From Paludibacterium purpuratum (GTDB lineage Bacteria > Pseudomonadota > Gammaproteobacteria > Burkholderiales > Chromobacteriaceae): DNA of 61,566 nucleotides. Position numbers and translations under genes: made by a program. The notes below the pieces were generated by a model that had not been told where the DNA came from, did no database searches, and was given only the letters and a program-made list of their open reading frames with translations. This document shows, piece after piece, positions 1 to 61,566 of this stretch (positions within the stretch are counted from its first letter, which is position 1; every line of letters begins with the position of its first letter). The DNA lies in assembly GCF_004363805.1 (NCBI RefSeq), contig NZ_SNZP01000019.1, positions 1 through 61,566 on the forward strand, given 5' to 3'.

Positions 1-51
1 CCGATGATAGTGCGGCATTCGCCGTGTGAAAGTAGGACACTGCCAGACGCC
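1..51 (+). rRNA. rrf: 5S ribosomal RNA, 3' end (partial)
   Basis: The first ~50 bases match the conserved 3' part of bacterial 5S rRNA: the segment CCGATGATAGTGCGG, then GTGTGAAAGTAGG, and a closing acceptor-strand sequence. A rho-independent terminator follows at once. The 5' part of the gene, and presumably 23S, 16S and spacer tRNAs, lie upstream of the window. The exact 3' end is uncertain by a few bases. Confidence 0.93.
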
Positions 52-58
52 TCTTGAG

Positions 59-89
59 AAAAGCCCAGACCATTAGGTCTGGGCTTTTT
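59..89 (+). terminator. Rho-independent terminator of the upstream rRNA operon
   Basis: A perfect inverted repeat AAGCCCAGACC / GGTCTGGGCTT with an ATTA loop is followed by a T run. It starts about 8 bases after the 5S end, which is normal for rrn operons. Confidence 0.93.
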
Positions 90-115
90 GCTTTTGCTTT
101 GGCTTTGCGCGGCGC

Positions 116-910
116 TTATCGGGATGAGGGGCTTTGCGCCGAGTGGCGCGCCTCGCAGCAGTAGGCTTCGGTTCGATAGGGGAAAGAAATAGAGGTCCGA
201 CCCGCTAGATGGGGATGGCGCTCGATCAATTCGTGGAGCTGTCGCCGCACCTGTTCGCGTTGAGCTTGCGGTAGTGCGGCGATGAAGCTGACGGACATCG
301 TGCGATCGACGATCACTTGCTCCGGCGAGCCGGTATGGGCGTGGGTGAAACAGTCGGGTTCGGGTAGGCTGAAAATGCCTTGGGTAAAAGGTTGTCGCCA
401 CTCGCCGGTATGGAAACGCGGTACGCCCACTTCGAAGGGGGTGATCAATGCCGTGATTTCCCGTACCCAGTCGCACTGTTCGTCGCGCACGTTCCAGATC
501 AATCCCAGTCGTCCGCTGGGCTTGAGTACGCGCCGAATCTCATGTAATGCGTCGACATTGGCAAACCAATGGAAGGCCTGGGCGCATACGACGACGTCCA
601 CGGTTTGATCGGGTAGGGGGATCGCTTCCGCGCGCCCGTCCAATGTCGCGATATTCGGCAGCTGTTGTTTCAGTTGAGCGCGCATGGCGGCGACTGGTTC
701 CAACGCCTGTACGGTGGCCTCGGTGCCATGGAGCAGCTTGGTGAATTTTCCAGTGCCCGCACCGAGTTCGAGTACTTGCTTGCCCGGTGCGATGCTTAGA
801 CGATCGTGTAACCATGCATGCAAAGCATCTGGATAATCGGGGCGGCCGCGTTCGTAGATGTCGGCGCCTTGGCCAAAACCGCATGACGCGGCCTGATGAA
901 TTTCTGGCAT
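116..910 (-). CDS. Class I SAM-dependent methyltransferase
   Basis: A 264-residue soluble protein with the class I methyltransferase fold. Motif I (VLELGAGTGKFT) lies near residues 45-57, and an acidic post-I region follows. The VDVVVCAQAFHW segment near residue 105 is typical of the Methyltransf_11 family, including UbiE/BioC-like and small-molecule methyltransferases. The substrate cannot be named from sequence. It faces away from the rRNA operon and stands alone, about 60 bases downstream of the GlxA-type regulator on the same strand. A shared transcript is possible. I see no signal peptide or membrane segment. Confidence 0.88.
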   Translation of the reverse strand: MPEIHQAASCGFGQGADIYERGRPDYPDALHAWLHDRLSIAPGKQVLELGAGTGKFTKLLHGTEATVQALEPVAAMRAQLKQQLPNIATLDGRAEAIPLPDQTVDVVVCAQAFHWFANVDALHEIRRVLKPSGRLGLIWNVRDEQCDWVREITALITPFEVGVPRFHTGEWRQPFTQGIFSLPEPDCFTHAHTGSPEQVIVDRTMSVSFIAALPQAQREQVRRQLHELIERHPHLAGRTSISFPYRTEAYCCEARHSAQSPSSR

Positions 911-969
911 GACAACACCCTAAAACATATGATTAGGGCTGTTTTTGTGCCATTAGGCTGGTCTTGTCG

Positions 970-1956
970 TCAAGCCTGCGATTGTGGTTGAGTGCGCTGC
1001 GCGCGTTCTTCGCGCGGGGTGATGCCGAAATGGTTTCGATAGGTGCTGGAGAAGTGCGGGCCGCTGGAGAAGCCGCAGGCCAGGCTGATTTGCACGATGG
1101 ACTTTGAAGTCTGCTGCAACAATTGGCGCGCACGGTTGAGGCGCAGTTCCAAGTAGTACTTGGAGGGCACCGTACTCAAGTATTGCTTGAACAAGCGTTC
1201 CAGTTGTCGACGCGAGACCCCGACGTAGTAGGCGATGTCGTCGGTGGAGAGCGGTTCCTCGATATTGGCTTCCATCAGGCTGACCGCTTCGGTCAGCTTT
1301 GGCTGGCTGCCGCCAATGCGGGTGGCCAACGGAATGCGCTGCCGCTCGTTGCCTGGCCGCGTGCGCTCCATAATGAACACTTCGGATAGTCGCGAGGCGA
1401 ATTCGTGGCCTTGCTGGCCGGCAACCAGCGACAGCACGAAGTCCATTGTGGCCGCGCCGCCTGCGCAGGTCATGACGTTGCTGTCGGCTTCGTACAGATT
1501 GGAGGACACCACGACTTCGGGGAAGTCCTCGGTAAACTGGTTGATGTCTTGCCAGTGAATGGTGGCGCGGTGTTGATGCAGCATGCCGGTGCGCGCCAGC
1601 CAATAGCTGGCGCAACCGATGCCGGCCAACTGCATTTTTTCCATGTTCTGGGCATGGATGCCGCGTGACAACTCGTCGATATTGATGTCGCTGGAAATGT
1701 CTCCGGCAAAGATCAGCAGGCCGTCTAGGCGCGGGCTGTAGCCGAGGGGGAGATCTACCGCGTACTGCAGCCCATTGCTAAGCGCGACTGGGGTGCCGTC
1801 AAGCGACAGCGTCAGAAATTCATAGATCTTGCGTTCGGCCAGTTGATTGGCTCGTGCCAGCACTTCGCATGCCATGGCGAAGTCTGCCATCGAGGCATGC
1901 GGCAGCAAGAGCATGCCATAGCGGAGAGGTTTGACTGCTTGCGGTTGGAGACCCAT
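970..1956 (-). CDS. GlxA-family transcriptional regulator (DJ-1/PfpI-like + AraC HTH)
   Basis: A 328-residue protein with two parts. The N-terminal half is a DJ-1/PfpI-like amidotransferase-fold sensor containing GIGCASYWLA around residue 113 and CAGGAATMDF around residue 164. The C-terminal ~100 residues form an AraC/XylS double helix-turn-helix (ISLACGFSSGPHFSSTYRNHFG). This architecture is shared by GlxA, ArgR of Pseudomonas, GbdR and CdhR, which sense amino acids, betaines or carnitine. It lies just downstream of, and on the same strand as, an amino-acid binding protein. I infer it may regulate uptake or catabolism of an amino acid or related amine. The effector is unknown. Confidence 0.88.
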   Translation of the reverse strand: MGLQPQAVKPLRYGMLLLPHASMADFAMACEVLARANQLAERKIYEFLTLSLDGTPVALSNGLQYAVDLPLGYSPRLDGLLIFAGDISSDINIDELSRGIHAQNMEKMQLAGIGCASYWLARTGMLHQHRATIHWQDINQFTEDFPEVVVSSNLYEADSNVMTCAGGAATMDFVLSLVAGQQGHEFASRLSEVFIMERTRPGNERQRIPLATRIGGSQPKLTEAVSLMEANIEEPLSTDDIAYYVGVSRRQLERLFKQYLSTVPSKYYLELRLNRARQLLQQTSKSIVQISLACGFSSGPHFSSTYRNHFGITPREERAQRTQPQSQA

Positions 1957-2105
1957 AGCTTCCGTAAGTAAGTAAACGGCCCGCTGTCACGCAATGACGT
2001 TTAGCTGGTATGCCGCATTAATGACGCTAGGTATGTATTGTACGATTATTTGCGGTTCGGTGAGCAAGATTAGTACCCTCGAACGGCAAATCGGAAGGCC
2101 TTTAT

Positions 2106-2870
2106 TTATGGTGCACTGCCGTAAATGTCGAAGTTGAAATACTTGCGCTCGATTTGTTGGTAAACGCCGTTCTGACGCAGATGAGCAATAGCCTGATCGA
2201 GACGCTGTCTCAGTGCGTCGTCTCCCTTTTTGACCGCAATGCCGGCACCCTCGCCGAAATAATGCGGATCGTCGAATTTCGGCCCGATAAAAGCATACCC
2301 CTTGCCCTGCGGCTTGCAGAGAAAGCTATTGCTGCCGACCACATTGTCCACGAATACTGCCGCGAGCTTTCCTCGCATCAAGTCGGTAAACGCCGCCGGT
2401 ACTTTGTCGTATGCCACGATGTGGGCACCGGCCTTGCCCCAGTAGTCATGGGCAAAGCTTGCCTGCGTCGAGCCGCGCAGCACCCCGATCGACTGTCCGT
2501 CGAAACCGTGGCGACCGACGTCGGTTCCGGTGCGCGTCACGATGCGGCTGGCGATGTGGTAGTAGCGTCGAGTGAAATCCAGTTCTTGTCGCCGCTGCGG
2601 GGTGATCTGCATCGACGAAAGGATGGCGTCGAACTTGCCTAAGTTTAGCGCCTTGATCAGGCCATCCCAGTCCTGGGGTACGATCCGACAGTCGACCTGC
2701 ATGTCCTGACATAAGGCGCGCGCGATGTCGGCGTCGAAGCCTTGTGGCTGACCATTGCTATCTTGCCAAGAGAACGGCGGATAGTTGAGATCCATGCCGA
2801 AGCGCAGGGTTTCGGCATGAAGCAGGGCGGGAAAACATAGGGCGGCAAGCCACAGTACGTTCAATCGCAT
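2106..2870 (-). CDS. Periplasmic amino-acid-type substrate-binding protein (SBP_bac_3)
   Basis: A 254-residue secreted protein. A Sec signal peptide (MRLNVLWLAALCFPALLHA) precedes the mature start ETLRFGMDLNYPPFSW. The body has the bilobal family-3 binding-protein pattern, with YPPFSW and GFDADIARALC in lobe 1, a lobe-2 LRGSTQASFAHD loop, and a C-terminal DQAIAHLRQNG helix. Relatives deliver arginine, lysine, ornithine, histidine or other polar amino acids to an ABC importer. No permease or ATPase gene is adjacent, so it is an orphan component or shares a distant transporter. The GlxA-type regulator 149 bases away on the same strand may control it. Confidence 0.88.
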   Translation of the reverse strand: MRLNVLWLAALCFPALLHAETLRFGMDLNYPPFSWQDSNGQPQGFDADIARALCQDMQVDCRIVPQDWDGLIKALNLGKFDAILSSMQITPQRRQELDFTRRYYHIASRIVTRTGTDVGRHGFDGQSIGVLRGSTQASFAHDYWGKAGAHIVAYDKVPAAFTDLMRGKLAAVFVDNVVGSNSFLCKPQGKGYAFIGPKFDDPHYFGEGAGIAVKKGDDALRQRLDQAIAHLRQNGVYQQIERKYFNFDIYGSAP

Positions 2871-3152
2871 GATCCAGATTCCGACCGAGGCAGCTATTGC
2901 AGGATGCCAACAGTTTATCAGCTTGCTCTAGTCTTAGGAAAAGGTATTAAATGCGTGGAGAAACCGCTGTATTGTCTGACGATATTTCTTGCTATGCATT
3001 TGGATTTTTCGAAGTGTATACGGCTATATTGGTTTGGCGATCTGCGGCGGTTTTGGCGGTGCCCGCCAACCACGAGCAATGCGAGACAGGACTTCATAGA
3101 GAGCCGCCGGCCATTGTTTCGGGCATCTACACGCTAACAACAAGAGAAACCT

Positions 3153-6100
3153 ATGTCCCTGACCAATAAAACCGAATTGGCTAGTCTGATCTCGGATATT
3201 CAGTCCGTTGCCAAAAGCAAGCTGTCGGCCGTGGAGGCCGAGAAGCATGTGGCCTTTTTTCCGGTCTATTTCGAAGGCGCCGAGCATGGCGATTTAAGCC
3301 GCTTCTCGTCGTTGGATTTATTTGGCGCCGCGATGGCGCACTATGACTTCGGCCGTAAGCGCGCCGTCGGTCAACATAAAATTCGCATCTACAATCCCGA
3401 TTTTGAACGTGACGGCTGGCAGTCGACTCACTCGGTGATCGAGATGGTGACGGATGACATGCCGTTCCTGATCGATTCATTGGCGTTGTTCCTGGGGCGT
3501 AATAATCTGAATCTGCATCTGCTGGTGCACCCGGTTCTGGCGGTCAAGCGCGACTCGGCCGGCAACCTGCAAGACATCCAGCGCACAGGTGACGGCGATG
3601 TACTGCGCGAGTCTTACATTCATGTGCAGATCGACCGCGTCAGCGACCAATCCGTCATGCAAGGCTTACAAGATGAACTTCACCGGGTGATTGCCGATAT
3701 CCGTCTGGTGGTCAGCGATGAGCCGAAGATGCGCGCGGCATTGACCGAAATCGGCAAGGATCTGGCGAAGATCAAAGGTGCGCGTGCGACCGAGGCCAAG
3801 GAAGCCATCGAGTTTCTGCAGTGGACGGCCGACAATCATTTCCTGTTCATGGGGTATTGCGACTACGATCTGGTCAAGCGCGACGGCAAGGACAGCCTGA
3901 AGATCGTCAAGGGATCCGGGCTGGGGATTCTTCAGGATCAGGGCGATAAGGAGTATTCGGCCAGTTTCGAGCAATTGCCGCAGGAGCTGCGCGAATTGGC
4001 GCACTTGCCGCAACTGATTATCCTCAATAAGTCGCAGACTCGCTCCATCATCCATCGCTCGGCTTATGTCGATTTCGTCGGCATCAAGCGCTTCGATGCC
4101 AAGGGCGCGGTGATCGGCGAAAGGCGCTTTCTCGGCCTGTATACCGCACGTGCCTACCAGGTCTCGCCCAAGAACATCCCGATCCTGCGCCGCAAGGTCG
4201 AAAGCGTGATCAAGAGCTGCGATTACGTGGACAACAGCTACAAGGCCAAGACGCTCAACTTCGTGCTGGAGAGCTATCCGCGCGACGAATTGTTCGAGAT
4301 TCCGGCCGAAACCCTGGCGCCGATCGCCGAAGGCATCGTCAATCTGCAAGAGCGGCCGCGCGTGCGGCTGTTCGTGCGTACCGACCGCTACCACCGTTAT
4401 GTCAGTTGCCTAGTCTATGTGCCGCGCGACAGCTTTAGCACAGAAGTGCGGCTGAAGATCGAACGCGTCTTGCTTAACGCCTTCCAGGGTAATTCGACCG
4501 AGTTCAGCGTTCAGATCGGCGACGCTATGTTGGCGCGTGTGCATTACATTATTCGTACCAATGCGGCCAAGTTGCCGACTTTCCGCGAAAGCGATATCGA
4601 AACCGAAATCGAGCGTCTGGTTCGCGGTTGGACCGAGGAGTTGCATCAACAATTAATCGAGGCGCATGGCGAAGAGGAGGGTAATCGCCTGTTCAACGGC
4701 TATAAGCAGGCATTCCCGGTGGCCTACCGCGAAGAATTCGCCGTGCGCAATGCCGTGCTCGATATCCAGCATCTGGAGGGTGTTTGCGCCGAACAACCGC
4801 TGGCGATGAAGTTATATCGGCCGTTCCACCGCAATGCCGAGGATTTCAATCTGAAATTGTTTAGTTTCGGCGAAGCGCTGGGGCTGTCGGCCAGTCTGCC
4901 GATCCTGGAGAACATGGGCGTCAAGGTTCGTGACGAACATCCGTATTGTGTGCGCCGCGCCGACGGCGGCACGATCTGGATCAGCGACTTCGGCCTGGAT
5001 CTGGGTGGCACCTTCGAACAAATGCTGAACGACGAGGTGCAGCAGGATTTTCAGGAATTGTTGAGTCAGGTATTCAGCAAACGCTGCGAAAACGATGGCT
5101 TTAACCGTCTGGCATTGGTAGCCGGCCTCGACTGGCGCGAGATCTCGCTGGTGCGCGCACTGGCCAAATATCTGCGTCAGGCCGGATTGACCTTTAGCCA
5201 GGCCTACATCGAGCAGTGCGTGACCAACTATCCCGAGATCAGTCGCGACCTGGTGCAATTGTTCGCTGTGCGCCTCGATCCGAATACAGCCGACCTGAAG
5301 CTGGCCGCCGAACTGGAAGAGCGCTTGCACGAGCGCTTGGATCTGGTGGCCAATCTGGATGAGGATCGTATCCTCAATGGCCTGTTGACGGTGATTCTGG
5401 CAACGCGCCGCACCAACTTCTGGCAACGCGACGGCGACGGTCTGCCGAAACCCTATATCTCGTTCAAGCTGCAATCCGGCGCGATTCCCTTCCTGCCGCA
5501 ACCGCGGCCGCTGTTCGAAATCTGGGTTTATAGCCCAAGAGTCGAGGGGGTGCATTTGCGCGGTTCGAAGGTGGCGCGCGGCGGCTTGCGCTGGTCCGAT
5601 CGTATGGAAGACTTTCGCACTGAGGTACTTGGGCTGGTCAAGGCGCAGCAGGTCAAAAATTCGGTTATCGTTCCGATGGGCTCGAAGGGCGGTTTCGTTT
5701 GCAAGCAACTGCCGCCGGCCACCGACCGCGAGGCATGGATGGCAGAGGGCATCGCTTGCTATCGCATCTTCATTTCGGCGTTGCTCGATCTGACCGACAA
5801 CCTGGTGAGCGGCGCCATCGTGCCGCCGGTCGATGTGCGTCGTCTGGATGGCGACGACCCCTACCTGGTCGTGGCCGCCGACAAGGGCACGGCCACTTTC
5901 TCCGACATCGCCAATAGCGTGTCGCAGGCCTATGGTTTCTGGTTGGGCGATGCCTTCGCTTCGGGTGGGTCGGCCGGTTACGACCACAAGAAGATGGGCA
6001 TCACTGCGCGCGGCGCCTGGGAGTCGGTCAAGCGTCATTTCCGCCACTTGGGCCTCAACACCCAGGAGCAGGACTTTAGCGTGATCGGCATCGGCGATAT

Positions 6101-7964
6101 GGCCGGCGACGTATTCGGCAATGGCATGTTGCTATCGCGTCACATCCGACTGAAGGCGGCATTCAATCATCTGCATATCTTTCTCGACCCGAGCCCGGAT
6201 GCCGAGAGCAGTTTCGACGAGCGCCAGCGTTTATTCGAATTGCCGCGTTCGAGTTGGACCGACTACAACCCGAAGCTGATTTCGGCGGGCGGCGGCGTGT
6301 TCGAGCGCTCGGCCAAGTCGATTCCGCTATCGCCCGAAGTTCGCGCTTGGCTCGGCGTCGAGGATGAACATCTGGCGCCCAACGAGCTGATCCGAGCCAT
6401 TCTGATGGCCGAAGCCGACTTGTTATACAACGGCGGTATCGGGACTTATTTCAAGGCCAGCAGCGAAAGCCACGCCGACGCGCACGACCGTGCCAACGAT
6501 GCGTTGCGCGTGAATGCCGGCGACCTCAGGGTCAAGGTATTGGCCGAGGGCGGTAACCTGGGCTGCACGCAGCGCGGACGGATCGAGTTCGCGCTCAAGG
6601 GGGGGCTCAATTGCTCCGATGCGATCGACAATTCGGCCGGGGTCGACTGCTCCGACCATGAGGTCAACATCAAGATCCTGCTCGGTGCGGTCATCCAGGC
6701 CGGCGACATGACGCTCAAGCAGCGTAACGAACTGCTGGCCGAGATGACCGAGGAAGTCGGCGACCTGGTTCTGCGCAACAACTACCTGCAGACCGAACTG
6801 CTGGCCATCAAGCGCCAGGAGGCTGCGTCGATGTTGTCGACGCATGCGCGGTTGATCCACCATCTGGAAAAGAGCGGCGAACTTAATCGCGAGTTGGAGT
6901 TTCTGCCTAGCGATACGCAGGTCAACGAGCGCCGCTTGGCTCGCCAGGGGCTGACCTCGCCTGAGGTCGGCGTGCTGCTGGCCTATAGCAAGATTTCGCT
7001 CGATCAGGCGCTGTTGGCCAGCGATCTGCCGGACGATCCCGATTTCCTGCCTGTGCTGGTCAATTACTTTCCCAAGGCATTGCAGAAGAAATTCCGCGGC
7101 CAAATGGAACGCCATCACCTCAAGCGCGAGATCATCTCCAATCAACTGGCGAACCAGATCGTCAACCGCATGGGCACCACCTTCGTGTTCCGGTTGCAGG
7201 AAGAGTCGCCGTTTTCGGCCGCGGAAATCGCGCGTGCCTGGTGGGTGGCGAGCCGGGTCTTCGATGCCGAGTCGCTGTGGCAGCGTATCGAGGCGTTGGA
7301 CAGTCGCGTGCCGGCCGACCGTCAGATGGTCATGATGGTGCTGGTGCGCACGCTGGTCGAACGCGTAACGCGCTGGGTGTTGCGCAATAAGCGTCCGATC
7401 GGGTCGGTCGACAAACAGCTCGCCCAATACACCGATAAGGTGCGTGCCTTGCTGGCCAAGCTGCCGGAGTTGGTCGGCTCGCAGCAATACCCTTCGGTGG
7501 CAGACGGGGAAGCCCGGTTGAATCTGCCGAATGTACCGCAGGATCTGGCGCGCGTTTTGGCGCGACTAGAGTTCGCTGTGCCGCTGATGGATATCTTGGA
7601 GCTGGCGGAAACCGGCAACGCGGAGCCGGAAGTCGTGGCGCGCAACTACTACCGGCTGTCGGCCGATCTGCAGCTCGATTGGCTGCGCGATGCCATTACC
7701 GGCTTGCCGCGCGACAACCGCTGGCAGTCGCTGGCGCGCTCTGCATTGCGTGACGACCTGTACCGCATGCAGCGTTCGCTCACTGGCCTGGCGCTACACG
7801 ATGCCGGCGACAATCGGGTATTTGCCGAGCAGTGGCTTGCCAAGCGCGCGCAGCATGTCGATATCTGCCAGCAGATGTTCGCCGAGTTGCAAGCCTTCGA
7901 GACGCTGGATCTAGCCATGCTGTCTGCCGGTATGCGCGAGCTGAGCAATCATATGCTGGCATGA
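3153..7964 (+). CDS. gdhB: NAD-specific glutamate dehydrogenase, large (180-kDa) class
   Basis: A 1603-residue protein of the GDH-180 class (P. aeruginosa GdhB is about 1620 residues). It catalyses NAD-dependent oxidative deamination of glutamate to 2-oxoglutarate and ammonium, usually for growth on amino acids. The long N-terminal half contains ACT-like regulatory segments. The catalytic region from about residue 740 has GGLRWSDRMEDFRTEVLGLV, then PMGSKGGFVCKQ with the catalytic lysine, and later GDMAGDVFGNGMLLS, in the NAD-binding part. Translation starts at ATG after a purine-rich AAGAGAAA. It is monocistronic and ends in a clear terminator. Its 2-oxoglutarate product relates it to kgtP and the malic enzymes elsewhere in the window. 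Confidence 0.96.
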   Translation: MSLTNKTELASLISDIQSVAKSKLSAVEAEKHVAFFPVYFEGAEHGDLSRFSSLDLFGAAMAHYDFGRKRAVGQHKIRIYNPDFERDGWQSTHSVIEMVTDDMPFLIDSLALFLGRNNLNLHLLVHPVLAVKRDSAGNLQDIQRTGDGDVLRESYIHVQIDRVSDQSVMQGLQDELHRVIADIRLVVSDEPKMRAALTEIGKDLAKIKGARATEAKEAIEFLQWTADNHFLFMGYCDYDLVKRDGKDSLKIVKGSGLGILQDQGDKEYSASFEQLPQELRELAHLPQLIILNKSQTRSIIHRSAYVDFVGIKRFDAKGAVIGERRFLGLYTARAYQVSPKNIPILRRKVESVIKSCDYVDNSYKAKTLNFVLESYPRDELFEIPAETLAPIAEGIVNLQERPRVRLFVRTDRYHRYVSCLVYVPRDSFSTEVRLKIERVLLNAFQGNSTEFSVQIGDAMLARVHYIIRTNAAKLPTFRESDIETEIERLVRGWTEELHQQLIEAHGEEEGNRLFNGYKQAFPVAYREEFAVRNAVLDIQHLEGVCAEQPLAMKLYRPFHRNAEDFNLKLFSFGEALGLSASLPILENMGVKVRDEHPYCVRRADGGTIWISDFGLDLGGTFEQMLNDEVQQDFQELLSQVFSKRCENDGFNRLALVAGLDWREISLVRALAKYLRQAGLTFSQAYIEQCVTNYPEISRDLVQLFAVRLDPNTADLKLAAELEERLHERLDLVANLDEDRILNGLLTVILATRRTNFWQRDGDGLPKPYISFKLQSGAIPFLPQPRPLFEIWVYSPRVEGVHLRGSKVARGGLRWSDRMEDFRTEVLGLVKAQQVKNSVIVPMGSKGGFVCKQLPPATDREAWMAEGIACYRIFISALLDLTDNLVSGAIVPPVDVRRLDGDDPYLVVAADKGTATFSDIANSVSQAYGFWLGDAFASGGSAGYDHKKMGITARGAWESVKRHFRHLGLNTQEQDFSVIGIGDMAGDVFGNGMLLSRHIRLKAAFNHLHIFLDPSPDAESSFDERQRLFELPRSSWTDYNPKLISAGGGVFERSAKSIPLSPEVRAWLGVEDEHLAPNELIRAILMAEADLLYNGGIGTYFKASSESHADAHDRANDALRVNAGDLRVKVLAEGGNLGCTQRGRIEFALKGGLNCSDAIDNSAGVDCSDHEVNIKILLGAVIQAGDMTLKQRNELLAEMTEEVGDLVLRNNYLQTELLAIKRQEAASMLSTHARLIHHLEKSGELNRELEFLPSDTQVNERRLARQGLTSPEVGVLLAYSKISLDQALLASDLPDDPDFLPVLVNYFPKALQKKFRGQMERHHLKREIISNQLANQIVNRMGTTFVFRLQEESPFSAAEIARAWWVASRVFDAESLWQRIEALDSRVPADRQMVMMVLVRTLVERVTRWVLRNKRPIGSVDKQLAQYTDKVRALLAKLPELVGSQQYPSVADGEARLNLPNVPQDLARVLARLEFAVPLMDILELAETGNAEPEVVARNYYRLSADLQLDWLRDAITGLPRDNRWQSLARSALRDDLYRMQRSLTGLALHDAGDNRVFAEQWLAKRAQHVDICQQMFAELQAFETLDLAMLSAGMRELSNHMLA

Positions 7965-7983
7965 TCGAGATGGTTGATGGCGT

Positions 7984-8012
7984 AAAGCGCGTCCGAGAGG
8001 GCGCGCTTTTTT
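7984..8012 (+). terminator. Rho-independent terminator after gdhB
   Basis: An 8-bp stem AAAGCGCG / CGCGCTTT with a 10-base loop is followed by a T-rich run, 20 bases downstream of the gdhB stop codon. Confidence 0.88.
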
Positions 8013-8355
8013 ATTTGTCGATGTCTATGGTTTTTTGGATGGCTAGAAATTAAAAAATTTAACTGATATTTCTAGTTTTTTTAAATTAACGCATTTGTCA
8101 TTGGTTGGGTGTGGGCGTTTAGTCGAGTGGAGACTGGCGCTACTCGATGTTTTTTTAAATATAATTATTTAAATCAATGTATTGTTGGCACCGTTTGTTG
8201 CTGGCTTCGTCCGCGTTCGATGGTTTTTATCGCCTTTGTGACGGTTGGTGATAAATGTTAATAGAAATAATAAAATAATATACATTTAGCATAACCGTAA
8301 GCCCGTCCATGTATCTTCATCCGAAACCAAAACAGTGTTTTCGAGGTGAAGTGTC
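8013..8355 (+). promoter_or_regulatory. AT-rich intergenic region upstream of the exbD-tonB operon
   Basis: About 340 bases hold no convincing gene. Large parts are very AT-rich (TTTAAATATAATTATTTAAA around 8152-8172, and a run of A/T from 8250 to 8290), unlike the rest of the window. It must carry the promoter for the TonB operon. A possible sigma-70 pair is TTGGTG (8245-8250) and TAATAA (8268-8273) with a 17-base spacer. I could not recognise a convincing Fur box. The exbD start is preceded by GAGGTGAAG. Confidence 0.45.
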
Positions 8356-8766
8356 ATGTATTTCTTGGATGAAGAGCCGCGCAAGAAAGCGCGGATCGAG
8401 ATCATTCCGATGATCGACGTCATGATGTTCCTGTTGGTCTTCTTTGTGCTGATCAGTCTGAATGTCATTCCCGCGACGGGCTTGCCGACGCAATTGCCGA
8501 CATCGCGCAATGCTGCGCAGCAGACGCCCAACAAGCCCGTCATCGTCACGCTGACCGCCAATGGCACGCTACAGCTCAATGGTCGCGATGTGGCCGCCAG
8601 TGTCTTGCCTGCCGAACTGAAAGCGTTGCAGCAGCCGGGCAATCCGTTATCGGTGATCGTCAAGAGCGACGGCGCGGCCCAAGTGCAGCGTATGGTCGAC
8701 GTCATGGATCTGATCCGCGACAGCGGCATTAACCAGATCTCCATTGCGGCGAAGAAGAAAGCATGA
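8356..8766 (+). CDS. exbD: ExbD/TolR-family proton-channel subunit
   Basis: A 136-residue inner-membrane protein. A short cytoplasmic N-terminus is followed by one membrane helix (about residues 18-37, IIPMIDVMMFLLVFFVLISL) carrying the family's essential aspartate in PMIDVMMF, then a periplasmic domain. ExbD works with ExbB to pass proton-motive force to TonB. It is the first gene of a four-gene unit, and its stop codon overlaps the tonB start (ATGA). The partner exbB is not adjacent but lies at the end of the operon, after the receptor. Confidence 0.93.
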   Translation: MYFLDEEPRKKARIEIIPMIDVMMFLLVFFVLISLNVIPATGLPTQLPTSRNAAQQTPNKPVIVTLTANGTLQLNGRDVAASVLPAELKALQQPGNPLSVIVKSDGAAQVQRMVDVMDLIRDSGINQISIAAKKKA

Positions 8767-9467
8767 GCGTGCTGAAGCTGGTGCCGCCCAATGCCGATCA
8801 ACGCCGCGACGCGGTCGCGGCAGTCGCCGCCGCCGCTGCGATGCTGGGCTTGTATGCCGTGGGGCACCTTTCGCCCATGCCGCGCTTCCACCACGAGAAA
8901 CCGCCGGTGGTGCTGCAAGTGCTGCCGGTGCCGCCAGAACCGGTCGCGACGCCGCTGCAACCGCCGCGGCCTCGTCCGGTGCTTGCCAAATCGCAACCAC
9001 AATCCCACGCCACGCCATCGCCTACACCAATGCCCACGCCGGCACCTAGTGCGCGCCCGCTGGCTGCCGCGCCGGTGAGTGCAACGCCGATGCCAAGTGC
9101 TCCCGCCAAGGCGGAGGCGACACCGGCACCCGTTGCGCCGCCCGCACCGCGTGTCAATGTCAGTGCGGATCGCGAGTTCGAAGCGCGCATCCGCGCCCTG
9201 ATCGAACAACAGAAAACCTATCCGACCGGCCGCCAGGCCGCGATCGAAAAGCCGGCCGGCATCGTGCATGCCTGTGTCGATATTTCGCGAGACGGCGCCG
9301 TGCGTTCGGTGAGTATTCAAGAAAGTGCCGGTGCCGGGCTGTTGGATCAGGCCGCCAAGCGCTTGATGAACACTCTGTCCTATCCGGCCTTCCCGGAGGC
9401 GGTCTATGCGGGGGCCGCCAGCCATGTGTTTTGTACCCGGCTCAAGTACGAGCCGCCTTCCAACTGA
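8763..9467 (+). CDS. tonB: Energy transducer TonB
   Basis: A 234-residue protein anchored by an N-terminal hydrophobic helix (about residues 17-36, rich in Ala/Val). A long Pro/Ala-rich, periplasm-spanning segment (about 50-140) repeats PxP and APx units. The C-terminal TonB domain (about 150-232) contains FEARIRALIEQQKTYP and ends with the strand TRLKYEPP. It transfers energy from ExbBD to the outer-membrane receptor encoded 28 bases downstream. It overlaps exbD by four bases, so translation is probably coupled. Confidence 0.92.
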   Translation: MSVLKLVPPNADQRRDAVAAVAAAAAMLGLYAVGHLSPMPRFHHEKPPVVLQVLPVPPEPVATPLQPPRPRPVLAKSQPQSHATPSPTPMPTPAPSARPLAAAPVSATPMPSAPAKAEATPAPVAPPAPRVNVSADREFEARIRALIEQQKTYPTGRQAAIEKPAGIVHACVDISRDGAVRSVSIQESAGAGLLDQAAKRLMNTLSYPAFPEAVYAGAASHVFCTRLKYEPPSN

Positions 9468-9495
9468 CCTTTAATTCACTTGTGTAGAGATCGCA

Positions 9496-11832
9496 ATGAG
9501 AAACCAACCTATACGGCCGGTGGTACTGGCCGTGCTCGCGGCATTGTCCAGTCCGCTTGCGCATGCCGACGACCGTACCGAGCTGGGCACCGTGGTGATT
9601 ACCGGCGAAGGGGACAAGCTGGGCGCGGGCTATATTCAGCCGGAAGACAGCGTCAAATCGCGCAGTAACGTTACGCGTGCCTCGCTGGAAAAATCCAGTC
9701 CGACCAGCAATATCTACCAGGATCTGAATATGCTGCCGGGCGTGAATGCCTCCAGCTACGATGCAACGGGTATGTTCGGTGGCGCTCTGACGGTGCGTGG
9801 CTTCAACTCGGATCAATTGGGGGTGACGATCAACGGTGTGCCGGTCAACGACTCCGGCAGTTTCTCCGTTTATCCGCAGGAATACGTCGAGAATGAAAAC
9901 CTTTGCCAGGCTTTCGTCACCCAAGGGTCGACCGATACCGATGCACCGCATGTCGGCGCGACAGGCGGCAATATCGGCTTTGTTACTTGCGATCCGGAGA
10001 ATCAACGCCGCGTGCGTTTTGCTCAGACGGTCGGCAGCAATGAATTGAGCCGCACCTATTTGCGCGGCGATACCGGGCGCTTTGCCGACGATAAGGCCAA
10101 GGCCTTCCTGTCATACTCCCACTCCCGGGTGGAGAAATGGAAAGGGCCGGGCGCGGCGGTGCGCGACCATATCGATACCGGTATGCGCTATGACCTCTCG
10201 ACGGGCAGCTATATCAATGCGTCGCTGCTCTATAGCCGCGAAGTCGCCAACAATTTCCTCAACCCGACCTTGGCGCAGTTGAACGCGAACGGGTATAACG
10301 CCGATTATTCGCCGACATTCACCCCAGGGCATCTGCCGCCGGTCAATGGCACCGCTCAGAACGAATCGGGTCCGAATCCGGCCTATTACCAACTGGCGAT
10401 TAACCCGTTCGAAAATGCCATTTTCAAAGTGGATGGCATCTTCCAGCTCAGCGACAGCACCAAGCTGAAGATTCAGCCGTATTACTGGTATGGCTACGGT
10501 ACCGGCGGCACCCAGCAGACCACGTTGAAGGAAAACGGGTTCTACAACGCCGCCACCGGCGCGCTCAACGGCACCAAGGATCTGAACGGCGATGGCGACA
10601 CGCTGGACAAGATCCTGGTCGCGTCCAGTTCGTTGACCAAAACCAACCGGCCGGGCATTACGCTGGCGGTGAGCAAAACCCTCGACAACCATCAAATCGA
10701 CACCGGGGTTTGGTTCGAGCGCGCCGAGCACCGCCAGACCAAGCCGGCCACCTCCGTCGATCAGAACGGCAACCCGGCGAGCCAATGGCTCGACAGCAAC
10801 CTGATCACGCGACCGGACGGCTCGCTCTACCAGGGGCGCGATTGGGATACGATCAGCACCGCCTGGCAGTTCTTCGCCCAGGACTCGATCAACCTATTGA
10901 AGGACGACTTGAACGTGACGGCGGGGCTGCGCACGCCATCGGTGACACGCGACTTCACCAACAACGCCAGCGAAGGCTCGGGCATTTCCAATGTCGGCTA
11001 CCACCTCAAGCAGACGTACAGCGACGTATTGCCGAGCGTGGGTTTCCGCTACAACTTCACCCCGGCGCATCAGGTTTTCGCCAATGTGACGAAGAATTTC
11101 CGCGCGCCGCCGAACTTCGCTTTCGCGCCGACCGGCAACAACGTCAGCGTCGTCAACGGTCAGGTGGTATTGTCCTCCAACGTCAAGGCCGAGACCGCGA
11201 TCAATACCGATGTCGGCTACCGCTACCAAGGCACGGCCTTCACGTTCAGCGGCACGCTGTTCGACGTGGAGTACAAGGATCGTCAGGCCAACGCCTACGA
11301 CCCGGTGACCCAGAAGAGCGTTTACACCAACGCCGGCGATGTTCACAACTGGGGCACGGAGCTTGAGTTGGGTACCACGCCGGTGGCCGGCTGGAGCGTC
11401 TATACCTCGTTCACGATCAACCGCAGCGAAATCAAGAGCAATCTGCAAACGGCTGCCAGCACCACGCTCGCAACGCAAGGCAAGGAATTTCCATTGACGC
11501 CGCGTTGGATGGCGGCGCTGTCGCTGCAGTATGCGCAAGGGCCGTTCTACGCGCGGACCAACGTCAAACACACCGGCAAGCAGTTCGCCACGCTGGTGAA
11601 CGACGAAGTGGTGCCCGAGTACACCTTGGTCGATTTCGATGCCGGGTATCGTTTCCCGAATATGGGGTGGCTGAAGAACCCGACCATCAAGTTCAACCTG
11701 TCGAACATCTTCAATACCAGCTATCGCGTACCGAGCGGTCTGCAACCGACGGCTGCGGATAGTAGCAATCCCGTGCGCTATTACCTGGGCGCGCCGCGCG
11801 GCGTGGCGTTGACCTTGCAAACCGACCTGTAA
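9496..11832 (+). CDS. TonB-dependent outer-membrane receptor
   Basis: A 778-residue receptor. The Sec signal peptide ends near ...ASPLAHA-DD, then comes a TonB-box-like GTVVITGEG. The plug domain spans about residues 50-165 (LNMLPGVNASS, LTVRGFNSDQLGVTINGVPV), and a 22-strand barrel follows (TAGLRTPSVTRDF, GTELELGTTPV). Two plug cysteines in ENENLCQAF and GFVTCDPE are distinctive. The chain ends ...LTLQTDL rather than with the usual aromatic residue. The substrate is unknown: siderophore, heme, cobalamin or another scarce compound. Dedicated exbD, tonB and exbB in the same operon suggest an independently powered uptake system. Confidence 0.93.
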   Translation: MRNQPIRPVVLAVLAALSSPLAHADDRTELGTVVITGEGDKLGAGYIQPEDSVKSRSNVTRASLEKSSPTSNIYQDLNMLPGVNASSYDATGMFGGALTVRGFNSDQLGVTINGVPVNDSGSFSVYPQEYVENENLCQAFVTQGSTDTDAPHVGATGGNIGFVTCDPENQRRVRFAQTVGSNELSRTYLRGDTGRFADDKAKAFLSYSHSRVEKWKGPGAAVRDHIDTGMRYDLSTGSYINASLLYSREVANNFLNPTLAQLNANGYNADYSPTFTPGHLPPVNGTAQNESGPNPAYYQLAINPFENAIFKVDGIFQLSDSTKLKIQPYYWYGYGTGGTQQTTLKENGFYNAATGALNGTKDLNGDGDTLDKILVASSSLTKTNRPGITLAVSKTLDNHQIDTGVWFERAEHRQTKPATSVDQNGNPASQWLDSNLITRPDGSLYQGRDWDTISTAWQFFAQDSINLLKDDLNVTAGLRTPSVTRDFTNNASEGSGISNVGYHLKQTYSDVLPSVGFRYNFTPAHQVFANVTKNFRAPPNFAFAPTGNNVSVVNGQVVLSSNVKAETAINTDVGYRYQGTAFTFSGTLFDVEYKDRQANAYDPVTQKSVYTNAGDVHNWGTELELGTTPVAGWSVYTSFTINRSEIKSNLQTAASTTLATQGKEFPLTPRWMAALSLQYAQGPFYARTNVKHTGKQFATLVNDEVVPEYTLVDFDAGYRFPNMGWLKNPTIKFNLSNIFNTSYRVPSGLQPTAADSSNPVRYYLGAPRGVALTLQTDL

Positions 11833-11879
11833 CGCATTTGGCAATCGGCCGGGGTGGGAAGCCCCGGCCATGGAGGGCA

Positions 11880-12491
11880 ATGAGCATGACCATCGATTAC
11901 ACCAGTCTTCATACCGCAACTTTCTACCTGATGTACGCCTGCCTGGCATTGGCTATCTTCGTCTGCGTCGAGCGGCTGATCTATTACGTACAGACGCAGA
12001 AGCACGCCCGCGAACTGGAAGGGGCGGTGACCGGCCACGCCGGCGAGTTGCACCTGCTGCCGCGCGAGTTGACCGAGCGCGACAGCCTGCCGGCACAGGC
12101 GCTACGCACCATGATGGCCGATATTCCCAATACCCGTTCGCCGGAAGATTTGCAGCACTTGTCGAGCGCGGTGTTCTTGTCGACCAAATCGCGACTGCAG
12201 AAGAATCTCTGGGTGTTGGATACCATCGTGACGGCAGCGCCGCTGTTGGGTTTGCTCGGTACGATCCTCGGTATTATCGAGACCTTCACCACCTTGGCCG
12301 AGCACGGCATTTCCGATCCCAAGGGGGTGTCGGCCGGCATCGGTACGGCGCTCTTGGCTACCGCCATGGGGATTACGGTGGCGTTGATCGGGCTGGTGTT
12401 CCTGAATCACTTCCACGACCGGGTCGACCGTATCAGCGAACACCTGAAAGTCCTATTGCTGCGTAGCGCGATCCGACGCGAGGCGGCATGA
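11880..12491 (+). CDS. exbB: ExbB/MotA/TolQ-family proton-channel subunit
   Basis: A 203-residue protein if read from the ATG at 11880, which follows GGAGGG. An in-frame ATG further upstream lacks a ribosome-binding site. It has one N-terminal membrane helix (about residues 10-32), a cytoplasmic loop, and two further helices (TAAPLLGLLGTILGII near 113-130 and the GIGTALLATAMGITVALIGLVF region) forming the MotA/TolQ/ExbB channel domain. It pairs with ExbD from the first gene of the operon. Separation of exbB and exbD by tonB and the receptor is unusual. The gene ends 20 bases from the convergent peptidase gene. Confidence 0.92.
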   Translation: MSMTIDYTSLHTATFYLMYACLALAIFVCVERLIYYVQTQKHARELEGAVTGHAGELHLLPRELTERDSLPAQALRTMMADIPNTRSPEDLQHLSSAVFLSTKSRLQKNLWVLDTIVTAAPLLGLLGTILGIIETFTTLAEHGISDPKGVSAGIGTALLATAMGITVALIGLVFLNHFHDRVDRISEHLKVLLLRSAIRREAA

Positions 12492-12510
12492 TGCCGCCAG
12501 CCGGACTCGG

Positions 12511-13329
12511 TTAGCGTGTTGATTGGGCGACGCAGGATGCGCGCCGGGCCGCGTGCGATCCGGTCTTGGCCCGAGCCATGCAGGCCGTGTAACCGGCAAT
12601 GTACGTGTCGAACAACCGGCTTGCCTGCTCCGGTGTCGCGCGAGCCATTTGTTCGACCAGGCTACGCGAGCCGGGCTCGAAATGCTGGTAGTCGATCGGG
12701 GAGTCCCAATACCCGCCCCAGCCGAGAAAACCCTGTTCGGCGAATAGATCGACGACGTCTTCCGCCATGCCGGCACGCGTTGGCTTGTTCGGCCGGCTGT
12801 CGAGCCGATTGATCCCGGCTTGTGCAGCCGCGGCCGGCTGTACGCGCGCCGTGCCTGTGTCGTCGAACGACAAGTAAGGGTTTTGCCATGGGTTGAGGTC
12901 GATGGCTACGCCATAGGCATGCAACGACCAGCGCGTGCCGCCGGTGATCGGCCTGGCGTTGAAGGCCGAAGTGTTGTTGTCGGCCATCGCCGCCTGGTCG
13001 TCGCCGCGATAGAGCTCCATCGGTTGCGCCTTGGCAAGCGGGAAGCGGCGTGCGTAAAGCGCGTCGAAAATTGCCTGCACATGTGGCGCCACCGCGTCCA
13101 GTACCACAATGTCGCCGATACGTGTGCGCCCGGCGAAATCGACGTGGCGGAAAGTGACTTGGCGCAAGCGCTCGCAACCGACCGGCGCGGTGTCGGAGAT
13201 GACGCCGGCGGTGCGCATGGCTTCGCATTGCAACTCGGATAAGGGGACGATGTCGGCCTGCGCCAGTGGAGCGATGACACAAAACCCAATGAGCGGCATA
13301 AGTTGCCGCCACGCGAAGGCGATGGACAT
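12511..13329 (-). CDS. Secreted M15-family metallopeptidase (D,D/L,D-carboxypeptidase-like)
   Basis: A 272-residue protein using the ATG at 13329, which follows AAGGAG; a longer in-frame extension has no such site. The signal peptide is MSIAFAWRQLMPLIGFCVIA..QADI. The C-terminal half has the M15 zinc-site pattern: SLHAYGVAIDLNP gives H137 and D144, and DYQHFEP gives H216. M15 enzymes (VanY, phage L-Ala-D-Glu endopeptidases) cleave peptidoglycan peptides, so a role in wall remodelling or recycling in the periplasm is likely. Four cysteines (35, 52 and two near the C-terminus) might form disulfides. Confidence 0.87.
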   Translation of the reverse strand: MSIAFAWRQLMPLIGFCVIAPLAQADIVPLSELQCEAMRTAGVISDTAPVGCERLRQVTFRHVDFAGRTRIGDIVVLDAVAPHVQAIFDALYARRFPLAKAQPMELYRGDDQAAMADNNTSAFNARPITGGTRWSLHAYGVAIDLNPWQNPYLSFDDTGTARVQPAAAAQAGINRLDSRPNKPTRAGMAEDVVDLFAEQGFLGWGGYWDSPIDYQHFEPGSRSLVEQMARATPEQASRLFDTYIAGYTACMARAKTGSHAARRASCVAQSTR

Positions 13330-13363
13330 GTTGGTTCTCCTTGAGCAGATCGTCGTTTGGGGT

Positions 13364-13384
13364 GGCGCCCCGTGGTGGGGCGCC
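13364..13384 (-). terminator. GC-rich hairpin downstream of the coaBC-dut-deacylase genes
   Basis: A perfect 8-bp stem GGCGCCCC / GGGGCGCC with a 5-base loop lies 14 bases past the deacylase stop on the minus strand. No U-run follows. It could be a weak or factor-assisted terminator, or an mRNA 3'-end stabiliser. Confidence 0.4.
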
Positions 13385-13397
13385 GGTTCGTGTGCGA

Positions 13398-13883
13398 CTA
13401 GACGTTGACGCCGCGAGGCTCGTGTCCGGTATGGCGCAGAAAACGCAGAAAGTCCGGCACGCTGATGCACAGCGTCGAGTGGTTGACCATCGGGTGGAAG
13501 CCGATCAACCGTTCCGGGTCGATGTCGTTATCGAGCAATACCGTCACACGGTGCTCGGCATCGTTGGCCAGGCCGAACGGCGTGACCGAGCCTGCCGACA
13601 GGTGCAGATATTCCTGCAGGCGCTCTTCCGAGGCAAACGACAGCCGGGCTTCGTCGATTTGCGCTGCAACCGACGCCAGGTCGGCGGTTTTCAATTCGTC
13701 CAGCACCAGCAGATAGTAACGATTGCCCTTGCGGTTTTTCAGGAACAGATTCTTGACGTTCTGGCCGGGAAAAGTGATGCCTTCGCGGTGATAGTCGGAG
13801 ACCGAGCCGAAGGGCGGGTGCTCGACTTTCTCAAAGGTGATGCTCAACTCGGCCAGCAGAGTGTACAGACCGGCTTCCTGCAT
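13398..13883 (-). CDS. Prolyl-tRNA-associated deacylase (YbaK/ProX editing family)
   Basis: A 161-residue protein of the YbaK/ProX (PrdX) trans-editing family. Recognisable segments are VEHPPFGSV near residue 20, KNLFLKNRKGNRYYLLVL near 43-60, and GSVTPFGLANDAEH near 98-111. Free-standing members hydrolyse mischarged tRNA, typically Ala-tRNA(Pro) or Cys-tRNA(Pro). It is a soluble cytoplasmic enzyme. The start is three bases after the dut stop codon, so it forms an operon with dut and probably coaBC. Confidence 0.9.
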   Translation of the reverse strand: MQEAGLYTLLAELSITFEKVEHPPFGSVSDYHREGITFPGQNVKNLFLKNRKGNRYYLLVLDELKTADLASVAAQIDEARLSFASEERLQEYLHLSAGSVTPFGLANDAEHRVTVLLDNDIDPERLIGFHPMVNHSTLCISVPDFLRFLRHTGHEPRGVNV

Positions 13884-13886
13884 GGC

Positions 13887-14339
13887 TCAGCCTCTTCCCG
13901 TGCTGCCGAATCCGCCGGCACCGCGCTCGGATGTCGCGAAATCGTCGACGATATTGAATTCGACCTGGGCCACCGGCACCACGATCAGTTGGGCGATGCG
14001 CTCGAGCGGCGTCAGACGGAACGACTCGCCGCCACGATTCCAAACCGAGACGAACAATTGTCCCTGGTAGTCGGAGTCGATCAGGCCGACCAGGTTGCCC
14101 AGCACGATACCGTGCTTATGCCCCAGTCCGGAGCGCGGCAGGATCATGGCGGCAAAGCCCGGGTCGCCGATGTGGATGGCCATGCCGGTCGGCACCAGAT
14201 GGGTTTCGCCCGGGTGGATCTGGATATCCTGATCGATGGCGGCGCGCAGATCCAGGCCGGCCGAGCCAGGCGTCGCATAGCCGGGTAGATTGTCGTTTAG
14301 CCTCGGGTCGAGAATTTTGACGTCGATAACGGGTTTCAT
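13887..14339 (-). CDS. dut: dUTP diphosphatase
   Basis: A 150-residue trimeric dUTPase, hydrolysing dUTP to dUMP and diphosphate. All five family motifs are present in order: [36 protein letters not shown] and the C-terminal [12 protein letters not shown], which closes over the active site. The ATG at 14339 gives the standard length; an open frame continues upstream into coaBC but is an artefact of GC-rich sequence. It lies 13 bases after coaBC. The coaBC-dut pairing is conserved in many proteobacteria. Confidence 0.96.
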
Positions 14340-14352
14340 GTGGTCCTCGCGC

Positions 14353-15549
14353 TTAATTGGGTAGTCTATTGGCCAATAGAGCGGCCAGATGGTCGACGAT
14401 GGCTTCTGCCACCGCCTGTTTGGGCATTGCGGGCAGTGCGTGCGCACCGTGATCGTCGAGCAGGACGACTTGGTTGTCGTCAGCCCCCATGGCGGTTTGC
14501 ACCAGATTGGCAACCAGCAGCGGCAGCTTCTTGTCGCGGCGCTTGCGCTCGGCATGTTCGAGCAGGTCGCGGCTCTCGGCGGCGAAGCCGACGCAGAACG
14601 GCGCCGCCGGCAGGGCGGCCACTGTGCGCAGTATGTCGGGATTTTCCTCCAGCTGGATGTCGAGCGGCCCTTCATGCTTCTTGTGCTTGTGCTCCGTACG
14701 GTTCTTGACGCGATAGTCGGCCACGGCGGCCACCGCGATGAAGGTGTCGCAGGTCCCGACCTGGCCGAGCACCGCTTGTTGCATCTCGTCGGCGCTTTGC
14801 ACGTCGATGCGGGTCAGGCCGACCGGTGCCGGCAGCGCGGTCGGTCCGGAAATCAGCGTCACCTCGGCGCCGGCGTCGCGGCAGGCGCGCGCCAGTGCAT
14901 AGCCCATTTTTCCGGAGCTGATGTTGGTGATGCCGCGCACCGGGTCGATGGCCTCGAAAGTCGGGCCGGCGGTCAGCAGTACGCGGCGACCCGCCAACGA
15001 TTTGGGGCGGAAGAAGCCGTGGAGCAGTTCGGCGATGGCCTCCGGTTCCATCATGCGGCCTTCGCCGGTTTCGCCGCAGGCCTGCTCGCCGCGATCCGGA
15101 CCGAAAATCGTGACGCCGTCGGCGCCGAGTGTGGCGATATTGCGCTGGTTGGGCGGGTTTTCCCACATCTGGCGGTTCATGGCCGGCGCCACGATCAACG
15201 GACAGGTGCGTGCCGCCGCCAGCGTGGTGAGCAGATCGTCGCACTGGCCGTGGGCAAGCTTGGCCAGGGTATTCGCACTGGCCGGGGCGATCAGAAATGC
15301 ATCGGCGCGGCGCGACAGATCGATATGAGCCATGCCGTTGGCCGGCCGGTCGTCCCATTGATCGGTGTAAACCGGATTGCCCGACAGCGCTTGGAAGGTC
15401 AACGGCGCGACGAAGTGCGTGGCGCCTGCGGTCATGACGACTTCGACGCGGTGGCCGGCCTTGATTAACAGACGGGTCAGCTCGGCCGCTTTGTAGGCGG
15501 CGATGCCGCCGGTGATGCCGAGAAGGATGCGTTTTGACGACATTTGCAT
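14353..15549 (-). CDS. coaBC: Bifunctional phosphopantothenoylcysteine decarboxylase / phosphopantothenate-cysteine ligase
   Basis: About 398 residues, two consecutive steps of coenzyme A synthesis. The N-terminal FMN-dependent decarboxylase (CoaC) shows [13 protein letters not shown], a histidine in the [13 protein letters not shown] segment, and the [11 protein letters not shown] substrate-binding motif near residue 130. The C-terminal CTP-dependent ligase (CoaB) starts near residue 190 with [16 protein letters not shown] and contains [14 protein letters not shown] and a [11 protein letters not shown] motif. I chose the ATG at 15549 because AAAGG precedes it by four bases. Starts at 15570 and 15543 are alternatives. 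It is divergent from radC. Confidence 0.95.
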
Positions 15550-15680
15550 GATGCCTTTGGCGGAATTCATCCCAGAAGTTTAACGGATTTTATCTTGCGC
15601 TGCCCTGACATGACCGCGCAAACGCGTCTGCTCGGCGAGGTAATGCTACAAATAGATCTTTCGCCGACAGGAGGACGAGC

Positions 15681-16355
15681 ATGTCGATTGCACACTGGCC
15701 AGTTGCCGAGCGCCCGCGAGAGAAGCTGCTTGAGCGCGGCGCCAGCGTCTTGAGCGATGCGGAGTTATTGGCGATTTTCCTCCGTACCGGTATCCGCGGG
15801 CATAGTGCGGTGGATCTGGGGCGCGACCTGATCCGCCGGTTTGGTTCGCTATCCGGTTTGCTATGCGCCCAGGAACAGGACGTGACGGCCCTCCCGGGCC
15901 TTGGGCCGAGCAAGGTCGCTCAACTGCTGGCGGTGCGGGAACTGGCTCACCGGGCACTGCGCGAGGAGATGGCCGCAACGAATATCCTCGATTCGCCCGA
16001 GCGGGTGTCCGATTACTTGCGTCTGTTGATGGGGGGGCACGAAGTGGAAGTTTTTATGGTTATTTTCCTCTCTGTGCGCAATCATATATTAACGGCACAG
16101 GAACTGTTTCGAGGTACATTGACCGAAACCCGGGTGTATCCGCGCGAGATCGTCCGCTTGGCGTTGCGTCACAACGCGGCGGCATTGATCCTGGCGCATA
16201 ACCATCCATCGGGGGAGCCCGAGCCTTCCATGCCGGATTTGCTGGTGACCGAGGCCCTTCAGCGACTGCTGAGAGAGGTCGATATAAGGTTACTGGATCA
16301 TGTGATCGTCACTCGCCAACAGACCGTTTCCCTGGCTGCGCGAGGATACTGCTAG
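15681..16355 (+). CDS. radC: RadC/JAB-domain DNA repair-associated protein
   Basis: A 224-residue protein. The N-terminal helix-hairpin-helix-like region contains LPGLGPSKVAQLLAV (about 73-87). The C-terminal JAB1/MPN+ domain has the JAMM metal-site pattern AHNHPSGEPEPSMPD (about 172-186). It is full length for the RadC/YicR family. Its biochemical role is poorly established despite the historic DNA repair name. It is transcribed divergently from coaBC and preceded by AGGAGG. Confidence 0.95.
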   Translation: MSIAHWPVAERPREKLLERGASVLSDAELLAIFLRTGIRGHSAVDLGRDLIRRFGSLSGLLCAQEQDVTALPGLGPSKVAQLLAVRELAHRALREEMAATNILDSPERVSDYLRLLMGGHEVEVFMVIFLSVRNHILTAQELFRGTLTETRVYPREIVRLALRHNAAALILAHNHPSGEPEPSMPDLLVTEALQRLLREVDIRLLDHVIVTRQQTVSLAARGYC

Positions 16356-16464
16356 AAAGGGAGTGCAGGCGGGGGGATGCGTGTAAAGACGGTGCGCATC
16401 TGCCGAAGTCGACCGGTTGTTAACTGTCGCAATCGATTCTTTCACGCATCACAAGGAGCTCATC

Positions 16465-16716
16465 ATGAACATCCTGCGCTTGCTTAATGAGTCGGAATAC
16501 ATCCAGGTCAACAACCAGTTCATCAAACCGGAGCACCACACCGTCTCCGAAGAGTTCTCCGATGACGACGATGTCGCACTGGCCGCCAGAGTCGATGGCC
16601 ACGACTTGATCTTGACCGTGGCAGAGTTGGAAGAGGCCACGCCGCTGGCCGATGGCGGTTTTTGGCTGGAAGGTCTCGGCTACTTGCGCTTTCTGTCGCG
16701 CCAAAGTCTGCACTAA
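16465..16716 (+). CDS. Small acidic conserved-type protein of unknown function
   Basis: An 83-residue protein starting at the ATG at 16465, preceded by AAGGAG; the in-frame upstream codons lack a ribosome-binding site. It is acidic, with a cluster EEFSDDDDVAL near the middle and a regular C-terminal half (LILTVAELEEATPL, WLEGLGYLRFLS). It has no signal peptide, membrane helix or cysteines. I do not recognise the family. A strong terminator follows, supporting a real short transcript. Confidence 0.72.
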   Translation: MNILRLLNESEYIQVNNQFIKPEHHTVSEEFSDDDDVALAARVDGHDLILTVAELEEATPLADGGFWLEGLGYLRFLSRQSLH

Positions 16717-16722
16717 GACGTC

Positions 16723-16754
16723 GCGCGTCCGCGGCTCTGCCGCGGGCGTGCTTT
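16723..16754 (+). terminator. Terminator after the 83-residue ORF
   Basis: A 13-bp stem (with two G-T pairs), GCGCGTCCGCGGC / GCCGCGGGCGTGC, and a TCT loop, followed by TTT. It lies 7 bases past the stop codon. Confidence 0.7.
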
Positions 16755-16776
16755 GACCCGCTCGACAGGGGGGCGC

Positions 16777-17172
16777 TTAAAACACCACGCCTGCACGAAG
16801 AATGATGTTAGCGTAGGGCGTGCATTCGCCGGTGCGTACCATCGCCACGGCGCCGGCCGTCATTTGCTTGAAGGCTTCGTGATCCATCGTTTCGACTTGC
16901 GCCGAACCAACGTGACCTTGCATTGCCGCCAATAACGACGGATTGCGCTCGGAGAGTTCGCTGGCAACGATGGCAGACTCGATCTGCATTTCGCTCGCTA
17001 CCGCTTCCAGAACGGCCAACATGCCGGGCGTGCCGCGGCAGACCGCCAGGTCGATGCGCTGCGGGCCGGCCGGAATCGGCAGACCCGCGTCACCGATCAC
17101 CAGCATGTCGCCATGCCCGAGTCGGGCGATGACTTCGGATAAGGCACTATTCAGTAGCACGGTTTTTTTCAT
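16777..17172 (-). CDS. rbsD: D-ribose pyranase
   Basis: A 131-residue RbsD/FucU-fold protein that interconverts pyranose and furanose forms of ribose, so that RbsK receives its substrate. The catalytic histidine lies in ARLGHGDMLVIGDAGLP (about residues 16-32), and the C-terminal TGECTPYANIILRAGVVF is the family's ligand-binding tail. Its start overlaps the rbsK stop by four bases (ATGA). Last gene of the ribose operon. Confidence 0.95.
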   Translation of the reverse strand: MKKTVLLNSALSEVIARLGHGDMLVIGDAGLPIPAGPQRIDLAVCRGTPGMLAVLEAVASEMQIESAIVASELSERNPSLLAAMQGHVGSAQVETMDHEAFKQMTAGAVAMVRTGECTPYANIILRAGVVF

Positions 17173-18128
17173 GATTTTCTCGTTGTGTCGGGCTTTGGAT
17201 CGCCCGGCGTCAAGTCATCCAGTTCATGGCGGAAGGGAATCGAAGGTTGGGCGCCGGGTCTGCCGATGCACAGCGCGGCGGCGCGCATGCCGAGCTGTAC
17301 GGCATCGTCGATGACCATGCCTTCGAGCAGGCCGGCCGCCATGCCGCCGATGAAGGTGTCGCCTGCGGCGGTGGTGTCCACGACCTGGGCTGGTTGCGCC
17401 GGGTAGTGGCGCACGCCGTTGGTATCGGCGATGAGTGCGCCATCGGCGCCAAGGGTCAGTAGGATGGCCCCGGCTCCGCCGCGTAGCAGTCGACGGGCCG
17501 CCGCCATCGCTTCCGCACGCGTCGTAACCGGCAGTCCGGAAATCAGCGCGGCCTCGGTTTCGTTGACGACCAGGTAGTCGACGGCCAGCAGATCCGAGTC
17601 GAGCGGTATGGCCGGTGCCGGATTGAACAAGATCGGCACGCCAGCGCCGCGCGCCTCGGCAAAAGCGATGCGCACGCAGTCGGTCGGCACTTCCAATTGA
17701 CAAAGAAGCAGTGCCGCCGAGTGAATATCGTCCGCGGCCAGCCGTACATCGGCCTGGGTCAGCGCGCCATTGGCCCCCGGTGCCAGCATGATGCGATTCT
17801 GGCCATTGTCCTCCACGACGATCATGGCAATGCCGCTGGCGCCTGTATCGGTCGACACATGTCGGTGGTCGACGCCGGCGGCATCGAGCGTGGCGCGCAA
17901 TGGCGCAGCGAAGGCGTCGTTACCGAGCTTGCCGATCATGCGTACCTGCGCGCCGAGTCGGGCGCAGGCGACAGCCTGGTTGGCGCCCTTGCCGCCGGGA
18001 TGTTGCGCGAAGTCGTGGCCCAGCAGGGTTTCGCCAGGGGCTGGGCAGCGCGACACGCGCAGCACCAGATCCATATTCAGGCTGCCGACGACGGCGATAT
18101 GGGGGGAGGGGAAGCGAGTCGAAGGCAT
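17169..18128 (-). CDS. rbsK: Ribokinase
   Basis: A 319-residue PfkB-family kinase phosphorylating D-ribose to ribose 5-phosphate. Motifs seen: VVGSLNMDLVLRV at the N-terminus, GGKGANQAVACARLGA near residues 46-61, and DTTAAGDTFIGG with the catalytic aspartate near 255-266. It is 10 bases downstream of rbsR and overlaps rbsD by four bases. Confidence 0.95.
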   Translation of the reverse strand: MPSTRFPSPHIAVVGSLNMDLVLRVSRCPAPGETLLGHDFAQHPGGKGANQAVACARLGAQVRMIGKLGNDAFAAPLRATLDAAGVDHRHVSTDTGASGIAMIVVEDNGQNRIMLAPGANGALTQADVRLAADDIHSAALLLCQLEVPTDCVRIAFAEARGAGVPILFNPAPAIPLDSDLLAVDYLVVNETEAALISGLPVTTRAEAMAAARRLLRGGAGAILLTLGADGALIADTNGVRHYPAQPAQVVDTTAAGDTFIGGMAAGLLEGMVIDDAVQLGMRAAALCIGRPGAQPSIPFRHELDDLTPGDPKPDTTRKS

Positions 18129-18138
18129 TTCGGCTTTC

Positions 18139-19140
18139 CTATACGGAGCGGGGCGGCGCGGAGGAGGCCCGTACCAACAGTTCGGGTTGCAAGGCGATTT
18201 TGCAGGGGGCGGTGCGATCGTGATGCAGCCGCTCGAACAGCAGTTCGGTCGCTACTTCCCCGATCAATTGCTTGGGTTGTGCGACCGTGGTGAGCGGCGG
18301 GCTCATGAAGGCTGCCAGCTCGATGTCGTCGAAGCCGACGACCGACAAATCGTCGGGCACCGAGAGCCCCGCCTTGTGGGCTGCACACAGCGCACCGATC
18401 GCCATCAGGTCGTTGCAGGCGAAGATAGCGTGCGGGCGGTTGGATGCCTGCAGCAAATGGCAGGTGACATCGTGGCCGCCTTGGCTTGTGAAGTCGCCGA
18501 GTAGCAGCGTGTCGTCCGCCAAGCCCGCCTCGGTAAGCGCCTCGCGCCAGCCCGCGATGCGCAGTCGGCTAGGGGCGAGGTGTTCTGGACCGGAGATGCA
18601 GGCGATGTGGCGGTGCCCCAGCTCGATAAGGTGCCGGGTTGCCAAGTAGGCGCCCATGCGATGGTCGGTGGTGACCGTGTCGCACTCGAGCGACTTCCAC
18701 TGGCGGTCGACCAATACCAGCGGCACCTTCAGGGTGGCCAGCAGGCCGGGCAGATCGGGGCTGTCGCCCGAGGACATGACGATCAACCCATCGACACGCT
18801 TCTCCATCAGCACCCGCAGATAGACGCTCTGCTTGACCGGGTCGTCGTCGGAGTTGCATAGCACCACGTTGTAACCGGCGCTGTAGCAACGATCCTCGAT
18901 GCTGCGGATCAACTCGGCGAAGTAGGGGTTGCTGTTGTTGGGCAGCATGATGCCCAGCGTGCGTGTGACGTTGTGCTTTAGGCTTCGCGCCACGGCGCTT
19001 GGCACGTAGGCAAGCTCGCGCATGGCATCCTCGATGCGCGTCTTGACGTCTTCGCTGACGTAGCGTGTGCGGTTGAGTACGTGCGACACGCTACTGACCG
19101 AAACCCCGGCGCGCTGGGCTACCTGTTTCATCGTTGCCAT
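18139..19140 (-). CDS. rbsR: LacI-family ribose operon repressor
   Basis: A 333-residue LacI/GalR regulator. The N-terminal helix-turn-helix is TMKQVAQRAGVSVSSVSHVL with the hinge LAYVPSAVARSLK. The C-terminal periplasmic-binding-protein fold binds effector (LPNNSNPYFAEL, VVGFDDIELA). It is encoded inside the operon it should control. The likely target is the perfect 20-bp palindrome at 22705-22724 overlapping the rbsB transcription start. In E. coli ribose releases RbsR; the same is inferred here. Confidence 0.92.
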   Translation of the reverse strand: MATMKQVAQRAGVSVSSVSHVLNRTRYVSEDVKTRIEDAMRELAYVPSAVARSLKHNVTRTLGIMLPNNSNPYFAELIRSIEDRCYSAGYNVVLCNSDDDPVKQSVYLRVLMEKRVDGLIVMSSGDSPDLPGLLATLKVPLVLVDRQWKSLECDTVTTDHRMGAYLATRHLIELGHRHIACISGPEHLAPSRLRIAGWREALTEAGLADDTLLLGDFTSQGGHDVTCHLLQASNRPHAIFACNDLMAIGALCAAHKAGLSVPDDLSVVGFDDIELAAFMSPPLTTVAQPKQLIGEVATELLFERLHHDRTAPCKIALQPELLVRASSAPPRSV

Positions 19141-19143
19141 TGT

Positions 19144-20121
19144 TTATCCTGCCTGACGTCCCTGTTTGCGCAGGTCGCGATATTTATCCAGCATCACGGC
19201 GGCGATAATGACCAGCCCGGTGATGATGCGCTTGGTCGGGTCGGAGGCGCCGATCTGCGCCATGCCGGCTTCCAGTACGGCGATGATCAACACCCCGAAG
19301 AAGGTACTGATGACCGATCCCCGTCCACCCATGAGGCTGGTGCCGCCAATGACCACGGCGGCGATCACCTGCAGCTCCATGCCGATCCCGGTGTTGGGGT
19401 CGGCGGCTTCAAGGCGCGAAGTCTGCATCAAACCGGCCACGCTCGCCAATAGGCCGATCAGTGTGAACACCGCCACCTTGATCGGGCGCGGGTCGACGCC
19501 GGCGAGCCGCATGGCTTCCTCATTGGTGCCGATACCGATCATGTAGCGGCCGAATACGCTGCGCGTCAGTACCAGTTGACCGATGACGATAACGGCCAAC
19601 GCAATGACGAATGCCGGCGAAATGCCGCCGATCAGGTTGGAGCTCAGCCAGTCGACGTCGCTGCCGATGTACTGAGTGCGCGAGTCGGTGACCACATAGG
19701 CCGCGCCGCGGGCGATTTCCAGCATGCCGAGCGAGACGATGAACGACGGTAATTGCCATTGCACCGAGACGAAGCCGGTCAGGAAACCGCAAGCCGCACC
19801 GCTAACAAGCCCGAGCAGCAGCGCCGGTGCCAGGCCCCAGCCCCAGCGCAGCATGGCCAGCGAACACAAGGCACTCGACAAGGCCATAACCGAGCCGACC
19901 GACAGATCGATGCCGGCGATGATCAGCACATAGGTCATGCCGACTGCCAGTACCGTCAGTGCCGGGATGTCGTTGGCGATGGTGATGAAGGTGTTGGCGG
20001 AGAGGAAGTATTCGCTCATCGAGCCGAAGAACAGCACCATGGCCAACAGGGCGATCGCCAGGCCGATATAGGTGCCGGCGACGCCGGTGTACCAGCGTCG
20101 GGAAGGGGTGTGTGTCGTCAT
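19144..20121 (-). CDS. rbsC: Ribose ABC transporter permease
   Basis: A 325-residue polytopic inner-membrane protein of the BPD_transp_2 family with about 8-10 hydrophobic helices. Typical segments are LTVLAVGMTYVLIIAGIDLSVG and VIGGTSLMGGRGSVISTFFG. The ATG at 20121 overlaps the rbsA stop by four bases; a longer reading frame upstream lies inside rbsA and is not used. It forms the channel for ribose with RbsA and RbsB. Confidence 0.94.
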   Translation of the reverse strand: MTTHTPSRRWYTGVAGTYIGLAIALLAMVLFFGSMSEYFLSANTFITIANDIPALTVLAVGMTYVLIIAGIDLSVGSVMALSSALCSLAMLRWGWGLAPALLLGLVSGAACGFLTGFVSVQWQLPSFIVSLGMLEIARGAAYVVTDSRTQYIGSDVDWLSSNLIGGISPAFVIALAVIVIGQLVLTRSVFGRYMIGIGTNEEAMRLAGVDPRPIKVAVFTLIGLLASVAGLMQTSRLEAADPNTGIGMELQVIAAVVIGGTSLMGGRGSVISTFFGVLIIAVLEAGMAQIGASDPTKRIITGLVIIAAVMLDKYRDLRKQGRQAG

Positions 20122-21653
20122 GATTGTCCTTGATTTGCTTCTTGGGGCCGGGTGCTGTAGCCGCTGAAGGCCGCCTCCAATAGCGTTTGCTGATCCCATT
20201 GGCCACGCTGGTAACTGCCTGCTAAGCAGCCGGCGCTCATCACGCCGATACGGTCGCAGATCTCCATCAACTCGCGCAGATCGCTCGAGACGACCAGCAA
20301 CGCCTTGCCGGCGTCCGCCATCGCGCGCATCTGGGTATAGATGTCGGCACGGGCGCCAATGTCGACGCCGCGCGTTGGCTCGTCCAACAGCAGGATGTCG
20401 CAGTCGCGCAGCATCCAGCGGGCGAACACGACTTTCTGTTGATTGCCGCCGGACAGCTCGCGTGCGGCTTGTTCGGACGAGTGACAGCGGATACCGAGCA
20501 ATTGGACGTATTCGCCAGACGACTGACGCTCCGCGGTCAAATTCAGCCAGCCGCGACGTGCGAAACGACCTAGCCGCGCCAGTGTGGTGTTGAGGGTGAT
20601 CGATTTGTCGAGCAGCAGTCCCTGCGATTTACGGTCTTCCGGGATCAGGCCGATGCCCTGGCGCACTGCGCTCATCGGCGAATCGATGCGAGCGGGCTGC
20701 GGGTTGCCGTTGAGGAATATATTGCCTCGATCCTTGCGGTCGGCGCCGAAGATCAGCCGCAACAACTCGGTACGGCCCGAGCCGACCAGGCCGGCGATAC
20801 CGTAGATTTCGCCGGGTTGCACGCTGAGGCTGACGTCCTGCACTTGCGTGCCGCGTCCCAGACCCTCCAGTCGCAGCATCGGCGTGGCTGCCGGTCGCGG
20901 AGGCCGCGCTTCGCTTTCCGCGACGTCGTGACCGACCATCAGCCGTACGATCTCCTCTTGCGTCATTGACGACATCGGGTGAGTCGCGACATGGCGGCCA
21001 TCGCGCAAGACCGTGACGCGATCGGCGATCTGTTCAACCTCGTCGAGGCGATGGGAAATATAAACGATGCTGACGCCCTCGGCTTTCAGTCGCGCCATCT
21101 GGCGGAACAGATGGTCGATTTCGTGCCGCGTCAGCATGGCGGTCGGCTCGTCCAGAATCAGCAGGCGGCAGGGGCCGAGTAGACTGCGGGCAATTTCCAC
21201 CATCTGCTGGTGGCCAATGCCGAGCTCGCCGACCAACTGGTGCGGGTCGATCCGATCCAGACCGATGGCCTTCATATGGGCGGCCGCTTGTTCGAACAGC
21301 GAATGGCGACGGATAAAGCCGCCGCGTTGCGGTAGCTGGCCGAGAAACAGGTTTTCCGCCACGGTTAGCGTCGGTACCAGGCTGAGTTCTTGCATCACCA
21401 TGCGGATGCCGAGCGCTTCGGCATGGCTACGCGAAGTCGGCGCATAGGGGGTGTCGCCCAGCAGCATTTCGCCTTGCGAGGCTGGAATCAGCCCGGCGAC
21501 GATCTTGGATAGCGTGCTCTTTCCTGCGCCGTTCTCGCCGGTCAGCGCCAGGGTTTCGCCGGGATACAGCGCCAGATCGATATCCGATAGCACCGGCGTG
21601 GCATAGGTCTTGCCTATGCCGCGTAAGCGCAGGATCGGTGCTTGAACACTCAT
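20118..21653 (-). CDS. rbsA: Ribose ABC transporter ATP-binding protein (double ATPase)
   Basis: A 511-residue protein with two fused ABC modules. The first has Walker A GENGAGKSTLSK near residue 40 and Walker B LLILDEPTAML near 163. The second has a degenerate P-loop (GLVGSGRTELL), the signature LSGGNQQKV near residue 400 and DILLLDEPTRGVDIGA. This arrangement is standard for sugar importers such as RbsA, XylG and MglA. Cytoplasmic energy subunit for RbsC, located between rbsB and rbsC. Confidence 0.95.
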   Translation of the reverse strand: MSVQAPILRLRGIGKTYATPVLSDIDLALYPGETLALTGENGAGKSTLSKIVAGLIPASQGEMLLGDTPYAPTSRSHAEALGIRMVMQELSLVPTLTVAENLFLGQLPQRGGFIRRHSLFEQAAAHMKAIGLDRIDPHQLVGELGIGHQQMVEIARSLLGPCRLLILDEPTAMLTRHEIDHLFRQMARLKAEGVSIVYISHRLDEVEQIADRVTVLRDGRHVATHPMSSMTQEEIVRLMVGHDVAESEARPPRPAATPMLRLEGLGRGTQVQDVSLSVQPGEIYGIAGLVGSGRTELLRLIFGADRKDRGNIFLNGNPQPARIDSPMSAVRQGIGLIPEDRKSQGLLLDKSITLNTTLARLGRFARRGWLNLTAERQSSGEYVQLLGIRCHSSEQAARELSGGNQQKVVFARWMLRDCDILLLDEPTRGVDIGARADIYTQMRAMADAGKALLVVSSDLRELMEICDRIGVMSAGCLAGSYQRGQWDQQTLLEAAFSGYSTRPQEANQGQS

Positions 21654-21670
21654 GCAGCGTCTCCATGTGG

Positions 21671-21695
21671 CCGCCGGCCGCGAGACGGCCGGCGG
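21671..21695 (-). other. Intercistronic hairpin between rbsB and rbsA
   Basis: A perfect 10-bp stem CCGCCGGCCG / CGGCCGGCGG with a 5-base loop lies in the 57-base gap. There is no U-run, so it is probably not a terminator. Such hairpins often protect the upstream mRNA segment and raise binding-protein yield over the membrane components. That role is inferred. Confidence 0.6.
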
Positions 21696-21710
21696 ATGCG
21701 CATTGAACGC

Positions 21711-22652
21711 TTAGCGCGTTACCAGCGTAATCGGCGTTTCGTAAACGGCCGGCAGTTGGCTTTGCGGCGTCTTGGCCTTGATCGCCTTCAGTGCCAGTTC
21801 GATGCCAAACACCGCTTGCTTGGCTGCGTATTGGTCGACGGTGCCGAGCACGCGGCCGTCAGCCAGCATCGGCTTGATGGCGGCGATATTGTCGTAGCCG
21901 ACGACCTTGACCTTGCCAGCCATGCCGGCGGTCTTGATGGCGGCGACGGCGCCAAGCGCCATGTTGTCGTTGCCGCACAGCAGCGCCTTCATATCCGGAT
22001 GTTCGCGCAGCATGGCGGACGCCACGGTGTTGCCCTTGTCGATTTCCCAGTCGCCGGACTGTACGCCGACAACAGTGACGCCCTTAGCCTTCATGGCATC
22101 TTGGAAGCCGGCAGTGCGCTGTTGTGCATTGGTGGTGGTGGACACGCCTTCCAAGATGCCAACCTTGTCACCGCCCTTGAGTTGACGGGCCAGGTAGTCG
22201 CCGACCAGGCGGGCGCCCTTACGGTTGTCCGGGCCGACGAACGGTACGTTGAGACCCTTGCTCTTCAGCGTGGCGGGGTCGAGGCGGTTGTCGATATTGA
22301 CGACCAGGATCCCTGCATCGACGGCCTTTTTGACCACCGGCACCAGCGCCTTGGAGTCGGCCGGCGCCAACACGATCGCATTGGCATGCTCGACGATCAT
22401 CTGTTCGACGATGCGGATTTGGTTGGCGGTGTCGGTTTCATCCTTGATGCCGTTGGCGATCAAGGTGTATTGGCCGGCGTGCTGTTTCTGATGTGCCTTG
22501 GCGCCGTCTTCCATGGTGCGGAAGAACTCATTGGCCAGCGACTTCATGACCAGGGCCACCTTGGGCTTCTCGGCGGCGGAGGCGTACTGCATCGGGATGG
22601 CGGCCATGACGAGCATCATGGTCAGGGACTTGAAGAGACGACCGGATTTCAT
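21711..22652 (-). CDS. rbsB: D-ribose periplasmic binding protein
   Basis: A 313-residue secreted protein from the ATG at 22652, which is preceded by GGAG; upstream in-frame ATGs are less well placed. A signal peptide (KSLTMMLVMAAIPMQYASA) precedes a Peripla_BP_4 domain (PKVALVMKSLANEFFRTM, VNIDNRLDP, ALLCGNDNMALGA). It captures ribose or a related pentose and delivers it to RbsCA. First gene of the rbsBACRKD operon, with a promoter and operator just upstream. Confidence 0.94.
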   Translation of the reverse strand: MKSGRLFKSLTMMLVMAAIPMQYASAAEKPKVALVMKSLANEFFRTMEDGAKAHQKQHAGQYTLIANGIKDETDTANQIRIVEQMIVEHANAIVLAPADSKALVPVVKKAVDAGILVVNIDNRLDPATLKSKGLNVPFVGPDNRKGARLVGDYLARQLKGGDKVGILEGVSTTTNAQQRTAGFQDAMKAKGVTVVGVQSGDWEIDKGNTVASAMLREHPDMKALLCGNDNMALGAVAAIKTAGMAGKVKVVGYDNIAAIKPMLADGRVLGTVDQYAAKQAVFGIELALKAIKAKTPQSQLPAVYETPITLVTR

Positions 22653-22704
22653 CGTGTTTTTCTCCATCGATAACGAGGTTGAAATGCGCTGTGTGATGTT
22701 GCGA

Positions 22705-22758
22705 AAACGATTGCGCAATCGTTTGCGGTATTCTTTGTCGCACGAACCAGTATGTCAA
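22705..22758 (-). promoter_or_regulatory. rbsB promoter with RbsR operator
   Basis: On the minus strand a perfect -35 TTGACA (22753-22758) is followed after 17 bases by a weak -10 AAGAAT (22730-22735), which places the start near 22723. A perfect 20-bp palindrome, AAACGATTGCGCAATCGTTT (22705-22724), covers that start. Its CG-containing inverted halves are typical of LacI-family operators. Repression by RbsR at the start site is inferred. Confidence 0.78.
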
Positions 22759-22771
22759 ACGCTATCGGAAG

Positions 22772-22794
22772 TAATTTCACTTTAAGTGAAATTA
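22772..22794. promoter_or_regulatory. 23-bp inverted repeat between rbsB and the divergent lipoprotein gene
   Basis: Two perfect 11-base arms (TAATTTCACTT / AAGTGAAATTA) flank a single central T at 22783. The centre lies about 60 bases upstream of the inferred rbsB start, a usual activator distance, and about 100 bases upstream of the divergent gene. The half-site order does not fit CRP. I infer an operator for an unidentified regulator that may serve both directions. Confidence 0.55.
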
Positions 22795-22884
22795 GTAGGG
22801 CAGCGGCGCGATCAATGAGGGGTCATTAAATTCATATGTAATATTGGTGTATAAATAGCAACAGAAACGATGGCGGAGAAAACA

Positions 22885-23823
22885 ATGCGACTAGGCATGG
22901 GGGGGCGGATGTTATGGCTGGCTGTGGCCGTGCTGTGCTTATCCGGCTGTCCCAGTGGCGAACGCAGCCGCCATACGGTGAGTGCGACGGTCCAGACGGT
23001 AGGGGAGACGCCGACAGTCGGACTGGCGATTTCCAATATCGGCAACCCATTTTTCAAAATACTCAAGCAAGGCGCGGAGCAAGGGGCTCGCGAGTGCGGT
23101 CTACGGCTGCAGGTTGTGGATGCACGCGACAATACCGAGACGCAACAAGCGGAAATCAAGGCGCTGATCGCTCAGAAGGTTCGTGTCTTGCTGGTCAATC
23201 CGACCGATTCGCAACGGCTTGTCGGTAGTGTCGCCGCCGCCAATCGGGCGGGCATCCCGGTGATTACCCTCGACCGCTCCGTCGACGCCGGCAATGTCGT
23301 CGCGCATATCTCTTCCGACAACATGGCCGGCGGTCGCATGGCCGGCGAATACATTAAGCATCGCCTGGGTGGCAAGGGACGGGTCGTCGAACTGCTCGGC
23401 GTGCGTGGGGCATCGTCGACCATCGAACGCGATCAAGGTTTTGCCATGGTGTTGAACGGGGCCAAAGGGCTGCATCTGCTGGCTCGCGAGTCGGCAAATT
23501 TCGACCGCGCCAAGGCCGAGGCGATGATGGCGAAAATCATTGCGCGATATGGCGAGATCGATGCGGTATTTGCGTTGAACGATGAAATGGCGCTTGGCGC
23601 CGAACGTGCGTTGCGAGCAGCAGGCCAGAACCGGACGCTAATCGTCGGTTTCGATGCCTCCGCCGAAGGGCTGGCGGCGATCCGTGCCGGCAAGATGGCC
23701 GCAACCATCGCCCAGCGCCCCGATCTGATCGGCCACCAGGCGGTGTTGGCGGCATGCCGCGTGTTGGATAAAGCGCCGGTGGAGACATACATCCCCATAC
23801 CGTTGGAGTTGGTCAATATTTGA
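22885..23823 (+). CDS. Ribose-type substrate-binding lipoprotein (Peripla_BP_4)
   Basis: A 312-residue protein from the ATG at 22885, preceded by GGAG six bases upstream. The N-terminus is a lipoprotein signal with lipobox LSGC (LWLAVAVLCLSGCPSG), followed by a linker and a sugar-binding Peripla_BP_4 domain (VGLAISNIGNPFFKIL, PVITLDRSVDAGNVVAHIS, AVFALNDEMALGA, GFDASAEGLAAI). It resembles RbsB but is membrane anchored and divergently transcribed. It may be a second receptor for RbsAC, or the sensory partner of a chemoreceptor or kinase located elsewhere. No kinase or permease is adjacent. Confidence 0.87.
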   Translation: MRLGMGGRMLWLAVAVLCLSGCPSGERSRHTVSATVQTVGETPTVGLAISNIGNPFFKILKQGAEQGARECGLRLQVVDARDNTETQQAEIKALIAQKVRVLLVNPTDSQRLVGSVAAANRAGIPVITLDRSVDAGNVVAHISSDNMAGGRMAGEYIKHRLGGKGRVVELLGVRGASSTIERDQGFAMVLNGAKGLHLLARESANFDRAKAEAMMAKIIARYGEIDAVFALNDEMALGAERALRAAGQNRTLIVGFDASAEGLAAIRAGKMAATIAQRPDLIGHQAVLAACRVLDKAPVETYIPIPLELVNI

Positions 23824-23916
23824 TATGACAGCGACTTGATTTAGCGCAAATATCAATGACGATCCTTCTTGCTACAGTGTTTTCGAGCTTTTAAAAACAC
23901 TTAGAGGATCGCGCGC

Positions 23917-24291
23917 ATGGCGTCGTTCAAGATCGGGATTATCGGGGCCGGAGAAACCGGCACCCCATTGCTGAAACAACTGTTGAATGCACCTTTTGTC
24001 GAAGTGGTCGGCGTTGCCGATCTGAATGCGGAAACGCAGGGTATGCAGCTGGCGAAATCGCGTGGCGTGCTGGTGACCCACAACGGGCTGGACATCGCCG
24101 AACTGGGTGCCAAGGTCGACATCATCATCGATATGACCGGCTCGCCCAAGGTGCGGGAAGACCTGCGTCGCTTTATGCAATTTTCCGGCAACACCCATAC
24201 GGTTATCGTACATGAGCGCGTGGCTTTGCTGATGTTGTCCCTGTGCACCGGCACGCTGGTCGAGCCGGTTCACGGCGAGCAGTCGTATTAG
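23917..24291 (+). CDS. Stand-alone Rossmann-fold NAD(P)-binding protein
   Basis: A 124-residue protein that starts with a dinucleotide-binding motif KIGIIGAGETGTPLLKQLL (residues 5-23), then VVGVADLNAE and a second half-fold VDIIIDMTGSPKV. It is only the N-terminal NAD-binding half of a dehydrogenase such as the homoserine or dihydrodipicolinate type; no catalytic domain follows. Similar short Rossmann domains occur fused to sensor proteins. I infer a regulatory or redox-sensing role rather than catalysis. It is followed by a strong terminator. Confidence 0.75.
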   Translation: MASFKIGIIGAGETGTPLLKQLLNAPFVEVVGVADLNAETQGMQLAKSRGVLVTHNGLDIAELGAKVDIIIDMTGSPKVREDLRRFMQFSGNTHTVIVHERVALLMLSLCTGTLVEPVHGEQSY

Positions 24292-24332
24292 CCATCAAAC
24301 GGCGGGCGCAGGGCCTGCCGCACACGAGGACT

Positions 24333-24360
24333 CCGGGAAGCTTGGCTTCCCGGTTTTTTT
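24333..24360 (+). terminator. Terminator after the Rossmann-fold gene
   Basis: An 8-bp stem CCGGGAAG / CTTCCCGG with a 5-base loop is followed by seven T residues. Confidence 0.9.
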
Positions 24361-24364
24361 GTGC

Positions 24365-24416
24365 AGGAGGTTGATGCGTTGCTTCGCGAACGCATCCTAC
24401 GCGAACGCACCCTCCT
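24365..24416. repeat. Compound inverted/direct repeat
   Basis: An outer pair AGGAGG / CCTCCT (24365-24370, 24411-24416) encloses an inner stem GATGCGTT / AACGCATC (24373-24380, 24389-24396). A direct repeat CGCGAACGCA occurs at 24385-24394 and 24400-24409. It sits just past the stop of the amidotransferase gene. It may be its 3' hairpin or a REP-like element. Confidence 0.45.
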
Positions 24417-25179
24417 ACCGTACTGGTATCCCGTCCTTGAACAGGATCAGTTGTCCGGGCGATAGCTGCGTCCAAATCTCGTTGTCGGTCAGCGGTAGCG
24501 TGGCGATCACCGCCACCCGGTCATGGGGGGTGGTGATCTGAGCGAAATCGACCGTTAGATCGTCATCGACCAAGTGCGCCTTGTTGAACGGCGACTGACG
24601 CAGGATGTAATACAGATTGGTCGAGCAATGCGCCGCCAGGAATGCGCCGTTGGACAACATGAAGTTGAACACGCCATGGCTGGCGATTTCCGCAGTCAAT
24701 CGCGCCAATGTCTCGAACAGCGCATCCTCGTCCGGCATCTCGTCCCAGCGCTGCCGTAGCGCCTCTAGAATCGCGCAGAAGGCGCGTTCCGAGTCCGTGT
24801 CGCCGACCGGCCGGTAATATTGTCCTGTTGCGGGCCGGTAGTCTTTCAGGTCGCCGTTGTGCGCGAAAATCCAGTAACGCCCCCATAATTCGCGCATGAA
24901 GGGGTGCGCGTTGGCCAGACGGACTTCCCCTTGCGTCGCTTTGCGGATATGGGCGATGACGTTCATCGACTTGAGCGGGTAGTCGCGCACCAACTTGGCC
25001 AGCGGCGAGTCGACCGACGGCCTATCGTCGATAAACAGCCGACAGCCTCTGTCCTCGAAAAAGGCGATGCCCCATCCGTCGGCGTGATGGTCGGTCAACC
25101 CGCCGCGGCGGTGGAAGCCCTCGAACGAGAACACGATGTCGGTGGGGGTGTTGCAGTTCATGCCCAATAACTGGCACAT
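24415..25179 (-). CDS. Class II glutamine amidotransferase (YafJ-like)
   Basis: A 254-residue Ntn-type amidotransferase. The start at 25179 is chosen because the family needs Met-Cys at the N-terminus, and this ATG gives MCQLLGMNCN with Cys2 as the nucleophile; the longer frame would bury it. Other family features are DHHADGWGIAFF near residue 30, NAHPFMRELWGRYWIFAHNGDL near 90-110, and DTDSERAFC near 130. YafJ-type proteins have only the glutaminase domain, and their physiological acceptor is not known. It stands alone, convergent with the Rossmann gene. Confidence 0.9.
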   Translation of the reverse strand: MCQLLGMNCNTPTDIVFSFEGFHRRGGLTDHHADGWGIAFFEDRGCRLFIDDRPSVDSPLAKLVRDYPLKSMNVIAHIRKATQGEVRLANAHPFMRELWGRYWIFAHNGDLKDYRPATGQYYRPVGDTDSERAFCAILEALRQRWDEMPDEDALFETLARLTAEIASHGVFNFMLSNGAFLAAHCSTNLYYILRQSPFNKAHLVDDDLTVDFAQITTPHDRVAVIATLPLTDNEIWTQLSPGQLILFKDGIPVR

Positions 25180-25349
25180 GGCGATGATCCTGTGTTGAAA
25201 ACGCGACGCAAACCTCATTCTTCCATGGAATGCCACTTACATGCCAGATGCTGAATGGGGCTATCATCGGCGTCGGTGCGAGACTACATTGACTTGAGAA
25301 TAGGCAACTTGCCCCCAATTTCCTTTTTTGTTTACGACGGACCAATGCC

Positions 25350-25946
25350 ATGACGACCATCGTGGTGGTACAGAAGGACGACCGGATCGCCATCGCCGCC
25401 GACAGTCAGACCACATTCGGCGACGACCATAAATTGCTGGCGGCCTATGACTGTTATCACAATAAGATTTTCCAACGGGCCGACAGCTACTTTGCGATCT
25501 CCGGCTCGGCGGCTCATGACCTGGTGCTGCAGTCGGCGCTCGACGGCCTGAAGAAGAAAAACTTCACCAGCCGCGCCGGCTTGTTCGATACCTTCCGCAA
25601 GCTGCATCCCAAACTCAAGGATCAGTTTTTCCTGCGGCCGGAAGAGGACGAGGAAGACCCCTACGAATCCAGTCAGATGATGGTGCTGGTGGCCAACGCC
25701 CACGGTATTTTCGGTGTCTATCCGATGCGTGAGGTCTATCAATTTTCCCGCTTCTGGGCCATCGGTTCCGGCCGCAAATTTGCCATGGGCGCGATGCAGG
25801 TCGCTTATGAACAGGATCTGGATGCCCGTGCCATTGCGGAAATCGGCGTGCGCGCCGGTTGCGAGTTCGATGTCAATTCGTCCATGCCGATGACGGTATA
25901 TACGCTGGACTGTATCAAGGATCAAAAAGAGCATGAGTCACACTGA
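25350..25946 (+). CDS. Proteasome/HslV-like Ntn hydrolase (candidate betaproteobacterial proteasome homologue, BPH)
   Basis: A 198-residue protein with the N-terminus MTTIVVVQKDDRIAIAADSQ, closely resembling HslV (MTTIVSVRR...). After removal of Met1 the new N-terminal threonine would be the nucleophile. An aspartate at position 17 of the mature chain matches proteasomal Asp17, and the lysine in HNKIF matches Lys33. YFAISGSAAHDLVL follows where HslV has its substrate-pocket GFAGGTADAF. No HslU ATPase is adjacent. Size, lineage and motifs fit the BPH family known from Betaproteobacteria. Its last 14 bases overlap the start of hslO. An HslV paralogue is the alternative. Confidence 0.8.
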   Translation: MTTIVVVQKDDRIAIAADSQTTFGDDHKLLAAYDCYHNKIFQRADSYFAISGSAAHDLVLQSALDGLKKKNFTSRAGLFDTFRKLHPKLKDQFFLRPEEDEEDPYESSQMMVLVANAHGIFGVYPMREVYQFSRFWAIGSGRKFAMGAMQVAYEQDLDARAIAEIGVRAGCEFDVNSSMPMTVYTLDCIKDQKEHESH

Positions 25947-26811
25947 TTGCCTGCAACGTTTTCTGTTTGACGAGTCGCCGGTGCGCGGCGCGCTGGTTTC
26001 GCTGGACGATACCTGGCGCCAGGTGTTGTCTCGTCATGGGTATCCGGCGCCGGTGCGTCAGGTGCTGGGCGAAATGATGGCCGCCGCCGCACTCTTGGGC
26101 GCCAATCTCAAGTTCGACGGCACGCTGGTGTTGCAAATGCACGGTACTGGCGCCCTGCGACTGGCCGTGGTCGAGTACACCCACGAACGCACGCTACGGG
26201 CGACCGCCAAGTGGGATGGAACGCCACTAAGCGTATCGCTACCCGAACTGCTCGGTAGCGGTGGCCGCTTCGTGCTGACGCTGGAGCCCAAGGTCGACAA
26301 GTCCCAGACTTGGCAGGGTATCGTGGCGCTAGAGGGCGAGAGCGTGGGGGCCATGCTGGAAAACTATATGCGCCAATCCGAACAGCTCGATACCCGTCTC
26401 ATCCTGACCGCCGATGGCAACCGCGCCGGCGGTATGTTGTTGCAGCGCCTGCCTGACGGGCATGGCGATGCGGACGGTTGGACGCGGGCGCGCACGCTGG
26501 CCGACACGCTGAAGGCCGAAGAGCTGCTGACCCTGGCGCCGCTGGATATTCTGCATCGCCTTTATCACGAAGAGACCGTGCGCGTGTTCGAGGCCGAGCG
26601 GCTGGCGTTCGCCTGCACCTGCAGCCGCGAACGCGTGTCGGAGATGCTGAAAATGGTTGGGGCACAGGAAGCCGCGTCGATCTTGCACGAACAGGGCAGT
26701 GTGGAGATCGGCTGCGACTTCTGCAATCAGCGCTACGTCTTCGACGAGGACGAGGTCAACGAGATCTTTCAGATGAACGTGATGGATGCTGCCCGCGAGC
26801 CACGTCACTGA
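25933..26811 (+). CDS. hslO: Redox-regulated holdase chaperone Hsp33
   Basis: A 292-residue Hsp33. The N-terminal chaperone core (LGEMMAAAALLGANLKFDG, LVLQMHGTG) is followed by the C-terminal zinc-binding redox switch with CTC near residue 230 and CDFC near 263, the four cysteines that bind zinc in reduced cells and form disulfides under oxidative unfolding. The start codon lies inside the 3' end of the proteasome-like gene, so the two are probably translationally coupled. It converges with the patatin gene, with a 7-base 3' overlap. Confidence 0.96.
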   Translation: MSHTDCLQRFLFDESPVRGALVSLDDTWRQVLSRHGYPAPVRQVLGEMMAAAALLGANLKFDGTLVLQMHGTGALRLAVVEYTHERTLRATAKWDGTPLSVSLPELLGSGGRFVLTLEPKVDKSQTWQGIVALEGESVGAMLENYMRQSEQLDTRLILTADGNRAGGMLLQRLPDGHGDADGWTRARTLADTLKAEELLTLAPLDILHRLYHEETVRVFEAERLAFACTCSRERVSEMLKMVGAQEAASILHEQGSVEIGCDFCNQRYVFDEDEVNEIFQMNVMDAAREPRH

Positions 26812-27908
26812 ACTTCGAATAACGGCTGGGCGACTTGGGCAATGCGGCCGCTGTCGCAAAGCGACAGAAAGGCCTCGCCCAGCCGCTGGCTTTCCGCCGC
26901 CGCGCGCCGCCAAAGGTGCTGGCGCGTTGCGTCCTGTCCGATGAAACGTTTGAAATCACCCCGATCCGGTAATTTGCCTTGCGGCAGCTTGGCCAGATAG
27001 CGGCGCGACGGCGCGACGACGATGGTATTGGCCTGACGCGCCGGGTCGGCATCGCGCCAAGGGAGAAATTTGTCGAACCAGCCCGGCACGATGCGATCGG
27101 TGAAATGCGGAAATAACGTCAGCCCAGGCGCATTGGCGAAAGGTAGATCGAGGTGGTAGTCGGTCAGGCCGCCATCGCGCAGCAGGCTGCCGGGCAGACT
27201 GTCGAGCCGAATGCCCTCGATCACGCCGGGAATGGATGCCGTGGCCATCAAGAGCGGCTGCAAATTGCTGTCGTTAAGCGGCTGACGCCGAGTTGGGATG
27301 CCGTCGACGGGCAGGAAGGGCAGGCTACTGCGCTCGTCGTGGCAGATGACGCGGGTGAAGACATGGCGCAATAGCGGTCGCGACAAGGCGTTGAGCGTTG
27401 CCGCCAGCGCAAGGCCTGCCAACAGCGGCGCACGCGCTTCCCGGTTGAGCAGGCCGTGCGATTGCGCTACCAGGAGGTTCAGCCGGTGGTGGGGGTGGGA
27501 GAGCGCTTCACGTAGATCTTCGTGGCTGAATAGTTCGTCGAGCATATCGCGCGTTTGGCGCGTGATGTCGCCAATATCGCGGCTAGGATAGGTGGTGCAG
27601 GTATACAGCTCGGCCAGGCGGGCCAGTCGCACAGGCGCATCTGCCTGGAGTGCGCAGGTTATACGCCAAGCACCGATTGAGGCGCCGATGAATTCTCTCG
27701 GCCTAGGCGTGGCCTCCAACCAAGGGAATATCGCTTGATCCAGGCCGAGCAGGCCGATGGCCTTTGGACCGCCTGCCGCACCGGGAACGATGGCAACCTG
27801 GTCTGCGCGCAAGCCTTCGCGCCGCAGTTGCGCCAGGGCTTGCCGGCCGGCGCGGATGGTCAAAACTTCCTCATCATTCTGTATTGTCATTTCTAAGTCA
27901 GACCCCAT
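26805..27908 (-). CDS. Patatin-like phospholipase
   Basis: About 367 residues if read from the ATG at 27908. A longer frame extends upstream into the divergent GAF gene and is unlikely; the ATG at 27890 is an alternative. The fold is patatin-like: a glycine-rich loop PGAAGGPKAIGLLGLD, the nucleophile elbow GASIGAW (G-x-S-x-G) and the dyad aspartate in LRDGGLTDYHLDLPF. These enzymes hydrolyse acyl chains from phospholipids or other lipids. No signal peptide is seen, so it is probably cytoplasmic or membrane associated. It is divergent from the GAF-domain gene. Confidence 0.85.
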   Translation of the reverse strand: MGSDLEMTIQNDEEVLTIRAGRQALAQLRREGLRADQVAIVPGAAGGPKAIGLLGLDQAIFPWLEATPRPREFIGASIGAWRITCALQADAPVRLARLAELYTCTTYPSRDIGDITRQTRDMLDELFSHEDLREALSHPHHRLNLLVAQSHGLLNREARAPLLAGLALAATLNALSRPLLRHVFTRVICHDERSSLPFLPVDGIPTRRQPLNDSNLQPLLMATASIPGVIEGIRLDSLPGSLLRDGGLTDYHLDLPFANAPGLTLFPHFTDRIVPGWFDKFLPWRDADPARQANTIVVAPSRRYLAKLPQGKLPDRGDFKRFIGQDATRQHLWRRAAAESQRLGEAFLSLCDSGRIAQVAQPLFEVQ

Positions 27909-27977
27909 ATTCGATACCCAAGTGTATAAAGAATTCGACCGCCGGGGAATGACCGGTGCATATAAGGAGTGTCGTCG

Positions 27978-28685
27978 ATGATTGCAGCCCAAGTCCTGAA
28001 GGCCTATCTCAGGGAGCAGTCGCTCGAACTGGATCAGACCGAGGTTCAGGTGGCGGCGATCACGCTCGCTTCCGTGCTGATGGCGCAAAAACCGATCCCG
28101 GCGCGCGATTTATTCCGCTTTCCTGTGCCGGTTTTGGGCGAGAACGGTGCCTGCTCTCTGGTGGATGAGCTGTCCGACGAGCCTTACGACCTAAGCGTCT
28201 GGTTTGGTGGCGATACCGACGAGGCACGTGCCGCACTGGCCGAGCTGGTGGCGTTGATCGATTCGACTAATCGCCAGATTGGGGCAGATTGGCTCGGGAT
28301 TTATGTCGTGCGCGGGGAGGGCGAGTCGGCAAGGTTGGTCAAGATGGCCTACCACGGTCGGCCTAGTCGCGCCGAGTTTCCGTTGACCGAAGCCTTTGCC
28401 GACGTGAGTAACAACAGTCGGGTGGGTTTGAGCGGCTGGGGTGTGGTGATCGAGGATGTGGCCGAGTGGCGTGCTTTGGGCGGCAGCTATTACCAGTGCG
28501 ATCCGACTGTGCGCAGCGAGGTGTGCCTGCCGGTGTTGGATGACACTGGGCGTGTGCTCGGCATTATCGATGCCGAGGCAAGCGAACGTGGTTTTTTCGA
28601 CCCGGCACGCCAAGCCTGGCTGGTTGCTTTGGCCGTTGTGCTGGCCAAACCGTTGGCGTCTCTGCCTTTTGTTGAGGCCGAGTAA
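27978..28685 (+). CDS. GAF-domain protein
   Basis: A 235-residue soluble protein. AAGGAG precedes two possible starts, GTG at 27969 and ATG at 27978; the spacing favours the ATG. The second half forms a GAF domain (IGADWLGIYVVRG, YYQCDPTVRSEVCLPVL, GRVLGIIDAEA). The pattern C-D-x(4)-S-E-x-C-L-P-V resembles free-methionine-(R)-sulfoxide reductases, whose catalytic cysteines lie in this region. Only part of that cysteine set is visible, so I do not assign the activity. A ligand-sensing role is the alternative. It lies 82 bases upstream of ribA on the same strand. Confidence 0.75.
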   Translation: MIAAQVLKAYLREQSLELDQTEVQVAAITLASVLMAQKPIPARDLFRFPVPVLGENGACSLVDELSDEPYDLSVWFGGDTDEARAALAELVALIDSTNRQIGADWLGIYVVRGEGESARLVKMAYHGRPSRAEFPLTEAFADVSNNSRVGLSGWGVVIEDVAEWRALGGSYYQCDPTVRSEVCLPVLDDTGRVLGIIDAEASERGFFDPARQAWLVALAVVLAKPLASLPFVEAE

Positions 28686-28767
28686 ATAATTCATTACCGA
28701 TAATCGGCTGTTTCTTGTCGGGTTGTGCGTGTAGGCTGAGCGTCAGAAGAGAATAGCGGGAGTTTGC

Positions 28768-29373
28768 ATGTCGAATGAAGTCGGGGATGTTGCAGTCAGT
28801 TTGGTCGCATCCTGCCAATTGCCAACCCAATGGGGCGTGTTTACCTTGCATGGTTTCGCTGGGGATGGCGGTAAAGAACACGTCATGCTGACCATGGGAA
28901 CGTTCGCCGACGAAGAGCCGGTATTGATTCGTCTGCATTCCGAGTGCCTGACCGGCGATGCGTTGTTTTCGCTTAAGTGCGACTGCGGTTTTCAATTGGA
29001 AGCGGCCATGGTCGCCATTGCCGAGGCCGGGCGCGGTGCATTGCTCTATCTGCGCCAGGAAGGCCGCGGTATCGGTCTGATCAACAAAATCCGCGCCTAC
29101 AAACTGCAGGACCAGGGGGCCGATACCGTCGAAGCCAACGAGCAACTCGGCTTCCCTGCCGATATGCGCGACTTCAGTCTGGTACGCGACATGTTGGCGG
29201 CGGTCGGCATTCGTCGGGTGCGGGTGATGACCAATAACCCTCAGAAAATCGAAACGCTGTCAGCGCTGGGGGTCGATGTGGTTGAACGGGTGCCGCTGCT
29301 GGTGGGGCAGAATCCGCATAATGACCGTTACATGAAAACCAAAGCCGACAAAATGGGGCATCTGTTGCCCTGA
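28768..29373 (+). CDS. ribA: GTP cyclohydrolase II
   Basis: A 201-residue enzyme converting GTP to the pyrimidine precursor of riboflavin, with formate release. The zinc site is C-x(10)-C-x-C in [37 protein letters not shown] is the GTP-binding signature and MTNNPQKI the C-terminal substrate motif. It is free-standing, not fused to ribB. A terminator follows. Confidence 0.96.
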
Positions 29374-29400
29374 CGGGGCCAGTCAAATCGAGACAAATCG

Positions 29401-29441
29401 AGCGCCGACGAGCACGAGCAGAGCCGTCGGCGCTTTCGTTT
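29401..29441 (+). terminator. Terminator after ribA
   Basis: A 10-bp stem AGCGCCGACG / CGTCGGCGCT with a 14-base loop is followed by TT-C-G-TTT. It lies 28 bases after the stop and may also serve the convergent permease gene. Confidence 0.75.
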
Positions 29442-29443
29442 GC

Positions 29444-30754
29444 CTATTGTTTTGCCGATGCCGAGTTCGACGCTGCGGGGCGACGCATGGCCTTCATGGA
29501 AAAATAATAGATCGCGGCGCTGGCGACGATGGCGGTGAGCGATGGGATGCCCCATGCATCGAAATGACCGATCAGGGCGCCGCCGATCCAGGCGATCAAC
29601 GCATGTGGGTTGAGCTTTTCGACCTCGGTCGGCAGTGTGCCGCTGGCGCGACTCGCATCGAGCGCGACACGCGAGGTGCCCAAGACGTAGTAATCGACCA
29701 CCATGATGCCGGCGATGGGGGGGATGGTAATGCCCAGCAGGATCAGAAAATCGGTAAATTGATCGTAAATCCCCGCGACCGACAAAAACGTGCCGAAAGT
29801 GCCTAGCACGAGCGTCAGCAAACCGCGGCTCATGTGGATGTTGAACAGTGTTTTCAGCAGCGATCCCATGCCGAGCGACGAGCTATAGATATTGACGTTA
29901 TTCACTTTGACGGTGGCCAGCATGACGATCAAACCGCCGGTCAGGCCGGTCGTTTTGAATATGGTCGCCATGATGTCGGCGTTGCCGGTGGCGTGAATCA
30001 TCAGCACGACCACCAGATTCACGCCCAGTTCGCCAATCAGTGTGCCGACCACGGTGGTCCAAACAACATCGGCGGCCGATCTCGAATATCTGTTTAAGTC
30101 CGGTGCGACAACGCAGCCAACAATAAAGCCGCTGGCGATGATGGTCGCCGCGGTGCCCAGCGTCAGGGGAGGGCCGGGCGGCGGGCTCTGCATCAGCGCC
30201 GACAAATTCTCCTCCTTTAATACAAGGTAAACGGCATACCCCATCGCAATCAGGAAGAGCGGGCCGGCAATGTTGGCGACCTTGGCCAACCAATTCATGC
30301 CGTACAGGACCAGCAGGGTGGTGCTCATGCCGGTCATGATCGCAGCCACGGTGAAGGGAATGCTGCCATCGCTCATGTGAACCACGCCTTCGGCGAATAC
30401 GGCATTTTGAACCCCGAACCAACCGGTCATGGAAATGGCGAAAACGGCGCCGATCATTGACGAGCCGTAGCGGCCGAAGCCGGTCCATTGCGTGAGTAGT
30501 GCGGTCGGGAGGCCTTCTCGCATGCCCATGATGCCCAATGCGCAGGAAACGCCTTGCAGAATAATGCTGCCTGCGAATGTTGCCGCCACCGCCTGCCAGA
30601 ATGTCATGCCATATCCGATTGTCGCGCCGATCAGCACCTGCGAGATGCATGCAAAGGCGGCGACGCGAATGCTCAAAATGGTGAGCATGCTTTTGCGGGC
30701 CGATTGCGGAACGCGCATGACCGAATGGTCGTCTGCGCCGTCTAGTCGAGACAT
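29444..30754 (-). CDS. CodB-like cytosine/purine permease (NCS1 family)
   Basis: A 436-residue integral membrane protein with about 12 predicted helices. The N-terminal RVPQSARKSMLTI resembles E. coli CodB PVPQSARKGVLAL, and GWFGVQNAVFAEG and the FILLGITIPPIAGIMVVDYY region are NCS1 landmarks. NCS1 carriers import cytosine, purines, allantoin, hydantoins or thiamine precursors by proton or sodium symport. The substrate is not set by sequence alone and no catabolic enzyme is adjacent. AAAGGA precedes the start. The upstream leader carries two strong hairpins. Confidence 0.9.
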   Translation of the reverse strand: MSRLDGADDHSVMRVPQSARKSMLTILSIRVAAFACISQVLIGATIGYGMTFWQAVAATFAGSIILQGVSCALGIMGMREGLPTALLTQWTGFGRYGSSMIGAVFAISMTGWFGVQNAVFAEGVVHMSDGSIPFTVAAIMTGMSTTLLVLYGMNWLAKVANIAGPLFLIAMGYAVYLVLKEENLSALMQSPPPGPPLTLGTAATIIASGFIVGCVVAPDLNRYSRSAADVVWTTVVGTLIGELGVNLVVVLMIHATGNADIMATIFKTTGLTGGLIVMLATVKVNNVNIYSSSLGMGSLLKTLFNIHMSRGLLTLVLGTFGTFLSVAGIYDQFTDFLILLGITIPPIAGIMVVDYYVLGTSRVALDASRASGTLPTEVEKLNPHALIAWIGGALIGHFDAWGIPSLTAIVASAAIYYFSMKAMRRPAASNSASAKQ

Positions 30755-31060
30755 GGCCGAATCCTTTCGCCGGAGGCGGATTTCGAGGGCATTCCGGCGG
30801 TTGGCGCGTTGCGCCGCCGGAGCGATTGCACGGCGAGGCTTGGAAAACCTCGCGGCTCAGGCATCTTAACCAGCGGTGAAATTAAGGAAGTCAGACGTGG
30901 CCGCCCTTTGTGTAGAAAATTTCCCTATTTCCTTCATCTGCTGGCGGCGCATTGTCGTTATGAGTAAACAAGACAATACAAGTAATCTGAACGAGTAAAT
31001 TGTGAGGCGTGGGCGGGGGAATGAAAAAGGCCGACTCGGCGAGTCGGCCTTTTGAATTTG
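30755..31060 (-). promoter_or_regulatory. Structured leader/intergenic region upstream of the NCS1 permease
   Basis: No gene is seen in these 306 bases. On the minus strand, before the permease start, lie two stems: GCGAGG / CCTCGC (30833-30838, 30848-30853) and TCCGGCGG / CCGCCGGA (30793-30800, 30814-30821). The second can instead pair internally as GGCGC / GCGCC. Competing stems in a leader suggest attenuation or a riboswitch. I could not match TPP, purine, preQ1 or guanidine consensus elements. The tRNA-Ala terminator lies at its far end. Confidence 0.4.
31025..31053 (-). terminator. Terminator of tRNA-Ala
   Basis: A perfect 13-bp inverted repeat AAAAGGCCGACTC / GAGTCGGCCTTTT with a 3-base loop lies 8 bases downstream of the tRNA on the minus strand, where it ends in a U-run. 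Confidence 0.92.
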
Positions 31061-31136
<76 letters not shown>

Positions 31137-31179
31137 ACATGAGGTTCGGTGGCGTAGGTCGCTGCCATCCGAGAAGGGA

Positions 31180-31208
31180 ACTATACCGATAGGCTTTTTC
31201 CGAGTCAA
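31180..31208 (-). promoter_or_regulatory. Promoter of tRNA-Ala
   Basis: On the minus strand TTGACT (31203-31208), a 17-base spacer and TATAGT (31180-31185). The GC-rich discriminator after the -10 box is typical of stringently controlled stable-RNA promoters. Confidence 0.88.
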
Positions 31209-31219
31209 GAGGGCTTACG

Positions 31220-31257
31220 AAAAAATGCGGCGCCGGCCGGTGTCGGCCGCCGGCGCC
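31220..31257 (-). terminator. Terminator after the glycine-zipper gene
   Basis: A perfect 9-bp stem GGCGCCGGC / GCCGGCGCC with an 11-base loop is followed on the minus strand by GCATTTTTT, just past the stop at 31265. Confidence 0.8.
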
Positions 31258-31264
31258 CTCGGTA

Positions 31265-31957
31265 TCACTGCGCTGTTGGCACCAGCAATTGGCCGTTGCG
31301 CGCCGGAATGCGTTTGCCAGGCTTGTGATCCATGCGCACCGTGCCGGTTTTGCCATCGAGCGAATAGCGTACTTGGTAACCGACGACCTTCTGGCTGGTC
31401 GAAGGCTCTTCCATGCAGCGATTCTCGGTGTCGGCGTAGGTATCCCGTTTCTGCATCTGATCCTGAACCTGGTTGCCGGCATAGCCCCCGGCCACCGCAC
31501 CGGCCACCGTGGCCAGTTTCTTGCCGTTGCCACCGCCTACCTGGTTGCCCAGCAGGCCGCCCACCACGCCGCCGATCAGCGTGCCGGCCACGCGGTTCTG
31601 GTCTTGCACCGGCGCTTGGCGCACGACTTGTTCCTGGTGGCATACGACCTTGGTGCCGTTGACGGTTTCGGTGATCGGCTTGGTACTCAGTACTTTGGCG
31701 TAGCTGGCGTGTTGCGGCGCGGCCGGCTTTGCCGCCGGCGCCGGTTGGGCTGCGGCGACCGGCGCGGGGGTCGGTACGGACGCGGCGGCCGGGGTCGGCG
31801 CCGAGGCCACTTGCGCTACCGCAACGGGCTGGGAGGCTGCGGCGACCGGCGCGGCAGGGGTTGCCTTGTGCGACAACGCCTGGTAACCGGCCACGCCGAC
31901 GGCGCCTAGCGCAACCCCGCCACCGAGGACGCTGGCGATCAATACGGATTGTTTCAT
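31265..31957 (-). CDS. Glycine-zipper 2TM envelope protein
   Basis: A 230-residue protein with an N-terminal hydrophobic signal/anchor (LIASVLGGGVALGAVGVAGY). A low-complexity Ala/Pro/Val linker (about residues 33-85) follows. The glycine-zipper 2TM domain (AGTLIGGVVGGLLGNQVGGG and VAGAVAGGYAGNQVQDQMQ, about 125-165) comes next, then a C-terminal domain with two cysteines. It resembles the Rickettsia 17-kDa surface-antigen/YMGG-like family. These are envelope proteins of poorly defined function. Its own terminator lies downstream. Confidence 0.85.
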   Translation of the reverse strand: MKQSVLIASVLGGGVALGAVGVAGYQALSHKATPAAPVAAASQPVAVAQVASAPTPAAASVPTPAPVAAAQPAPAAKPAAPQHASYAKVLSTKPITETVNGTKVVCHQEQVVRQAPVQDQNRVAGTLIGGVVGGLLGNQVGGGNGKKLATVAGAVAGGYAGNQVQDQMQKRDTYADTENRCMEEPSTSQKVVGYQVRYSLDGKTGTVRMDHKPGKRIPARNGQLLVPTAQ

Positions 31958-32088
31958 CTGTGACTCCCTTCGAGCCGATGTTATATCGACGCTTAAAATG
32001 TGTCAGACCAACTTAACGGCAGGCAGTTTCATGATAGCTGCATGAGGCGGTAAGCATGCGTGACGTTGTGTAAGCGAACGTACAAATG

Positions 32089-32115
32089 AAAATCCCCGCC
32101 ATATTGGGCGGGGAT
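32089..32115 (-). terminator. Terminator after fliD
   Basis: A 9-bp stem ATCCCCGCC / GGCGGGGAT with a 6-base loop, followed on the minus strand by a U-run, 22 bases past the fliD stop. Confidence 0.88.
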
Positions 32116-32136
32116 CGGTGTCTTATCCGCGCTGGC

Positions 32137-33513
32137 TCAACCGCTGGAGGTACTCGAGATCATTTTCGCCAGCGAAGAACTGGTTTGTTCCATCTGCATC
32201 AGTGCCGAGTTCAGATTGGTATACAGGCTGAGATAGCCTGCCTGAACGGTACTGAGCCGGGTTTGTTCTTGGGTTATCCGGGTTTTCTCGTCGGAGGCCA
32301 TTTGGTTGAGCGACGTGGTTTTCGTGGTGATCAGCCCCTGCGGCCCGAGCAGATTGTTGATCTGGGTATTGAAGCGCTGGGCATAACCGTCATTGTTGCT
32401 GTTGCCGAATACGTTCGCGACCGCGGTGGCGTTATTGCTGATGGCACTGTTCAGTGCCGTGCTATCCAGCGACAGCGAGCCATCCTTTTGGATGCTGACG
32501 CCGACCTGCGCCAGATAGGCGACTTCGGTCGTGCCGTTGGCGCCGGAGATGGGGGTCTGCAGCAGGCTGTTGAAGGTGTTCTGCAACTGGACGAGATTGA
32601 AGTCGCCTTGCAGGTCTCCACCGTACAGGCTGGTCGAATCGCTTTGCAGCTTATTGTAGGCGGTGACGAAGCTTTGCACCTTGTTCTGGATCGCCGTGCT
32701 GTCGCGGGTCACGTTCAGCACGGTCGAACCCGTCTGTGTCAGATTCATGCTGACGCCCAGTACCGCCGTGGTGACGGTATTGCTGCTGCTGGTCATGGTG
32801 AGCCCGTTGACCGTCAGATTGGCGTCCTGCGCTTGGGCGGTCAGGCGGCTATCGGTGATCTGATTGCTGCCGTTGACCGCGGAGGCGGCGTCGAAGCTCA
32901 AGAAGGAGAGCGAGGCCTGGCCGGAGGCCGAGGCGGTGCTGAAGCTCTGGCCCGCCCCGACGGTATTGCCGGTCAGTACCAAGCGATAAGGGGTCGCGCT
33001 GCTGTCGGCCTTCACCACGCTGGCCGATACGCCGATGCCTGCGGCGTTGATCGAGGAGGCGATCTGATCCAGCGAGCTATTGGCGGCAATGCTGACGGAT
33101 GAGGTCGTACCGTTGCCGAAAGTAAAGTTCAGCGAGTCGGCGGTGTTGCCCAGGCTGGCGGTTTCGCTCGCTTGGCCGGTGTAGGCCAGGTTCTGCGCGG
33201 TCGCCAAATTGTTGACCGTGACGTTGTAGCTACCCGCGTTGGCCGTGTTGTCGGCGGTGGCGGACAGGATGGTGGTGTTGCTGCTGGCGGCCTTGAGTGT
33301 ATTGATGAACGTGCCGGAAGACAGGCCCGACAAGGTCGATTGCAGCGAAGTCAGATCGGAACTGAGCGTTCCGTAATCGGAAATCTGGCTGTTGTCGGTT
33401 TGCAGTTGCGTGTTCATCCGGTTTAGCGGCTGCTGCGCCACGGTCATCAACTGCGAGACCAATCCCTGTACGTCTAGCGGGCCGGTGGCGGAGGAAATAG
33501 AGGGTGTTGACAT
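32137..33513 (-). CDS. fliD: Flagellar filament cap protein FliD (hook-associated protein 2)
   Basis: A 458-residue protein from the ATG at 33513. The N-terminal FliD_N domain starts with DVQGLVSQLMTVAQQPLNRM and a heptad-like region. The middle is rich in Ser, Thr, Asn and Ala, as in surface-exposed cap domains. The C-terminal FliD_C domain ends in a coiled-coil pattern (LNQMASDEKTRITQEQTRL...ALMQMEQTSSSLAKM). FliD caps the filament and promotes flagellin polymerisation. No flagellin, fliS or other flagellar gene is adjacent, which is unusual. It has its own terminator. Confidence 0.92.
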   Translation of the reverse strand: MSTPSISSATGPLDVQGLVSQLMTVAQQPLNRMNTQLQTDNSQISDYGTLSSDLTSLQSTLSGLSSGTFINTLKAASSNTTILSATADNTANAGSYNVTVNNLATAQNLAYTGQASETASLGNTADSLNFTFGNGTTSSVSIAANSSLDQIASSINAAGIGVSASVVKADSSATPYRLVLTGNTVGAGQSFSTASASGQASLSFLSFDAASAVNGSNQITDSRLTAQAQDANLTVNGLTMTSSSNTVTTAVLGVSMNLTQTGSTVLNVTRDSTAIQNKVQSFVTAYNKLQSDSTSLYGGDLQGDFNLVQLQNTFNSLLQTPISGANGTTEVAYLAQVGVSIQKDGSLSLDSTALNSAISNNATAVANVFGNSNNDGYAQRFNTQINNLLGPQGLITTKTTSLNQMASDEKTRITQEQTRLSTVQAGYLSLYTNLNSALMQMEQTSSSLAKMISSTSSG

Positions 33514-33717
33514 GATGATTCCCCGAAACGGACGAGCGGGCACGCATCCCGCGACATGTTCTATTTATCGACCAGATACCAATGTGGCTTGAGGCCTTTT
33601 CCCCGGATGTTAGGGGGTTAGCGGGGCAATCGGGGGGGTAGTCTGTTAAGGATTGTGCTGAATGTGACGAACTGTGACGGCAGCGTTAAAAAGGCGCAGG
33701 ATCGTGGCGGCGGCCCC

Positions 33718-33752
33718 AAAAAGAACGGCCGGATGACAGGCATCCGGCCGTT
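33718..33752 (-). terminator. Terminator of the RND efflux operon
   Basis: A perfect 12-bp stem AACGGCCGGATG / CATCCGGCCGTT with a 5-base loop is followed on the minus strand by C-TTTTT, 18 bases past the permease stop. Confidence 0.93.
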
Positions 33753-33769
33753 GGATGAAGCAGTGGCGG

Positions 33770-36700
33770 TTAGACGATATCGCCGCCGTCGGTGGCGGAA
33801 ACTTGTTCCACCTTGTGATCCGAGGCCAGCAGCATATACATGGCCGGTACCACGAACAGCGTGAACAACGTGCCGATCGATAGACCGCTGAAGATCACCA
33901 AACCGATAGCGTGGCGACCGGCGGCGCCGGCGCCCGAGGCGATCACCAGTGGGAATACGCCGAATACCATAGCGGCGGTGGTCATCAAGATCGGCCGCAA
34001 CCGGATGGCGGCGGCGCGTTGGATGGCCTCCAGCTTGCCCACGCCGCGCGCGCGCTCCTCGTTGGCGACTTCCACGATCAGAATGCCGTGCTTACTGATC
34101 AGCCCCATCAGCGTTACCAAGCCTACCTCGGTATAGATGTTGAGCGAGGCGAAGCCGAGGAAGATGAAGATCATCGCGCCGAACAGCGCCAGCGGCACCG
34201 ACACCAAGATGATCATCGGGTCGCGGAAGCTCTCGAACAGCGCGGCCAGCGTCAGGAACACGATGATCACGGCAAACAGCATGGTGACGATGAAACCGCC
34301 GGATTCCTGCATGTACTGCCGGGACGGGCCCGCATAGTCGACGCTATAGCCGGACGGTGCGATTTCCTGCACGGTGTCGCGCAGGAACTGCAGCGCGTCG
34401 CCCTGAGCCACGCCCGGCACGCCGGAAATCGTCGCCGAGTTCTGTTGCTGGAAGCGTGTGATCGATTCCGGTTCGATGGAGTACTTCAGGTGAGCAATGG
34501 TGCTGACCGGAATGACACCGTTCGGACTGCGGATGTACAGATCCAGCAACTGATCAGGATTGAGGCGATCCTTCTGCTGCACCTGCGGAATCACCTTGTA
34601 CGAGCGGCCGTCGATGGCGAAATAGTTGACGTAGCCGCCCCCCATCGCCGCGCTCATCGCATTGCCGACATCCTGTTGCGTCATGCCCAGCGCCGCTACC
34701 TTGTCACGATCCACGACCAAGGTGGCCTGCGGCTTATCGACCTTCAGGTCGACGTCGGCGAAGTAGAATTTGCCGGAACTGCGCACCTTGTCGATCACCT
34801 GCTGCGAGACCTGGTTCAGGTTTTGGAACGGCTCGGTGGTCTTGATCACGAATTGCAGCGGCAGACCGGAGGAGCCGGGCAGCGGCGGGAACTGGAAGGC
34901 CGCGACGCGCGCGCCGGCGATCTTGTTCCAGCGTTGCTGCAGTTCCATCTGGATTTGGTGCGCACTGCGGCTGCGTTCGCTCCAGGGTTTGACCAGCACC
35001 CCGCCGATCCCGGCGTTGACGGTCGGTGTACCGGTGATCTGGAACATCTGCTGATATTCCGGCATGGCCCGGCTGGCCTGGAACATCAGGTTGGCGTAGG
35101 TCAGCATCTGGTTGGCGGTGGCATTCGGGGCGCCGACGACTTGGCCCAGCACGATGCCCTGATCTTCTTCCGGCGCCAGTTCGGACTGCGACATCTTGGA
35201 CATGCCAAACAGCAGCAACATGAGGATGGCGCCCATCACCACCAACACCGGCCATGTCGACAGCAGGTTGGCCAGCAGACGCTTATAGCCGTTCAGCACT
35301 CGTTCGAAGGTGTGGTCGATCCACTGTACGAAGCGGCCGCTGTCCTGATCCGGCTTGAAGAAGCGCGAGCACATCATCGGCGATAGGGTCAACGCCACCA
35401 CGCCCGACACGGTGACCGCCGCGGCCAGGGTGAAGGCGAACTCGGTGAACAAAGCGCCGGTCAGGCCACCTTGGAAACCGATCGGCACGTACACCGCCAC
35501 CAGCACCACGGTCATGGCCAGAATCGGGCTGCCGAGTGCACGCGCCGCATCGATGGCGGCATCCAGCGGCGACATGCCTTCGCGCATGTGGCGGTCGACG
35601 CTTTCCACCACGATGATCGCGTCGTCGACCACCAGACCGATGGCCAGCACCAGTGCCAACAAGGTCAGCAGGTTGATCGAGTAGCCCAGCATCAGCATCA
35701 TGAAGAAGGTGCCGACAAGCGAGAGCGGCATGGCGATCACCGGCACCAGCACCGCGCGCAGGCTGCCGAGGAACAGGAAGATCACGACGGTCACGATCAC
35801 CAGCGCCTCGACCAGCGTCTTCACCACTTCGTCGATCGAGGTATTGATGAAGTCGGTTGAGTCATAGACGATCTTGCCGGTCAGCCCGGTCGGTAGCTGC
35901 TTCTGCAATTCCGGGAACGCGGTGCGCACGCGCTTGGCCACGTCCAGAATGTTGGCGTCCGGCGCCACTTTGATACCGATGAAGACCGACCGCTCGCCAC
36001 TGAAGGCGACGTTGAAGTCGTAGTTCTCGGATCCCAACGTGACGGTTGCCACATCCTCCAGGCGTACGATGGCATCGCCGCTTTGCTTGATCGCCAACTG
36101 CTTGAACTCGTCCACCGTATGCAGGTCGGTCGCGGCGGTTAACGGCACCGATACCATCTGGCCCTTGGTGTTGCCGACTGCCGCCAGATAGTTGTTGCTG
36201 CCGAGCGCGGCGTAGACATCGGCCGCAGTCACGCCATGTGCCGCCATTTTGCCGGCATCGAGCCAGGCGCGTAGCGCGAACAGGCGCGCGCCGAGGATTT
36301 CCGCCGTCTGAATCCCGTCGATGGCATCCAGTTTCGGCTTGACCACGCGCTGCAGATAGTCGGTGACGCCGTTGGTCGGCAGCGTCGTGCTGTAGAAGCC
36401 GAGGTACATCGCGTCGGTGGTCTGGCCGCTTTGCACTGTCAGCACCGGCTGTTGCGCTTGGGCCGGTAGCTGGTTCTTGACCGAATTAACCTGGTTGTTG
36501 ATTTCGGTTAGGGCACGGTTGCCGTCGTAGTTCAGGCGCAGGGTGGCCGTAATCGTCGATACGCCGCTCGAGCTGGTGGACGACAGATAATCGATGCCCT
36601 GCGCCTGGGCGATGGCGGCTTCCAGCGGCTGGGTAATGAAGCCGGCCACGGTCTTGGCGTCGGCGCCGTAGTAGGTGGTGGAAATGGTCACCACCGCATT

Positions 36701-36823
36701 TTGCGTCCGCGGGTATTGCTCGACCGGCAGACTAAAGAGCGAGCGCAGGCCCAGCACCACCAGGAGCAAGCTGATGGTGGTGGCCAGAACCGGTCGCCGG
36801 ATGAATATGTCGGTAAATTTCAT
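33770..36823 (-). CDS. RND multidrug efflux permease (HAE1 family)
   Basis: A 1017-residue inner-membrane proton/drug antiporter with 12 helices and two large periplasmic loops. Characteristic segments are FTDIFIRRPVLATTISLLL at the N-terminus, the helix-4 proton-relay aspartates in LAIGLVVDDAIIVVE (about residue 400), GIDYLSSTSSSG in the porter region, and EVGLVTLMGLISKHGILIVE in the C-terminal half. It is the last gene of the three-gene operon outer-membrane channel - adaptor - permease. Substrates are not predictable. It resembles MexK/MexW-type pumps more than AcrB. Confidence 0.94.
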   Translation of the reverse strand: MKFTDIFIRRPVLATTISLLLVVLGLRSLFSLPVEQYPRTQNAVVTISTTYYGADAKTVAGFITQPLEAAIAQAQGIDYLSSTSSSGVSTITATLRLNYDGNRALTEINNQVNSVKNQLPAQAQQPVLTVQSGQTTDAMYLGFYSTTLPTNGVTDYLQRVVKPKLDAIDGIQTAEILGARLFALRAWLDAGKMAAHGVTAADVYAALGSNNYLAAVGNTKGQMVSVPLTAATDLHTVDEFKQLAIKQSGDAIVRLEDVATVTLGSENYDFNVAFSGERSVFIGIKVAPDANILDVAKRVRTAFPELQKQLPTGLTGKIVYDSTDFINTSIDEVVKTLVEALVIVTVVIFLFLGSLRAVLVPVIAMPLSLVGTFFMMLMLGYSINLLTLLALVLAIGLVVDDAIIVVESVDRHMREGMSPLDAAIDAARALGSPILAMTVVLVAVYVPIGFQGGLTGALFTEFAFTLAAAVTVSGVVALTLSPMMCSRFFKPDQDSGRFVQWIDHTFERVLNGYKRLLANLLSTWPVLVVMGAILMLLLFGMSKMSQSELAPEEDQGIVLGQVVGAPNATANQMLTYANLMFQASRAMPEYQQMFQITGTPTVNAGIGGVLVKPWSERSRSAHQIQMELQQRWNKIAGARVAAFQFPPLPGSSGLPLQFVIKTTEPFQNLNQVSQQVIDKVRSSGKFYFADVDLKVDKPQATLVVDRDKVAALGMTQQDVGNAMSAAMGGGYVNYFAIDGRSYKVIPQVQQKDRLNPDQLLDLYIRSPNGVIPVSTIAHLKYSIEPESITRFQQQNSATISGVPGVAQGDALQFLRDTVQEIAPSGYSVDYAGPSRQYMQESGGFIVTMLFAVIIVFLTLAALFESFRDPMIILVSVPLALFGAMIFIFLGFASLNIYTEVGLVTLMGLISKHGILIVEVANEERARGVGKLEAIQRAAAIRLRPILMTTAAMVFGVFPLVIASGAGAAGRHAIGLVIFSGLSIGTLFTLFVVPAMYMLLASDHKVEQVSATDGGDIV

Positions 36824-36831
36824 GGTCTATC

Positions 36832-37953
36832 TCAGTGTTCCTGCGGTGCCGGCGCGACATCGTTGGCCGGTTGTACCGAGTTGTCGATTACGACCGGGGC
36901 GCCGTTCTTCAGCTTGAGTTGACCGCTGGTAACCACTTCCTGACCAGACTTGAGCCCGGTGAGTATCGCGACTTGGTCGCCACGGGTTTCCCCTGTGGTG
37001 ACAAATATCTGTCGCACCACCTTGTTGCTGCCGGCGACCGTCTTGTCGCTCTGTTCCACGACATAGGCCGTGGAGCCGTAGGCGTTGTAGGAAATGGCTG
37101 TCTGCGGCAAGGTCAGATAGCGCTGCTTCTGGCCGATCGACACATGGGCATTGGCGAACATGCCGGGCAGCAATTTGCGCTCGGGGTTGTCGATCAGTGC
37201 CTCGACCTGTACGTTGCGCGTGGCGGTATCCACCTTGGGATTGATGGCGGTGATACGACCGCCGAAGGTCTGGCCCGGGAAAGTGTCGGTGCCCACGTCG
37301 ACGTGCTGGCCAACCGCTAGGCGCGCCAGACGGCTTTGCGGAATATTGAAATCAAGATGGATCGGATTGATTTCCTGCAAGGTCACGATCTTGTCGCCGG
37401 GATTGACATACTGGCCGGGGTTAATGGCGCTGATACCGATGCGGCCGGAAAATGGCGCGCGGATCACTTTTTTGGCGATCAGGGCCGTCTGCTGTTCGAC
37501 TTGCGCCGTCTTGGCGCGCAGATCGGCGGCATCGTTGTCCACCTGAGCCTGGCTCACGCCTTGTGCTGCCAGTTGCGCCTGATCGCGCTTGAGCGTGATC
37601 GCGGCCAGTTCGGCGCTTGCCTGCAGCGCATGCAACTGAGCGACGTCCGAGTCGGTGTTCAGTTCCACCAGCACCGTGCCGGCTTTGACCTCCTGGCCGG
37701 ATTTGAAGCGCACGCTTCGAACCATGCCGGAGACTTCACTGCTGATTTCTACCCCGCTGACGGCCGATAGGGATCCGACCGAGTTGAGTTGCAGCTGCCA
37801 CTCCTGCGTTTGGACGATGGTCGAGGTGACGGTTTGCGCGCCCGGCTTGGGCGAGTTGGCGATCAGGCTGCGGATGTGCAGGAAAAACCCGAAACCCAGC
37901 AGAATGATCAGCAGCAGCACGCCCCCTAGCATGATCAACATGCGTTTGGTCAT
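36832..37953 (-). CDS. RND efflux periplasmic adaptor (membrane fusion protein)
   Basis: A 373-residue adaptor with an N-terminal membrane anchor (MLIMLGGVLLLIILLGFGFFL). It shows the lipoyl/barrel-sandwich halves (VKAGTVLVELNTDSDVAQL and IRAPFSGRIGISAINPGQYV), a coiled-coil hairpin between them, a beta-barrel domain and a membrane-proximal domain. It bridges the RND permease and the outer-membrane channel. AAGGAA precedes the start. It lies 15 bases after the channel gene and 8 bases before the permease gene. Confidence 0.94.
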   Translation of the reverse strand: MTKRMLIMLGGVLLLIILLGFGFFLHIRSLIANSPKPGAQTVTSTIVQTQEWQLQLNSVGSLSAVSGVEISSEVSGMVRSVRFKSGQEVKAGTVLVELNTDSDVAQLHALQASAELAAITLKRDQAQLAAQGVSQAQVDNDAADLRAKTAQVEQQTALIAKKVIRAPFSGRIGISAINPGQYVNPGDKIVTLQEINPIHLDFNIPQSRLARLAVGQHVDVGTDTFPGQTFGGRITAINPKVDTATRNVQVEALIDNPERKLLPGMFANAHVSIGQKQRYLTLPQTAISYNAYGSTAYVVEQSDKTVAGSNKVVRQIFVTTGETRGDQVAILTGLKSGQEVVTSGQLKLKNGAPVVIDNSVQPANDVAPAPQEH

Positions 37954-37968
37954 GATTGCGATTCCTTT

Positions 37969-39519
37969 TTATCGAATGTTGTTATCGTTGTTGCCAGCCG
38001 CCATTTTCAGGTTGCCGCCGGCCTGCGTCGGGTCGGTGCGATTCCACCAGCCGCCGCCCAAGGCCATGTACAGCATGGCGGTGTCGGCAAAACGCGCTGC
38101 CTGGCTTGAAGCCAGATTCAAGCGTGCTTGCTGATAGGCGCGTTCCGCGTCCAGAACGGTCAAGTAGCTGATGGCGCCCAGTTGATGGCGCTTCTGCGCG
38201 ATATCGCGCAGCTGACGCGTTTCCTCTGCCTGATCCGCTTCGGCATCCAGCGTGCCGGCATCTGCCTGGATGGTGTTCAGGGTATTGGCCACATTCTGGA
38301 AGGCCGAGAGCACGGTTTGGCGATATTGCGCGGCTGCCTGGTCGTAGGCGGCGACAGCGGCGCGGCGATGTGCTCGCAGTGCGCCGCCATCGATCAGCGG
38401 CATTACCAGGCCGGCGCCCATATTCCATAGCGAGGCGTAGCTGCTGCCGCCGTTCATGTCCGTGCGCTGTCGGGCGTAGCTGCCGGATAGCGTAATTTGC
38501 GGATAGAGGTTGGCCGTGGCCACGCCGACTTCGGCGCTGGCCTGGTGCAGCAAGGCTTCGCTGGCCTGGATGTCCGGACGCTGGCGCACCAATTCGGATG
38601 GCAGCGACAACGGCAGGTTCTGCGGCAGGCGCAACGCATCCAGATCGATCTGCGGCAGGTCCGGATCGTTCGGGTAGCGGCCCAGATAGGTCGCCAATTG
38701 GTTGCGGTAAAGTGCCTGGGACTTTTCCAACGCAGGTAGCGAGGCGTTGATTTGCGCCACTTGTTGCTGCTGCTGCAGAACCGCGGTTAGCGGCTGGGCG
38801 CCAAGCTGGTGTTGCTTGATGACGATACCGAGCTGCGCCGTCAAGGCGGCCAGCGTCGCGCGCGTGGCGTCGACCTGGACGCGTGTGGCAGCTTCCTGCA
38901 CCGCGGTGCTGACCACATTGAAAATCAACGTCTGCCGCGCGGCTTCCAACTGATAGCGCTGGTAGTCCATCTGGGCGGCCAGGCTCTCCAGCTCGCGCCG
39001 CCCGCCACCGAATACATCCAGCGAGTACGACACCGTCAAGCCGCCGCTATAAACCGTGAAATCCTTGGGCGGCGGCGAGCCTTGTACCTGACGCTGGCGC
39101 GCGGCGCTACCCTGGGCGTTGATCGTAGGGACAGCCAGCGTGCCCAGCTCGGCATTGTAGTTTTCTTGCGCCTGGCGTACTGCGGCTTCAGCCGCCGCCA
39201 AGGTCGGGCTGTGGGCGAGCGCCTCGCGGATCATGGTATCCAGCTCAGGCGAATGGAAGAGTGTCCACCAGTCGGCCGGCAAATCCCTGCCCTGACTCAG
39301 CGTCTGTTGGACGCCGGCATTGCCGGCATCCGGCGCGGCGATCGGTCGGGTTTGCAGCGATTTGTCATTGCCCGGCCGATAGTCGGCATGGGGCGGGGGC
39401 GTCGGTGTAGCGAAGTCCGGACCGACGGCACAGCCGGCCAGCATGAGACCGGCTATGACGCCGGCCAGACACGACAAACGGCCCGGTAGAGTGCCGGGCC
39501 GAGCGGTTTTTTCCAGCAT
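37969..39519 (-). CDS. RND efflux outer-membrane channel lipoprotein (NodT/OprM family)
   Basis: A 516-residue TolC-superfamily protein. A signal with lipobox LAGC (LAGVIAGLMLAGCAVGPDF) indicates an N-terminal lipid anchor. Two repeated OEP domains follow (ALAHSPTLAAAEAAVRQAQENY and RQRPDIQASEALLHQASAEVG). First gene of the efflux operon, preceded by GAGGAG. I see no dedicated regulator gene beside the operon. Confidence 0.94.
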   Translation of the reverse strand: MLEKTARPGTLPGRLSCLAGVIAGLMLAGCAVGPDFATPTPPPHADYRPGNDKSLQTRPIAAPDAGNAGVQQTLSQGRDLPADWWTLFHSPELDTMIREALAHSPTLAAAEAAVRQAQENYNAELGTLAVPTINAQGSAARQRQVQGSPPPKDFTVYSGGLTVSYSLDVFGGGRRELESLAAQMDYQRYQLEAARQTLIFNVVSTAVQEAATRVQVDATRATLAALTAQLGIVIKQHQLGAQPLTAVLQQQQQVAQINASLPALEKSQALYRNQLATYLGRYPNDPDLPQIDLDALRLPQNLPLSLPSELVRQRPDIQASEALLHQASAEVGVATANLYPQITLSGSYARQRTDMNGGSSYASLWNMGAGLVMPLIDGGALRAHRRAAVAAYDQAAAQYRQTVLSAFQNVANTLNTIQADAGTLDAEADQAEETRQLRDIAQKRHQLGAISYLTVLDAERAYQQARLNLASSQAARFADTAMLYMALGGGWWNRTDPTQAGGNLKMAAGNNDNNIR

Positions 39520-39662
39520 TTCACGCTCCTCGCCGGACAGATGTGCCGGCGCTTATCCTCTGTGAATACTACAAGACGCTACTTTACATGTTTATTGCAT
39601 AGGCATGTCTTGATTTTTCTTGCTAACTTTTTGGAATGGAATAATGCATTCTGTATACAACT

Positions 39663-40403
39663 TCATGAGTCGATGATAATCCGCTGTTGGGACAGAATGA
39701 TGACGGTGGTGGGGCGATGGTCGGTATCGGCAGCCAACTCGGCGAAGCACAACACGACTTGCCGAATGGCGCCATCGACGGCGAGCGCCGCGTACAGCCC
39801 TCGGACAGGGGCGACCATATCCAGTAACCGGATGGCGTTCGGATATTGTAACAGCGGACTAGGGACATCGAGCATGACATCGATATCGCAGAGGTCATCG
39901 ATAAGCCCGGTGCCCCGTTGTTTGAGTAGTGCCTCTTTGCGTGTCCAGCATCGCAGGAAGAGGGCATCGCGCTTGGTGCCGGACTGGGCTTCGATGAGTT
40001 GGCGTTCAGACGGATGGGCGATCAATGGCAGCAGTTCTGCGTTGGTTTGGCCGTGTTTGAAGATCTCGACATCGATGCCGACCGGTCGCGAGGCGCAGAC
40101 TGCGCAGGCGACATAGCGATCCGAGTGTGCCAAGTTGAAGGCATGCCCGCCGTCGATGTAAGGCTTACCATGCGTGCCGACTGCGATGTCAACCGGCCGA
40201 GGCCGGCTAGCCGGTGCAACCAAATGCTGGATCATGCAACGGCCGAGTATCAGATTGTCGCGGTCGATGCGTCGCAGAAAGCGCTGTGCGCGCCGGCGTT
40301 CTTCGCTGCTGAGCAGGGATTCGTCCGCTTGTATCGCACCATGGCGCAGTATCAAAACGAAAACTTGCCCGCGCGCGACGGCACGTCCACAGCACTGGCG
40401 CAT
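39663..40403 (-). CDS. Sfp-type 4'-phosphopantetheinyl transferase
   Basis: About 246 residues from the ATG at 40403. A longer frame starts at GTG 40478; neither has a strong ribosome-binding site, so the start is uncertain. Family motifs: LSSEERRRAQRF near the N-terminus, VGTHGKPYIDGGHAFNLAHS, VGIDVEIF with the metal-binding acidic residues, and FLRCWTRKEALLK. It transfers phosphopantetheine from CoA to carrier proteins. The Sfp class usually serves non-ribosomal peptide, polyketide or lysine-type pathways. No carrier-protein megasynthase is in the window. It lies downstream of ada on the same strand. Confidence 0.85.
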   Translation of the reverse strand: MRQCCGRAVARGQVFVLILRHGAIQADESLLSSEERRRAQRFLRRIDRDNLILGRCMIQHLVAPASRPRPVDIAVGTHGKPYIDGGHAFNLAHSDRYVACAVCASRPVGIDVEIFKHGQTNAELLPLIAHPSERQLIEAQSGTKRDALFLRCWTRKEALLKQRGTGLIDDLCDIDVMLDVPSPLLQYPNAIRLLDMVAPVRGLYAALAVDGAIRQVVLCFAELAADTDHRPTTVIILSQQRIIIDS

Positions 40404-40513
40404 GTGGTGCCAGAAATGGCGTCGCGGCACGCCACGGCGTGCGGGTTCGGCGCTAGCGGGAATGGTCGAGCAGGCCACAATCTCAATCGACAGGCAAATA
40501 GCCTATATACGTC

Positions 40514-41596
40514 CTATCGGCTGTCGTCGCAGCTGTCCGTATGGCGAGCCAGGCTTGCCTCATGCGCCAACAGCCATTGTTTGCGTGCCAGGCCGCCGCC
40601 GTAGCCGGTCAGGTCGCCGTTGCTGCCGATCACCCGGTGGCAGGGGATGAGGATAGACACGCGATTGGCGCCGTTGGCGGCGGCCACGGCGCGTACCGCC
40701 TGCGGGCGGCCGATGCGCTCGGCCTGTTGTTTGTAGCTGGCGGTTTGGCCGCAGGGAATCGATTGCAGCGCTTGCCAGACGGTGCGCTGGAAGTCGCTGC
40801 CAGGCGTGTCGAGCGGAACCGAGAAGGTTGGGCGCGTGCCGGCGAAATACTCGTCGAGTTCGCGTCGCGCTTGTCGGATCGCCTCGTTTTCGCCGGCGAT
40901 GATGCGCGCACGCAAGCGGCGCTGTAGGTCTTCGAACTCGGTCTCCAGCATGCGCCGGTCGACGAACTCCAATAGGCATACGCCTTGCTCGGTGGCGCAG
41001 ATGAACATCGGGCCGATCGGCGTGGTCAGCCGGCTGATCAGTATCACCGTGTCGCGTCCGGCGGCGCTCGGAGAGCCGCCGATGAGCTTGCGGTAGGTGT
41101 AGCCGAAACCGCTGAGCGACTGGTAGCCGTGATCGAGCGCGGTGTCGATGCTGCGCTTGCCGGTCTTCAGCTCTTCCATCGCCTGGTTGATGCGCGTCAT
41201 GCGCTGGTAGGCCTGAAAGGTCATGCCGTAGTGTTTGAGAAACCAGCGCCGCACCGCCTCGGGGCCGATGCCGTCGGCCCGTAAACGCGCATCGCCGATT
41301 TTTTCCTTGGGGTTGGCACGCAACAACGCCATTGCAGAGGCGACCGGCGGCGGCATGTCGTGCGCGTGCTCGGTCGGCCGGCAGATCTTGCACGGTCGAT
41401 AGCCTGCGTCCAGCGCGTCTTTGAAATCGCTGAAAAATTCGACATTCTCGGCCTTGGGCTTGCGCGCCCGGCAGGTGGCGATGCAGAACACCGACGTGGT
41501 GCGCACGCCGACGTAGAAGGTGCCGATGTACTCGGGGGAGCGGTCGAGCAGCGCCTGGTAGTAGCGCTGGATCTGAGCGGGGTCGGTGATGCGCAT
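40514..41596 (-). CDS. ada: Ada: methylated-DNA repair methyltransferase and transcriptional activator
   Basis: A 360-residue three-part protein. The N-terminal zinc domain has C38, C42, C69 and C72 in the same positions as E. coli Ada; C38 accepts methyl from phosphotriesters. An AraC-type DNA-binding region follows (AVRRWFLKHYGMTFQAYQRM). The C-terminal O6-methylguanine methyltransferase domain has ILIPCHRVIGSNG with the acceptor cysteine and a GRPQAVRAVAAANGAN motif. It repairs alkylated DNA and activates the adaptive response once methylated. No alkA or alkB lies beside it. Confidence 0.95.
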   Translation of the reverse strand: MRITDPAQIQRYYQALLDRSPEYIGTFYVGVRTTSVFCIATCRARKPKAENVEFFSDFKDALDAGYRPCKICRPTEHAHDMPPPVASAMALLRANPKEKIGDARLRADGIGPEAVRRWFLKHYGMTFQAYQRMTRINQAMEELKTGKRSIDTALDHGYQSLSGFGYTYRKLIGGSPSAAGRDTVILISRLTTPIGPMFICATEQGVCLLEFVDRRMLETEFEDLQRRLRARIIAGENEAIRQARRELDEYFAGTRPTFSVPLDTPGSDFQRTVWQALQSIPCGQTASYKQQAERIGRPQAVRAVAAANGANRVSILIPCHRVIGSNGDLTGYGGGLARKQWLLAHEASLARHTDSCDDSR

Positions 41597-41790
41597 GCGG
41601 ATTCTCCTGTGCAGGCGCCTACCTTAGAGCCGAGCCCTCGCATGGCGCAACCGAAAAACGGACGACTATTTTGCGTTGTTGGCATGGCTTTCACTTGTCA
41701 TTTTATGAATTTGTATATACAACTATGTTTGTCGCTTTCAATCCGCATCAGACGGAGGGCGGCACCACACGACAAAGGAGAGACCATCAT

Positions 41791-43188
41791 ATGCAACAAG
41801 CAGCCAACACGGCCGCCTCGACACTGATCGAGCGTCGGTCCATCGATTTCATCCCGGAGGCCGAACGCCATGGCAAGGTGTTTAGCCAGTTCACGCTGTG
41901 GCTGGCCGCCAATCTGCAGATCACCGCGGTGATTACCGGTGCCTTGGCGGTCGTACTGGGCGGCGATATTTTCTGGTCGATCGTCGGCCTGTTGATCGGC
42001 CAATTGATCGGCGGCGCGGTCATGGCGCTGCATGGTGCCCAAGGGCCGCGCCTTGGGCTGCCGCAGATGATCGGTAGCCGGGTGCAGTTCGGCATGATCG
42101 GGGCGGTACTGCCGCTGGCGCTGGCCTGCGTTATGTACCTGGGGTTCAACGCGACCGGCATGATCCTGTCCGGCCAGGCGCTCGGACAGTTGCTGCACGC
42201 CAGCGACCAGACCGGCATCCTGATCTTCGCCGCAGTGGTGATGGTGGCGGCGACGTTGGGGTACCAAGCGATCCATCGGCTCGGCCGCTTTGCCAGCATC
42301 CTGGGGGTGCTGGCATTCCTTTATCTGTTTGTGCGCCTGTTGCAAGGAGAGGATCTGGCGGCGTTGGTCGCGGCCCACACGCATTTCGATGCGGCGGCCT
42401 TCCTGACCGCCGTGTCGCTATCGGCTTCGTGGCAGATCGCCTTTACGCCCTACGTGTCCGATTATTCGCGCTATCTACCGTCGAAGACGTCGCCGTGGCG
42501 CACCGGGCTTGCCATCGGTCTGGGCTCGGTGATCGGTTCGCAGATCGCCATGTCGCTGGGGGTCTTGGTGGCGGCCATCGGCGGGGCGGCATTCCGCGGT
42601 CACGAGGTGGCTTACTTCGTCGGGTTAGGGGCGACCGGCACCATCGCCGCGATCCTGTTTTTCTGCGTGGCCTTCGGCAAAGTCACCATCTCCACGCTGA
42701 ACGCCTACGGCAGCTTCATGTGCTTTAGTACCATCGCCAGCGCTTTTGGCGGCCAACGCGCCATTCGTCCGCTGCGCCGCTGGCTAACCATCTTGGCCAT
42801 GGTGCTGATTTCGGTGTCGATCGCCGTGTCGGCGCAACATAGCTTTCTCCCGCTGTTCAAGCACTTCCTCTTGTTCCTGTTGGCGTTCTTTACGCCATGG
42901 AGCGCCATCAATTTGGTGGATTTTTATCTGCTCAGTGCGGGCCGAGTGGATGTCGATGCGCTGGGGGATACGCGCGGGCGCTACGCCGGTATCGCCTGGA
43001 CCGGCCTGATCGTTTACCTGATCGGTATTGCGGTGCAACTGCCGTTTATCGATAGCGCGTTCTATAGCGGACCGATGGTGGCCCGATTGGGTGGTGCGGA
43101 TATTTCGTGGTTGGTGGGTTGGTTGGTGCCGGCGGGGCTGTATTACCTGGCCGGGCAGCAGCGCCGGGCTGTGCCGCAGGCGGTGTGA
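41791..43188 (+). CDS. NCS1-family purine/cytosine-type permease
   Basis: A 465-residue membrane transporter with about 12 helices. The ATG at 41791 follows AAAGGAGAG; the open frame upstream has no such signal. N-terminal SIDFIPEAERHGKVFSQFTLWLAANLQI is typical of the Fcy/purine-cytosine permease branch, with PYVSDYSRYLP in helix 6 and a late FFTPWSAINLVDFYL segment. It differs from the CodB-like carrier at 29444. The substrate is unknown. It is monocistronic and shares a bidirectional terminator with maeA. Confidence 0.9.
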   Translation: MQQAANTAASTLIERRSIDFIPEAERHGKVFSQFTLWLAANLQITAVITGALAVVLGGDIFWSIVGLLIGQLIGGAVMALHGAQGPRLGLPQMIGSRVQFGMIGAVLPLALACVMYLGFNATGMILSGQALGQLLHASDQTGILIFAAVVMVAATLGYQAIHRLGRFASILGVLAFLYLFVRLLQGEDLAALVAAHTHFDAAAFLTAVSLSASWQIAFTPYVSDYSRYLPSKTSPWRTGLAIGLGSVIGSQIAMSLGVLVAAIGGAAFRGHEVAYFVGLGATGTIAAILFFCVAFGKVTISTLNAYGSFMCFSTIASAFGGQRAIRPLRRWLTILAMVLISVSIAVSAQHSFLPLFKHFLLFLLAFFTPWSAINLVDFYLLSAGRVDVDALGDTRGRYAGIAWTGLIVYLIGIAVQLPFIDSAFYSGPMVARLGGADISWLVGWLVPAGLYYLAGQQRRAVPQAV

Positions 43189-43201
43189 GCGTTCGCCATT
43201 G

Positions 43202-43235
43202 AAAAACCCCGTCAAGCATCTGCTTGACGGGGTTT
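43202..43235. terminator. Bidirectional terminator between the permease and maeA
   Basis: A near-perfect inverted repeat AAAAACCCCGTCAAGCA / TGCTTGACGGGGTTTTT with a 2-base loop has A/T runs on both sides, so it can end transcripts from both convergent genes. Confidence 0.94.
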
Positions 43236-43254
43236 TTGCGTTTCTCCGGCCGGT

Positions 43255-44973
43255 TTACTTGGCCAGGAAGACGTGCGGGTAGACCGGCTCCCACATTTTA
43301 GCGTCGATCTTGGCCGCCATCTCGGCGTCGGAGATCGGGGCGATCTGGCCGTCGGCGATGGCTTGTTTGCCGACGCCGATGGCTACCGCGCGAGCCACGT
43401 CGCGCAGCTTGCATACCGGTGGCAGCAGGTTGGCTTCGGCATCGGCGCGGGCCGGCGACAGCTCGGCCAGCGATTTGGCTGCCGCCATGAACAGGCGGTC
43501 GGTGATGCGCGGAATCTTCAGCGCCAGCGCGGCGGCACCCACACCCGGGAAGATGTAGGAGTTGTTGGTCTGGTCGACCTTGAACGCGCGGCCATTGCGC
43601 TCGATCGGCGGGAACGGGCTGCCGGTGCCGATGATCACGCGGCCTTCGGTCCAGGCCATGAGATCCGCCGGACGGGCTTCGCTGTTGGCGGTCGGGTTCG
43701 ACAGCGGGAAGATCACCGGGCGTGCCACATGCTTGGCCATTTCGCGCACCATGGCTTCGGTGAACGAGCCGGCTTGGCCGGAGACGCCGATCAGCACGGT
43801 CGGCTTGGCGTTCTTGATGACATCCATCATCGACGGCTGGTCGTTTTCCTTATCCCAGCCTTCGATCGCCGTGGCTTTTTGCACGTAGCGGCGCTGGAAC
43901 GGCTCCAACTTTGCCAGGTCGGTCTTGCCTTCGATCATCAGGCCGGCGCGGCCGACCACGTAGAAGCGGCTTGCCGCTTCCTCGGCACTCAATCCAGCTT
44001 CCACCATGATGTTCTGGATCAGCGAAGCGATACCGCAGCCCGCCGAGCCGCCGCCCAGGATCACTACGCGTTGTTCGGTCACCGGCACGCCGGTGACGTT
44101 GATGGCGGCCAGCAGCGTGCCGCTGGCCACGGCGGCGGTACCTTGTACGTCGTCGTTGAAGGTGCACAGCGTGTCGCGATACTTCTCCAACAGGCGGCTG
44201 GCATTATTCTTGGCGAAGTCTTCCCACTGGAGCAGGACATGCGGCCAGCGTTCCTTGACCGCCGAGACGAACTCGTCGATGAATTCATCGTACTCGGCGC
44301 CGCGGATGCGGGCGTGGCGCCAGCCGATGTACAGCGGGTCGGCCAGCAGTTCCTGGTTGTCGGTGCCGACGTCCAGCGTGATCGGCAGGGTCGTGGCCGG
44401 GTGCAGGCCGCCGCAGGCGGTGTAGAGCGCCATTTTGCCGATAGGGATGCCCATGCCGCCGGCGCCCTGGTCGCCCAGGCCGAGAATGCGCTCGCCGTCG
44501 GTGACGACGATGGCTTCGATATTGTCGAAGCGCGGGTTGGCCAGGATCTTGCGGATCAGGCCCTTATGCGGGTAGCTGAGGAACAGGCCGCGCGGCTTGC
44601 GGTAGATGTGGCTGAAGCGCTGGCAACCGGCGCCGACGGTCGGGGTGTAGATGACCGGCAGCATTTCTTCGATGTGTTGGGTGATGACCGCGTAGTACAG
44701 CGTTTCGTTGCTGTCTTGCAGTTCGCGCAGCATGACATAGCGATCGAAGTCCGTCGGCAGTCCGCGCAGGGCTTCCATGCGGCGCGACACCTGTTCTTCC
44801 AGCGTCATGACATTCGGCGGCAACAGGCCGTGCAGACCCAACTCGGCGCGTTCCTCTTCGGTAAAAGCGGTGCCCTTGTTCAACAGCGGGTCGGCCAGGA
44901 TGTCTTGTTCGGTCAGGCGCGTTTTGACCTTGGCGTCGATCGGCATGTCCACGGGCGGAAATTTGGAACCCAT
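43255..44973 (-). CDS. maeA: NAD-dependent malic enzyme (single-domain SfcA type)
   Basis: A 572-residue oxidative decarboxylase converting malate to pyruvate and CO2 with NAD. The malic N-domain contains LPVIYTPTVGAGCQRFSHIYR and VVTDGERILGLGDQGAGGMGIPIGK. The NAD-binding domain has VVILGGGSAGCGIASLIQ, and FPLSNPTANSEA is typical of the family. Length and architecture match E. coli MaeA, and there is no phosphotransacetylase extension, unlike the maeB gene at 56493. GGAG precedes the start. A small ORF lies directly upstream. Confidence 0.96.
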   Translation of the reverse strand: MGSKFPPVDMPIDAKVKTRLTEQDILADPLLNKGTAFTEEERAELGLHGLLPPNVMTLEEQVSRRMEALRGLPTDFDRYVMLRELQDSNETLYYAVITQHIEEMLPVIYTPTVGAGCQRFSHIYRKPRGLFLSYPHKGLIRKILANPRFDNIEAIVVTDGERILGLGDQGAGGMGIPIGKMALYTACGGLHPATTLPITLDVGTDNQELLADPLYIGWRHARIRGAEYDEFIDEFVSAVKERWPHVLLQWEDFAKNNASRLLEKYRDTLCTFNDDVQGTAAVASGTLLAAINVTGVPVTEQRVVILGGGSAGCGIASLIQNIMVEAGLSAEEAASRFYVVGRAGLMIEGKTDLAKLEPFQRRYVQKATAIEGWDKENDQPSMMDVIKNAKPTVLIGVSGQAGSFTEAMVREMAKHVARPVIFPLSNPTANSEARPADLMAWTEGRVIIGTGSPFPPIERNGRAFKVDQTNNSYIFPGVGAAALALKIPRITDRLFMAAAKSLAELSPARADAEANLLPPVCKLRDVARAVAIGVGKQAIADGQIAPISDAEMAAKIDAKMWEPVYPHVFLAK

Positions 44974-44985
44974 TTGAGTCTCCGT

Positions 44986-45204
44986 TTAATTGATGTAGGT
45001 ATGGATGGATGGTGCGAATGGAATATGTTTTTCGCGCAAAATCACCGGATCGGTTTTTTTGATCGCGGGCACTGGGAATAGCAGTACCGGTGGAGCGTCG
45101 GCGTCCAGCAGCGCAACGGTGTGCCACGGCGCCTGAGGGTCGGACTGGACGGCCTGCAAATACTTGCAGCCTGGACATTGGGCTGCGCGCTCAAACTTGA
45201 TCAT
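44986..45204 (-). CDS. Possible small cysteine-containing protein upstream of maeA
   Basis: A 72-residue reading frame with gene-like codon use, ending 12 bases before maeA. It has a C-x-x-C pair (QCPGCKYLQ, residues 9-17) and a C-terminal segment rich in Pro, Ile and His. No family is recognised and no clear ribosome-binding site precedes it. If real it would be cotranscribed with maeA. The alternative is that it is untranslated maeA leader. Confidence 0.4.
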   Translation of the reverse strand: MIKFERAAQCPGCKYLQAVQSDPQAPWHTVALLDADAPPVLLFPVPAIKKTDPVILREKHIPFAPSIHTYIN

Positions 45205-45466
45205 GATGTATTCGGTCGGCCGGGAAATCCGCTGTTATGCCAATGGGTTTAATCGGGCCGACTCATGACGTAATTTCGATGCCGCTAGGCTACTCCATTT
45301 TTTTTGGCCAGCTGATGCATTGTGCGCATGGATTCATGTGCCAAGCGCAGCGTGCGATCGGGCCGCCGTAGCGGCTTCTGCCGTGTATGGCACGCGCTGC
45401 TTGCCTTGGCGGATTGCAACCGGTTTGAGGCGTCGAGTGCGGGAGCGAATCCACGGTTCGGATTCA

Positions 45467-45491
45467 ATGCCAAATGCCTTGAATTTGGCAT
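45467..45491. promoter_or_regulatory. Upstream inverted repeat in the hydrogenase promoter
   Basis: Perfect 9-base arms ATGCCAAAT / ATTTGGCAT flank a 7-base spacer, centred at about -68 from the inferred start. Spacing and position suit an activator site upstream of the FNR-like box. I cannot name the protein. Confidence 0.5.
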
Positions 45492-45498
45492 ACAAGGA

Positions 45499-45540
45499 AT
45501 GATCAGGATCAAAGAGTTGCCGTAATGGCTGTTCGATAAT
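45499..45540 (+). promoter_or_regulatory. FNR/Anr-dependent class II promoter (candidate) for the hydrogenase operon
   Basis: The box ATGATcaggATCAA (45499-45512) matches the FNR consensus TTGATnnnnATCAA at 9 of 10 fixed positions. GATAAT at 45535-45540 is a one-mismatch -10 box. If its bases are -12 to -7, the start is 45547 and the FNR box is centred exactly at -41.5, the class II activation position. No good -35 hexamer is needed in such promoters. The inference is anaerobic activation. Confidence 0.68.
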
Positions 45541-45558
45541 GAAGTCAGATCGGCGTCG

Positions 45559-45586
45559 ATGTTCGCCAATGTTCGTTAGCGAACAT
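45559..45586. promoter_or_regulatory. ATGTTCG half-site cluster downstream of the hydrogenase start
   Basis: ATGTTCG occurs at 45559-45565 and again at 45569-45575, ten bases apart (one helical turn). The inverted copy CGAACAT follows at 45580-45586 with a TTAG loop. It could be a repressor operator just inside the transcript, or an RNA hairpin in the leader. Confidence 0.45.
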
Positions 45587-45824
45587 GATGCCGGAGCTGG
45601 CGGCTTTTCTGCGTGTCTCGCCCTTTCTGTTCATCGCCGCGCTAGCGGCGCTCTGTCGGTTTCAACGGGTATCACGTCTGAAACCGGGCCCTTGAGGGCT
45701 CGTTACCGTTCAGAATGAATCGCGTTGCGCGTCTCTCTGCGGAGGCACTGATGCGCGCAAACGAACATGCCACGTTCGGCCTCGCGGCGTCGGCATCCCT
45801 CGGTCGAGGCAGGGAAGGACAGTC

Positions 45825-47021
45825 ATGGTGGCGGCACTGAAGGCGGATATCGAGCGCATCGTGCAGGCGGGCGAGTGGCAACGCGATGACCTGGTGCGCG
45901 TGCTCGGCACGCAAGACGCCGAGGCGTTGGAAACCTTGCGCGCCGCGGCCGAGGCCACCTTGCTCGACAAGGTCGGCGCCGGTGTCAGCCTGCGCGGCCT
46001 GATCGAATTCTCCAATGTCTGTATCAGCGACTGTCTGTACTGCGGCATCCGTAAACATAACCGAAAAGTCGAGCGTTATACCCTGACCGACGATGAGATC
46101 GTCGCCTCGGCGCGCTGGTGCGCCGAAATGGGCTATGGCTCGGTGGTGTTGCAATCGGGCGAGCGGCGCGATGCACAGTTCATCGACCGACTGGCGGCCA
46201 ATGTGCGCGCCATCAAACAAGCCACGCGCTCGGCGCGACAGCCGGACGGTGTCGGCATCACCTTGTGCGTCGGCGAACAGTCGCGCGACGACTATCAGCG
46301 GTTGTTCGACGCCGGCGCTCACCGCTATCTGCTGCGCATGGAAACGTCTTCGCCCGAGTTGTTCGCCCTGATCCACCCGGCACAACAGCGCTTCGAAACC
46401 CGCCTGCAATGTCTGAAGACGCTGCGCGAGGTTGGCTTCCAGGTCGGCACCGGCGTGATGATCGGCATTCCCGGTCAGACATTGACGCAGTTGGCCGATG
46501 ACTTGCTGTTCTTCCGTTCCCTGGATATCGACATGCTCGGCATGGGGCCGTACATCCCGCATGGGGCTGCCGCCATGCCGGCGTCGTTGCCGGTGGCGCC
46601 GGTGGCCGAGCGTTTGGATCTGGCTTTCAAGATGATCGCATTGGCCAGGTTGACGCTGGGCGATGTGAATATCGCCGCCACCACCGCACTGCAGGCGCTC
46701 GACCCGGTCGGTCGAGAGCGCGGCCTGCGTTTCGGCGCCAATGTGATCATGCCGCAGGTCACACCGCTGGCGGTGCGCAAGCAGTACACCTTGTATGACG
46801 GCAAGCCGTGTTTGGAAGACAGCGCCGGCCAATGCGCCACCTGTTTGGAAGGCCGCATCGCTTCGGTCAATCGCTTCATCCGTTATCACCATTGGGGCGA
46901 TTCGGTGCACTTTGCCCGTCGCAACGATTTGCCGGTCGAGTCGCCCCAGGCACCGGCCGTGCCGCGCCATCCGAATGTGCGCACCGACAAGATTATCCAA
47001 CTGCATCTGAAGCAGGATTGA
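45825..47021 (+). CDS. hydE: [FeFe]-hydrogenase maturase HydE (radical SAM)
   Basis: A 398-residue radical SAM enzyme. The [4Fe-4S]/SAM motif C-x3-C-x2-C is C66, C70, C73 (NVCISDCLYCGIR). A second C-terminal site C-x7-C-x2-C (C328, C336, C339; PCLEDSAGQCATC) matches the auxiliary cluster site known in Thermotoga maritima HydE. HydE acts on the HydG-made Fe(CO)2CN-cysteine synthon during assembly of the di-iron subcluster. AAGGAC precedes the start. First gene of the hydrogenase operon. Confidence 0.95.
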   Translation: MVAALKADIERIVQAGEWQRDDLVRVLGTQDAEALETLRAAAEATLLDKVGAGVSLRGLIEFSNVCISDCLYCGIRKHNRKVERYTLTDDEIVASARWCAEMGYGSVVLQSGERRDAQFIDRLAANVRAIKQATRSARQPDGVGITLCVGEQSRDDYQRLFDAGAHRYLLRMETSSPELFALIHPAQQRFETRLQCLKTLREVGFQVGTGVMIGIPGQTLTQLADDLLFFRSLDIDMLGMGPYIPHGAAAMPASLPVAPVAERLDLAFKMIALARLTLGDVNIAATTALQALDPVGRERGLRFGANVIMPQVTPLAVRKQYTLYDGKPCLEDSAGQCATCLEGRIASVNRFIRYHHWGDSVHFARRNDLPVESPQAPAVPRHPNVRTDKIIQLHLKQD

Positions 47022-47098
47022 TGCGGTTGCCAAGAGATTAGTGCATTAAAAAATCGCCCCGGCGTGCCGGGCACAGCAATCCAGGTCTGGAGGAAAAA

Positions 47099-49105
47099 TT
47101 GGAAACTTTGGTGTATGGGGTTTGGGATGGCAAGGTCTACGACTTGCGAAAACAATCCGTTTCTGACGATGCGACCATCCCGGGTTTGACCGGATTCGAG
47201 GCGTTCGCCCCCGGTAATCCGGTTAAGGTTTTTGTCGCCGACCGCGGTTTCATGGTGTTCGACGAACAAGCCAATTTGGCCGGTGCTTTCTGGCAATATC
47301 TGGCGCGCGCCGCCGACGAATCTTGCGGCAAGTGCACGCCGTGCCGGGTCGGCACGGTGGAGCTGCGCGACCAGCTCGACGTTTTGCGGCGCGGCGAGGC
47401 CCCTGCGGGCGGCCTGCATAATCTGCGCATGCTGGCGCATCTGTTGGCCACCACGTCGCTGTGCGGTCTGGGCCAATCCTCCGGACGGGCACTGCTTGAC
47501 GCGTTGACTCATTTCCCGAGCGAATTCACGCCCAAGACGCCCGTGGGCGAGCAAAACGGCGTGATCTACACCACGGCGCCCTGTATCGAGGCCTGTCCGT
47601 CGCGCCTGGATGTGCCGCGTTATATCGACGGTATCCGTGCCGGCCGCAATACCCAGGCGATGGAGGTCATCCTCGAAAAGTACCCGATGGCCGCTTCCTG
47701 TGGTCGTGTGTGCGTGCGTTTCTGCGAATCGGCCTGTCGGCGCCAGGATGCCGAAGGGGCGCTGGCAATCAAGATGCTTAAGCGCTTTGCCTCGGACAAG
47801 GCCTACGACACCGGCAAGCCGTTTTTCGGTAAAGAACGCGTCACCCCGGTGTTGCCTACCAAGAAGAAGGTGGCGGTGGTCGGTGCCGGTCCGGCCGGTG
47901 TGACCTGTGCCTACCAGTTGCTCAAGCGCGGGGTGGATGTCGATGTGATCGACATGCAGCACAAGGCGGGCGGCATGGCCTCGGTGGGGATTCCCAGCTA
48001 CCGCCTGCCCAAGGATGTTCTCAAGGCCGAAACCGAGGGCGCCATCGTCGGCCTGGGCGGCCAGATGGTCTATGGCAAGAAGTTGGGCACCGACTTCGCG
48101 CTCGACGATCTGTTCGCACAGGGCTACGACAGTGTGTTCCTGGGTTACGGCGCCAGCCGCGGCACGCTTTTGGGCGTCGTGGATGAAGATCCCTCGCTCA
48201 AGGGCTATTTCTCCGGCATCGATTTCCTCAAGGCGGTACACGATCGTGTCGAGGACGGTGTGCCGTTCGAAGTGAAGGGCGAAGTGATCGTGGTCGGCGG
48301 CGGTAACGTGGCGATGGACTGTGTACGCTCGGCGCTGCGCTTGGGCGCCAAGAAGGTGCATTTGGTGTATCGCCGAACCGTGGCCGACATGCCGGCCGAT
48401 CACGAGGAAATCGAGGCGTCCGAGAAGGAGGGCGTGGTGTTCCATTGCCTGACCAACCCGTCGCGGCTGATTTCGGATAACGGCAAAGTGGTGGGCGTGG
48501 AAGTGGTCGACATGCGTCAGACCGAAGTGGACGCCCGTGGCCGCCGCAGCGTGGAAGCCGTGGAAGGCTCCGAGCATCGACTGAATTGCGACGTGGTGAT
48601 TGCCGCCATCGGCCAGCAAGTGGACCGTGCGACGCTCGTTGACGCCGACGGTATCGAGACCGATCGCTGGGGATGCGTTGTGGCCGACAAGGATACGATG
48701 GTTACTTCGCGTCCGGGCGTGTTCGCCGGCGGCGATTGTGTGCTCGGGCCACAGACCTTGATCCAGGCGATGGCGCACGGCGAACGTGCCGCTATCAGCA
48801 TCCTGCAGCATCTGCAGGGCCAGCAGCCGTCGGTATTGCCGGAGCAGCGCATGCAGCAGTTGATCGCCGCCAATAAGTTGCTCAACAACGAGTGCCTGCA
48901 GCGCGATGTGATGCCGAAGGGGCGCCAGCCGGTGCCGGAGCAGGAGGTCGAAGACCGCATCGGCAACTTCACCGAGGTGGAGCTCGCGCTGACGCAACGC
49001 GACGCCTATCTGGAAGCCGAGCGCTGCCTGCGTTGTTACCGCCACTATCTGGTGGTGACCGAGAACCCGCTGGCCGAAACCGCCTGCGCCGTCGAATTCG
49101 CATAA
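47099..49105 (+). CDS. NuoF-type iron-sulfur / GltD-like FAD-NAD(P) oxidoreductase fusion (hydrogenase electron partner)
   Basis: A 668-residue protein with a TTG start placed by GGAGG. Residues ~70-140 hold the NuoF C-terminal [4Fe-4S] site (ESCGKCTPCR, C76, C79, C82, and C122), without the preceding NADH/FMN domain. From ~155 it is GltD-like: cluster cysteines C162, C166, C201, C205, C209 and C213, the FAD motif VVGAGPAG near 260, and a second dinucleotide motif VVGGGNVAMD near 398. A C-terminal CLRC pair follows. GltD-type subunits exchange electrons between NAD(P)H and iron-sulfur clusters. Placed next to hydA, it is the probable NAD(P)H link of a glutamate-synthase-linked (HydDB group A2-like) hydrogenase. 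Confidence 0.88.
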   Translation: METLVYGVWDGKVYDLRKQSVSDDATIPGLTGFEAFAPGNPVKVFVADRGFMVFDEQANLAGAFWQYLARAADESCGKCTPCRVGTVELRDQLDVLRRGEAPAGGLHNLRMLAHLLATTSLCGLGQSSGRALLDALTHFPSEFTPKTPVGEQNGVIYTTAPCIEACPSRLDVPRYIDGIRAGRNTQAMEVILEKYPMAASCGRVCVRFCESACRRQDAEGALAIKMLKRFASDKAYDTGKPFFGKERVTPVLPTKKKVAVVGAGPAGVTCAYQLLKRGVDVDVIDMQHKAGGMASVGIPSYRLPKDVLKAETEGAIVGLGGQMVYGKKLGTDFALDDLFAQGYDSVFLGYGASRGTLLGVVDEDPSLKGYFSGIDFLKAVHDRVEDGVPFEVKGEVIVVGGGNVAMDCVRSALRLGAKKVHLVYRRTVADMPADHEEIEASEKEGVVFHCLTNPSRLISDNGKVVGVEVVDMRQTEVDARGRRSVEAVEGSEHRLNCDVVIAAIGQQVDRATLVDADGIETDRWGCVVADKDTMVTSRPGVFAGGDCVLGPQTLIQAMAHGERAAISILQHLQGQQPSVLPEQRMQQLIAANKLLNNECLQRDVMPKGRQPVPEQEVEDRIGNFTEVELALTQRDAYLEAERCLRCYRHYLVVTENPLAETACAVEFA

Positions 49106-49118
49106 TGGTTGAAAGATT

Positions 49119-50876
49119 ATGAAAGCACAGATCAATAACAAGGAATGTTCGTTCGAAGCGCAGGAATCGATCCTGCAGGTGGCGCGCAAGAACGGCGTGT
49201 TCATCCCGACTTTGTGCGAGTTGCATGACCAGGGCCATGCCCCGGGAACCTGTCGCGTCTGTCTGGTGGAAGTGAAGCGCGAAGGTTCGGCAACCTCGGA
49301 GTTCGTCACCGCATGCGATACGCCGATGCAGGACGGTCTGCAAGTGATGACCCGCACCCAGGCGGTGCAGGACATGCGCCGTGTGCAGGTGGAGCTGATC
49401 ATGGCCGAGCACAACCAGGATTGTGCCGCCTGTTCGCGCCACGGCGATTGCGAATTGTTGGACGTGGCCGAAGCGGTCGGCGTGCGCCAGTCGGCTTGTA
49501 CCATCGCCAAGCCTGGTGTGACCTCGGTGTGCGAAGGCACCGACGAGGCGATCCGTTTCGACCCGAGCCGCTGTATCCGTTGTATGCGTTGCGTGGCCAT
49601 GTGCCGCGATATCCAGGGCGTGGACGCATTGAGTCTGGTGGGGCGCGGTGCCGAGACGGCCATCGTGCTTAACGGCGGCGAAGGTCGTCGTCAGTCGGAC
49701 TGCGTGTCTTGCGGCCAGTGCGTGATGGTGTGTCCGACCGGCGCTTTGGCGGAAAACGATCAGACCCAGGCCGTGCTGAATTACCTGATCGATCCGGAAA
49801 TCGTGACGGTGTTCCAGATCGCGCCGGCGATCCGCGTCGGCTTCGGTCAGGAGTTCGGTCTGCCGGCCGGTACCAACGTCGAAGGCCAAGTGGTGTCGGC
49901 ATTGCGTGCCATCGGCGCCGATGTGATTCTCGACACCAATTTCGCCGCCGACCTGGTCATCATGGAAGAGGGCAACGAAGTGCTGGGCCGTGTGCTGGAA
50001 GGCCGCGGCACGACGTTCACCTCCTGTTGTCCGGGCTGGGTGGATTTCGCCGAGAAGCATTTCCCGGGCATCCTGCCGATGGTGTCTTCGACCCGCTCGC
50101 CGCAGCAGTGCCTGGGCTCGCTGGCCAAGACTTACCTGGCCAAGAAGATGGATATCGATGCCAAGCACATCCGTGTGGTATCGATCATGCCCTGTACCGC
50201 CAAGAAACAGGAAGCGGCACGGCCGGAGTTGGCGAAGGACGGCGTGCCGGACGTCGATGTCGTGCTGACCATTCGCGAATTCGCCCGGTTGTTGCGCCGC
50301 GAAGGCGTCAATCTGGCCGAGCTCGAACCTTCGGCTTTCGATGATCCGTTGATGAGCGAGTACACCGGCGCCGGGGTGATTTTCGGTACCACCGGCGGTG
50401 TGATGGAGGCGGCAATCCGTACCTTGTACTTTGTGGCCAACGGCAAGGAGTTGGACGGCATCGAAGTGCACGACGTGCGCGGCTTCGACCGTGTACGCGA
50501 AGCCACCATCGAAGTGGGCGGCCAGGTCGGCACGCTCAACGTGGCGATGGTGCATGGTCTGAAGGGGGCGGCGCAGGTGGCGCAGGCCGTGCTGGACGGT
50601 TCGGTCAAGTATGACTTCATCGAGGTCATGGCCTGCCCGGGCGGTTGTATCGACGGCGGCGGTCATCTACGCAGCAAGAAGGGCTATCTGAAGCATGCCG
50701 AGGCGCGGCGCAAGGGGCTGTATGCCATCGACCGCAAGACCGGCGCGCGCCAGTCGCACAATAACCAGCAGGTGCAGAAGCTGTACCAGGATTTCCTGGG
50801 CGAACCGCTATCGCATGCTTCGCACGATCTGCTGCATACGCATTACCAGGCTAAACCGCGCGAGACCGATGTTTAA
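49119..50876 (+). CDS. hydA: [FeFe] hydrogenase catalytic subunit
   Basis: A 585-residue CpI-like enzyme that reduces protons or oxidises H2. The N-terminal [2Fe-2S] domain has C33, C45, C48 and C66. The His-ligated cluster is H98, C102, C105, C111. Two ferredoxin clusters are at C152-C162 and C195-C205. All H-cluster motifs are intact: L1 TSCCPGW (C303 proton relay, C304 ligand), L2 MPCTAKKQE (C359) and L3 EVMACPGGCIDGGG (C506, C510). A small-subunit-like tail follows. No signal peptide is present, so it is cytoplasmic. It lies 13 bases after its flavoprotein partner. Confidence 0.97.
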   Translation: MKAQINNKECSFEAQESILQVARKNGVFIPTLCELHDQGHAPGTCRVCLVEVKREGSATSEFVTACDTPMQDGLQVMTRTQAVQDMRRVQVELIMAEHNQDCAACSRHGDCELLDVAEAVGVRQSACTIAKPGVTSVCEGTDEAIRFDPSRCIRCMRCVAMCRDIQGVDALSLVGRGAETAIVLNGGEGRRQSDCVSCGQCVMVCPTGALAENDQTQAVLNYLIDPEIVTVFQIAPAIRVGFGQEFGLPAGTNVEGQVVSALRAIGADVILDTNFAADLVIMEEGNEVLGRVLEGRGTTFTSCCPGWVDFAEKHFPGILPMVSSTRSPQQCLGSLAKTYLAKKMDIDAKHIRVVSIMPCTAKKQEAARPELAKDGVPDVDVVLTIREFARLLRREGVNLAELEPSAFDDPLMSEYTGAGVIFGTTGGVMEAAIRTLYFVANGKELDGIEVHDVRGFDRVREATIEVGGQVGTLNVAMVHGLKGAAQVAQAVLDGSVKYDFIEVMACPGGCIDGGGHLRSKKGYLKHAEARRKGLYAIDRKTGARQSHNNQQVQKLYQDFLGEPLSHASHDLLHTHYQAKPRETDV

Positions 50877-50895
50877 GCGCGTGGCGACGTAATGA

Positions 50896-50933
50896 GAGGC
50901 CCGCCCCGTCGCCCGGTCAGGGCGCGGGGCCTC
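50896..50933 (+). other. Hairpin between hydA and hydG
   Basis: The 108-base gap holds a GC-rich inverted repeat: GAGGCC pairs with GGCCTC, and inside it GCCC pairs with GGGC around GGTCA. No T-run follows, so it is more likely an mRNA-stabilising or processing hairpin separating hydA from the maturase genes than a terminator. Confidence 0.5.
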
Positions 50934-50984
50934 GAGGGCCCGGCTGGACGGGGATTCTCGAAGATCATCATATTGGAGTAAAAC

Positions 50985-52388
50985 ATGACGCACATTCACG
51001 ATACCCAGGCAAGTTGGCTCGACCCGGAAGTGGTCGAGAATGCCCTGAAGAACCCCAATCGCGACCCGGCGCACGTCCGTGCGGTGCTGGCCAAGGCCCG
51101 CGAATTGCAGGGGCTGAATTTCGACGATGTGGCGACGCTCGCCTGCATCGATGACGACGCATTGCGTGATGAACTGTATGGCACCGCGCGCTACGTCAAA
51201 GAGGAAATCTACGGCAAGCGCATGGTGTTGTTCGCGCCGCTGTACATTTCCAATGTCTGCGGCAACGAATGCAGCTATTGCGCATTCCGTGCCTCGAACA
51301 AGTCCATCCAGCGCCATGCGTTGGATATGGAGGAGATCAAGCAAGAGGCATTGTGCCTGATCGACCAGGGCCAGAAGCGGGTGCTGCTGGTGGCCGGCGA
51401 GGGCTATTCGGCAGCCAACGGCGGTTTCAACTACGTGCTCGACGCCATCGATGCGGTGTATTCGGTCGAACACAAGAACGGGAATATCCGTCGCTTGAAC
51501 GTCAATGTTGCGCCGCTCACGCTCGAAGAGTTCCAGGCGCTGAAGGCGCGCGAGATCGGCACCTACCAGTTGTTCCAGGAGACCTATCACCGTCCGACCT
51601 ATGCCGAAGTGCATCTGCGCGGCAAAAAGGCGGATTTCGACTGGCGTGCCAGTGCGATGGATCGCGCCATGCAAGCCGGCATCGACGATGTGGGGCTGGG
51701 CGCCTTGTTCGGCCTGTACGATTGGCGTTTCGAACTGATGAGCCTGATGCAGCACATCGCGCATCTGGAGGAACGTTTCGGCGTGGGCGCGCATACCATC
51801 AGTGTGCCGCGTATCGAGCCGGCTGAAGGTTCCGACTTCGCCAGCGCGCCGCCGTATGCCGTGACGGACGAGGACTTCAAGAAGCTGGTCGCCATCTTGC
51901 GTCTGGCCGTGCCGTATACCGGTCTGATCCTGTCTACGCGCGAGTCGGCCGAGATGCGTCGCGAGGCCATCGCGCTCGGTATTTCGCAAATTTCCGCCGG
52001 CAGCCGTACCAATCCGGGCGGTTATGCCGCCGATGCCACGTCGACCGAGCAGTTCCAGTTGGGCGATCACCGTTCGTTGGAGGAGGTTGTGCGCGAATTG
52101 GCCTCGACCGGCTTTATTCCGTCTTTCTGTACCGCCTGCTACCGCATGGGACGCACCGGCAAGGATTTCATGGATCTGGCCAAGCCGGGCTTGATCAAGC
52201 GTAAGTGCGATCCTAACGCGGTGACCACGCTGCAGGAGTACCTGTGCGATTATGCCGAACCGGCCACGCAAGCCGCCGGCGAGAGTGCCATCGTGCAGTC
52301 GCTGGACAAGATGGATCCGAAAACCCGCCGCAACGCCGAGAAGATGCTGAATATGATCCGCAACGGCCGTCGCGACATTTATTGCTGA
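50985..52388 (+). CDS. hydG: [FeFe]-hydrogenase maturase HydG (tyrosine lyase)
   Basis: A 467-residue radical SAM enzyme that cleaves tyrosine to make the CO and CN ligands and releases an Fe(CO)2CN-cysteine complex. The SAM cluster is C92, C96, C99 (NVCGNECSYC). The C-terminal C-x2-C-x22-C motif (C382, C385, C408), which holds the auxiliary five-iron cluster, is exact and distinguishes HydG from ThiH. TTGGAG precedes the start. It lies downstream of hydA, separated by a hairpin-bearing gap. Confidence 0.96.
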   Translation: MTHIHDTQASWLDPEVVENALKNPNRDPAHVRAVLAKARELQGLNFDDVATLACIDDDALRDELYGTARYVKEEIYGKRMVLFAPLYISNVCGNECSYCAFRASNKSIQRHALDMEEIKQEALCLIDQGQKRVLLVAGEGYSAANGGFNYVLDAIDAVYSVEHKNGNIRRLNVNVAPLTLEEFQALKAREIGTYQLFQETYHRPTYAEVHLRGKKADFDWRASAMDRAMQAGIDDVGLGALFGLYDWRFELMSLMQHIAHLEERFGVGAHTISVPRIEPAEGSDFASAPPYAVTDEDFKKLVAILRLAVPYTGLILSTRESAEMRREAIALGISQISAGSRTNPGGYAADATSTEQFQLGDHRSLEEVVRELASTGFIPSFCTACYRMGRTGKDFMDLAKPGLIKRKCDPNAVTTLQEYLCDYAEPATQAAGESAIVQSLDKMDPKTRRNAEKMLNMIRNGRRDIYC

Positions 52389-52395
52389 GACGACC

Positions 52396-53808
<1,413 letters not shown>

Positions 53809-53819
53809 GGAGTGACATC

Positions 53820-55058
53820 ATGCAAGATACGCCCAAGGGACTGCGACTGCATATCGGACTATTCGGCCGGCGCAATGTCGGTAAGTCCTCATTGATGAAC
53901 GCGCTAGTCGGCCAATCGGTGTCTATCGTGTCGGATCTGGCGGGCACCACCACCGACCCGGTGGAAAAAACACTGGAGATGGCGCCCCTGGGGCCGATTG
54001 TGTTTGTCGATACCGCCGGGCTCGACGACGTCGGCGCCGTGGGCGAGATGCGCAAGCAACGTTCGCTGCAGGTGCTGGATCGAGTCGATCTAGGCATCGT
54101 GGTGGCGACGCCCGAGGGGCTCACCGACTACGAGCGCGATGTGATGGCGCTGTTGACCGAGCGCAAGACGCCGTTTTTGCTGGTGTTCAATAAATGCGAT
54201 CTGGGCGCGCCGCCGACCGAGTGCCTGGCCGAGCTCGATCGGGATAAGGTCGTGCATGTGCGGGCCAGCGCGACCGAGGCTCAGGCGCTGGATCAGATCA
54301 AGGAGGCGCTGTTTCACTTGGCGCCGGAAAATCCGGTCGACGAGCCGCGGTTGATCGGCGATTTGCTGTCGCCGGGCGATACGGTGGTGTTGGTGGTGCC
54401 GATCGATCTTGGGGCGCCCAAGGGGCGGTTGATTCTGCCGCAAGTGCAGACGATCCGCGATGTGCTCGACAGCGATGCCAGTTGCGTGGTGGTCAAGGAA
54501 CGCGAATTGGCCGATACGCTTTCGAAGATGACGGTACGGCCGCGCATCGTGGTGTGCGATTCGCAGGTGGTGTTGAAGGCTTCGGCCGATACGCCGCCGG
54601 AAATTCCGCTGACGACCTTCTCGATTCTGATGTCTCGCTTCAAGGGCGATATGATTCGGCTGGCGCACGGTGCGGGTGCGATCAATGCGCTGCGTCCCGG
54701 GGATCGGGTTTTGATCACCGAGTCGTGCTCGCATCATTCGCTGGCCGACGATATCGGCCGGGTGAAAATTCCGCGCTGGCTGCGTCAGTTCGCCGGCGGC
54801 GATCTGCAGACCGACGTCGTTGCCGGAAAAGATTTCCCGGATGATTTGTCGCCGTACGCCTTGGTCGTGCAGTGCGGCGGCTGCATGGTGACGCGCAAGA
54901 TGGTTCTGCACCGGCAGTATCTGGCTGGACGGCAGAATGTGCCGATGACCAATTACGGCATGGCGATCTCGCAGGTACAGGGGGTGCTCGAGCGCACGCT
55001 GGCGTGTTTCCCCGCTGCGCTCGATGCTTTCCGGTCTGGGGCGCGTCGGCCTAATTGA
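53820..55058 (+). CDS. hydF: [FeFe]-hydrogenase maturase HydF (GTPase/scaffold)
   Basis: A 412-residue protein. The N-terminal GTPase has G1 GRRNVGKSS (16-24), the G2 region AGTTTDPV, G3 DTAG (64-67) and G4 NKCD (124-127). After a dimerisation domain, the C-terminal cluster domain has C303-x-H305 (SCSHH) and C352-x2-C355 (QCGGC), the HydF [4Fe-4S] ligand set. HydF assembles the di-iron precursor and delivers it to apo-HydA. AAGGAG precedes the start. Last gene of the operon; its 3' end overlaps the convergent kgtP by 8 bases. Confidence 0.96.
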
Positions 55059-56328
55059 GGTGCGGCGGTTTCCGGGGCAGTCGTAGACTGGCCAGGAAGC
55101 TGACGATCAGCATGGCGGTGACGTACCAGAAGAAAACTTCCTCTCGTCCCGCGGTTTTTAGCCCTAGGGCGACGAATTCCGCCGAACCGCCGAATAAAGC
55201 ATTGGCGATGGCGTAGGAGAGTCCGACGCCCAGCGCCCGTACCTCGACCGGAAAGAGCTCGGCTTTGACGATGCCGGCAATCGAGGTGTAGAAGCTGATG
55301 ATGCCCAGGGCCAGGGTGATAAGACAAAAGGCCAGAAGCGGGCTCGTTATGTGGTGCAGGGCGCTCAGCAAGGGCAGGGTCAGTAGTGCGCCCAGCCCGC
55401 CGAACAGTAGCATGCTGGCGCGGCGACCAATGCGATCCGACAGTGCGCCGAACAGCGGTTGCGCCAACATGTAGACCAGCAGGCAGACGGTCATGATGGT
55501 GCTTGCGGTGCCGATCGGCATGTGCGCGCTATTGACCAGGTATTTCTGCATGTAGGTGGTGAAGGTGTAGAAACTGAGCGAACCGCCAGCGGTAAAGCCG
55601 AGGACGGTGAGGAATGCGCCTTTGTGGTCGCGCAGTAGCACGCGCAGGCTGCCGGCATCCCGGTTGTTGCTAGCGTTGGGCGCTGCGGTTTCCGTCAGGC
55701 TGCGGCGCAGCCAGAGGGACACTAAGGCAGTCAATGCGCCGAGCACGAAGGGAATGCGCCAGCCCCAGCTTTTGAGTGCCGGCTCGCTGAGCAGATGCTG
55801 CAGGATCACGATGATTAGTACGGCCATCAGTTGGCCGCCTATCAATGTGACGTATTGGAAAGAAGAATAAAATCCCCGCCTACCGGCTGCGGCGACCTCG
55901 CTCATATAGGTTGCCGTGGTGCCATATTCCCCACCGACGGATAGTCCCTGCAATAGACGGGCCAGCAGCAGCAAGATCGGTGCCCAAATGCCGATGGTGC
56001 CGTAGCCTGGCAGGCAGGCAATCACCAGCGATCCCATGCACATCATGAGGATTGAGGCGACCAAGGATTTTTTTCGGCCGTGGCGGTCGGCCAGTCTACC
56101 GAATAGCCAGCCGCCGATCGGTCGCATCAGAAAGCCGACGGCGAAGACGCCCGCGGTATTGAGCAATTGGACCGTCGGGTTGGCTGCGGGGAAGAAGGTC
56201 GGGGCGAAGTAGATGGCACAGAAGGCGTAGACATAGAAGTCGAACCATTCGACGAAGTTGCCCGAGGACGCCGAGAGGATGGCCAGGACGCGCTTACGCT
56301 GATCCTGATTGGACTGTATATGATTCAT
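55051..56328 (-). CDS. kgtP: 2-oxoglutarate:H+ symporter (MHS family)
   Basis: A 425-residue major-facilitator transporter with 12 helices. It is very close to E. coli KgtP throughout: [17 protein letters not shown] at the N-terminus, [20 protein letters not shown], the MFS motif [26 protein letters not shown], and [20 protein letters not shown] near the C-terminus. It imports 2-oxoglutarate with protons. It is convergent with hydF and overlaps its last 8 bases. No terminator lies between them. Confidence 0.92.
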
Positions 56329-56438
56329 GAGTAACCTTTATGTTATTTGCATTTTTTATTATCTGTTAAGAGTAGTGCGACAGGTGAAAATAATTCTCAA
56401 CTGTAATGAATGTGCCGGTGGTAAACATGATGGAATAA

Positions 56439-56463
56439 AAAAAGGAGGCTAGGCCTCCTTTTT
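56439..56463. terminator. Terminator after maeB
   Basis: A 6-bp stem GGAGGC / GCCTCC with a TAG loop is flanked by A and T runs. On the minus strand it lies 30 bases past the maeB stop and ends in a U-run. It may also work in the other direction. Confidence 0.85.
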
Positions 56464-56492
56464 GCATTGCAGTAGGGTGGGGGCGCGGCGGG

Positions 56493-58769
56493 TTAGCCGG
56501 CGGTTTGTGCGTCCACGCAGGCTAGCGCCACCATGTTGATGATGCGGCGTGCCGATGAGATCGGCGTCAGGATGTGCACCGGTTTGGCGACGCCCATCAG
56601 AATCGGGCCGATGGTCACGCCGTCGGACGCCGAGACGCGGAGCAGGTTGTAGGAGATATTGGCCGATTCGATGTTCGGCATGACGAGCAGGTTGGCCGAT
56701 CCCTTTAGATTGTTTTCCGGCATGGCTTGCTGGCGGATGTTTTCGACCAATGCCGCGTCGCCCTGCATCTCGCCATCCACTTCCAGGCCGGGGTGGTGTG
56801 CCTGGATCAGTGCCAGTGCATCGCGCATCTTCTGCGCCGACGGGCAGTTGACCGTGCCGAAGCTGGAGTTGGACAGCAGGGCCACCTTGGGCACGATGCC
56901 GAAGCGCTTCATCGACTGGGCGGCCATTTCGGTGATGCCCGCCAGTTGCTCGGCGTTGGGCGAGGGGTTGACGTAGGTGTCGGTGATGAAAATGTTGCCG
57001 TTGGGTAGCATCAACGCATTCATCGCGCAGGCGAGCTTCTGCGGGTTGTTGTACCCCAGTACGTCCTCGATGATCTCGAAGTGGTGGCGGTAGGCGCCAA
57101 AGGTGCCGCAGATCAGCGCGTCGGCATCGCCGCGCCGTACCATCATCGCACCGATCAGCGTCGTCTGGCCGATCATGCGGCGACGCGCTTGCTCTTGCGA
57201 AATACCGCGCCGCTGCATGAGCTGATAGTACTCTTTCCAGTAGTCGTTGAAGCGCGGATCGGAGGCGTTGTCGACCAGTTCGAAGTCCTGGTCGATGGTC
57301 AGCTTCAGACCGAGTTTTTCGATGCGCTTTTCCACCACGCTGCGACGACCGATCAATATCGGCTGGGCCAAACCTTGCGCGACGATTTCCTGGGTGGCGT
57401 GCAATACGCGTTCGTCCTCACCCTCGGAGAGCACGACACGCTTGCGGTCTTTGCGTGCCTGCGTGAAGACGGGCTTCATGAACAGGTTGGTCTTGTAGAC
57501 GAATTGCGCCAGCTTGTCGATGTAGGCTTCCATGTCGGCGATCGGCCGGGTGGCGACGCCGGACGCCATGGCTGCGCGTGCCACGGCGGGGGCGATCTTG
57601 ACGATCAGGCGCGGGTCGAATGGCTTGGGAATCAGGTATTCCGGACCGAAAGTCAGCTCCTCGTCGCCATAGGCCGAGGCGACGACGTCGGACTGCTCGG
57701 CCAAGGCCAGATCGGCGATGGCGTGCACGCAGGCGAGCTTCATTTCCTCGTTGATGGTGGTGGCGCCGACATCCAGCGCACCGCGGAAGATGAACGGGAA
57801 GCACAGAACGTTGTTGACTTGGTTGGGGTAGTCCGAGCGACCGGTACAGATGATGGCATCAGGCCGAGCCTCTTTGGCCAGCGGCGGAAGAATTTCCGGC
57901 TCCGGGTTGGCCAGGGCGAGGATCAGCGGCTGTTGCGCCATCGAGCGAACCATGTCCTGGGAGACGAGTTTTGGGCCCGACAAGCCGAGGAAGATGTCGG
58001 CGCCGGCGATGGCGTCCTTGAGTGTGCGCAGGCCTTTATCGTCGATAGCGTAGCGCTTCTTCGATTCGTCCATCTTCTCGTCGCGGCCATGGTAGATCAC
58101 GCCCTTCGAGTCGCACACCACGACGTTCGCACGCTGCACGCCGAGTGCGACCAGCAAGTCGAGGCAGGCGATGGCCGCGGCGCCCGCGCCGGAGGTCACC
58201 AGCCGCACATCCTTGATGTCCTTGCCAACCACGCGCAGAGCGTTGAGCACCGCGGCGGCGGTGATGATGGCGGTGCCGTGCTGATCGTCGTGGAAGACGG
58301 GGATCTTCATCCTCTCGCGCAGCTTCTTTTCAATGTAGAAGCATTCGGGCGCTTTGATGTCTTCCAGGTTGATGCCGCCGAAGGTGGGCTCCAGTGCGGC
58401 GATGATATCGACCAGCTTGTCGGGGTCGGTCTCGCTGACTTCGATGTCGAATACATCGATGCCGGCGAATTTCTTGAATAGAACGCCTTTGCCTTCCATG
58501 ACCGGCTTGCCGGCCAGGGCGCCGATATTGCCGAGACCGAGCACGGCGGTGCCGTTGGAAATCACCGCCACCAGATTGCCGCGCGCAGTGTATTTATAGG
58601 CATTCAGGGGGTCTTCGACGATGGCGTCGCAGGCTGCGGCGACGCCGGGGGAATAGGCCAGGGCCAGATCTCGCTGGGTTGCCAGTGGCTTGGTCGGTGC
58701 GACCTGAATCTTGCCCGGGTTGGGGTATTGGTGATAATCGAGTGCGCTTTGGCGCAGTTGCTCATCCAT
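56493..58769 (-). CDS. maeB: NADP-dependent malic enzyme with phosphotransacetylase-like domain
   Basis: A 758-residue MaeB-type protein. The N-terminal malic enzyme (about 1-430) has [37 protein letters not shown] and [17 protein letters not shown]. The C-terminal phosphotransacetylase-like domain (about 430-758), from [18 protein letters not shown], is catalytically inactive but regulatory in characterised homologues. It makes pyruvate, CO2 and NADPH from malate. It complements the NAD-linked maeA at 43255. A TATAAT on the minus strand at 58820-58825 could be its -10 box. Confidence 0.95.
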
Positions 58770-58831
58770 TTCTCTGTGCGCTCCTGTATGTGACGGAAGT
58801 CTGCTTTTTTAAGTAGGCCATTATAGGCTGG

Positions 58832-58867
58832 CCGCTTGCATTCGGGCTATATGCCGAATGCAAGCGG
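58832..58867. repeat. 14-bp perfect inverted repeat between maeB and nadB
   Basis: Arms CCGCTTGCATTCGG / CCGAATGCAAGCGG flank an 8-base spacer. It lies between the nadB stop and the maeB start, with no adjacent U-run on either strand. It may be a terminator-like mRNA end for nadB, an operator for maeB, or a REP-type element. Confidence 0.65.
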
Positions 58868-58897
58868 AGATGCGTATCGGTGTGACGCTGATACTCT

Positions 58898-60496
58898 TCA
58901 TGCATTTGCCGCTCGTCGGAGCGGTTCTGGCTGCAAGATGGTGTCCACGGCGTCGGCGAGCGTATCGGGAAAGTCGCGGCTGAAATGCAGACCGCGGCTT
59001 TCCTTGCGCGCAAGCGCCGAACGGATGATCAGTTCGGCGGTCTGCACGAGGTTGCGCAACTCGATCAGATCGTTGCTGACGTGGAAATTACTGTAGTACT
59101 CGTCGATTTCGCCCTCGAGCAGGCGAACCCGGTTGAGTGCCCGCTCCAGGCGCTTGCTGGTGCGTACGATGCCGACGTAGTCCCACATGGCCCGCCGCAG
59201 TTCGTCCCAGTTATGCGAAATCACCACCGATTCATCCGGATCCGTGACGCGGCTGTCGTCCCAGTCGGGGATGGCGGGGAACGTTAGCTTGCCCTGCGAT
59301 AGGATGTCCTCGGCCGCCGCCTTGCCGATGACCAGGCACTCGAGTAGCGAGTTGCTGGCCAGGCGGTTGGCGCCGTGCAAGCCGGTGCAGGCGGATTCGC
59401 CGACGGCGTAGAGTCCGTCCACATCGGTGCGGCCGTGCAGATCCGTCAGCAAGCCGCCACAAGTGTAGTGAGCGGCCGGAACCACCGGGATAGGCTCCTG
59501 GGTGATGTCGATACCCAGCTCCAGGCAGTGATTGTAGATGTTGGGGAAGTGTTCCTTGACGAAGTCGGCCGGCTTGTACGAGATGTCCAGGTAAACGCAA
59601 TCCAGTCCATGGCGCTTCATTTCGAAGTCGATGGCGCGCGCGACGATGTCGCGCGGCGCCAACTCGGCGCGCGGATCGTGATTGGGCATGAAGCGCGTAC
59701 CGTCCGGCAGGCGCAGGATGCCCCCTTCGCCGCGCACGGCCTCGGAGATCAGGAAGGACTCGCTATGCGAGTGGTACAGACAGGTCGGGTGGAACTGAAT
59801 GAACTCCATGTTCGACACGCGGCAGCCGGCGCGCCAGCCCATGGCGATGCCATCGCCGGTCGCTGTATATGGGTTGGTACTGTATAGGTAGACCTTGCCC
59901 GCGCCACCGCAGGCCAGGATGGTGTGTTTTGCGGCCACCGTCTTGACGACATCGCCTTTCTTGTCGAGCACGTAGGCGCCATGGCAGCGGTTGCCCGATA
60001 TGCCGAGCTTGCTTGACGTGATCAGGTCGATGGCGATGTGCTCTTCCAAGACGGTGATGTTCGGATGGGCTTTGATCTTTTGCCCTAACGTACTGGTTAC
60101 GGCGGCGCCGGTGGCATCTGCCGCATGAATGATGCGGCGATGGCTGTGGCCGCCCTCGCGCGTCAGGTGATAACCGGTGCGGTGGGTCTCGTCCTTGGTA
60201 AAGGGGACGCCGAGCGAAATTAACCAGTGAATGGCCTCTTCGGAGTGCTCGACGATGAAGCGGGTGGCATCTGCGTCGCAGAGACCGGCGCCAGCGATCA
60301 GGGTGTCGCGGATGTGCTCCTCGACCGAGTCCTCCGTGTCCAATACGGCGGCGATGCCACCCTGGGCATAACTGGAGCTGCCTTCCAGCAAGTCGCGCTT
60401 GGTAACGAGGGCGACCTTGCGCGTTTCGGCTAGATGCAAGGCCAATGTCATGCCGGCAAGCCCGCTGCCGATGATCAAAATGTCGTACTTGAGCAT
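58898..60496 (-). CDS. nadB: L-aspartate oxidase
   Basis: A 532-residue FAD enzyme oxidising aspartate to iminoaspartate, the first step of de novo NAD synthesis; it can use O2 or fumarate as acceptor. The N-terminal FAD motif [42 protein letters not shown] and the C-terminal [18 protein letters not shown] are typical of the NadB/SdhA flavoprotein family. Length fits NadB, not SdhA. nadA and nadC are not adjacent. Confidence 0.96.
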
Positions 60497-60821
60497 GGTT
60501 TGAAAGTATCGCCCGCTATTAAGGGTAAGGGCGCTCGGCTAGATGAATGAAAGAAATAGCCTACCAGATTCGACGCATCGATTGGTGGTGACATGGGGTT
60601 GACAGTGTCGCGGTGCCGATTGCACACTTTGCGCCGGGTCCGCAGTCCACCCAGACGTCGCCTGTCCCTTTCGGGACAACGCTGAACCTGCCGGCAAACC
60701 AAAACGATGCATTCCTGCACTCTCAATGCATGAATGCCGATGCGACCAATCTTTCGTGCCGCATTGGAAGGGCGACTACCAATTCCCATTTTATTAGGGG
60801 AGGCGCGCAGGAGGTGTCATC
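60497..60821. other. Intergenic region between nadB and the DUF2087 gene
   Basis: These 325 bases separate divergent genes and must hold both promoters. I see no convincing gene. A short TGTCCC / GGGACA stem lies at 60663-60678. A TTGACA at 60599-60604 has no good -10 box at the right distance. The end of the region carries GGAGG before the GTG start. Confidence 0.4.
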
Positions 60822-61367
60822 GTGACCCGTGCTGTTTTTCGTTTTCATGCAGACGATATTTCTCGTCTCTCTCGTTCCCTTTGTCAGCAAATTGCCTCGC
60901 TAGGCGATGTGCCTGGTCATCAGGCCATGTTGAATATGCTGGCGCGCGCAGTTGGGTTTTCCAATTACCAAAGTTGGCGTGCGACGCAGGAGTCGGTTCC
61001 GGCTGTGGCTGAGCCGGCCCGGGCTGAGCTGGGTACTTCGGCTGCGCATAAAGCCGTGGCGCGACTAGTGCGCTACTACGACCGCGAGGGACGGCTGACG
61101 CATTGGCCGCGTAAGCGGTCGTGGCAGGTGCCTTGTCTTTGGTTGATCGCCGAACACATACCCATTGGCGCCGTATTATCGGAGCCGCAAGTCAATGCCT
61201 TGATTTCGGCTCGTCATACTTTTGGCGACTATGCGCTCATCCGACGAGATCTGGTGATGCTAGGCGCGCTCGGACGGACGCCGGATGGTCGTGAGTACTG
61301 GCGCAATCCGCAGGCGGCGCCGGAAGAGGTCGGGGTGTTGCAGCGGGCTTTGGCCGAAGCGCGTTAA
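60822..61367 (+). CDS. DUF2087-domain protein
   Basis: A 181-residue protein with a GTG start placed by GGAGG seven bases upstream. The C-terminal half (about 80-165) matches the DUF2087 pattern: LTHWPRKRSWQVPCLWLIAEH, LSEPQVNALISARHTFGDYALIRRDLVMLGAL, then REYWRNP. This domain looks like a small winged-helix fold. The N-terminal region DISRLSRSLCQQI...LNMLARAVGFSNYQSW is a short helical module seen in related proteins. Function is unknown; a DNA-binding regulator is possible. It sits just upstream of the rRNA operon promoter. Confidence 0.82.
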   Translation: MTRAVFRFHADDISRLSRSLCQQIASLGDVPGHQAMLNMLARAVGFSNYQSWRATQESVPAVAEPARAELGTSAAHKAVARLVRYYDREGRLTHWPRKRSWQVPCLWLIAEHIPIGAVLSEPQVNALISARHTFGDYALIRRDLVMLGALGRTPDGREYWRNPQAAPEEVGVLQRALAEAR

Positions 61368-61408
61368 CGATAGGTGTGGGCCGGCGTAACTTGTTTCTCA
61401 CAATGGTG

Positions 61409-61437
61409 TTGACGGCACGTTACGTCCGGCGTATAGT
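61409..61437 (+). promoter_or_regulatory. rRNA operon promoter
   Basis: TTGACG (61409-61414), a 17-base spacer and TATAGT (61432-61437) form a strong sigma-70 promoter 41 bases past the DUF2087 stop. The start would be near 61444. It is followed by an rrn-type leader. Confidence 0.9.
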
Positions 61438-61470
61438 TCACCTCCTTCGCTGCAGCAACAAACGCAGCAC

Positions 61471-61566
61471 TGCTCTTTAACAAACAGAACAACCGATAGG
61501 TGTGAGTGCCGGGAAGAGCCGACACTTGCACTGCAAGAGACAGAAAGTAACCTTCGGGTTTCTTCG
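61471..61566 (+). other. rRNA operon leader with boxA antitermination element (partial)
   Basis: TGCTCTTTAACA at 61471-61482 is the conserved boxA of proteobacterial rrn leaders, bound by NusB/S10 for antitermination. The rest of the window is the 16S precursor leader. The 16S gene itself begins beyond the window end. Confidence 0.9.

What the first reader, a model, noticed from the sequence alone, without database searches (positions are those of the whole stretch)
45825..55058. Complete, self-contained [FeFe]-hydrogenase operon in a probable betaproteobacterium
The six genes hydE, a flavoprotein, hydA, hydG, aspA and hydF are colinear with gaps of 7 to 108 bases. All H-cluster ligands in HydA (C304, C359, C506, C510) and the cluster motifs of HydE, HydF and HydG are intact, so the system looks functional. 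[FeFe] hydrogenases are common in Firmicutes, Bacteroidetes and some Delta- and Gammaproteobacteria but are rare in Betaproteobacteria. Base composition looks like the neighbours, so any transfer would be old.
Basis: partly seen in the sequence, partly recalled or inferred. Interest (0 to 1): 0.85.

Follow-up and report, generated by a model that had tools for sequence, protein, structure and literature searches.

The report
NADPH-linked [FeFe]-hydrogenase operon in Paludibacterium
A betaproteobacterium of the genus Paludibacterium carries a complete set of genes to build an iron-only hydrogen-making enzyme, which is uncommon but not unknown in its order, and the enzyme's partner protein looks built to feed it directly from NADPH.

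Summary
In detail: six colinear, intact genes hydE, flavoprotein, hydA, hydG, aspA, hydF at 45825-55058, with the claimed HydA ligands at the stated numbers. The genome's closest named loci are Paludibacterium, Betaproteobacteria. The trait is uncommon: HydF exceeds its cut-off in 12 of 399 genomes sampled from the order and 4 of 61 of the family, all in this genus. It is neither alone nor new in kind: the genome has a second flavoprotein-hydA pair and a formate-hydrogenlyase-type [NiFe] cluster, and aspA beside hydF is a published pattern, AspA supplying ammonium for the H-cluster bridge (PMC11736057). The useful result is the flavoprotein: a GltD/NfnL-type NADPH-FAD module with only the terminal Fe-S domain of NuoF, no FMN domain, and next to its FAD the lysine of non-bifurcating StnC, not the glutamate of bifurcating NfnL. 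I read it as a two-subunit, non-bifurcating NADPH:H2 oxidoreductase, like HydDB's uncharacterised group A2 by its partner. Within the genus, hydA and pyruvate:ferredoxin oxidoreductase occur in the same 4 of 6 genomes.

The parts
45825..47021 (+). hydE, radical SAM maturase of the H-cluster
   Evidence: TIGR03956 323.6 bits, cut-off 254.6; CX3CX2C at residues 66-73
47099..49105 (+). electron-input flavoprotein: NuoF C-terminal [4Fe-4S] domain (residues 65-144) joined to a GltD/NfnL/StnC-like NADPH-FAD module (about 159-646); no NuoF FMN domain
   Evidence: PF10589, PF14691, PF07992; NuoF model matched only at 313-407 of 410; best PDB matches 9n5u_A (NfnA), 9bov_A, 4ylf_B (NfnL), 8oh5_C (StnC)
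49119..50876 (+). hydA (HydA1), catalytic subunit: N-terminal [2Fe-2S], His-Cys [4Fe-4S], two ferredoxin-type [4Fe-4S], H-cluster domain
   Evidence: TIGR02512 488.1 bits, cut-off 405.95; domains; C304, C359, C506, C510
50985..52388 (+). hydG, radical SAM tyrosine lyase (CO/CN source)
   Evidence: TIGR03955 516.8 bits, cut-off 312.15; both cluster motifs
52396..53808 (+). aspA, aspartate ammonia-lyase (proposed ammonium source for the bridging ligand)
   Evidence: NF008909 637.5 bits, cut-off 510; equivalog TIGR00839 520.6, below its cut-off 681.2; GSSIMPGKVN loop
53820..55058 (+). hydF, GTPase scaffold
   Evidence: TIGR03918 536.0 bits, cut-off 325.55; P-loop and CXH...CXXC
45499..45512 (+). 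possible FNR-type site, ATGATCAGGATCAA, one mismatch to the consensus (consensus recalled)
   Evidence: 2 matches in the window, 1.17 expected by chance; at 311-326 bases before hydE also in G002 (same letters) and G003 (2 mismatches); function untested
45530..45585 (.). possible operator: TGTTCG half-sites at 45530, 45560, 45570 and CGAACA at 45580, in 10-base phase
   Evidence: densest cluster of this hexamer in the window; the block aligns in two congeners, no copy in 500 bases before hydE of G001; function untested
43255..44973 (-). malic enzyme gene, divergent neighbour
   Evidence: NF010052 794.7 bits; a malic enzyme also abuts the hyd locus in L020 and L038 but is not grouped with it in a tree
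55051..56328 (-). metabolite/H+ symporter (MFS), converging neighbour overlapping the hydF end by 8 bases
   Evidence: NF007710 705.2 bits, TIGR00883 462.4

Best explanation
The operon encodes a cytoplasmic, two-subunit, non-bifurcating NADPH:H2 oxidoreductase of [FeFe] group A, plus its H-cluster assembly line. Proposed path: NADPH gives a hydride to FAD in the GltD-like part of the flavoprotein. Electrons pass one at a time through a FAD-proximal [4Fe-4S] cluster (three Cys plus Lys228), a second [4Fe-4S] cluster, and the NuoF-type [4Fe-4S] cluster of the N-terminal domain to the Fe-S chain of HydA and the H-cluster, where protons are reduced. HydG and HydE make the CO/CN-iron parts and HydF assembles them. 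AspA releases ammonium from aspartate for the bridging amine; the fumarate left over can go on to malate. The same maturases probably serve the second HydA. Physiologically it is a fermentative electron valve beside pyruvate:ferredoxin oxidoreductase. Shown: gene identities, intact ligands, domain make-up, lysine in place of glutamate, purifying selection, co-distribution. Inferred: cofactor specificity, direction, absence of bifurcation, use of the ammonium, sharing of maturases.
For: All six families with intact motifs. The flavoprotein's best solved relatives are 9n5u_A (deposited as NfnA), 9bov_A, 4ylf_B (NfnL) and 8oh5_C (StnC, which binds NADPH). In StnC the FAD-proximal cluster uses K170 and the FAD does not bifurcate, while bifurcating NfnB has Glu there (PMC10482914, section 8 and passages). 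The alignments place K170 on window K228 and R239 on R302, while 4ylf_B and 5jca_L have E. K228, R302, YRR 424-426 and 12 Cys of the Fe-S domains are invariant in 14 of 14 sequences, window included. In a wider set of 19 rows, 18 have Lys; the exception, L089, is a separate GltD-like protein with E. The NuoF FMN domain is missing, and none of the six proteins matches a NuoE/HydC family. The NuoF cluster kept is, by my reading, the B1 cluster that carries electrons from 'BfuB' to 'BfuA' in non-bifurcating homologs (PMC9304861, passages). NADPH at about -370 mV in anaerobes can reduce protons at low H2 (-340 mV at 250 Pa) (PMC6288185, passages). PFOR is over its cut-off in the same 4 of 6 genomes that have HydA. 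AspA with aspartate gave the bridging N in vitro (PMC11736057, abstract and passages); gcvH is in 6 of 6 genomes.
Against: I found no biochemistry for this protein or a close homolog (searches). NADPH rather than NADH rests on family resemblance and on a YRR motif whose role I recall and did not test; in the 19-row set L066 keeps the Lys but lacks R302 and YRR. V172 stands where StnC has C114, the second unusual ligand, so the cluster is not identical. The structure model was poor (mean pLDDT 59.8) and could not place K228. HydDB suggests the opposite direction for this group, H2 oxidation to NAD reduction. PFOR co-occurrence rests on six related genomes and may be one event. The nearest solved malic enzymes to the neighbour include both NAD- and NADP-linked ones, so it does not settle the cofactor.
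Confidence: 0.62

Rival explanations
1. It is an electron-bifurcating or confurcating hydrogenase: NADPH and reduced ferredoxin are used together (or H2 is split to both), with ferredoxin docking on HydA's own Fe-S domains or on the flavoprotein.
For: The nearest NCBIfam model to HydA is NF040763, NADH-dependent group A6 (699.8 bits, below its cut-off 765), and the nearest solved chains, 8a6t_A and 7q4v_A, are HydA of HydABC enzymes. PFOR, a ferredoxin reducer, is co-distributed.
Against: No FMN domain of NuoF, no NuoE/HydC-like protein among the six; the FAD site has the StnC-type lysine, not the NfnL-type glutamate.
Confidence: 0.15
2. HydA works mainly as a ferredoxin-dependent (A1-like) hydrogenase fed by PFOR, and the flavoprotein is an auxiliary NADPH:ferredoxin-type reductase.
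For: PFOR is over its cut-off in the same 4 of 6 genomes; HydA has the full N-terminal ferredoxin-like domains.
Against: The flavoprotein gene lies directly before hydA, same strand, in 16 of 16 loci where I had a flavoprotein of 600 residues or more, both Paludibacterium loci included, as expected of a fixed subunit. Shorter GltD-like hits differ (L066 other strand, L089 separate protein).
Confidence: 0.13
3. It runs as an uptake enzyme that makes NAD(P)H from H2 for biosynthesis, the HydDB proposal for group A2.
For: HydDB: 'May couple H2 oxidation to NAD reduction, generating reductant for glutamate synthase' (PMC5037454, passages). A NADPH:H2 couple is close to reversible (inference).
Against: I recognised no glutamate synthase large subunit among the ORFs listed beside either locus; only some were profiled, among them the 1603-residue ORF at 3153, a glutamate dehydrogenase. 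The PFOR pattern points to fermentation.
Confidence: 0.2

Closest known systems
hyd loci of a Paludibacterium MAG (L018), Paludibacterium yongneupense DSM 18731 (L019), Uliginosibacterium gangwonense (L020), Rhodocyclaceae UBA1310 (L038)
   Same: the same six genes; HydA 91, 76, 62 and 62% identical in that order
   Different: hydE is last in L020 and L038, first in Paludibacterium; other neighbours in P. yongneupense
HydDB [FeFe] group A2, glutamate synthase-linked (putative)
   Same: GltD-type partner of a group A HydA
   Different: here the partner is upstream of hydA and carries a NuoF-type Fe-S domain; HydDB's rule looks at the protein immediately downstream, which is HydG
StnABC / Nfn-Bfu transhydrogenases (StnC, NfnA)
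   Same: GltD-like NADPH-FAD module with lysine at the FAD-proximal cluster
   Different: there it is fused to a NuoG-like domain and feeds a bifurcating HydBC-like core; here it has a NuoF Fe-S domain and stands beside HydA
Electron-bifurcating HydABC (group A3)
   Same: HydA subunit, 8a6t_A E 4.1e-141
   Different: no FMN domain, no HydC, GltD module instead
aspA-containing hyd operons (Pagnier et al. 2024, PMC11736057)
   Same: aspA immediately beside hydF
   Different: the organism and the gltD-linked hydA; whether the paper's networks included such loci I did not see

Membership tests
[FeFe]-hydrogenase, group A | HydA profile score and four H-cluster cysteines | tested here: met
   TIGR02512 488.1 bits over 405.95; C304, C359, C506, C510
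[FeFe]-hydrogenase, group A | maturases HydE, HydF, HydG present | tested here: met
   all over equivalog cut-offs
[FeFe]-hydrogenase, group A | H2 production or oxidation | not testable with these tools
   needs enzyme assay
HydDB group A2 | GltD-type partner subunit encoded beside hydA | tested here: met
   GltD-like flavoprotein gene 13 bases upstream
HydDB group A2 | HydDB rule: GltD-type, not NuoF, domain in the protein immediately downstream | tested here: not met
   the downstream protein is HydG; by the letter of the rule it would be A1. I say 'A2-like by its partner', not a formal A2. HydDB itself was not run
Group A3 bifurcating HydABC | NuoF-like subunit with FMN domain and NuoE-like subunit | tested here: not met
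   only NuoF positions 313-407 of 410 matched; no NuoE-like protein among the six
NCBIfam group A6 (NF040763) | score over 765 bits | tested here: not met
   699.8 bits
NfnL/NfnB (bifurcating GltD fold) | glutamate ligand at the FAD-proximal cluster | tested here: not met
   K228 aligned with E of 4ylf_B and 5jca_L
StnC-type GltD module | lysine at the proximal cluster and conserved R239 | tested here: met
   K228, R302
StnC-type GltD module | C114 near the proximal cluster; fused NuoG domain | tested here: not met
   V172 at that column; NuoF Fe-S domain instead. Works like, but is not, a StnC
aspA-hyd operon (PMC11736057) | aspA adjacent to hydF | tested here: met
   11-base gap
aspA-hyd operon (PMC11736057) | second ammonia-lyase (sdaA or ilvA) in the genome | not tested
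   no search made; gcvH of the glycine cleavage system is in 6 of 6 genus genomes

The most novel reading that the evidence does not exclude
A minimal, non-bifurcating NADPH hydrogenase assembled from three known parts: a StnC-like NADPH-FAD module with a lysine-ligated cluster, an orphan NuoF terminal Fe-S domain as connector, and a HydA. It is tied to an aspartate route: AspA gives ammonium for the H-cluster and fumarate, and a malic enzyme, found beside the hyd locus in two lineages but not the same malic enzyme in both, turns the resulting malate into pyruvate and NAD(P)H for H2 and PFOR.
Probability: 0.25. Interest if true: 0.62.

Novelty: new member of a known kind. Interest (0 to 1): 0.42.

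Why it matters
HydDB lists the GltD-linked [FeFe] group as of undetermined role. The sequences here give a concrete prediction (NADPH in, H2 out, no ferredoxin, lysine ligand) in a facultatively anaerobic genus with a cultured type strain. A direct NADPH-to-H2 enzyme would be useful for cofactor recycling. The finding also corrects 'betaproteobacterial oddity' to 'a small betaproteobacterial clade with two paralogs in this genus'.

Tried and rejected
Recent acquisition: not shown. GC matches but codon usage of three genes does not; HydA sits in a betaproteobacterial clade. Expression bias could also cause the codon signal. In one search the control segments are part of the reference pool, which favours the controls; one search is leave-one-out.

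Plasmid carriage: tblastn of HydA (E 1e-60) against 72,556 plasmid records found 15, all under 60% identity, none of a betaproteobacterial genus.

Introns or insertions in the UBA1310 genes: the gaps are runs of N.

Malic enzyme co-inherited with the operon: rejected; holding the hyd-adjacent malic enzymes (with the two G001 copies) as one clade lowers the log-likelihood by 126.7, p-AU 4.3e-75. The group was named after the adjacency was seen.

FNR site: my first scan cut the window's upstream stretch short and missed it; searches find a one-mismatch site at 45499. Of 8 upstream stretches of 600 bases (hydE and gltD2 of four species) 8 have a site with at most 2 mismatches, 4 one with at most 1. 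In the whole window 2 such sites (at most 1 mismatch) stand against 1.17 expected. Suggestive only.

Sigma-70 scan: 1 promoter-like site against 2.8 in shuffles; 12 terminator-like against 8.9.

AlphaFold model of the flavoprotein: mean pLDDT 59.8, pTM 0.47, 8 sequences; not searched against structures.

Paper searches and look-ups of little use. 'Paludibacterium' with 'hydrogenase' gave 0 papers in this library. No search was made on malic enzyme with hyd.

Full report
1. The observation. Six ORFs in one direction at 45825-55058 are hydE, a 668-residue flavoprotein, hydA, hydG, aspA and hydF. HydE, HydA, HydG, HydF and AspA each pass a curated NCBIfam cut-off; AspA passes the subfamily model but not the stricter equivalog one; the flavoprotein passes none of the 25 NCBIfam models shown (of 71 matched) but three or more Pfam cut-offs. 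Against two congeners dN/dS is 0.042-0.135 over the six genes.

2. The organism. The closest named loci are a Paludibacterium MAG (HydA 91%) and P. yongneupense DSM 18731 (76%), then Uliginosibacterium gangwonense and Rhodocyclaceae UBA1310 (62% each), then Krumholzibacteriia at 52% (best 80 of 129 kept, one scan). NCBI places Paludibacterium in Betaproteobacteria, Neisseriales. Members are described as facultative anaerobes (PMC12943652, passages).

3. How rare. TIGR02512 is over its cut-off in 5 of 61 relatives: 4 of the 6 genus genomes, 0 of 31 others of the family, 1 of 24 others of the order (weaker matches in the other 56 genomes are below the cut-off). HydF is over its cut-off in 4 of 6 genus genomes, 4 of 61 of the family, all in this genus, 12 of 399 sampled from the order, spread over four families, and 4 of 369 sampled from the class. 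So it is rare, but not a unique case in its order. In the order and class surveys only 4 candidates of the first look were scored per genome.

4. A second hydrogenase of the same kind. The own genome has a second gltD-hydA pair on contig 15 (HydA2 60% identical to HydA1), flanked on one side by a FUSC-type transporter and an AhpF-like reductase. The contig ends 215 bases after hydA2, so maturases beyond it cannot be excluded there; but none of the six-gene set other than gltD and hydA is found within about 7-9 kb of the pair in G001 and G003. The pair exists in G001, G002 and G003 too. The genome has one HydF, so the window's maturases probably serve both; HydE and HydG were not counted genome-wide. 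A [NiFe] cluster of formate-hydrogenlyase type also exists: large subunit with RVCGIC and DPCYSC motifs, HycI and HycH; the motif and group labels are recalled.

5. Trees. In the HydA tree (68 rows, quick method) the betaproteobacterial gltD-linked enzymes other than that of G055 form one clade of 13 rows (12 genes), SH-aLRT 100; HydA1 of Paludibacterium with G167/G294 of another family is supported at 95; HydA2 forms its own clade (100) whose link to Uliginosibacterium/UBA1310 is weaker (83). Both paralogs lie inside the betaproteobacterial clade. The set was drawn by similarity to the window protein and thinned. G167/G294 have no aspA and a HydF only 57% identical although HydG is 77% identical, so hydF seems to have been exchanged on its own there.

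6. Position. A nadB-like gene, maeB and a 109-residue ORF (PhaM-like by recall; no Pfam match) are neighbours in G001, G004 and G005; in G000, G002 and G003 the hyd locus stands behind maeB and that ORF is not in the stretches searched. In G001 the operon lies elsewhere, 3.4 kb from gcvTHP. Unrooted maeB and nadB trees split {G000, G002, G003} from {G001, (G004, G005)}. Whether the operon was lost in G004/G005, gained twice or moved cannot be told without a root.

7. What the flavoprotein is. Residues 65-144 match the terminal Fe-S domain of NuoF, 159-238 the DPD-type cluster domain, and 256-561 a pyridine-nucleotide oxidoreductase. NuoF is matched only at 313-407 of 410, so its FMN and NADH sites are absent. 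In StnC the GltD-like FAD does not bifurcate, and its proximal cluster has K170, where NfnB has a glutamate. The alignments put K170 on K228 and R239 on R302 of the window protein. Both are invariant in 14 of 14 sequences, with YRR and 12 Fe-S Cys. In a wider set of 19 rows, 18 have K and one, a separate GltD-like protein near an Elusimicrobiaceae hydA, has E; one other row, L066, lacks R302 and YRR. StnC's C114 is V172 here. The NuoF domain kept should hold the cluster that PMC9304861 calls B1 and that links the NuoF-like to the next subunit (passages; the equation with B1 is mine).

8. Mechanism. The simplest reading is NADPH -> FAD -> two [4Fe-4S] -> NuoF-type [4Fe-4S] -> HydA -> H2, without bifurcation. 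Thermodynamically this can work at low H2: NADP/NADPH about -370 mV in anaerobes against -340 mV for H2 at 250 Pa. NADPH specificity is inferred. PFOR is over its cut-off in exactly G000-G003 and has no match at E 1e-30 in G004 and G005, the same 4 of 6 as HydA; the malic enzyme family of the neighbour has the same 4 of 6 pattern. With six related genomes this may be one event.

9. aspA and the malic enzyme. AspA beside hydF is known: aspartate plus AspA supplied the bridging N in vitro, and aspA is almost always close to hydF (PMC11736057, abstract and passages). The own genome has two further matches to the AspA model, one over its cut-off, so AspA activity does not depend on this copy alone. 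A malic enzyme abuts the locus in the window (divergent), in Uliginosibacterium and in UBA1310 (before gltD, same strand); 3 of 80 loci have one, all aspA-bearing, though loci differ in length, and P. yongneupense has its copies on other contigs. The lineages used different malic enzymes. This suggests a route aspartate -> fumarate -> malate -> pyruvate + NAD(P)H, but adjacency by chance is not excluded.

10. Regulation. An FNR-like site at 45499 and a phased hexamer array at 45530-45585 lie upstream of hydE; both are leads only.

11. Verdict. A true, intact, uncommon operon; a new member of a known kind; the useful part is the testable NADPH/lysine prediction for an uncharacterised group.

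Noticed in passing
window 45530-45585: TGTTCG/CGAACA half-sites in 10-base phase upstream of hydE, the densest cluster of this hexamer in the window (5 in 330 bases, 68 in the whole window); block aligned in G002 and G003, absent in G001.
   Followed up: partly
window 45499-45512: FNR-like ATGATCAGGATCAA 326 bases before hydE, also in G002; G001 has an exact TTGATATAAATCAA 597 bases before its hydE; two-mismatch sites about 145 bases before gltD2 in G000, G002, G003 and a one-mismatch site in G001.
   Followed up: partly
L164 4428-12154 (G001:C2): In P. yongneupense the hyd operon lies 3.4 kb from gcvTHP, whose H-protein carries the methylamine used for the H-cluster bridge (PMC11736057), with two BLUF photoreceptor genes between.
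   Followed up: partly
L137, L138 (G167, G294): hydE-gltD-hydA-hydG-hydF without aspA, HydG 77% but HydF 57% identical to the window's: hydF seems replaced where aspA is absent.
   Followed up: partly
window 45825-55058: Codon usage of hydA, aspA and hydF lies outside 20 control genes and length-matched segments (hydF: GAT 0.76 vs 0.37, CGG 0.43 vs 0.11), though GC agrees.
   Followed up: partly
window 60636-60693: Rfam COG3860 cis-regulatory RNA, 54.5 bits, before the ORF at 60822.
   Followed up: no
L161 (G000:C7:33000-47000): Formate-hydrogenlyase-type [NiFe] hydrogenase cluster in the same genome.
   Followed up: partly
window 50877-50984: 108-base GC-rich spacer between hydA and hydG; only patches are conserved in congeners.
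   Followed up: no
G002:C28:13668-15257: One congener has a full-length [NiFe] large subunit match (784 bits); the window's genome has only the partial match on C7 at E 1e-10.
   Followed up: no
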